This document shows, in pieces, positions 1 through 25,286 of a DNA stretch of 25,286 nucleotides. The stretch covers positions 1-25,286 of IMG/VR virus record IMGVR_UViG_3300025669_000178; one strand, written 5' to 3'. A program made the translations under genes and the position numbers. The notes below the pieces were generated by a model. It was not told the origin of the DNA, searched no databases, and was given only the letters and a program-made list of their open reading frames with translations. Source of the stretch: a virus. Numbering within the stretch: position 1 is the first letter of the stretch; the number at the start of each line of letters is the position of its first letter.

Positions 1-202
1 CTTTCCATCTCATTTTAAAATATTTTTCTATTAAATTTTCTAAATTTTGCATGCCACAAATATTAAATTTACCTTCGTATATATCTAAATAAGAATCTGT
101 TTCAAATTCTTCTTCCCAATTATTTAACTTTCTCAAATCTTCTATATCATCTTTAATACAATCACACCAAGTAACTTTTTTTAAACATTTTTTATGAGCC
201 AT
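1..202 (-). CDS. Hypothetical protein, 3' end cut by window edge
   Basis: An open frame of 67 codons starts at ATG 202-200 behind a consensus GGAGGAT Shine-Dalgarno and runs off the left edge. The N-terminus is basic with a short Cys cluster (C6, then C13-D-C15), followed by an acidic, helix-prone stretch. It begins two bases after the stop of the gene at 204-443 and so continues the same operon. I do not recognise the family. Confidence 0.75.
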   Translation of the reverse strand, partial: MAHKKCLKKVTWCDCIKDDIEDLRKLNNWEEEFETDSYLDIYEGKFNICGMQNLENLIEKYFKMRWK

Positions 203-203
203 T

Positions 204-443
204 TTATCCTCCAATGCTTACCAAACCTTTTAACTTTGTTATAATTTCATCAAAATTAAGAAGTAAATCTTGCAACCACCACACAATAAACACAAATTCA
301 AATACTATTAAACAATATGTGGTCAACTTAGTCCATTTAGTAGTAATAGGTGCTGTTAAATGCCTCTGTAATGGACTTTTTCTATGTTTAGGCTTAGATT
401 TGCCTTTTCTTCTTCTTTTTATCTTTCTGCGTGTTTTTCGCAT
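204..443 (-). CDS. Small basic single-pass membrane protein (unknown)
   Basis: This 79-aa product has a very basic N-terminal third (about residues 1-29, mostly K and R) followed by one hydrophobic segment at about residues 42-64, rich in L, F, V and W. By the positive-inside rule the N-terminus would be cytoplasmic. The start at 443 has an AAGGA motif 8 bases upstream, yet it lies 50 bp inside the end of the 394-603 gene in another frame. That is a long overlap for this otherwise tightly abutting array. Function unknown. Confidence 0.6.
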   Translation of the reverse strand: MRKTRRKIKRRRKGKSKPKHRKSPLQRHLTAPITTKWTKLTTYCLIVFEFVFIVWWLQDLLLNFDEIITKLKGLVSIGG

Positions 444-603
444 ATAAAATTCCTTTTTTCTTTAAATGATTAAGAATATCGGTTACAATATAACCCTCAA
501 TATCTAAAAGACAATCGTGCACTATCTCTTTAATATCTAATTTAAATTTACGCAATTCTTTTAGACGTGCTTTCTTTTTTATTCTTAATTTTGGGCTTTT
601 CAT
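394..603 (-). CDS. Small Lys-rich hypothetical protein
   Basis: This is a 69-aa, highly basic protein with Lys runs at both ends and a central amphipathic part (about residues 19-52). The start at 603 overlaps the TGA of the upstream gene as ATGA, with GGAGA 7 bases upstream, so it is translationally coupled. Its last 50 bases overlap the next gene in another frame. A nucleic-acid or ribosome contact would fit the charge, but nothing identifies it. Confidence 0.65.
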   Translation of the reverse strand: MKSPKLRIKKKARLKELRKFKLDIKEIVHDCLLDIEGYIVTDILNHLKKKGILYAKNTQKDKKKKKRQI

Positions 604-962
604 AGAAATTTCTCCAAATATTTAAGTGGTTCTGATTCTAAGACCATAAATTCTAAGTGGTGTTTCCATGCTTCTGCTATAATAGCCTCGCCATCACATT
701 CACAATCTTTTATTTTGCATTTCTCTGTATCTCCCCAAAATTTCTGAGCAAAAGAATGGTCAAATATCAAATCATAATAAGAAAACCAAACAGTATATTG
801 GTCATGATATTTACCAAATCCCTCTCCTCTAAAAACCTTTCCTAATTCAAAAACAGTAATGCTTGGAGCATTTATAGCTATTTCTAAATCTCCCCATTTA
901 ATTTCATAACCATTCTTTTTTGCTTTTTCTATTATTCTTTTTATAATCTCTGAATTTTTCAT
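600..962 (-). CDS. Hypothetical phage protein, first gene after promoter
   Basis: A 120-aa protein. The frame is open back to 998, but that upstream part overlaps the promoter, so I choose ATG 962-960, which has GAGGAG 8 bases upstream. The sequence is a mixed alpha/beta type with a Cys/Asp-rich loop near residues 83-90 (C-K-I-K-D-C-E-C) that might bind a metal. It is the first gene transcribed from the promoter at 987-1015, with a leader of about 18 nt. Function not recognised. Confidence 0.75.
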   Translation of the reverse strand: MKNSEIIKRIIEKAKKNGYEIKWGDLEIAINAPSITVFELGKVFRGEGFGKYHDQYTVWFSYYDLIFDHSFAQKFWGDTEKCKIKDCECDGEAIIAEAWKHHLEFMVLESEPLKYLEKFL

Positions 963-986
963 TATATTAAACTCCTCTCTACTACA

Positions 987-1015
987 AGTATACCACATAA
1001 ATGTGGCAGTGTCAA
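987..1015 (-). promoter_or_regulatory. Sigma70-type promoter with extended -10
   Basis: On the minus strand TTGACA (1015-1010) and TATACT (992-987) are separated by 17 bp, and a TG one base before the -10 makes it an extended -10. Both hexamers match or nearly match consensus. The flanks on both sides are almost identical to the promoter at 18281-18309. It would drive 600-962 and the genes to its left. Confidence 0.85.
993..1006. promoter_or_regulatory. Palindromic putative operator inside promoter spacer
   Basis: A perfect inverted repeat, CCACAT-AA-ATGTGG, fills most of the spacer between -35 and -10. The sister promoter at 18281 lacks it although its flanks are conserved. A dimeric regulator bound here would block RNA polymerase. 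This is inference; no regulator gene is evident beside it. Confidence 0.5.
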
Positions 1016-1024
1016 GGGTAAATG

Positions 1025-1252
1025 CTAAAATATTTTATTTCGTAACTTGTTAGTTTTTAAAGACTTATGATACTTTAAGTCGCACCAACGACAACCATTT
1101 TCTGTAAAAAACAATTCATTAGGCAATTTACGTTTACATTTAGGGCAGTTGAAATATACATATAAATCCATTACCAATTTAGTAATATCATCAAGTAAAT
1201 TCTGTTTTATTTTCTTATCTAAATTTTTATACCATTCTCTAAATGTTATCAT
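1025..1252 (-). CDS. Small zinc-ribbon-like hypothetical protein
   Basis: From ATG 1252 this is 75 aa, with two Cys pairs, C-P-K-C near residues 36-39 and C-R-W-C near 54-57, that look like a four-Cys zinc knuckle, followed by a basic tail. ATG 1252 sits two bases after the stop of the upstream gene, which suggests coupling. An in-frame ATG at 1297 would add a hydrophobic 15-aa leader but overlaps the upstream gene by 43 bp and has no clear Shine-Dalgarno. The start is therefore uncertain. Role unknown. Confidence 0.65.
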   Translation of the reverse strand: MITFREWYKNLDKKIKQNLLDDITKLVMDLYVYFNCPKCKRKLPNELFFTENGCRWCDLKYHKSLKTNKLRNKIF

Positions 1253-1254
1253 AA

Positions 1255-1827
1255 TTAATCCCAGAGCGAAGAGAAATATTTTTTTAACAACTCCCATCCC
1301 AAATCGTATCTCTCTATTTCTTTATCAGTCATGCATCTATTATAACCCTTATGTTCTTTATTAATTTTAGCTAAAGATTTCTGCGTTTTCTTTCTTTTTC
1401 TTTCGCTTCTTATTAAACATAACCTTCCCTCTGAAATTCTTTTAGCATAATAAAAAGTGTCTGAAATTGTATTAAGAATATCCACCCATTTTCCTTCGGT
1501 TAAATTAGCTGGAAAACAGTTATTGTGTTTTTTTAAATGCAGAACAGTCTTATGAATAGTATTAGCAAGATAATAATCTAATGACCAAACATCTCTATTT
1601 GACCATCCTCTCTTTCCTCTTTGAATAAAGCTTTTAATATACAATATTGAATCTCGTCTAACACTATTTACTCTATAAGGAACATATTTTAAATTTCGTA
1701 AATATGCTAAAATAGGATGTTTTTTATCCCACTTTCTTTCTTTAGCCCAGTTCTTTTTCATTTGTTTATAACTAATTAAAGCTGGTGTTCGCATTGCTTT
1801 TTTCAATTTCTTTGTAAATTTATTCAT
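1255..1827 (-). CDS. Conserved phage protein of the 'RGKRGWSNRDVWSLDYYLA' type
   Basis: A 190-aa basic protein. Residues about 70-90 carry the block R-G-K-R-G-W-S-N-R-D-V-W-S-L-D-Y-Y-L-A, and the C-terminus ends in L-W-D after an aromatic helix. I recall this combination from many phage and some bacterial proteins of unknown function, where a similar central block and an 'LWD' end bracket a helical middle. It overlaps the SemiSWEET stop by 4 bp (ATGA). No catalytic motif is visible. Confidence 0.75.
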   Translation of the reverse strand: MNKFTKKLKKAMRTPALISYKQMKKNWAKERKWDKKHPILAYLRNLKYVPYRVNSVRRDSILYIKSFIQRGKRGWSNRDVWSLDYYLANTIHKTVLHLKKHNNCFPANLTEGKWVDILNTISDTFYYAKRISEGRLCLIRSERKRKKTQKSLAKINKEHKGYNRCMTDKEIERYDLGWELLKKYFSSLWD

Positions 1828-2084
1828 TGTTTCCTCCTATAGATTATTACTAAAACCAACCAAGTTACATTACAAACAAAAGGCACTAAATGAGATAAAA
1901 ATAATACCCAATTTTTAATACCTATACATGCTGTAAGAAATATTAAAAAAGAAACAAAACAAATAAGAGGAAAAAAGAAATGAATATCCCCTACACTTTT
2001 TGTTTTATAAGTTCGATACAATTGTGGTAAAAGTTCAATTGCCCATAATGTTCCCGATATAAAAAATAATAAGTTATAATTCAT
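1824..2084 (-). CDS. SemiSWEET / PQ-loop (MtN3-like) small sugar transporter
   Basis: From ATG 2084 (AAGGAG 7 bases upstream) this is 86 aa, the usual size of bacterial SemiSWEETs. It has three hydrophobic segments at about residues 5-20, 35-54 and 58-82. The first ends in the signature P20-Q21, followed by R-T-Y-K-T-K-S-V-G-D-I, which matches the 'PQ-x(5)-K-T-K-S-V' loop of the family. SemiSWEETs dimerise to form a bidirectional sugar carrier in the cytoplasmic membrane. The frame is open up to 2171, but that extension has no Shine-Dalgarno and overlaps a membrane ORF. Substrate cannot be read from sequence. Confidence 0.8.
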   Translation of the reverse strand: MNYNLLFFISGTLWAIELLPQLYRTYKTKSVGDIHFFFPLICFVSFLIFLTACIGIKNWVLFLSHLVPFVCNVTWLVLVIIYRRKQ

Positions 2085-2095
2085 TTTATTTCTCC

Positions 2096-2245
2096 TTATC
2101 CTATTATTACCATATATCCAAACACTATTAACATCGCTATTATCATTCCCCATAACATAGAAGACATACATGATTTAAATAACATATAATACATTGCTAT
2201 AGGTAATTCTAATAAATCTTTAAAAAAATTAGTCTTTTTTAGCAT
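2096..2245 (-). CDS. Tiny membrane protein, 49 aa
   Basis: ATG 2245 lies inside the end of the upstream gene (17-bp overlap), preceded by AGAAGAGAT. The product has a charged start (K3-K4, K9-D10) and then an almost continuous hydrophobic Met/Ile/Leu-rich stretch at about residues 27-49, ending in I-I-G. It is a single-pass membrane peptide just upstream of the SemiSWEET gene. It could be an accessory subunit, but nothing shows that. Confidence 0.55.
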   Translation of the reverse strand: MLKKTNFFKDLLELPIAMYYMLFKSCMSSMLWGMIIAMLIVFGYMVIIG

Positions 2246-2417
2246 ATCTCTTCTTTCTATATTTTTTAGGAAAAAATTCTATTGTTTTGTCTAATTCTTT
2301 CGTTTTCTTTTCAGATTCTTCATCAATATTAATTTTATAGACTTTTACTAATATAGAAATAGGTATTAATTTATCTGCTTGTTGGATTGGTAAAATTTCT
2401 ATTTCATAAGTTTCCAT
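2229..2417 (-). CDS. Small hypothetical protein
   Basis: A 62-aa product: beta-strand-like first half (residues 1-30, alternating I, V and polar residues), then an acidic helix and a Lys/Arg-rich tail. The ATG at 2417 follows a GGAGATTAAT Shine-Dalgarno. It sits between the small basic protein gene and the SemiSWEET region. No family recognised. Confidence 0.65.
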   Translation of the reverse strand: METYEIEILPIQQADKLIPISILVKVYKINIDEESEKKTKELDKTIEFFPKKYRKKRYAKKD

Positions 2418-2426
2418 ATTAATCTC

Positions 2427-2630
2427 CTATATTATTTTCTTCTCTTCTTCTTTTTTATCTTTTTTAACTTTCTTTTTTAATCTTATTTCTTTAGGTAATG
2501 CAAAAACACTATCATGTTCTTTATCCCATTTTCTTTGTAACATAAGACTTCTCATGCGTTCCCAACGTTTTCTAACACTTCTATGTCTATTTTTAAAAGG
2601 ATATGATTTAAGAGATTTGTGGATTGACAT
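2427..2630 (-). CDS. PVC-type 'small basic protein' homologue
   Basis: A 67-aa protein that begins M-S-I-H-K-S-L-K and continues with R-H-R-S-V-R-K-R-W-E-R-M, W-D-K-E-H-D-S-V-F-A-L-P-K and a Lys/Glu tail. This order (MSIHxSL, RxxSVxKRxERxxxL, W..xDSVFxLPK, charged tail) is what I know from the short basic protein conserved in Planctomycetes, Verrucomicrobia, Chlamydiae and Omnitrophota (NCBI 'small basic protein', TIGR04137 as I recall it). Its function is not established; charge and conservation suggest a ribosome or RNA contact. The start has a perfect AAGGAGAAATAAAATG leader. It lies just downstream of the deformylase and metallophosphoesterase genes. Confidence 0.75.
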   Translation of the reverse strand: MSIHKSLKSYPFKNRHRSVRKRWERMRSLMLQRKWDKEHDSVFALPKEIRLKKKVKKDKKEEEKKII

Positions 2631-2631
2631 T

Positions 2632-3180
2632 TTATTTCTCCTTTTTTAACCATTGATAGTATCGTTTCATTAATTCTTCAAAGTTGCAAGGATAGAAGTT
2701 CCATATATCCACGCCTGTATTCAGGCAGTCGGTAAAATTATAACGATTTTTATCATAGATTCTTTTAACCTGCCAAGCATTATGACAATGCCCTGTAAAA
2801 TTTATAGGAAAATTTAAATCCGCATGTTCTGGATTATGTGTTAAATTTATTCTATAACCCCCATAATTAATTATTAATCTCTCTATAATTGTTTTTGTTG
2901 AATTATTTCGGTCATGATTACCTTTTATAAAAATAATATTTTTACAATTTAATTGATTCCTATAATATTCAAAAGCATTTTTCTCACTTTCTTTTGCCTC
3001 TGAACTTCGCTTAAAGCAAAAATCACCAAGCATAAAACAAATGTCATCTTCTTTTACTCTTTCATTAAATTTTCTTATTATAGTTCTATCCATTTCTTCC
3101 AAAGATGAGAAAGGTCTATTACAATACTGACAGATTCTCCAATGCCCATAGTGAGTATCCGAAGTAAAAAAATAATTCAT
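2632..3180 (-). CDS. Calcineurin-like metallophosphoesterase
   Basis: A 182-aa hydrolase with all five metal-binding blocks of the calcineurin-like phosphoesterase superfamily in order: D8-T-H10 (S-D-T-H-Y-G-H), G52-D53, G-N88-H89-D, T-H115-N-P and G-H131-C-H133. The length suits the single-domain form common in phages. Members hydrolyse phosphomonoesters or diesters using two metal ions; the substrate is unknown. It starts with an ATGA overlap after the 3177-3308 gene. Confidence 0.9.
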   Translation of the reverse strand: MNYFFTSDTHYGHWRICQYCNRPFSSLEEMDRTIIRKFNERVKEDDICFMLGDFCFKRSSEAKESEKNAFEYYRNQLNCKNIIFIKGNHDRNNSTKTIIERLIINYGGYRINLTHNPEHADLNFPINFTGHCHNAWQVKRIYDKNRYNFTDCLNTGVDIWNFYPCNFEELMKRYYQWLKKEK

Positions 3181-3308
3181 TTTAACCCTTCCAAAATTTT
3201 AATTATATGTTTAGCAGTGTTTTTATGAATAGCAATCCATTCTTTTCCAATATAGGATTTAAGTTTTTTTATAATTTCTGTTTTAACTTCTCTTATTAAG
3301 TTTTTCAT
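3177..3308 (-). CDS. Small basic hypothetical protein, 43 aa
   Basis: The frame ATG 3308 to TGA 3177 is joined to both neighbours by 4-bp ATGA overlaps, which is strong evidence that it is a real gene. The product is one long amphipathic, Lys-rich helix with W24 and two His. No family recognised. Confidence 0.7.
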   Translation of the reverse strand: MKNLIREVKTEIIKKLKSYIGKEWIAIHKNTAKHIIKILEGLK

Positions 3309-3763
3309 CGTCTTTTTCTCCACTTTATTCCTTTATCTATAATTAATTTCCCAGCCATATGATTTAATTCGTGTTGCACGCAAATAGCTTCTAATCCAGT
3401 AAACGATAATGTTCTTCCATCTCCATTTTTAATCACTATATCTAAATATCTCGAAGTATCTATAGCTAAACCTGGCAAGCTTAAACATTTTTCTGCTTTG
3501 AATCTAAATCTGTCAAATTTCTCTAAAAGAATAGGATTAATTAAATTTAATTTAAGCTTTGGCATACGGATTATTGCTACTTGTTTTGGTATTCCTATTT
3601 GTATACTAGCAAGTCCTATTCCCCTATCTAAATCTAAACTATCTTCTAAATCTTTAATAATATTATCTACTTCTGAACCATTTAATTTTACATTAACTAA
3701 TTCTTCTGCTATAATAGGTTCGCTTTTTTGTCTTAAATATTTTAAATCAGTAATAATTTTCAT
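3305..3763 (-). CDS. def: Peptide deformylase (phage type)
   Basis: From ATG 3763 (AGAGGGGAA upstream) the protein has 152 aa. It carries the three deformylase motifs: G-I-G-L-A-S-I-Q-I-G at 48-57, E-K-C-L-S at 91-95 and H-E-L-N-H at 131-135. These supply the metal ligands C93, H131 and H135 and the catalytic E132. Two deviations are visible: K92 replaces the usual Gly of EGCLS, and N134 replaces Asp of HExDH. It is short and lacks a C-terminal extension, as in phage deformylases. The enzyme removes formyl groups from nascent chains at the ribosome exit, which fits the neighbouring ribosome-related gene. The longer frame to 3820 has no Shine-Dalgarno. Confidence 0.9.
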   Translation of the reverse strand: MKIITDLKYLRQKSEPIIAEELVNVKLNGSEVDNIIKDLEDSLDLDRGIGLASIQIGIPKQVAIIRMPKLKLNLINPILLEKFDRFRFKAEKCLSLPGLAIDTSRYLDIVIKNGDGRTLSFTGLEAICVQHELNHMAGKLIIDKGIKWRKRR

Positions 3764-3798
3764 TTCCCCTCTACTCCCCTTTTGGGTTAAATCTGTCT

Positions 3799-3954
3799 TT
3801 AATGTGATGAACAACAACATACTTTTAAGTCTTTACCGCAACAAGCACACGCAATATCTCTTTCTTCCCTGTCTTGCGAACAACAACAGCATGAGTTTAA
3901 ATCTTTTCCACAATGACTACATATTATATCTCTACTGCTTTTATATCTCATCAT
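3799..3954 (-). CDS. Cys-rich tandem zinc-binding miniprotein
   Basis: A 51-aa ORF, ATGATG at 3954. It contains two near-copies of a Cys-rich unit: C-S-H-C-G-K-D-L then C-C-C-C-S, and C-A-C-C-G-K-D-L then C-C-C-S-S. In total 13 of 51 residues are Cys, mostly in CxxC and CCC groups. It could hold two or more zinc ions, or act like a metallothionein. It overlaps the end of the 3941-4072 gene by 14 bp. No named family. Confidence 0.65.
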   Translation of the reverse strand: MMRYKSSRDIICSHCGKDLNSCCCCSQDREERDIACACCGKDLKVCCCSSH

Positions 3955-4072
3955 ATTGGGTGGCTATGTCTATAAGGGTTTGAATGGCTTCTTTCTGTGA
4001 ATATCCACCACCTCTTTTTTCATAAATTCCAATTATTGTTTTTGCTATGTTTATGGCTGTTTTAATATCCAT
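3941..4072 (-). CDS. Small hypothetical protein, 43 aa
   Basis: ATG 4072 follows GGAGGAAGATAAA, a strong Shine-Dalgarno, and begins two bases after the upstream stop. The product is helical (M-D-I-K-T-A-I-N-I-A-K), with an R-G-G-G-Y turn and a second helix ending in D-E-I. It resembles a short DNA- or protein-binding helical hairpin, but no family is recognisable. Confidence 0.65.
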   Translation of the reverse strand: MDIKTAINIAKTIIGIYEKRGGGYSQKEAIQTLIDIATQYDEI

Positions 4073-4073
4073 T

Positions 4074-4286
4074 TTATCTTCCTCCTTTAAATATTTTATG
4101 CATCTTATCTATAATGTAATTATATCCATTTTTATATAGGTCAAACAAATGTTTATTTTCATGTTCAGGCATATCCTTATCTTCTATCTTCTTTGGCACT
4201 AATGCGTCAAGGTCTCTAAGGGCTTCGTCAACATCCCAATCATAACCCCCTAATTTATTCAATATCTCTCTTGCTGTTTTCATCAT
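4074..4286 (-). CDS. Small acidic hypothetical protein
   Basis: A 70-aa product with a helical N-terminus (A-R-E-I-L-N-K-L-G-G) and an acidic middle (W-D-V-D-E-A-L-R-D-L-D). The start is an ATGATG at 4286 behind GGAGG. It lies in the repeated junction sequence shared with two other genes of this cluster and overlaps the upstream gene by 32 bp. Unknown function. Confidence 0.65.
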   Translation of the reverse strand: MMKTAREILNKLGGYDWDVDEALRDLDALVPKKIEDKDMPEHENKHLFDLYKNGYNYIIDKMHKIFKGGR

Positions 4287-4548
4287 CTACTCCCTCCTTC
4301 ATATAATCTACTATTGCTTCAACTAACAACTTACATTCTCCCCACTTATTACATTTATTAAATACACAATCTTCTTTACTAACCTTACACCCTTTAACCT
4401 TAACCAAAATATCACCTATCTTCTCCTTATCCAACAGCTTCATTACTGCTAATGAACACTCGTTAATGGTTCTGTCTACTAAGCACCCTCCACAACAAAC
4501 AGTATATGTCTTATGACAATTTCTCTTCTTCGGAAACCCCTGTATCAT
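4255..4548 (-). CDS. Cys-rich hypothetical protein, paralogue of 4753-5112
   Basis: From ATG 4548 (GGGGGGAGT upstream) this is 97 aa. It shares with the 4753-5112 product the start I-Q-G-F-P-K-K, the block (D/N)-E-C-x-x-A-V-M-K-(L/M)-L-D-K-E-K-I and the end (V/I)-D-Y-M-K-x-G-V, so the two are paralogues. It has about nine Cys, including C-C-G-G-C and later spaced Cys, suggestive of metal binding. The frame extends to 4578, but the extra codons are the translated repeat leader. Confidence 0.65.
   Translation of the reverse strand: MIQGFPKKRNCHKTYTVCCGGCLVDRTINECSLAVMKLLDKEKIGDILVKVKGCKVSKEDCVFNKCNKWGECKLLVEAIVDYMKEGVDDENSKRDIE
4284..4310. repeat. Gene-junction repeat, copy 1
   Basis: The minus-strand sequence GATTATATGAAGGAGGGAGTA, then GATGATG, encodes D-Y-M-K-E-G-V at the end of one gene. 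It also supplies the Shine-Dalgarno and start codon of the next gene (4074-4286). Near-identical copies lie at 4546-4570 and 4754-4779. Confidence 0.75.
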
Positions 4549-4570
4549 ACTCCCCCCTTCATATAATCTA
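4546..4570. repeat. Gene-junction repeat, copy 2
   Basis: Same motif as at 4284-4310 (GATTATATGAAGGGGGGAGTA on the minus strand), directly before ATG 4548. Here the upstream gene (4568-4756) stops with TAG just at the repeat, so the D-Y-M-K part is no longer coding. That makes it look like a remnant of duplication. Confidence 0.7.
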
Positions 4571-4756
4571 CTCCCCATTTATGCACCAGCATTTATGCCT
4601 ATTATAATCTTTACTACCACAGCATTTATGCTTTTCAAATACTTTATCCTCATGCCCCAAAATATTTAATATCTGCTCTAATATGCGAGGATTATAAATC
4701 GCCTCCATATCTTTCTTTATGATATTTGTTGCTTCTCTAACTGTAAGTTCTTTCAT
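4568..4756 (-). CDS. Small Cys/His-containing hypothetical protein
   Basis: A 62-aa product. Residues 1-35 form a helical, mixed-charge region, and residues about 40-58 carry H-K-C-C-G and then H-K-C-W-C, a plausible Cys/His metal site. ATG 4756 has the GGGGGGAGT leader from repeat copy 3. The TAG stop lies at the edge of repeat copy 2, so it may have lost a D-Y-M-K-G-G-V-type tail present in its neighbours. Function unknown. Confidence 0.6.
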   Translation of the reverse strand: MKELTVREATNIIKKDMEAIYNPRILEQILNILGHEDKVFEKHKCCGSKDYNRHKCWCINGE

Positions 4757-5112
4757 ACTCCCCCCTTCATATAATCTATAAATGCTTGAGTTCTGTTTTT
4801 TAAGAAATGTATTATTTTCTCATAAGTTAGATTTCTATTATCTTTAAATAAGTTAGAGTGCTTTAATGCTATCTCCTCTATCTTCTCCTTATCCAACATC
4901 TTCATTACTGCTGACTTGCACTCGTCTATGGCTATGTTTCTTATTTCATCTTCTCCTGATAGTTCTTTTCTTGGTTCTTTCCCACACCGATTACAGAATA
5001 ATCTTTCATATCCAGGCTGAGCACCATTTTGACATATTACAGGAGAAACACACTTACATTTACCCCTATTCTTTACTTCTTTCTTCTTCGGAAACCCCTG
5101 TATATTATCCAT
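4753..5112 (-). CDS. Zinc-ribbon hypothetical protein, paralogue of 4255-4548
   Basis: A 119-aa protein. It starts M-D-N-I-Q-G-F-P-K-K-K, has Cys pairs C-K-C (about 19-21), C (27) and C-N-R-C-G (about 40-43) that could form a zinc ribbon, then the shared block D-E-C-K-S-A-V-M-K-M-L-D-K-E-K-I and the end D-Y-M-K-G-G-V. ATG 5112 follows GGGGAATAGAG. Cluster duplication with the gene at 4255-4548 is clear at both DNA and protein level. No family recognised. Confidence 0.7.
   Translation of the reverse strand: MDNIQGFPKKKEVKNRGKCKCVSPVICQNGAQPGYERLFCNRCGKEPRKELSGEDEIRNIAIDECKSAVMKMLDKEKIEEIALKHSNLFKDNRNLTYEKIIHFLKNRTQAFIDYMKGGV
4754..4779. repeat. Gene-junction repeat, copy 3
   Basis: Minus strand GATTATATGAAGGGGGGAGTA followed by TG. 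It encodes D-Y-M-K-G-G-V at the end of 4753-5112 and provides the Shine-Dalgarno and ATG of 4568-4756. Third copy of the motif seen at 4284-4310 and 4546-4570. Confidence 0.75.
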
Positions 5113-5141
5113 CTCTATTCCCCTTTAGGTTACTTATATAT

Positions 5142-5282
5142 TTATTGCTTTCGTTTATCTAACTCTATTTGAGCTTTTCTTTTCCAATCATTATAAAAAT
5201 CAATCAACCTGCGGATAGATTTATCTAATGCACCATCTTTAAATAATTCTCTATAAAATTTTCCTTTGCCATCTCGTCTCAT
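5142..5282 (-). CDS. Small basic hypothetical protein, 46 aa
   Basis: ATG 5282 overlaps the TGA of the HtrA-like gene (ATGA), with GAGAGGAG 8 bases upstream. The product is highly charged (M-R-R-D-G-K-G-K-F-Y-R-E) and helical to the end. It could bind nucleic acid. No family recognised. Confidence 0.65.
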   Translation of the reverse strand: MRRDGKGKFYRELFKDGALDKSIRRLIDFYNDWKRKAQIELDKRKQ

Positions 5283-6106
5283 TTTATTTGCTCCTCTCTT
5301 TCTGCTAACTCTACTGCAAAATAAACAGGAACTTTAGAACAAATACCTATTAATTCTCCAAATTGATTATATACTCCACCGCCACTATTTCCAAAAGTCA
5401 TTGTAGCATCTACAACCATAAAAGTTTTATCATGTAAATTACTTATTATGCCTTCTGTAATATTATAATAAATTCCTAAAGGGTGTCCACAAATAAATAC
5501 TTTATCTCCTGTTTTTACAAGCATTGTGGATAAAGACAATATTCTTATTTTATTATATTCATTTTTAACAATTCTAATTAATGCTAAATCTATTTTAGAA
5601 TCTTTTTTTATTACTTCTCCTATATGAGAATCATAATTATATAAAGTAATATTTACTAAATGTAATGCAGGGAACATTATTTTATTTGAAGTGTTTCTCA
5701 AAAATCTATTTATAGTTTTTAAATTTACAGCATAACCTAAATTAGATTCAGGAGCTACAATTAAATTAGGAGGTCTATTACTTTTATCTATTATATGGGC
5801 AACTGTAAGTATATAATAATAATTTTCATCTTCCTTTATACATACTCCACTAGCCATAGAACCTTCATTATAAATTACAACAGTGCCTTCTAATAATTCA
5901 TTAAATTTTGGTCTATGAAGTTTACTTGATAAATAACCTAATTGGGAAAATGCTATTCGATTAACAGTAAGTAACCCCCCTGTTATTCCTTTTATTTCAT
6001 TAACTAATTGAGTAGTTCTTGAATTAATGAAAGCATTAGAACAAATACCTAATATCATTAAACCTATAAGCATTGTTATTAATAGGTTATTTATTTTTTT
6101 CTTCAT
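5279..6106 (-). CDS. HtrA/trypsin-like serine protease with signal anchor
   Basis: A 275-aa protein with a Lys start and a hydrophobic segment at about residues 7-25, then a chymotrypsin-fold domain (about 70-270). The triad is visible: H104 in T-V-A-H-I-I, D173 in D-L-A-L-I and S241 in G-N-S-G-G-G. The G-H-P-L-G block at 207-211 is typical of HtrA/Deg proteases. There is no room for a PDZ domain. It is probably an exported or membrane-tethered protease that acts on envelope or competing proteins. The Shine-Dalgarno is AAGGGAGG upstream of ATG 6106. Confidence 0.88.
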   Translation of the reverse strand: MKKKINNLLITMLIGLMILGICSNAFINSRTTQLVNEIKGITGGLLTVNRIAFSQLGYLSSKLHRPKFNELLEGTVVIYNEGSMASGVCIKEDENYYYILTVAHIIDKSNRPPNLIVAPESNLGYAVNLKTINRFLRNTSNKIMFPALHLVNITLYNYDSHIGEVIKKDSKIDLALIRIVKNEYNKIRILSLSTMLVKTGDKVFICGHPLGIYYNITEGIISNLHDKTFMVVDATMTFGNSGGGVYNQFGELIGICSKVPVYFAVELAEREEQIK

Positions 6107-6108
6107 TA

Positions 6109-6684
6109 CTATGCCTCCCTTACTAATTTTTCAAGCATCTGCCCTGATAGTTGAGCATCGTAAAGCCCGTCATGTAATTTAGTATCTATTACCTCAATAC
6201 CCAATGCTTCTGCACATTCTTTTTCTCCGCATTTAACATTTAATTTTCCTCTATTAGCTAATTCAAATCTTACAATACTGCTTATATCTATTGTTCTGTA
6301 ATGAAAAGGGTATTTTTTATTTAATATTGCGTAAGCATTTTTTAACATATTGGTGTCAAAGCCACTTCCACTCCATTGAGCAAGCCAATAAGTTTTTTCT
6401 AAATCTAAAGTTCTATTTTTAGTAGCCCAATCTTCAAAGGATTCTATTACATATTCAAGCAGTTCGCCATTCTTTGCTAAAAAAGGTCTTGTAATTTTAT
6501 GAATTTTAGAAGCTTCTTCTTCCCAATTTGCGGTATAAGGGATGATATATTGATTAAATGATGTATTGCATTGTTTACCGCTTTTGTCAAAAATAACCGC
6601 CCCAAGCTGTATTATTGAGGCATTTTGGGCTATCCCTGTGGTCTCAACGTCAATTATCAACAAATCTTTGGGGCATTTAAACAT
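6109..6684 (-). CDS. DEDDh 3'-5' exonuclease (DnaQ/RNase T-like)
   Basis: A 191-aa protein with the exonuclease motifs D12-V-E14-T-T-G (Exo I), G-S-G-F-D110 (Exo II) and H171-D-G-L-Y-D176 (Exo III), giving a DEDDh active site. It is a stand-alone exonuclease without a polymerase domain. Roles could be proofreading in trans, RNA trimming or host DNA degradation. Its C-terminal tail is short. It starts at the stop of 6684-6947 with a perfect AAGGAGAAATAATG leader. Confidence 0.88.
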   Translation of the reverse strand: MFKCPKDLLIIDVETTGIAQNASIIQLGAVIFDKSGKQCNTSFNQYIIPYTANWEEEASKIHKITRPFLAKNGELLEYVIESFEDWATKNRTLDLEKTYWLAQWSGSGFDTNMLKNAYAILNKKYPFHYRTIDISSIVRFELANRGKLNVKCGEKECAEALGIEVIDTKLHDGLYDAQLSGQMLEKLVREA

Positions 6685-6947
6685 TATTTCTCCTTATTTA
6701 GATACCAATCTACTCCACCGAAGTTTACGCTATCATTAAATTCATGTTTATCTATCTCACTTTTCTTAAATATTTTCTGACCACTCTCTTCATATACTGC
6801 ATAATAACCCGAAATTTTTAATGATTTATTACCTTCTCTCCAGCTAATTTCCATTTCAGGATTAACTAAAAGCTTTCTTACTTTTGCGAAATCCCATCCA
6901 TCTCTTTCGTAAAAACGCAAAGTTAACGAGGCTACAGAAATAATCAT
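6684..6947 (-). CDS. Hypothetical protein, 87 aa
   Basis: The product is mostly beta-like, with several aromatic residues (W18, W35, Y48, Y52, W82) and alternating charged residues. It starts by ATGA overlap with 6944-7117 and has a GGAGAAATATTT leader. It precedes the exonuclease gene; no motif links the two. Unknown family. Confidence 0.65.
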   Translation of the reverse strand: MIISVASLTLRFYERDGWDFAKVRKLLVNPEMEISWREGNKSLKISGYYAVYEESGQKIFKKSEIDKHEFNDSVNFGGVDWYLNKEK

Positions 6948-7117
6948 AAATATTTCTCCTTTAATCTTTTCTCAAGTTCGTCATCTTCTATATAATAAGT
7001 ATCATCTTGACAAGAATAACAATTGCCAATTATTTGAGTTAATCTAAGGTCAGGATTTTTACTCCAAATTACATCTATCAAATCAATTAATCTTTCAATT
7101 CTTTTTGGGTCTCTCAT
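6944..7117 (-). CDS. Conserved small 'MRDPKRI...NPDLRL' protein
   Basis: A 57-aa product: M-R-D-P-K-R-I, then a helix, W18, N-P-D-L-R-L, Q-I-I, a C-Y-S-C pair and E-D-D-E-L-E-K-R-L near the end. I recall short proteins with this same order (MRDPxRI, W..xPDLRL.QLL, E-D-x-x-L) in phages and bacteria, without a known role. Overlaps the next start by 4 bp. Confidence 0.65.
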   Translation of the reverse strand: MRDPKRIERLIDLIDVIWSKNPDLRLTQIIGNCYSCQDDTYYIEDDELEKRLKEKYL

Positions 7118-7125
7118 AATTTCTC

Positions 7126-7686
7126 CTATTTTACAACTATATCACATACCCCTTTTTGTTTAGCTTGTTCTGCCATTAGCCAAAGTTCACCATTCCTCGC
7201 TTTGGTTAATTCTGCTTGGCTTAATTTTGTATGTTTACCAAGAAATTCAAATAATCTTTTTTGAGATTGTTTTAAAAATTCAGCATAATCAAGCATTTTG
7301 GTAACATAATCACAGGTATAAGTTGAAACATCATGTGCCATCCAAATAGCATGTTTAAACATAACTCTTTGGTCTCCTGCTACTGCAATTATACCAGCCA
7401 TACTACACGCATATCCTGTTACTACAGTAATTACAGGGCAATGAAGAGTTTTCATAGTATCAATAATAGAAAAACCAGCAGGTAAACTACCACCACCTGA
7501 ATTTATTCTAAGCACGATGGGTTTACGACTAACTTTATCTAAAGCAAATAATTCTTTATTTATTCTATTTGCTAATTTATCATCTATTACATCAAATAAA
7601 AATAATTGTCTATGTTTTAAAAGAATTTGGTCTACATCTATATCGCCTGTAAACTTTTTTTTAGATTTTTTTCTCTTTTTAGACAT
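7126..7686 (-). CDS. ClpP-like (S14) protease subunit
   Basis: A 186-aa protein with a Lys-rich N-terminus and the ClpP core. R-I-N-S-G-G-G precedes the nucleophile region G-Y-A-C-S95-M-A-G, and H118 follows in W-M-A-H-D. The place of the third catalytic residue (RDxFxxxxEA in E. coli ClpP) reads N-G-E167-L-W-L-M-A-E-Q-A, so Asp seems replaced by Glu. ClpP forms double heptamers that degrade unfolded proteins delivered by AAA+ partners; no ClpX or ClpA gene is in this window. Phage ClpP homologues often act in prohead maturation, but no capsid gene is nearby. It may join or modify host Clp complexes. Confidence 0.85.
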   Translation of the reverse strand: MSKKRKKSKKKFTGDIDVDQILLKHRQLFLFDVIDDKLANRINKELFALDKVSRKPIVLRINSGGGSLPAGFSIIDTMKTLHCPVITVVTGYACSMAGIIAVAGDQRVMFKHAIWMAHDVSTYTCDYVTKMLDYAEFLKQSQKRLFEFLGKHTKLSQAELTKARNGELWLMAEQAKQKGVCDIVVK

Positions 7687-7701
7687 TATTTCTCCTTTCT
7701 C

Positions 7702-8355
7702 TTATCCACTAATTTTCTTATAGAGTCTATCGTAAAGACTTTCTATAATCTCTCCTATATTATTTATATCTACTAAACCAGCGAGTGCTGAAGTTGCTCT
7801 GCATACTGAAGATAAAATAGATAATCTTTTTATTTTCTCTGATTCTTCTGGCGATTTTGTATATGCCTTTGTTCCTGTTGCATTTTTAACAGGATTTTTC
7901 TGATTACAAGTAAAACATTTCTTATACTTCCCATCTTTTAATGTTGCACCACAATCTATACATTTATATTCTCCATCAGCAGAAGATTGTGCAGGTTTAG
8001 ATGGATTCTTTTTATTACATAAATAACATTTGGAGTATTTTCCATCTTTAAGAGCTTTACCACATTCAGAACATTTAAATTCAGCATTATTAGTAGTTAC
8101 AGGAGCTTCTTGCTGTGGTGTAGAACTTCCACCTACTTTTTCAATTCTTGTGCAATTATATTTTCCATTTTCTTCTGTATACTCAACGTTAACTTCATCT
8201 CCACCATAACCTGTGGTTTTATCAGTTCCTTTTAATGCTTTCTTAGCAAATCCATAAACTGCTGAAGAAGTTGTCATCCATCTTTCTTTACCATCATCCA
8301 TACCAATCTTTACTAAATTATTACCATCCTTAATAAACGCAAATAAAAATCTCAT
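7702..8355 (-). CDS. Tandem zinc-ribbon protein, possible DNA-binding factor
   Basis: A 217-aa protein. Residues about 1-75 look like a small beta-rich domain, followed by a Ser/Pro/Gln linker. Two near-identical zinc ribbons follow: F-K-C-S-E-C-G-K-A-L-K-D-G-K-Y-x-K-C-Y-L-C and Y-K-C-I-D-C-G-A-T-L-K-D-G-K-Y-K-K-C-F-T-C, each ending in N-(K/Q)-K-N-P and separated by a Ser/Ala linker. The C-terminal 45 residues are helical (L-S-I-L-S-S-V-C-R-A-T-S-A-L-A-G). The layout suggests a single-stranded DNA or RNA binding protein, but this is inference. Located beside the histone-fold candidate. Confidence 0.75.
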   Translation of the reverse strand: MRFLFAFIKDGNNLVKIGMDDGKERWMTTSSAVYGFAKKALKGTDKTTGYGGDEVNVEYTEENGKYNCTRIEKVGGSSTPQQEAPVTTNNAEFKCSECGKALKDGKYSKCYLCNKKNPSKPAQSSADGEYKCIDCGATLKDGKYKKCFTCNQKNPVKNATGTKAYTKSPEESEKIKRLSILSSVCRATSALAGLVDINNIGEIIESLYDRLYKKISG

Positions 8356-8387
8356 TTTATTGTCTCCTTTAGTTTTTTTAATTTATT

Positions 8388-8573
8388 TTATCCAAGAACC
8401 TGTTTAACTTCTTTTACAGAAACTCTTTTTACTTTCCCTACTAAATTTTCATCACATAATTGTGCTATAAACTCTGCGATTCTATTATCAATAGCTAATA
8501 ATGCATCTTTAGCTATTTGTTTATTATTCGCTTTAACTGCTTCTTTAACTGCCTTTGCTTTTAAATATTTCAT
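8388..8573 (-). CDS. Probable single histone-fold protein (DUF1931/bacterial histone-like)
   Basis: A 61-aa product. It reads as a short helix (A-K-A-V-K-E-A-V-K), a loop (N-N-K-Q-I-A), a long central helix (K-D-A-L-L-A-I-D-N-R-I-A-E-F-I-A-Q-L-C), a loop with basic residues (G-K-V-K-R-V) and a final helix (S-V-K-E-V-K-Q-V-L). This matches the order and length of single histone folds in bacteria, such as the Bdellovibrio histone, where the second loop reads G-R-K-T-V followed by the last helix. It would dimerise and bind DNA, compacting phage or host DNA. The call rests on pattern and size only; a generic helical DNA-binding protein is the alternative. Confidence 0.55.
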   Translation of the reverse strand: MKYLKAKAVKEAVKANNKQIAKDALLAIDNRIAEFIAQLCDENLVGKVKRVSVKEVKQVLG

Positions 8574-8600
8574 TTTATTTCTCCTTTTTTATGTTGAAAT

Positions 8601-8738
8601 TTATTTAATACAATATTCTATATAATATATTAAAGCCAAAACCCATCCTAAAACATGCCCAACTTTATTTGGTTTTATCGCTCCCATAATTATATTACCA
8701 ATTATAAGAATTATCATTATACTGTTCATTATAGTCAT
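8601..8738 (-). CDS. Tiny membrane protein, 45 aa
   Basis: ATG 8738 lies just after the stop of 8742-8840. The product has a Met/Ile-rich hydrophobic segment at about residues 3-19, a short K-P-N-K-V-G-H loop and a second hydrophobic helix at about 29-40. It is a possible two-pass hairpin. The Shine-Dalgarno is AAAGGATAAATT, overlapping the upstream stop. Function unknown; phage holin-like or envelope roles are possible but unsupported. Confidence 0.6.
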   Translation of the reverse strand: MTIMNSIMIILIIGNIIMGAIKPNKVGHVLGWVLALIYYIEYCIK

Positions 8739-8741
8739 AAT

Positions 8742-8840
8742 TTATCCTTTTCTTACTTTAATATAGTAGTTTCTTACTAAATAAAAGCATCCAGCAAATC
8801 CGATAACTACTCCAATTGCTAATATTACTAAATAAGACAT
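8742..8840 (-). CDS. Tiny single-pass membrane protein, 32 aa
   Basis: AAAAGGAGGTAAT precedes ATG 8840, one of the strongest Shine-Dalgarno sequences here. The product is hydrophobic at residues 3-22 (V-I-L-A-I-G-V-V-I-G-F-A-G-C), followed by a basic tail (V-R-K-G). It lies directly after the exonuclease gene's stop. Unknown function. Confidence 0.6.
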   Translation of the reverse strand: MSYLVILAIGVVIGFAGCFYLVRNYYIKVRKG

Positions 8841-8841
8841 A

Positions 8842-9690
8842 TTACCTCCTTTTAGATTCCTTCTTTTTCTTTTTTCTTAATGCTTTCTTCTCTTGATATT
8901 TAACTACATCTTCATATTTAATTACTTTACTGTGGTCTGTATAAAGTGTTTCTAATTTAGGAACAATACTTGTTTGAAAAGGAAGCCATTGCAAATCTTG
9001 CCCCTTGATTGGGAGATTTTTTAATTGTTCTAATATAGGTTCTTCTATAAATTTAGGAAGCGTAAGTAAATTAACACATAACATTCTATTTTCATAATCT
9101 TCTTCTGTTAAAATTTCATTAACTAAATTATCAGCAGTTTCTTTATTAATTTTTTTAGCAAGTAAAAGGTCTACATTAAAGTTTTCAGGTCTAATTTTAT
9201 ATGACCCTTTTTTTGATTTATATTTTATTTTTGGAGTAAATATTTTTACATTTGGATAATTCCACATTTGTTCTAAATCTGAATCAAAAGTTGCTAATAT
9301 TACTTCTCTATCTTTAAAATATCTACAAGCTACAGCCATAATATCATCTGCTTCCATTCTATCTAATTGTATAATATGAAAATCTGTTGCTTTATCTAAT
9401 TGTAATAAGAGTTCGTTAAATTGTTTAAATAAAGTATCCCAATCAAGCCCTGATTTTGCTCGTTGTTCATTTCTATTTGCTTTATATGTTTTTTCATAAT
9501 CTTTTCTCCAGCTATTTCTCCCATCTACACATATTATAATAGTATCGTTTTCATCAACTCCTATTTTTCTTAAATAAGAAAGCATCATTACACATGCAGT
9601 ATAAGTAGGTGGAACAGCTTTGTTAATTATAGAAGCATAACAAGCTATGTGCAAAACCATTCCCCAGTCTATTAAAATGACCTTATTCAT
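8842..9690 (-). CDS. 5'-3' exonuclease / flap endonuclease (T4 RNase H / T5 FEN-like)
   Basis: A 282-aa protein with the FEN/PIN-like acidic sites: D8 in L-I-D-W-G, D56 in C-V-D-G, the R-K-D-Y-K-A-N-R arch region (about 62-73), E113-A-D115-D116, and D136-S-D138. The C-terminal third (about 160-260) would hold the helix-turn region for DNA binding, and the tail is Lys/Arg-rich. These enzymes remove RNA primers and 5' flaps during replication. Start by ATGA overlap with the homing endonuclease upstream, with GGGAATAATACA as leader. Confidence 0.85.
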   Translation of the reverse strand: MNKVILIDWGMVLHIACYASIINKAVPPTYTACVMMLSYLRKIGVDENDTIIICVDGRNSWRKDYEKTYKANRNEQRAKSGLDWDTLFKQFNELLLQLDKATDFHIIQLDRMEADDIMAVACRYFKDREVILATFDSDLEQMWNYPNVKIFTPKIKYKSKKGSYKIRPENFNVDLLLAKKINKETADNLVNEILTEEDYENRMLCVNLLTLPKFIEEPILEQLKNLPIKGQDLQWLPFQTSIVPKLETLYTDHSKVIKYEDVVKYQEKKALRKKKKKESKRR

Positions 9691-10379
9691 TGTATTATTC
9701 CCATTTCTTGTAAATCTTTCTGCATTAATAGTTTTATATTCTCTTTTGGATAATACTTTTTAAATAAATTAAATCTTTTTCTTGATTTATCTCTCCAATA
9801 TCCTTTAATCTCAATGTATAAATCCCATTCAGGAATATAGAAGTCTGGTAAATATGATGTTTCTTTGAAATAAAATCTTTTAGATTCATATAACCATTTT
9901 ATACTATTTAAATCTAAAAATTGTGCATATTTATATTCCCAAGTAGAACGCATCCAAATATTATTATATAATATTTTCTTTCCATGAGGAGATATTTGTC
10001 CAAACATCCCATTTCGCCTTCCTTTACAAGCACAATTAGGGCATCTAACATGTTGATAATTACTTATTTTTTTATTACAATCTATACAATAATAAATTTT
10101 TGAACTTCTACCATCAATATAATTAGGAGCGTTTATACCTCTAAGTTTTTTTCTCATTTTATCTTTGGATGTTGTTGTATGATGTTTACCAAACATTCCG
10201 TTTTTAATTCCTTTATTTGTTTCTGATAATGGTCTACATTTAATTTTATATTTTTTAAATAATAAATAAAGCAAACCACGAGAACATCCAATTTCTTTAG
10301 CTATTTGTATTTGTGATTTTTGTTTTTTTATATACTCTTTTTTTAAAAAGATTTTATTTATATTATATACTTTATTCAT
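9687..10379 (-). CDS. Free-standing homing endonuclease, NUMOD3 plus PD-(D/E)XK-like (Vsr-type) nuclease
   Basis: A 230-aa protein. Residues about 10-50 are a helix-turn-helix (I-A-K-E-I-G-C-S-R-G-L-L-Y). N-G-M-F-G-K-H-H and later N-G-M-F-G-Q are NUMOD3-type DNA-binding repeats flanking a C-x-x-C...C-P-N-C zinc finger. The C-terminal nuclease has R-S-T-W-E-Y-K-Y-A, Y-L-P-D-F-Y-I-P-E and the E-I-K-G core. This resembles selfish endonucleases inserted between phage genes. Its start and stop overlap bS21 (TAATG) and the FEN gene (ATGA), so it is fully embedded in the operon. Its N-terminal helix-turn-helix resembles that of the HNH gene at 14376-15161. Confidence 0.8.
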   Translation of the reverse strand: MNKVYNINKIFLKKEYIKKQKSQIQIAKEIGCSRGLLYLLFKKYKIKCRPLSETNKGIKNGMFGKHHTTTSKDKMRKKLRGINAPNYIDGRSSKIYYCIDCNKKISNYQHVRCPNCACKGRRNGMFGQISPHGKKILYNNIWMRSTWEYKYAQFLDLNSIKWLYESKRFYFKETSYLPDFYIPEWDLYIEIKGYWRDKSRKRFNLFKKYYPKENIKLLMQKDLQEMGIIQ

Positions 10380-10585
10380 TAATCCTTCTTCTTTCTTTTT
10401 AATTCTTGAGCTTTCTGATGTCTTATAGCACTTGGTTTGATATAGTGCCTTCTATCTTTATATTCTCTCAAAATCCCATCTTTAGCCACTGCTTTTTTAA
10501 AACGATTAACCGCTTTATCAAAAGCTTCTTGGCTATTATTTTCATTAGCTCGAACTATAATAGAAATATTAATTTTATTGCTCAT
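10379..10585 (-). CDS. rpsU: Ribosomal protein bS21 (phage-encoded)
   Basis: A 68-aa basic protein that begins with a beta-like I-I-V-R-A-N-E-N-N and continues E-A-F-D-K-A-V-N-R-F-K-K-A-V-A-K-D-G-I-L-R-E-Y-K-D-R-R-H-Y-I-K-P-S, then a basic helix. This follows the bS21 signature (VxxNExxexAlrRFkrxxxkxGilxexrrRxxYxKPsxxR). bS21 sits at the mRNA exit/anti-Shine-Dalgarno region of the 30S subunit and helps initiation. Phage copies can replace the host protein. GCGAGGTAAAAA precedes ATG 10585. Confidence 0.9.
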   Translation of the reverse strand: MSNKINISIIVRANENNSQEAFDKAVNRFKKAVAKDGILREYKDRRHYIKPSAIRHQKAQELKRKKKD

Positions 10586-10588
10586 TTT

Positions 10589-10738
10589 TTACCTCGCAAA
10601 ATAATCGGCATTATCTTCAATTAATCTAAAACATTCAAGATGAAGATAATCACCATTTTCATTAACTACATATTTATTACCCACATAAATTTCCGATTTA
10701 CAATATAAACACCAGCCCAAAACTTCCCTGTCGGTCAT
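10589..10738 (-). CDS. Small zinc-finger-like protein, 49 aa
   Basis: ATG 10738 overlaps the stop of the upstream gene (ATGA) with a GGAGAAGGTAAA leader. W-C-L-Y-C near residue 10-13 and H-L-E-C near residue 33-36 could form a CxxC...HxxC zinc site of the LIM/treble-clef-like half type. It ends three bases before ATG 10585 of bS21. Function unknown. Confidence 0.65.
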   Translation of the reverse strand: MTDREVLGWCLYCKSEIYVGNKYVVNENGDYLHLECFRLIEDNADYFAR

Positions 10739-11334
10739 TTTACCTTCTCCTTTGTTTTAGTCTCATTAAAAACATCCTCATCCTTACCTTTTTCTTTAAT
10801 TTCTTTATTCCAAATATAATATGCTAAATAAAAAATTTCTAAAAGTTTTTCTTCTTTAAGTAATATAAATATAGTCTCATTAGCTTCTTTAAGTAATTCA
10901 TAAATTCTATCTAAAGGTTTCTCTGTTATTATAACATGATTATTTAAATATTCATTTACAGTATCAACAAATACAGGAAAAAATTTTGTTTTAGCTTTAA
11001 CTGTAGTATTAATTACATCATAACTACCTTTTTTCTTTAAATGAAAACCTCGTTTAAGCCATAATATAAACATGTAAGTGGCGATTTTTAGCAAATCACG
11101 TTCTCTAGCTAAATTAGAATATCTTTTTATATATTTAGCTATAGTTCCTAAAAGCCAACCTTTACCAAAATCATCAAAAAGAACATCTGTGGCTTCTTTA
11201 GTTTCTGTTTGTGCATATTTCTGACCTCCGTAAACAAACTGGTTTTTTATTAATTTATAAAATATTTCCAAATTTTTTAATCCTTTTATAATAGTCTTTT
11301 TTATTTCTTGACCACAATGTTCACATTTTCCCAC
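10735..11334 (-). CDS. Helical phage protein with N-terminal zinc knuckle (possible DUF3310-like)
   Basis: A 199-aa protein starting at GTG 11334, with AAGGGGAATAAC upstream. Residues 4-7 are C-E-H-C-G, a half zinc site. Residues about 38-98 contain K-Y-A-Q-T-E-T-K-E-A-T-D-V-L and G-T-I-A-K-Y-I-K-R-Y then R-D-L-L-K-I-A-T-Y-M. The AKYIxR..xxxDLxKixxY pattern resembles the all-alpha phage proteins near the MazG/DUF3310 group, which are linked to nucleotide metabolism. That link is tentative. The tail is Lys/Glu-rich. Confidence 0.65.
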   Translation of the reverse strand: MGKCEHCGQEIKKTIIKGLKNLEIFYKLIKNQFVYGGQKYAQTETKEATDVLFDDFGKGWLLGTIAKYIKRYSNLARERDLLKIATYMFILWLKRGFHLKKKGSYDVINTTVKAKTKFFPVFVDTVNEYLNNHVIITEKPLDRIYELLKEANETIFILLKEEKLLEIFYLAYYIWNKEIKEKGKDEDVFNETKTKEKVK

Positions 11335-11335
11335 G

Positions 11336-11491
11336 TTATTCCCCTTTCAATGTTTCATAAATCCGTTTACCTGTTCTACCATAGACTTCTGCTTCTCTTC
11401 TTGTAAAAATACTACCTATACAAGTTTCATTAGTAACACATATGAAATTTTTATTACCATATTTTATTATTATTTTATCATTAGAACTCAT
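11336..11491 (-). CDS. Small hypothetical protein, 51 aa
   Basis: ATG 11491 overlaps the deoxyribosyltransferase-like stop (ATGA), with GAGGATAAGAA as leader. The product has a beta-like start (K-I-I-I-K-Y-G-N-K-N-F-I-C) and a basic C-terminal helix (T-R-R-E-A-E-V-Y-G-R-T-G-K-R-I-Y). Not recognised. Confidence 0.65.
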   Translation of the reverse strand: MSSNDKIIIKYGNKNFICVTNETCIGSIFTRREAEVYGRTGKRIYETLKGE

Positions 11492-12156
11492 TTCTTATCC
11501 TCTTTAGTTTCTATTTTTAATGTATTTACTTTAGAAGCAATTACGTTTCCTTTTGCTTCTAATGCTTTTATTTTTTCCAATCTGTAATTATAAATCTTTT
11601 CTTCTAATATCCTACCTATAGCTTTTACATATTGAGAAACCAATACTCTCAAACTTTGAATTTTCAAATCATATCTAATAGCTATATAATCAGCTACTTG
11701 TTTTTTATTATCAAAAAGCCTACCACCTGAATTCACTGTTAAATATAAAGCCCATTTAGATAATTTACTTTTAGCTTCTCCCCATATTAAATAAATAGGT
11801 GTTTTATGTCTCCAAGCTTCTGCCATTTCGTGAATAGTTCCTGTTGTTGAAATATCAGAAAATAAATGCACAATTAAAAAATCGCTTTTATGCACCATCC
11901 TCATATCTTTTTCAACTATTTTTTCAAATTTTTGTTCAAATTTATCATAATGCCCAGAAGAAATCCAAGCATTAAATTTATCTTGGGCTTCTATTACGTT
12001 CATACCTGTAGCAAGGGGTTCTGTTTTACATGGGTCTTGCACATAAACCCCTGCTCTATCTAAGTCAGGAGTAATAGCATCTCTCCATCCTTGACCGCCA
12101 TCTTTCTTATCGAACTCAATCGCACCAGCTAAATAAGTATAAAATAATTTTAACAT
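11488..12156 (-). CDS. Nucleoside 2-deoxyribosyltransferase-like protein
   Basis: A 222-aa protein with a Rossmann-like start (Y-L-A-G-A-I-E at 8-14, then G-W-R-D). The core is S-D92-F-L-I-V-H-L-F-S-D-I-S-T-T-G-T-I-H-E110-M-A-E-A with P-I-Y-L-I following, matching the family's D and catalytic-Glu region (GTxxExxxA). The last 60 residues are a helical coil with Lys. The enzyme family exchanges bases on deoxynucleosides or hydrolyses modified nucleotides, so it probably serves nucleotide salvage. The Shine-Dalgarno AAGGAG is somewhat far (about 11 bases) from ATG 12156. Confidence 0.75.
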   Translation of the reverse strand: MLKLFYTYLAGAIEFDKKDGGQGWRDAITPDLDRAGVYVQDPCKTEPLATGMNVIEAQDKFNAWISSGHYDKFEQKFEKIVEKDMRMVHKSDFLIVHLFSDISTTGTIHEMAEAWRHKTPIYLIWGEAKSKLSKWALYLTVNSGGRLFDNKKQVADYIAIRYDLKIQSLRVLVSQYVKAIGRILEEKIYNYRLEKIKALEAKGNVIASKVNTLKIETKEDKK

Positions 12157-12172
12157 TTTATATCAACTCCTT

Positions 12173-12448
12173 TTAAATACAAACAAATCCATCTTCATTT
12201 GAGTTATCTTCTACTATATCTCTTAATCCATTAAGCATTTCTCTTAAATCCTCAATATTGCCATACGCACCCAAGATACTCTTATTTTCATCAATTTCAT
12301 CACAATTATCACCACAGTCTACGCATTTATGATTAGGGTCTTTTTTCCAACCTATAAAATTAAATATAAAACAGCCTTCTTTATGTAAAGTATTGTATCT
12401 GTAAATCATTTCTATTATATTTTTTAATTCAGGCATTGTATTATCCAT
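12173..12448 (-). CDS. Cys-containing hypothetical protein, 91 aa
   Basis: A helical start (L-K-N-I-I-E-M-I-Y-R-Y), then C26, C42-V-D-C45-G-D-N-C49 and a final C90, with an acidic second half. The C-V-D-C-G-D-N-C group may bind a metal. ATG 12448 overlaps the end of the DUF6899-like gene by 8 bp; a second in-frame ATG lies at 12436. No family recognised. Confidence 0.65.
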   Translation of the reverse strand: MDNTMPELKNIIEMIYRYNTLHKEGCFIFNFIGWKKDPNHKCVDCGDNCDEIDENKSILGAYGNIEDLREMLNGLRDIVEDNSNEDGFVCI

Positions 12449-12698
12449 TTATATCACCATTCTTTTCCCTTGCTTCGTTTTCTCTTTTGTCTAAAAATCT
12501 TCTTCTAAATTCATCTGCACAATGTTGAACTGCATATACACAATCATGTAAAGTAGAATATCTAAAAGCTCTTGTTTTCATAAATTTCTGCATCACTGAA
12601 AAAACTATATATTCCAAATCTCCTTTAGTTTTTATTTCAGGAAGTAAGTCAATCATTTTATTATAAGGAATTCGATTTTTTTCTTCGATATAAGGCAT
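12441..12698 (-). CDS. DUF6899-like conserved phage protein
   Basis: An 85-aa product: M-P-Y-I-E-E-K-N-R-I-P at the start, T-K-G-D-L-E-Y-I-V-F in the middle, R-Y-S-T-L-H-D-C-V-Y-A-V-Q near residue 47-60 and an N-G-D-I end. I know this layout (MPYI..e.R, xxGxLnYxi, lnxxigalxxak-E-xxRR, ENGD) from a widespread phage/bacterial family of unknown function that I recall as DUF6899. GAGAGAGGTAAATA precedes ATG 12698. Confidence 0.7.
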   Translation of the reverse strand: MPYIEEKNRIPYNKMIDLLPEIKTKGDLEYIVFSVMQKFMKTRAFRYSTLHDCVYAVQHCADEFRRRFLDKRENEAREKNGDING

Positions 12699-12937
12699 TA
12701 TTTACCTCTCTCATTTGTTAAATCTGAAAACAATTCATACATTTCGTCAACTACTTTAAGCAGTTCTTTTATTTCTTTTTTAACTGCTCTATCATGTCCT
12801 TTTCTCATTTCTCTTTGTTCTTTTCTTATTTGTAACATTTCTTCGTGATAAGCTTGTCTTTCTTTAGAAATTTCAGTAGCTACTTGTTTAATTTGATGTA
12901 TCGCTTTATTAAAAAGTTTTATATCTTTCTTCTTCAT
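12698..12937 (-). CDS. Coiled-coil hypothetical protein
   Basis: A 79-aa, almost entirely helical, charged protein rich in K, E, R and Q with heptad-like I/L/V/M spacing over residues 5-72. Probably a coiled-coil oligomer. The TAGAGGAGATTTAAG leader precedes ATG 12937, and the end abuts the next gene. No specific role. Confidence 0.65.
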   Translation of the reverse strand: MKKKDIKLFNKAIHQIKQVATEISKERQAYHEEMLQIRKEQREMRKGHDRAVKKEIKELLKVVDEMYELFSDLTNERGK

Positions 12938-12938
12938 C

Positions 12939-13262
12939 TTAAATCTCCTCTAAATTATTACATTCAAAACAAAAATTCCTATCATCAATATAAATATCTG
13001 CATAAACTTTTTTGCTCTTATATGTAAATGTATCTTTTATTTCTTGTAAATCATCATTTACTGCATCAAAATACAAATTATAACTTTCACACCACTCAAC
13101 CGCTTCATTTAATTTTTTGCCATCTCTACAAGTCCATAATATAAGTTTATGCCCATCGTTTCTTAATTGTTTTAATGTATTTATTAATATTAAATATGGA
13201 TTTCCTATTTCTGGATATTTATGTTCACATAAAGTTCCGTCAAAATCAACGCCTATAATCAT
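12939..13262 (-). CDS. HAD-superfamily hydrolase (phage small phosphatase)
   Basis: A 107-aa protein with HAD motif I, G-V-D6-F-D8-G-T-L, motif II T44 in L-I-L-W-T-C-R, Lys near 84-85 and motif IV D93-D94 in I-Y-I-D-D-R. It lacks a cap domain and is short, like small HAD proteins (BT0820-type) common in phages. It would dephosphorylate a small phosphoester or nucleotide, substrate unknown. GGGAGAAAAGAA leads ATG 13262. Confidence 0.85.
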   Translation of the reverse strand: MIIGVDFDGTLCEHKYPEIGNPYLILINTLKQLRNDGHKLILWTCRDGKKLNEAVEWCESYNLYFDAVNDDLQEIKDTFTYKSKKVYADIYIDDRNFCFECNNLEEI

Positions 13263-14344
13263 TTCTTTTCTCCCAAATCAACAGCATAAAAGAAGGTAGA
13301 TACTCTATGCTCATTTACTCCCCATATTAACTGAATTGGCTCACTATGTTTAGCCATTTGTTCAGATAAAGAGTCTCCACCTACTGTTGACCCTCCTCTA
13401 AATACTCTAACATTATCTACATCTAACAAAGCAAAGTGGTGCCAATGACCATATACAATACCCTCTGCATTATATCTTCTTGCCCACTCATTTATTTTTA
13501 CACGCCCTGCTGGAGTATCTGCTTGTTCATGTGCTTTATGCCTAATCATATAATTATGACCTCTTATATTACAAGTTAAATAATCTGTTTCAGCATATTT
13601 GATTTCCAACTTTTTATTCTTCAATACAAAATTAGACCAATAAGCTAATATCATATATATCATTAAATCCCAATTAGCTGTAGGGTCTGTATCTTTACCT
13701 GTTCGACCATGATTTCCCTTTACTCCATAAAACTTTACAGAGAGCTTTCTATCCAATAAAGCTTTAATTAATTTAGTAATAACATCTACTACAAGCATAA
13801 CCTGTTTAGGCGGTGCTAATTCTTGTTCATATGCCTGTGTAGCGTAAATGTTTTCACCGTTTGCTTGGTCTCCTGTTGATAAAATTACAACATCCCTAAT
13901 AGGCACGCCTTTGCTTATATTATTATCTAATAATTTTAATATCTGTCTACATAATCTATTTATTCTTGTTCTAAAAATATTTTCATCATAAATTATACTA
14001 CCGTCTTGATTTTTTACTATTTTACCTGCGTGTAAATCACTTAATTGAATAACTAAAGTATCTCCTTTTTTATCTATTTTATCTCGTTTTGAAGGTTTAT
14101 AAGGTTCTATAACAGATAAAGTTTCTTTTAATGTAGAAATTATTTCTTTATCTCTATCTTTTGGTTTAATTGGTTTTTGATATTGTGGGAAAATAGTTCT
14201 TTTTAAATTATATCTACGAATAGCTTTTTCCATAGCATCATAGGTTACACCGAGCTTAGAAGCTATTTCTTTATAGCTCGCACCTGTGCCAAGATACAAT
14301 TTAAGAATATCAAGCTTTTGTGTAGTCCATATCTTTTTTCTCAT
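13259..14344 (-). CDS. HTH-metallophosphoesterase, phage DNA-metabolism type
   Basis: From ATG 14344 this is 361 aa. Residues about 5-48 form a helix-turn-helix (Y-K-E-I-A-S-K-L-G-V-T-Y-D-A-M-E-K-A). A calcineurin-like phosphoesterase domain follows: D103-L-H105-A-G, G-D159-Q-A-N-G, G-N211-H212-G and G-H300-W-H302-H. I recall close phage relatives that also carry A-Y-E-Q-E-(L/M)-A-P-P-K-Q-V and G-D-S-L-S-E and have no assigned substrate. The DNA-binding domain suggests a nuclease related in fold to SbcD/Mre11. The frame is open to 14395, overlapping the HNH gene, but GGGAG upstream of 14344 favours the shorter form. Confidence 0.82.
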   Translation of the reverse strand: MRKKIWTTQKLDILKLYLGTGASYKEIASKLGVTYDAMEKAIRRYNLKRTIFPQYQKPIKPKDRDKEIISTLKETLSVIEPYKPSKRDKIDKKGDTLVIQLSDLHAGKIVKNQDGSIIYDENIFRTRINRLCRQILKLLDNNISKGVPIRDVVILSTGDQANGENIYATQAYEQELAPPKQVMLVVDVITKLIKALLDRKLSVKFYGVKGNHGRTGKDTDPTANWDLMIYMILAYWSNFVLKNKKLEIKYAETDYLTCNIRGHNYMIRHKAHEQADTPAGRVKINEWARRYNAEGIVYGHWHHFALLDVDNVRVFRGGSTVGGDSLSEQMAKHSEPIQLIWGVNEHRVSTFFYAVDLGEKK

Positions 14345-14375
14345 TGTAATCACTCTCCCTTTGGTTATCCTTATA

Positions 14376-15161
14376 TTAAGGTTGCAAAGTTGCAATGAAG
14401 GTTTTAAAATATTTAATCCAATAGTCTCTATTAAAATTTACTCGTATATTACATTCATTACAAAGTGTTAATAAATTAGTTTCTTTACATTGATTTTTAT
14501 CATAGTCAATATGATGAACTGCTAATTTTATTCCATAAACTATTATATGTTCTTCTTCTGTTATTCCGCATTTTTGGCAAGTGTAATGGTCTCTTTTACG
14601 AATTTTCTCTTTTAATTCTTGATTAAATTCTATAGGATATTTCTCAAAAGATTTTCCACCTTGCCAATTTGGATGTTTCTCTCCTGTAAATGCTAAACTT
14701 ATTTTTTTCTTTGTTTTTTCTGTATGATGATTACCTTTATGAACACAAGAAGCACATAACCCAGAACCATAAAATCCTGAAGAAAATGTAATTTTTTTAT
14801 TACAAATTTTACATTTATATTGTTTTAAAGTTCTACCATCTTTAAACATTCCACTATTTTTACCAAATAAATGCACATCAAACATCGGATTATTCTTACC
14901 TTTCGTTCTTTCGCTCATTTTTTTATTTCTGTTTTCTTGGGATTTTTTTGATAATTTTATTGGTTGTCTTTTATTTAATTTATAAGCTAATTTTAAACTT
15001 TGAGAAATAGTTCTAATAGGAATATTATATCTTATTAATCTATCTCTAATAACCCAATCCGTCTGCTGAAGTTGATTAGCTATTTCTTTAATAGTTTTTA
15101 AATTATTGATATATTCTTTAACTAAAAATTCTTTAGTTATATTATATTTTAATTTGTTCAT
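14376..15161 (-). CDS. Free-standing HNH homing endonuclease with NUMOD3 repeats
   Basis: A 261-aa protein. The N-terminal helix-turn-helix (T-I-K-E-I-A-N-Q-L-Q-Q-T) is akin to that at 9687-10379. G-K-N-N-P-M-F-D and G-K-N-S-G-M-F are NUMOD3-type motifs, C-K-I-C...C-A-S-C is a zinc finger, and G-E-K-H-P-N-W follows. The HNH nuclease has R-D-H-Y-T-C-Q-K-C-G, V-H-H-I-D-Y-D and L-T-L-C-N-E-C-N. These proteins cut intron- or gene-less alleles and spread by repair. It starts by ATGA overlap with the resolvase-like gene, behind AGAGGTAATAAAAAA. Confidence 0.88.
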   Translation of the reverse strand: MNKLKYNITKEFLVKEYINNLKTIKEIANQLQQTDWVIRDRLIRYNIPIRTISQSLKLAYKLNKRQPIKLSKKSQENRNKKMSERTKGKNNPMFDVHLFGKNSGMFKDGRTLKQYKCKICNKKITFSSGFYGSGLCASCVHKGNHHTEKTKKKISLAFTGEKHPNWQGGKSFEKYPIEFNQELKEKIRKRDHYTCQKCGITEEEHIIVYGIKLAVHHIDYDKNQCKETNLLTLCNECNIRVNFNRDYWIKYFKTFIATLQP

Positions 15162-15436
15162 TTTTTTATTACCTCTATATTACAATTTAAAATAAATAAT
15201 TCTTTTTCATTGCGAGGAATTGCTATAATAATTTTAGGAAATTTATTACTTTCAAAAGCCTCATTCCAAATTTTAAATATTGTTTTTTGTTTTATTCTGT
15301 AACTCTTTTTATCTGTATATTTACATTCTATTAAATAATTATCCGTTTTTAAATCTCCCTTATCAAACCACAATGCCCCCGAAGCTATAGTTTTTCTTAT
15401 TTTATCTTCAAATTTTCGACCTTTATTTTTTTTCAT
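15158..15436 (-). CDS. PD-(D/E)XK nuclease, Holliday-junction-resolvase/VRR-NUC-like
   Basis: A 92-aa protein with E11 in K-F-E-D-K-I, then W-F-D-K-G-D-L-K-T-D and the core L-I-E-C-K. This matches the E...D...ExK catalytic order of archaeal-type Hjc/VRR-NUC nucleases, including the GDL-x-T block typical of phage homologues. It may resolve recombination or replication junctions, and a RuvB-like gene lies elsewhere in this window. Embedded by ATGA overlaps on both sides. Confidence 0.75.
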   Translation of the reverse strand: MKKNKGRKFEDKIRKTIASGALWFDKGDLKTDNYLIECKYTDKKSYRIKQKTIFKIWNEAFESNKFPKIIIAIPRNEKELFILNCNIEVIKK

Positions 15437-15711
15437 AAAAATTTCCTCAAATATTTTAATTCTTTAGGAAATCGTATAAATTCTTTTTTAAATGCAATGC
15501 CAGCAGTAGATTGTAAATCTGTCATATATCTTTTTGTCATCCGTTCAAACTTATCATATTGTTTACTATCCCAAAAATCTCCTTTATTTTTATTAACCAA
15601 AACTTTTTCAATTTGAATACTATCAAATATAATTATTTTATCCTCAATATCGATTTTAACGACATTAAAATATTTTTTAAATGGTTTAATATATAATTTA
15701 AGTTTTTTCAT
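15433..15711 (-). CDS. Hypothetical protein, 92 aa
   Basis: Lys/Phe/Ile-rich, with beta-strand-like pattern at residues 3-40 and a helical second half ending in P-K-E-L-K-Y-L-R-K-F-L. ATG 15711 follows AAAGGGGATTATAT. It is just upstream of the resolvase-like gene (ATGA overlap) and may work with it, but nothing in the sequence shows this. Confidence 0.65.
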   Translation of the reverse strand: MKKLKLYIKPFKKYFNVVKIDIEDKIIIFDSIQIEKVLVNKNKGDFWDSKQYDKFERMTKRYMTDLQSTAGIAFKKEFIRFPKELKYLRKFL

Positions 15712-15723
15712 ATATAATCCCCT

Positions 15724-16491
15724 TTAAAATTCAAAATGTAAAAATAAACTTACTCTGTTATCTCCTTCAAATCCTTTACCCACGCCTAAAGTAATTCCTG
15801 CATTGTCGGTAATTTTATACCCCAATCCAATCGGGTAAAGCCCTCTATTAGTTATAAAGGATTGTATTCTATATTTATAATACCTTAACCAACTCAATCC
15901 TATACCCCCTTCACCCTCTACTCCGTCATCTCCCAATCCCATACCAATTAAAGCAATAGGTTTAAACTGAAATCCGAAGGGAGCTAATTTGCTTTTAAGA
16001 TATGGCACGTCTTTTACTGAAATCTGTTTAATAATTTTATCTGTTTTAGTATCTTTTAAATATACATTTCCTTCTTTATCTATATGTAAATATTCTCCAT
16101 TCAAGTCTATGCGAGCAGATTTTCCATAACCCAAATCTATAGAAATAGGCACATTTTGTTGACCTTTCCAATAAAAAAATCCAGCAATTATAGTAATTAC
16201 AAAAATATATACTGTTAATTTTCGGATGTTTAGCAATCCTACCACGTCTTTAGCCCACCCAACAGGACTTAACAATCCACCAAACCCTGCAAAAAATTTC
16301 TTAGCTTGAAAAGCTTCTTCTCCATTTTTCTTATATACATTACCAACAGAAGCATTTAATGTTCTTGAAAATGTAGAAGGGTTTCCTATTTCTACTATAG
16401 TTTTTTTAGCTCGTTTAAATATTAAAGGTCTAAGCCACATAAAAATAGCACCAGCTAAAAACATTCCTAACAATACTAATATATCATTCAT
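15724..16491 (-). CDS. Two-segment membrane protein with outer-membrane-like C-terminus
   Basis: A 255-aa protein. Hydrophobic segments lie at residues 3-22 and about 92-109. Between them is a region with N-P-S-T-F-S-R-T-L-N and F-A-G-F-G-G-L-L-S-P-V-G. The C-terminal 140 residues are beta-rich and glycine-rich (L-G-Y-G-K-S-A-R, G-M-G-L-G-D-D-G-V, G-I-G-L-S-W) and end in V-S-L-F-L-H-F-E-F. An alternating pattern with a final Phe is like the terminal strand of outer-membrane barrels, but the N-terminal membrane segments do not fit a simple barrel. It may span the envelope in a Gram-negative host. Function unknown. Confidence 0.65.
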   Translation of the reverse strand: MNDILVLLGMFLAGAIFMWLRPLIFKRAKKTIVEIGNPSTFSRTLNASVGNVYKKNGEEAFQAKKFFAGFGGLLSPVGWAKDVVGLLNIRKLTVYIFVITIIAGFFYWKGQQNVPISIDLGYGKSARIDLNGEYLHIDKEGNVYLKDTKTDKIIKQISVKDVPYLKSKLAPFGFQFKPIALIGMGLGDDGVEGEGGIGLSWLRYYKYRIQSFITNRGLYPIGLGYKITDNAGITLGVGKGFEGDNRVSLFLHFEF

Positions 16492-16494
16492 TAT

Positions 16495-16641
16495 TTACTC
16501 CTTTATTTCTATTATTTTGGAATTAAAAGTCATTTGGTCTGCTACTTCTAATGCTGTTGATTTTTTAGCAAAAAGCATTTTTCTCCCATATGTATCTCTA
16601 ATTTCTAACTTATCTAAATCTAATACTAAATATTTACTCAT
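16495..16641 (-). CDS. Small hypothetical protein, 48 aa
   Basis: ATG 16641, after GGAGAAACTA, overlaps the end of the next upstream gene by 8 bp. M-S-K-Y-L-V-L-D-L-D-K-L at the start resembles M-K-K-Y-W-I-L-D-I-D-E-A of the 16634-16759 product. The two may be diverged copies of a small beta-strand domain. Unknown role. Confidence 0.6.
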   Translation of the reverse strand: MSKYLVLDLDKLEIRDTYGRKMLFAKKSTALEVADQMTFNSKIIEIKE

Positions 16642-16759
16642 TAGTTTCTCCTCTAGTTTCTAAAACAGTATAACTCCCATCTTTATTTTCTCTTATTAGA
16701 CGCTCAACATAATTTGCTTTAATAGCTTCGTCTATATCTAATATCCAATATTTTTTCAT
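16634..16759 (-). CDS. Small hypothetical protein, 41 aa
   Basis: ATG 16759 follows AAAGGGTAT. The K-Y-W-I-L-D-I-D start is shared with its neighbour at 16495-16641, and the rest is helix and strand (A-N-Y-V-E-R-L-I-R-E-N-K-D-G-S-Y-T-V-L). Directly downstream of the collagen-like gene. No family recognised. Confidence 0.6.
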   Translation of the reverse strand: MKKYWILDIDEAIKANYVERLIRENKDGSYTVLETRGETNE

Positions 16760-16768
16760 ATACCCTTT

Positions 16769-17965
16769 CTATTTATTTATATATCTTACAAATGCTCCAT
16801 TATTTATTGAAGGTTTAACTTTAGAAATTTCATTAACAGGAGCAATATATTCTCCTGTTACTAAAGCATTAAGTTTTGCTTCTAATTCTTCTATCCTTGT
16901 TTCTTCATACGATTTGCCCATTTTGAAAGTTACTTTAACACCCATTACATCTACTTTATTTCTTGTAAAATTGTATCTTACAAATGGTTTTACTTTCCAT
17001 TTTCTTGTATCTATAATTCTTACCTGACCTTCGACAACGACCTGAGTTTGTTCTAATTCTCCAACCCTATCATCTAAGTCATTTATTTTTTCTGTATTAG
17101 TAGTTATATTTTTAGTGTTTTCATCAATCTGTTTTGAATGTCTTTCATCTAATACACCATCTTCTCCTTGTAAATCTGTGTAATTTCCCCATGTTCCATC
17201 TATATCTTCAAACCTTAATTCTGTTCCTTTCCATTCATGCTTAGGTTTATCTCCCTTTTCACCTTGTTCTCCATCAGCACCGTCAGCACCTTCTTGACCT
17301 GTTTCTCCTAATTCTCCATCTGTTCCATCAAGACCACCTGCCCCTATATCACCCTTCTCTCCTTGTATGCCTTGTTCGCCAATATTTCCTTTATCTCCTT
17401 TAACACCATTTTTGCCATCTATACCATCTTGTCCATCTGTTCCATCAAGACCATCTATACCATCGTTACCTTTATCTCCTTTATAACCTCTTAACCCCCT
17501 TGCTCCAACATCTCCTTTTTCTCCTCTATATCCACGTTCTCCTTTTGCTCCTGTTTTTCCTATATAACCTCTATTTCCTCTTGCTCCTGTATCGCCCTTA
17601 TCACCTTTAGCTCCATCTTGTCCATCTATACCATCGACTCCATTTATACCATTTTGTCCATTTATACCATCAATACCATTTGTTCCATCTGCTCCTGTAT
17701 TACCTTTACAACCTTTATATCCTCTTAGCCCTCTTGTTCCATCTTTGCCATCAGCACCATCATCGCCTTTTTCACCTTTTAAAAAATCAGCATCAACCCA
17801 AGTGCCTTCACTTCTTGCACCTGTATTTCTACCTGTTCCTACTAATATTTGCCCTTCTTCACAATCATTTGTATCTGTTACTCCTCCATGAGTTCCACAA
17901 TAACCAGTTGCCACCAAATTAACACTTAACAATACAATCGCAATCGCTATCAGTAGCCTTTTCAT
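16769..17965 (-). CDS. Secreted collagen-like (Gly-X-Y) protein
   Basis: A 398-aa protein. Residues 1-20 form a signal-type segment (M-K-R-L-L-I-A-I-A-I-V-L-L), followed by G-Y-C23, which could also be a lipoprotein-like site. A head with D-T-N-D-C-E-E-G-Q-I-L-V-G-T-G follows, then 59 uninterrupted Gly-X-Y triplets from G64 to 240, rich in K-G-D and D-G-x. Next come a W-containing link, a coiled coil (about 272-310), a beta-type region (K-P-F-V-R-Y-N-F-T) and a short helix. Collagen-like stalks form trimers. Because of the signal sequence it is more likely exported to the cell surface than an internal tail fibre. It is the second gene after the promoter at 18281. Confidence 0.85.
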   Translation of the reverse strand: MKRLLIAIAIVLLSVNLVATGYCGTHGGVTDTNDCEEGQILVGTGRNTGARSEGTWVDADFLKGEKGDDGADGKDGTRGLRGYKGCKGNTGADGTNGIDGINGQNGINGVDGIDGQDGAKGDKGDTGARGNRGYIGKTGAKGERGYRGEKGDVGARGLRGYKGDKGNDGIDGLDGTDGQDGIDGKNGVKGDKGNIGEQGIQGEKGDIGAGGLDGTDGELGETGQEGADGADGEQGEKGDKPKHEWKGTELRFEDIDGTWGNYTDLQGEDGVLDERHSKQIDENTKNITTNTEKINDLDDRVGELEQTQVVVEGQVRIIDTRKWKVKPFVRYNFTRNKVDVMGVKVTFKMGKSYEETRIEELEAKLNALVTGEYIAPVNEISKVKPSINNGAFVRYINK

Positions 17966-17977
17966 TTTTTGTCCTTT

Positions 17978-18235
17978 CTATTTATTAATGTTAGGTTTCT
18001 TTAAAGTAATAGTTTTTAAATAGTTCTCAACAGTAGGATAACGATTATGAAAATTACCCTTATGCTTTTTAGAATAATTAAATAACTTCCTATATTTTCT
18101 TTTAATTTGATTAATTTTATTTTGATATGTTTTCAGACTTCTACCTTTAGAGTTTTTGAAACCTCTTGATATAGTAGTATCTGTTTTTGTTTCTTTAGTT
18201 GTAGGTTTTGACCAATTTCCATATCCTGCTGGCAT
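17978..18235 (-). CDS. Basic hypothetical protein, first gene after promoter
   Basis: An 85-aa protein rich in K, T and N. It begins with a polar M-P-A-G-Y-G-N-W, then has Lys-rich helices (N-K-I-N-Q-I-K-R-K-Y-R-K-L-F) and an unstructured tail. GAAAGGACTATA precedes ATG 18235. Its leader from the promoter at 18281-18309 would be about 40 nt. It could bind DNA or RNA by charge; no family recognised. Confidence 0.65.
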   Translation of the reverse strand: MPAGYGNWSKPTTKETKTDTTISRGFKNSKGRSLKTYQNKINQIKRKYRKLFNYSKKHKGNFHNRYPTVENYLKTITLKKPNINK

Positions 18236-18280
18236 TATAGTCCTTTCGGATTAAAAATGGTTAATTTCTTCTCTACTATA

Positions 18281-18309
18281 AGTATATCACACTATTTCGT
18301 TGGTGTCAA
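18281..18309 (-). promoter_or_regulatory. Sigma70-type promoter with extended -10
   Basis: Minus strand TTGACA (18309-18304), 17-bp spacer, TATACT (18286-18281) with TGA before it as an extended -10. About 50 bp including flanks nearly match the promoter at 987-1015 (GGGTAAAT..TAAAATA upstream on the plus strand, CTCTACTA downstream), while the spacer differs. It drives 17978-18235 and the collagen-like gene. Confidence 0.88.
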
Positions 18310-18349
18310 GGGTAAATCGTAAAATAAATGAGATAATTTTAGTGCTATA

Positions 18350-18452
18350 CTATATATTGTATGTTAAAAAATTGGTTCTCCTATATCTTGTGTTTCTATA
18401 TCAAATATCTATATCTTGTGATGGTAAGTAAGTGGTAATACCATATGTTGTG
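18350..18452. repeat. Four degenerate direct repeats, spaced 28-32 bp
   Basis: CTATATATTGTA (18350), CTATATCTTGTG (18381), CTATATCTTGTG (18409) and CCATATGTTGTG (18441). The middle two are identical, and the steps between copies are 31, 28 and 32 bp, about three helical turns. This puts them on one face of the DNA, as for iterons or recombinase arm sites. Confidence 0.65.
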
Positions 18453-18498
18453 CCTATTGGATACTTACTTGTTTCTTTCGTAAAACTCCTGCAATTAA

Positions 18499-18514
18499 AG
18501 AGCTTTTAAGCTCT
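18499..18514 (-). terminator. Short hairpin, possible weak terminator
   Basis: Inverted repeat AGAGCTT-TT-AAGCTCT. Read as minus-strand RNA it can form AGAGCU-UAAA-AGCUCU followed by UUUAAUU. That is compatible with a weak rho-independent terminator for the operon ending at 18648, but the U tract is short. It may instead be part of a protein-binding site. Confidence 0.35.
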
Positions 18515-18515
18515 G

Positions 18516-18553
18516 TTATTATGAGTATTTACTTTAGTAAATACGAGTAATAA
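18516..18553. repeat. Imperfect 38-bp inverted repeat
   Basis: The core GTATTTACT-TT-AGTAAATAC (18525-18544) is a perfect 9-bp inverted repeat. After 3 mismatched bases the arms continue with TTATTA and TAATAA. An 18-bp arm with 15 matches and a 2-bp centre is reminiscent of tyrosine-recombinase core or dif-like sites (two arms about a short centre), though typical centres are 6-8 bp. Confidence 0.6.
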
Positions 18554-18647
18554 CTAAATTATTATCTTAATTATATTAGTATATTGATTACTATTTACTT
18601 ATATATGTATACAGTATATATAAAGTATTCAAATATGATGTATAATA

Positions 18648-18740
18648 TTAATTACTAATCCACAATAAAAATAATCCTAATACTACCACAATCCCTAATA
18701 TAAATGCTAAATATTGAAATCCAAACATTATTGTATACAT
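18648..18740 (-). CDS. Tiny single-pass membrane protein, 30 aa
   Basis: ATG 18740 overlaps the end of the zinc-knuckle gene, preceded by AAAGGAATATAAA. The product is almost wholly hydrophobic at residues 6-27 (F-Q-Y-L-A-F-I-L-G-I-V-V-V-L-G-L-F-L-L-W). It is the last gene before the repeat-rich non-coding region. Unknown function. Confidence 0.6.
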   Translation of the reverse strand: MYTIMFGFQYLAFILGIVVVLGLFLLWISN

Positions 18741-18892
18741 TTTATATTCCTTTTTATAGGGTGATTGGTTCTAACAATCTTTTCAATTTCTGCAATATTC
18801 TTTTGACACTCTACACACCAACCATAATGAGATTGACAATACTTACAATTTTTAACTTTTCTTTTTAATTTTTTTAATTTAGAGTTAAACAT
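18728..18892 (-). CDS. Small four-Cys zinc-knuckle protein, 54 aa
   Basis: ATG 18892 overlaps the preceding stop by 8 bp. After a Lys-rich helix the product has C-K-Y-C (16-19) and C-V-E-C (26-29), a compact zinc-binding pair, then a helix and a basic tail. Weak leader (AAAGAATAAATA). It could bind nucleic acid; no family recognised. Confidence 0.6.
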   Translation of the reverse strand: MFNSKLKKLKRKVKNCKYCQSHYGWCVECQKNIAEIEKIVRTNHPIKRNIKCIQ

Positions 18893-19136
18893 TATTTATT
18901 CTTTCTGCTTTAGATAGGGCTTGTTTAAGCATATCTATATCGCCTCGCCCACCAATTCCCATTTTATATTGGACTTGTAAAGTTCGTAACATCTTTTTCA
19001 ATACCCCAACCAATTCAGGCACTAACTCCAATGCTTTGAGGGCAGTTTGGAGGGCTTCATAGCTTGCGGGATAGTGTTTTTTATCAAAAGTATTCAAAAG
19101 GTCTTTATTCAATACTGTCGCTTCAAAGATATTCAT
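18885..19136 (-). CDS. Helical hypothetical protein, 83 aa
   Basis: CAGGAGGTAATCT precedes ATG 19136, a full Shine-Dalgarno. The product has helices at about residues 4-18 and 25-55 (Y-E-A-L-Q-T-A-L-K-A-L-E-L-V-P-E-L-V-G-V-L-K), a G-I-G-G-R-G-D turn and a final helix. This 'L-x-x-A-L-x-A-L-E-x' pattern is common in small phage proteins. Follows the recombinase; no proven link such as an excisionase motif. Confidence 0.65.
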   Translation of the reverse strand: MNIFEATVLNKDLLNTFDKKHYPASYEALQTALKALELVPELVGVLKKMLRTLQVQYKMGIGGRGDIDMLKQALSKAERINNV

Positions 19137-19155
19137 AGATTACCTCCTGTTTAAG

Positions 19156-20958
19156 CTATTTACGCTTTATCGCTTCATCACAACGCTTTTTTATATCATC
19201 TATATTAACATGAGCATATATCATTGTAGTTCGTATATCACTATGCCCCATTAATTCTTTTATATCTTCTATTGACATACCTATTTTTCTACAATAAGTT
19301 GCAAAACTATTACCTGTAATAAAGATTTTATTGTTTCTTTTAGCTATCCAAGTTTTATTTTTAGTAGAAGGACACCAAATTATACCTTTATAATTTATTT
19401 TTTGAATTTGGTTTAAATAAACATTGCAATTATTTTTATAAGATATATAAGTGCGATATTTATTTTCAGAATTATTTTTAGAAGATAGGGTTCTATAACC
19501 TAACAAAACAGCTATTATTCGTAATAATTCAATAGTTTTTGGATTTTGGTCGCAAAACTCTTGCCGACTGCCATCTGCTAACATCATAGCATTAAAAATT
19601 TCCTTTAAATTAGATTTTTTTAATTGTAAAATAGTAGATAAAATTGGTTCATTGTTTTTAGTTAAATATTTCCATATCCAATTTTGAGAGCCTTTTAATA
19701 TTCTAAACACCTGCATACGATAAGGTCTACCTGTAAATTTATTAATATTATATTTTTGTTTATGATTACTATATTTTAATCCACTTTTTTGTAATATATG
19801 CTCTATTTTAATACAGTTATTTGGATTTGCTGTTAGGGATTGAGCAATAGTAATATTACAATATTTACTTGTTTTTTTGATATGAATATTTCCATCAGTT
19901 AATATTAATCCAAGTAAATATGCTTTTTCGTTTTTTATGTGTTTATTTCCTTTATACTTATTCCCAACTAAAATTTTAATTAATCTTTTATTAGGTATTG
20001 TTAATAATTCTGATATAGTTAAAAGTTCCCATTTATTTCTCCAAGCTGTCCATCGTTTATAATCAAATTGCTTTACCATTGCTATTTTAAAAATATTTTT
20101 ATGTTCTGGGCTAACTAAACTATCTATATATCTATTTTTTAAATTATACATAATACCTTGATATTTATATTTAAATATTTTTAATAAAGGGGTAAGTTCT
20201 ATAATATCTTTTTTTAAATTATAATTAAAAACTTTTTCACCTATTTTTAATTCGTTATATTTTTTCCAACCATTCAAAGTAAGTATTTCAGTATCTTCAC
20301 TTACGCAATGTCTTAGTAAGTGGGGGTGAAAATTTATATCTTTAAACCAAGAATTATAATTTTGAAACCATTTAGCTAAATTCGCAGAATTAATATTAAA
20401 AGCATTAATATTTTCAGGTTCAACAGAAAAATAATCTTGAATAAATATAGACGCTTTTTTACTTACTATTAAACCTAATCTTTCTTTTTTTACTTTTGGC
20501 ATATAAAATTTAATAACTCTTTTCTTTAAATCTATATTTTCTCTTTTAAGTAAATGTATTTCTCCTATTCTTAATCCAGTATAAAACATAAAATATAAAA
20601 TAGCTTTCATTTTCATAGGATTAGGAGATACGCTTTCTATAACAGGTATAATATTGTTTTTTAAATATTCTTCTGTAATAAATTTAGGTAATCGTTCAGG
20701 TAATTTTTCATCTAAAGACACTATATTTTTATCTTTATTTAGAAATTTTAAAAATGACCTCACAGCACTTTTATATTTATTAACACTTGCCCCTGATTGA
20801 TTTTTTCTAAGCTCTATAAAGTAATTAGATAGAGTTTCTTTAGTCAAGTTTTCTATCTTAACTTTTTTAAGTAATTCTCTTATACTATCTACATATCCTC
20901 TAATAGTATTTTGAGCTAAACAATTTGATATAAGATGAGATTTATATTTTTCTAACAT
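19156..20958 (-). CDS. Tyrosine recombinase (Xer/phage integrase) interrupted by an intein
   Basis: A 600-aa precursor. Residues 1-85 form the SAM-like core-binding domain. The catalytic domain holds R130 (T-G-L-R-I-G-E), Lys near 157-158, H213-L-L-R216, H572 (G-H-S-D) and Y581 (M-I-Y-A-H). Residues 218-550 are an intein inserted after H-L-L-R-H217. Removing them restores the usual H-L-L-R-H-S-F-A-T-Y and a 267-aa protein of normal XerC/D or integrase length. It catalyses site-specific strand exchange for integration or for resolving dimers. AAGGAGAATACAG leads ATG 20958, inside the upstream gene's end (17-bp overlap). The repeat-rich region at 18310-18647 is a candidate target site. Confidence 0.93.
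   Translation of the reverse strand: MLEKYKSHLISNCLAQNTIRGYVDSIRELLKKVKIENLTKETLSNYFIELRKNQSGASVNKYKSAVRSFLKFLNKDKNIVSLDEKLPERLPKFITEEYLKNNIIPVIESVSPNPMKMKAILYFMFYTGLRIGEIHLLKRENIDLKKRVIKFYMPKVKKERLGLIVSKKASIFIQDYFSVEPENINAFNINSANLAKWFQNYNSWFKDINFHPHLLRHCVSEDTEILTLNGWKKYNELKIGEKVFNYNLKKDIIELTPLLKIFKYKYQGIMYNLKNRYIDSLVSPEHKNIFKIAMVKQFDYKRWTAWRNKWELLTISELLTIPNKRLIKILVGNKYKGNKHIKNEKAYLLGLILTDGNIHIKKTSKYCNITIAQSLTANPNNCIKIEHILQKSGLKYSNHKQKYNINKFTGRPYRMQVFRILKGSQNWIWKYLTKNNEPILSTILQLKKSNLKEIFNAMMLADGSRQEFCDQNPKTIELLRIIAVLLGYRTLSSKNNSENKYRTYISYKNNCNVYLNQIQKINYKGIIWCPSTKNKTWIAKRNNKIFITGNSFATYCRKIGMSIEDIKELMGHSDIRTTMIYAHVNIDDIKKRCDEAIKRK
19309..20307 (-). other. Intein with LAGLIDADG (DOD) homing endonuclease, 333 aa
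   Basis: Encodes residues 218-550 of the recombinase precursor. The N-terminal splice block starts C218-V-S-E-D-T-E-I-L-T-L-N-G-W, and a block-B-like S-P-E-H sits at 283-286. Two LAGLIDADG helices are seen, L-L-G-L-I-L-T-D-G (348-356) and I-F-N-A-M-M-L-A-D-G (454-463). The C-terminal end is W-I-A-K-R-N-N-K-I-F-I-T-G-N550 followed by the +1 Ser551. The penultimate residue is Gly rather than the common His, which is known in other phage inteins. Splicing should be autocatalytic. Confidence 0.9.
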
Positions 20959-21202
20959 CTGTATTCTCCTTAATGTAATTATTTAATTTATCTTTTTGTC
21001 CGTTTTTATGTGCTATGGTTACAATAGACAACATTTGTTTTAATATATCTACAAATAATAAATTAGCATTTGGAATATCATAAACTATTTTATTACCTTC
21101 TTTTTTTGTGAGTAATTTTCCTTCTCTTACTAACTCTTTTTTAGCTAAATCAAAGAGTGGGTGGGTTATAAGTTTTTCAAAATCTAAATAAGTTTTTTTC
21201 AT
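20942..21202 (-). CDS. Hypothetical protein between RuvB-like and recombinase genes
   Basis: An 86-aa protein, Lys-rich start (M-K-K-T-Y-L-D-F-E-K), a G-K-L-L-T-K-K-E-G-N-K-I-V-Y-D-I beta turn and helical ends. The short charged hairpin could be a winged-helix-like piece. It is coupled to the RuvB-like gene by ATGA and overlaps the recombinase start by 17 bp. It might be an accessory factor of either, which is inference from position only. Confidence 0.65.
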   Translation of the reverse strand: MKKTYLDFEKLITHPLFDLAKKELVREGKLLTKKEGNKIVYDIPNANLLFVDILKQMLSIVTIAHKNGQKDKLNNYIKENTDVRKI

Positions 21203-22347
21203 TGTATTATCCTTTCTGATAATTCTTCTAAAAGCTGTTTCCCTTTAGGGCTTATAATTCGGCTGGGGGTTCTATTAATATATCCAAATTCATATAAAAA
21301 ACCTTCAAATTCTTCTGTATATTGACGTTGTGTCAGCCCTGCTCTTAATGCCACCGCATTAGCTCCCATAGGTCTTATAGCTTTATTTAATACTTGTAAT
21401 ATTTTAATATCAACTTCGGTTAATCCATTTTTAACTATTCGTCTATTTTTTAATACTTTTTGTATATCTTGCTCAACTATAAAATCTTCAAGTAAACTTA
21501 TTGAAATACGAGGGCAAAATTTACAAGAATTTGAAATTATATTTAAAATTTCATTAGATACGTTATCATTAGGATATAATTGTGTTTTATATTGATTAAG
21601 TATTGTTTTAATATCTTCGGCAGAATAGGCTGTAAAATGAATAGCGTGAGAAATTCTGTCAAGGGTATCTGGGTTATTTTTTATAAGAGTATCTTTAGAA
21701 ATTGAAGCTCCTGCAAATATAAACGGTTTTATTTTCTTTCCTGAAATTTCAAATTCTTCTATAATAGGATTTAACATTTTTATTATAGTTTTATCCATAC
21801 TATCCATTTCATCAATAAAAAATATTACATTTTTTTCAGGGCAGGTGGTAATTTCATTAACAATATTAACTAATTCTTCGGGGTGGTCTAATTGCTTTCC
21901 CACTCTAATAATCAGCTTTGCTTTGAGTTCAGTTGCCAATAATTTTATAAATGTAGTTTTACCCATACCTTGTCTTGCACTTAAAAATAAATGCCCTTTA
22001 ATTCCTCTATTTACTTTTTTAATAATAGTTTTAGCTTGTTCTTTTGCTTGTTCTTGTGAAACAAATTCTAAAAAATTGCGTGGGCGAAATTCAAATTTAC
22101 TTATTTCTTCTCCTTTATATTCAATGATTTTAGAAGTGTCATATTTACCACTCACAATTTCTACTTTAGTAGGTTCTGTTTCCGCATTTTCGGCTTGTTC
22201 CTCTTCATCACTAACAGAAGATATTGAAATGCTATTTGCAGTAGAATTTAATATAGGTTTTGCTATATAATTAATTATTTTAGGAAATAATCTTAATAAT
22301 ATATATATAGATAATCCGAAATATAATAATATCCAAAATAAATACAT
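21199..22347 (-). CDS. Membrane-anchored RuvB-like AAA+ ATPase
   Basis: A 382-aa protein. Residues 2-22 are a hydrophobic anchor, followed by a Ser/Glu-rich linker (35-75) and a RuvB-type core. F-R-P-R-N-F-L-E-F-V-S-Q-E matches RPxxlxefiGQe. Walker A is S-A-R-Q-G-M-G-K130-T-T, Walker B is F-F-I-D179-E180, sensor 1 is F-A-G-A-S, and R231 of D-R-I-S-H is a candidate arginine finger. The C-terminal winged helix (308-377, G-L-T-E-V-D, G-Y-I-N-R-T-P-S-R) is like RuvB. RuvB drives branch migration with RuvA; no ruvA is in this window. Membrane anchoring is unusual and suggests another DNA-remodelling job at the envelope. Confidence 0.85.
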   Translation of the reverse strand: MYLFWILLYFGLSIYILLRLFPKIINYIAKPILNSTANSISISSVSDEEEQAENAETEPTKVEIVSGKYDTSKIIEYKGEEISKFEFRPRNFLEFVSQEQAKEQAKTIIKKVNRGIKGHLFLSARQGMGKTTFIKLLATELKAKLIIRVGKQLDHPEELVNIVNEITTCPEKNVIFFIDEMDSMDKTIIKMLNPIIEEFEISGKKIKPFIFAGASISKDTLIKNNPDTLDRISHAIHFTAYSAEDIKTILNQYKTQLYPNDNVSNEILNIISNSCKFCPRISISLLEDFIVEQDIQKVLKNRRIVKNGLTEVDIKILQVLNKAIRPMGANAVALRAGLTQRQYTEEFEGFLYEFGYINRTPSRIISPKGKQLLEELSERIIQ

Positions 22348-22359
22348 TTTAATCTCCTT

Positions 22360-22515
22360 TTATATTAGTAATTTTTTCCAATCTTTACCTAATCCTCCAC
22401 AATATCTACAATAAATTTTTCCTTTATAATCCATGCCAAAAGCATTTTTTTGTTTACATAAACTACATCTATATTGTCTATACCCAGATTGTAAGTTTAA
22501 TATAAGTTTAAGCAT
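22360..22515 (-). CDS. Small zinc-ribbon protein, 51 aa
   Basis: ATG 22515 follows a GATAGGAGTTAAT leader that overlaps the upstream stop. The product has C-S-L-C-K-Q-K-N-A-F-G and C-R-Y-C-G-G-L-G, a four-Cys ribbon, with Tyr- and Lys-rich surroundings. It precedes the RuvB-like gene. Likely nucleic-acid or protein contact; no family recognised. Confidence 0.65.
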   Translation of the reverse strand: MLKLILNLQSGYRQYRCSLCKQKNAFGMDYKGKIYCRYCGGLGKDWKKLLI

Positions 22516-22516
22516 A

Positions 22517-22630
22517 TTAACTCCTATCATATTTTTTAAATATTAAATGAATTACACCTACAATTAATCCACCAATCGCAAATGCTGATAATACTCTTAA
22601 TATTCCGCAAATTAATCCTCTGTAATCCAT
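22517..22630 (-). CDS. Tiny single-pass membrane protein, 37 aa
   Basis: AAAAAGGAGGTAAAAA leads ATG 22630. Residues 5-31 (L-I-C-G-I-L-R-V-L-S-A-F-A-I-G-G-L-I-V-G-V-I) are hydrophobic, with one central Arg, and end in a K-K-Y-D-R-S tail. One of several such short membrane ORFs in this window. Unknown. Confidence 0.6.
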   Translation of the reverse strand: MDYRGLICGILRVLSAFAIGGLIVGVIHLIFKKYDRS

Positions 22631-22679
22631 TTTTTACCTCCTTTTTAAAATTTTGAAAATATAAACTTTTTAACTAATC

Positions 22680-22909
22680 TTAAAGATATTCAGCCATATT
22701 CAAGGCACTCTTTAATTCTTTTTTTAGATATTCGTTACAATTTTCTAAGGCTTGTAGAGGTGTAATTGTTCTTGTTCTTACTTTTTTAATAATTTCGTTA
22801 CTTCTTCATAGCTTTCAATTATTGCTTGTAATTCTTTTTCATCTCCAATATTAATCTCTTTATATACTTCTTGTGCTTTACCTATGCCTCTAATATTTTC
22901 TATTCCCAT
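22680..22909 (-). CDS. Small helical protein with candidate -1 programmed frameshift
   Basis: ATG 22909 (AAAGGAGAATAATATA leader) opens a 43-codon frame ending at TAA 22780-22778. Just before that stop is A-AAA-AAG (22787-22781), the classic -1 slippery heptamer of dnaX. In the -1 frame 33 more sense codons follow (V-R-T-R-T-I-T-P-L-Q-A-L-E-N-C-N-E-Y-L) to TAA 22682-22680, and this part has no start codon of its own. A 76-aa fusion and a 43-aa short form are expected. A 6-bp stem is possible downstream (22764-22769 with 22737-22742). A homopolymer indel or a true mutation are alternatives. Confidence 0.55.
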
Positions 22910-23004
22910 TATATTATTCTCCTTTCTATATAAATAATAAATTCAGCAATGAAGGTAATAAATTGTGTATATAAATCAAAAACTAATTTCTGTATTATAT
23001 TCAT
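22909..23004 (-). CDS. Tiny hydrophobic peptide, 31 aa
   Basis: It joins both neighbours by TAATG overlaps. The product is amphipathic to hydrophobic (L-V-F-D-L-Y-T-Q-F-I-T-F-I-A-E-F-I-I-Y-I) with an E-R-R-I-I end. It may be a membrane-associated helix, or merely a translated spacer carrying the next Shine-Dalgarno. Confidence is limited by size. Confidence 0.45.
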   Translation of the reverse strand: MNIIQKLVFDLYTQFITFIAEFIIYIERRII

Positions 23005-23171
23005 TAAAATACCTTCTCTCTTTCTCCTGTTTCTAAATTCTTTAAATCAGCACGTTTTATGTCCTCTTTCTCGCTCTTCTTTAATATATAGTCCTCTGCC
23101 TCTCCTTTGGTATTAAAGTTCAACCCTGTCAATACTGTGCCATTTTTCAGGGTAATTACGACCCTAAACAT
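23004..23171 (-). CDS. Small hypothetical protein, 55 aa
   Basis: ATG 23171 has AAAGGAG 11 bases upstream (an earlier in-frame ATG is too close to it). The product starts with two beta strands (M-F-R-V-V-I-T-L-K-N-G-T-V-L-T-G), then a charged helix. The region is visibly less AT-rich than its neighbours. Its fold resembles small phage beta-beta-alpha proteins, with no known function. Confidence 0.65.
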   Translation of the reverse strand: MFRVVITLKNGTVLTGLNFNTKGEAEDYILKKSEKEDIKRADLKNLETGEREKVF

Positions 23172-23186
23172 ATAAATCATCTCCTT

Positions 23187-23597
23187 TTATATTCCTAATT
23201 CTCTTAAATCCGTTTTAGGTATTTGTCCTTGTGCTTTTAAAAATCCTCGCCTAAATACTGTTCTTTGTTTAGCATTTGATATATGCTCTATACACTCCCA
23301 CGTTCTTTTATGCCCTATGGATTTAATATTATCTTCTATGCCTTTAATTAAATCTATTTCAATAACTTCTTCTAAAGTATAATAATCTTTTTTAGGTAAA
23401 GTGTAAGGAGATTTAATTCCTTTTTCAAACTCTAAATTACCTTCTTCATCTTCGCTTACTAATTTTTCTATTTCTAAGGTTTCGTTTTCTATTTGTAATG
23501 TCATTTGTTTACCGCAAATTTCGCATCTTTCATCATAACTATCTGTGCCAGCATAAACTTTACTATGTCCGCAATTTTTACATATAAGAGTGTTCAT
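23187..23597 (-). CDS. Zinc-ribbon-containing hypothetical protein
   Basis: A 136-aa protein. Residues 6-30 form a four-Cys ribbon (C-K-N-C-G-H ... C-E-I-C-G-K-Q), the middle is acidic, and the C-terminal 60 residues are helical and basic (R-T-W-E-C-I-E-H, T-V-F-R-R-G-F-L-K-A). The layout suits a nucleic-acid-binding or regulatory protein. ATG 23597 follows AGAGAGGCAATA. No family recognised. Confidence 0.7.
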   Translation of the reverse strand: MNTLICKNCGHSKVYAGTDSYDERCEICGKQMTLQIENETLEIEKLVSEDEEGNLEFEKGIKSPYTLPKKDYYTLEEVIEIDLIKGIEDNIKSIGHKRTWECIEHISNAKQRTVFRRGFLKAQGQIPKTDLRELGI

Positions 23598-23734
23598 TAT
23601 TGCCTCTCTTTCTGTATAAATATTTTAGTTATAGTTTTATCATTTAATAATTCTATAATTTTAAGTTCAGGATATATTTTATCAATATATATTTGTTTAT
23701 ATTCATTATTTTTTTTATAAATAATTTTTAACAT
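23597..23734 (-). CDS. Small Ile/Lys-rich hypothetical protein, 45 aa
   Basis: TAAAGGAGACAAT precedes ATG 23734, and the end overlaps the next start as TAATG. Beta-strand-like, with repeated I-Y and K residues. Unknown function. Confidence 0.6.
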   Translation of the reverse strand: MLKIIYKKNNEYKQIYIDKIYPELKIIELLNDKTITKIFIQKERQ

Positions 23735-23744
23735 ATTGTCTCCT

Positions 23745-24389
23745 TTATATTTCAGTTTCTAACGCTTCTATACTATCTTCATATCCAAAATACCCACCTA
23801 CACAATCCATATTGACCTGTTCTTTATTTTTATTATAAGTTTCTTTTACAATAATATATGTATCTCCACTAACATATTTATCATAAGCATATACTTCATT
23901 TTCTAATACTTTTCTTGCTCTTTCTTTTATTTTTTTAGTTATTTTTTTTACGCTATATTCTTTTTTTAATTTTTCTTCGTCTACATATATAAATCCTATC
24001 TGTCCACTATCAAATCTTGCGTGTCCTTGCGGTAGACCACTCCCATAAAAATCACCAATTTTTATTCTTATACAGCTATGGTCATACATATATAAAGGTG
24101 CAATAACTACTGCATTTTTTTCTTTTATTAAGTATTCCTCTAATTCTCCCCAACCATTAAAATTATCGCTTGTAAGGTCTGTCTTATCCCCTAAATCGTA
24201 TCTGCTATGAAAACATACCATATTGCCTAAATTATCCCAATTACGAGGGCTATCAGGGTCTAAATCAGGAGTTAAATACTTTACTTCATATCCTTGTTTA
24301 ATTTTCTTAATCTTAATACTGTTTTTAATAGGCTCAAGAGTTAAATCAAAATCTTCCGTAGAATAAATTGTTCTTTTTGTAATCGTCAT
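23745..24389 (-). CDS. Conserved phage protein ('SPRxWDNLGxMVCFH' family, unknown role)
   Basis: A 214-aa protein containing D-P-D-S-P-R-N-W-D-N-L-G-N-M-V-C-F-H-S-R-Y (near 46-65), A-P-L-Y-M-Y-D-H-S (near 97-105), F-D-S-G-Q-I-G-F-I-Y-V (near 127-137), a helix, then V-Y-A-Y-D-K-Y-V-S-G-D-T-Y and a G-G-Y-F-G end. I recall this order from proteins in many large phages and plasmids, without a known function. TAAGGAGATAATAAAATG is its leader. Confidence 0.8.
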   Translation of the reverse strand: MTITKRTIYSTEDFDLTLEPIKNSIKIKKIKQGYEVKYLTPDLDPDSPRNWDNLGNMVCFHSRYDLGDKTDLTSDNFNGWGELEEYLIKEKNAVVIAPLYMYDHSCIRIKIGDFYGSGLPQGHARFDSGQIGFIYVDEEKLKKEYSVKKITKKIKERARKVLENEVYAYDKYVSGDTYIIVKETYNKNKEQVNMDCVGGYFGYEDSIEALETEI

Positions 24390-24401
24390 TTTATTATCTC
24401 C

Positions 24402-24572
24402 TTATTTTTTATTATACTCTTTTATTATTTCTCTGTCTAAAATATATTCTCCTTTTATTGTTTCAAGGGTTATATTTTCTTTTATACATTTTATTGTTTG
24501 TTTATCAATATCCTTTACATTTATATATCCAAATACTTCTTTTAAATATTTTCTTGCTTTTTTACTTAACAT
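24402..24572 (-). CDS. Small basic hypothetical protein, 56 aa
   Basis: AAAAAAGGAGATAAAAA precedes ATG 24572. A Lys-rich N-terminus (M-L-S-K-K-A-R-K-Y-L-K-E) leads to alternating strand and helix and a Lys-Lys end. No family recognised. Confidence 0.65.
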   Translation of the reverse strand: MLSKKARKYLKEVFGYINVKDIDKQTIKCIKENITLETIKGEYILDREIIKEYNKK

Positions 24573-24587
24573 TTTTTATCTCCTTTT

Positions 24588-24815
24588 TTATGGTCTGCAT
24601 AGTATACAAATATAATTATCAATCATTTCTTTTGTATATATAGATTTATCATTTACTCTTATTTTATATTCTCTTTTACATTTAATACAAGTCATTTTAA
24701 CAAAATACCTTTTTTCATATACACCTGCTTCTGTTCGTTTTCTTTTAGTATATGCTCTTAATTGTTTACTATTTTTTTTGCTTTTAGATTTACTTGTATA
24801 TGTTTTTCTTTTCAT
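24588..24815 (-). CDS. Basic zinc-ribbon hypothetical protein
   Basis: From ATG 24815 this is 75 aa: a Ser/Lys-rich N-terminal 35 residues, then C-I-K-C near residue 43-46 and C-I-L-C near the C-terminus, which form a zinc ribbon. AAGGGGTGAATAAA leads ATG 24815. The GTG three codons upstream lies in the Shine-Dalgarno and is unlikely. Charge suggests nucleic-acid binding. Confidence 0.65.
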   Translation of the reverse strand: MKRKTYTSKSKSKKNSKQLRAYTKRKRTEAGVYEKRYFVKMTCIKCKREYKIRVNDKSIYTKEMIDNYICILCRP

Positions 24816-24827
24816 TTTATTCACCCC

Positions 24828-24923
24828 TTATTGCGTAAAAATATAAAACCCACAACTTAACCCAATAAAAAAACCACTTGCCCATAAAATAAATCCTAAA
24901 CATATCATAGCTATTGTTTTCAT
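24828..24923 (-). CDS. Tiny single-pass membrane protein, 31 aa
   Basis: First gene after the promoter at 24946-24973, with TAGGAGATAAATAAA before ATG 24923. Residues 4-29 are hydrophobic, with two glycines, one Trp and two Cys. Position right behind a strong promoter argues for real expression. Unknown function. Confidence 0.6.
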   Translation of the reverse strand: MKTIAMICLGFILWASGFFIGLSCGFYIFTQ

Positions 24924-24945
24924 TTTATTTATCTCCTATATTTAA

Positions 24946-24973
24946 AGTATACCATACTTTTTTACTTTGTCAA
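24946..24973 (-). promoter_or_regulatory. Sigma70-type promoter with extended -10
   Basis: Minus strand TTGACA (24973-24968), 16-bp spacer, TATACT (24951-24946) with TGG before it as an extended -10. Same hexamers as the promoters at 987 and 18281, but 1 bp shorter spacing and less flank similarity. It would start transcription about 16 nt before ATG 24923. Confidence 0.85.
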
Positions 24974-25035
24974 GCCCTTACCTATCCACCAGTCTTTTCG
25001 TGCCTCTAATCGTGTCTTATAAGGTATTTTAGCTC

Positions 25036-25242
25036 TTATATTCTTTCTGTCAATGTTAATTTATATTTTTTACCAATTAAAATATATTTTTCTTTTCCTT
25101 CTGTATAATTTACTTCTACATTTTTCTTTATCCATATAGGTTTAAATCTTTCTATTGCTTCATTTTTAAATTTTGTGTTAAAAATAATATCGTAAATATC
25201 TTCTATTATCCTACCATTTTTTCTATCTTGTAATAGTTTCAT
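25036..25242 (-). CDS. Small hypothetical protein, 68 aa
   Basis: AAAGGGGTGTATA precedes ATG 25242, and the start overlaps the previous stop as TAATG. A Lys/Ile-rich product with a helix (residues 9-30), W37, and two beta strands at the end (K-Y-I-L-I-G, Y-K-L-T-L-T). The gene ends about 60 bp before the promoter at 24973. No family recognised. Confidence 0.65.
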   Translation of the reverse strand: MKLLQDRKNGRIIEDIYDIIFNTKFKNEAIERFKPIWIKKNVEVNYTEGKEKYILIGKKYKLTLTERI

Positions 25243-25286
25243 TATACACCCCTTTTTTTATTTAATATTAAATCTTGAATAGTACT
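25242..25286 (-). CDS. 3' end of an upstream gene, cut by window edge
   Basis: Fourteen sense codons (S-T-I-Q-D-L-I-L-N-K-K-R-G-V) run in from the right edge to TAA, which overlaps ATG 25242 as TAATG, the common junction here. Its Lys-Lys-Arg-Gly codons contain the AAGGGG leader of the next gene. Too short to identify. Confidence 0.5.
   Translation of the reverse strand, partial: STIQDLILNKKRGV

Follow-up and report, generated by a model that had tools for sequence, protein, structure and literature searches.

How does a tyrosine recombinase accommodate 333 additional residues inside its active site, and what are those residues? The question is raised by a gene in a viral sequence of 25,286 nucleotides (IMG/VR record IMGVR_UViG_3300025669_000178, hereafter the window). 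The original prediction was that this gene carries a LAGLIDADG intein that must be removed before the enzyme can work. We compared the insert and the flanking recombinase segments (exteins) with sequences and structures of known inteins and recombinases, and with other genomes that are interrupted at the same position.

An interrupted Xer-type recombinase

The window encodes a precursor of 600 amino acids in one open frame, in which a Xer-type tyrosine recombinase is divided by the insert (Table 1). Both a SAM-like N-terminal domain (PF02899) and the catalytic domain (PF00589) are matched, the latter in two pieces, one on each side of the insert. The R-K-H-R-H-Y catalytic set is complete (R130, K155, H213, R216, H572 and Y581). 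These residues are invariant in 19 interrupted recombinases, except for K155, which is nearly so. In domain order and in catalytic residues the exteins agree with the Xer family, including XerA and XerC/XerD (PDB: XerA 5hxy, 3e-12; XerD 1a0p, 4e-12). They differ from that family in being interrupted by an intein and in scoring below the XerA, XerC and XerD equivalog cut-offs (112.7 vs 220, 92.8 vs 335 and 89.4 vs 330 bits), scores for which the match is split by the intein.

The insert spans C218 to N550 and sits between H217 of HPHLLRH and S551 of SFATY, one residue past the catalytic R216. It parts R130, K155, H213 and R216 from H572 and Y581. AlphaFold modelling of the complete precursor gave a result of low quality (pLDDT 65.5, pTM 0.35), probably because its alignment mixed two intein types, and this model was discarded.

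Table 1. Features of the interrupted recombinase gene and its upstream neighbours in the window.
Feature	Coordinates	Strand	Evidence
Tyrosine recombinase precursor, Xer-type, 600 aa	19156..20958	(-)	Phage_integrase 3e-17, Phage_int_SAM_1 1.1e-9, XerA/XerC/XerD models 1e-25 to 1e-32
N-extein, 217 aa: SAM-like domain and catalytic R130, K155, H213, R216	20308..20958	(-)	Columns invariant or nearly so in 19 recombinases
Intein, 333 aa, C218-N550 of precursor	19309..20307	(-)	End-to-end matches to phage inteins; intein fold; recombinase-intein clade
Hint splicing domain, N-terminal half, intein residues about 1-112 (Cys1, block-B His69)	19972..20307	(-)	Invariant C1 and H69; domain edge approximate
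LAGLIDADG endonuclease domain, intein residues about 113-294	19426..19971	(-)	PI-PkoII matched at profile positions 110-296; I-DmoI and I-SceI found by Foldseek
First LAGLIDADG motif LLGLILTDG, acidic D138	19891..19917	(-)	D138 and G139 invariant in four recombinase inteins
Second LAGLIDADG motif IFNAMMLADG, acidic D245	19570..19599	(-)	D245 and G246 invariant in four recombinase inteins
C-terminal Hint segment, blocks F/G (WCPST ... ITGN)	19309..19425	(-)	Also found in other phage inteins; all 36 aligned inteins have N333
C-extein, 50 aa and stop: +1 Ser551, catalytic H572, nucleophile Y581	19156..19308	(-)	Invariant columns
Small ORF just upstream of recombinase	20942..21202	(-)	No family match
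RuvB-like AAA+ ATPase, two genes upstream of recombinase	21199..22347	(-)	RuvB_N 6e-15, RuvB_C 5e-8

The insert is a LAGLIDADG intein

Residues 1 to 333 of the insert align in tblastn with inserts in annotated phage genes for DNA methylases, DNA polymerases, ribonucleotide reductase (RNR) and TerL (E values down to 2e-23). The RNR gene is annotated with an intein splice site. The aligned phage inserts begin with Cys and end with Gly-Asn ahead of Ser, Thr or Cys. Phage class-1 LAGLIDADG inteins of DNA methylase, DNA polymerase, RNR, TerL and portal genes, such as those of mycobacteriophage Bobi gp73 and Salmonella phage Shivani NrdA, are likewise about 300-345 amino acids long. They too have Cys1, a WC or YC in block F, a central endonuclease domain, a GN end and Ser, Thr or Cys at position +1. 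They differ from the window's intein in their host proteins, are about 22-30% identical to it and fall outside the clade of recombinase inteins. A Prevotella Lak-phage match that seemed to span both the intein and the C-extein was rejected, as it belongs to a different interrupted protein, one that is nucleotidyltransferase-like and no recombinase.

The residues needed for class-1 splicing can be assigned. Cys1 and the C-terminal Asn333 are invariant in 36 aligned inteins, and the +1 residue is Ser551. The block-B T/SxxH motif is present as SPEH, with an invariant H69 and with Ser at position 66, which is nearly always Thr elsewhere. Two positions are non-canonical: the penultimate residue is Gly332 and not the usual, non-obligatory His, and the block-F Asp position is occupied by Cys. 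Gly is found in most related phage inteins, and the other phage inteins aligned likewise have the block-F Cys. Complete splicing has been shown for a class-1 intein with a penultimate Gly, that of the mycobacteriophage Bethlehem recombination directionality factor (RDF; PMC5050341). A class 3 intein is ruled out by the presence of Cys1 and the lack of a Trp two residues past the block-B His.

Curated profiles, which the original prediction had proposed as a check, respond weakly to this insert. TIGR01445 (intein_Nterm, E = 0.0087) and LAGLIDADG_3 (E = 0.04) both stay below threshold, and Pfam Intein_splicing gives no match on the window's insert. Intein models do recognise most relatives at the same site, and Intein_splicing matches 16 of the 19 full interrupted precursors scanned. 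An AlphaFold model of the insert, built on the alignment of 36 inteins, has a mean pLDDT of 94 and resembles the TliVMA intein in Foldseek (E = 8.8e-13). VIA-align finds full-length matches to the inteins TliVMA (Z = 23.8), PI-PkoII (22.6) and PI-SceI (21.2). The modelled Hint fold is predicted to join both ends of the insert and to enclose the nuclease, with both splice junctions present. We conclude that an intein equipped with a LAGLIDADG endonuclease domain lies between H217 and Ser551 of a tyrosine recombinase. The boundaries originally proposed are exact.

Two intein lineages occupy the same site

Neither the complete precursor nor its spliced 267-residue form retrieved anything from viral contigs, and a DNA pattern specific to the junction succeeded. 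This pattern, P-H-x-x-R-H-Cys-(hydrophobic)-x-x-(D/E/G)-T, was run against contigs from viruses and genomes, after which the reading frames were checked. Of the 52 matches that this first pattern gave in genomes, roughly half were due to chance, without a recombinase frame. A looser viral pattern gave 45 stretches, among which the on-target matches were two recombinases already known and the rest were other genes or chance.

The exact HxxRH^S/C site is occupied in viral contigs L004 and L006, in a Pacearchaeota genome (L037) and in about 20 more recombinases with a Cys-led insert, so that phages G013 and G014 and an archaeon share the position. The further recombinases are mostly from Patescibacteria, together with one from a Desulfobacterales MAG (L031) and one on a Thermoproteota contig (L035) that stops inside the insert. 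A pattern for the C-terminal junction added one viral contig (L102).

The inteins of the window, L004, L006 and L037 are 324-346 amino acids long and end in ...TGN^S (GN-type). All other complete ones are 420-427 amino acids long and end in ...SHN^S/C (HN-type). HN-type inteins take exactly this position in Xer recombinases that come mostly from Patescibacteria (L008, L009, L012, L015, L018, L020, L021, L025, L026, L027, L036, L044, L048, L054 and L056). They share the insertion point and a LAGLIDADG domain with the window's intein, whereas their greater length and canonical His-Asn end set them apart. Since the two types are just 14-20% identical, they represent two intein lineages at one bond. 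In eight Patescibacteria genomes the interrupted gene is the sole PF00589 protein found, although the absence of a second such gene is tentative because these genomes are mostly MAGs.

Inteins also occur in other viral genes. Elsewhere on the viral contig that carries L004, a different gene also contains an intein of broadly the same type (L133). Two viral phosphoesterase-like genes (L138 and L139) carry inteins at ...VFGNHGR^ ahead of Thr, again a conserved motif that looks catalytic.

Sporadic occurrence and intein-free orthologs

In a tree of 42 phage inteins from many host genes, the four GN-type inteins of recombinases group together as a clade (support 100/99). They are 35-47% identical to each other and their host recombinases 22-33%. 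Inteins that are more alike than their hosts are the pattern predicted by transfer through homing.

A query with L037 matched 31 of the 39 genomes of its archaeal order, and the intein is present in one of these 31. In the intein-free orthologs, which are up to 64% identical, residues 1-226 abut residues 573 onward, in several cases with zero bases between them. The orthologs are thus contiguous across the site and the intein boundaries are exact for that lineage. Among the 60 genomes of one Patescibacteria family, about 54 have intein-free orthologs and two have the HN-type intein (2 of about 56 with an ortholog). Across a phylum sample of 380 genomes the junction pattern recovered a single one, the query genome itself, which is a lower bound because the pattern is strict. 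A plasmid recombinase (L182) is uninterrupted at the same residue (HPHTLRHTAAT).

A search for intein-free alleles in related phages had been proposed with the original prediction. The scan for close relatives of the window's virus, whose source is a 25-kb metagenomic fragment, returned two viruses and both bear the intein, and it is the archaeal and Patescibacteria orthologs that provide the empty sites. Sporadic occurrence combined with intact endonuclease motifs fits a selfish homing element.

Splicing and alternative explanations

The reading that we consider highly probable is a class-1-like intein that carries a homing endonuclease, homes into the active-site codons that tyrosine recombinases conserve, and has to splice before the enzyme can be active. 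The 600-residue precursor would be translated whole. Cys1 would attack the peptide bond after H217, the chain would be transferred to Ser551 and Asn550 would then cyclise. This would release the 333-residue intein and leave a ligated recombinase of 267 residues that keeps the full R-K-H-R-H-Y constellation. The free intein may cut intein-less alleles near the conserved HxxRH/SFAT codons, and recombination would copy the intein into them. As a selfish element it could persist because the active-site position shields it, given that only an exact deletion would leave the enzyme intact.

Both splicing and endonuclease activity are predicted from conserved residues. An active site that cannot form before splicing was part of the original prediction. 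The insert does split the catalytic constellation, and established tyrosine-recombinase chemistry suggests in addition that the unspliced precursor should be inactive. Preservation of the catalytic residues on both sides in such diverged lineages would be unexpected if the C-terminal piece stayed unspliced.

That splicing is also regulated is possible but unsupported. For the original suggestion that it may gate integration or dimer resolution we obtained no positive evidence, and none of the observations requires regulation. The intein could be kept until a signal such as DNA binding, redox state or infection stage arrives, so that splicing times recombination. The insertion does split the active site, and conditional splicing is established in other DNA-processing hosts, for example RadA (PMC8987985). 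Retention of the recombinase-intein clade in diverged hosts and the eight Patescibacteria genomes with a single PF00589 protein also agree with such a switch. Against it, selfish inteins typically insert in active sites as well, the intein is sporadic among intein-free orthologs, the endonuclease motifs are kept as in selfish inteins, and no sensor feature was identified. We therefore regard a conditional switch as unlikely. A mixed reading, in which HxxRH is a general landing site for inteins and some hosts splice conditionally to switch integration, dimer resolution or chromosome segregation, seems to us equally improbable.

A splicing-dead insert, which would leave the recombinase gene dead or split in function, is less probable still. 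The penultimate Gly and the block-F Cys could be read in this way, but other aligned phage inteins share these residues, and the RDF intein described above splices completely in spite of its penultimate Gly. The frame is open, and both exteins and all catalytic residues are kept in four diverged copies, which makes a dead insert unlikely because exteins of such diverged lineages retain every catalytic residue. The sub-threshold scores of the Pfam and NCBIfam intein models would also be compatible with an in-frame fusion or insertion of a free-standing LAGLIDADG nuclease gene, or with an assembly artefact. However, the Hint fold surrounds the nuclease with both splice junctions in place, exact intein-free alleles exist, and the same arrangement recurs in independent contigs (L115, L116 and L037). 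The fold match and the independent copies already refute a non-intein fusion, unless all of them are artefacts, which leaves it a negligible chance. Splicing by a homing, class-1-like intein remains our preferred explanation.

Genomic neighborhood

The RuvB-like ATPase encoded upstream of the recombinase has a hydrophobic N-terminus. Virus G014, the source of L006, encodes a 37% identical ATPase (L111:8022-9152) upstream of its own interrupted recombinase and shares one further gene with the window (41% identity). This suggests that ATPase and interrupted recombinase are a conserved pair. The Xer-like architecture without an arm-binding domain, together with the RuvB-like neighbor, leads us to favor a putative role in resolving replication or recombination intermediates over lysogenic integration.

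The window also encodes two free-standing proteins that resemble homing endonucleases, an HNH/NUMOD3 protein (14376-15161) and a second one in which NUMOD3 accompanies a Holliday resolvase domain resembling T7 endonuclease I (9687-10379). A collagen-repeat protein (16769-17965) matches phage tail-fibre families.

Recombination proteins as intein hosts

The incomplete set of papers that we could search contained no report of an intein in a tyrosine recombinase, in XerC/XerD, in a phage integrase or in Patescibacteria. Mycobacteriophage inteins reside in TerL, RecB, RDF, methylases and other proteins, and the portion shown of the host table in PMC5050341 includes no integrase. The NCBIfam models matched are named for intein-containing GyrA, RtcB and radical-SAM proteins, and none named for a recombinase appeared among them. 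The original prediction called a recombinase an uncommon host. This agrees with the literature covered, but the site itself is used repeatedly, and by two lineages.

The closest parallels are other recombination proteins. The host of the Bethlehem RDF intein also acts in phage site-specific recombination, but it is an accessory protein and not the recombinase itself. RecA and RadA carry inteins too, and in RadA splicing is responsive to ssDNA, as cited in PMC8987985. These hosts are homologous-recombination ATPases and unrelated to tyrosine recombinases. The element itself is an ordinary intein, and what appears to be new is its host family together with the shared site.

If this is correct, one more enzyme family joins the hosts of inteins, and two intein lineages that are not related have each taken the same active-site motif, in hosts that range over phages, archaea and bacteria. 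An enzyme that recombines DNA would itself harbor a mobile element in its active site, and in several reduced genomes such an element would interrupt the sole tyrosine recombinase detected. With intein-bearing and intein-free forms of one locus available for natural comparison, these recombinases would offer a clean system for asking whether splicing limits site-specific recombination.
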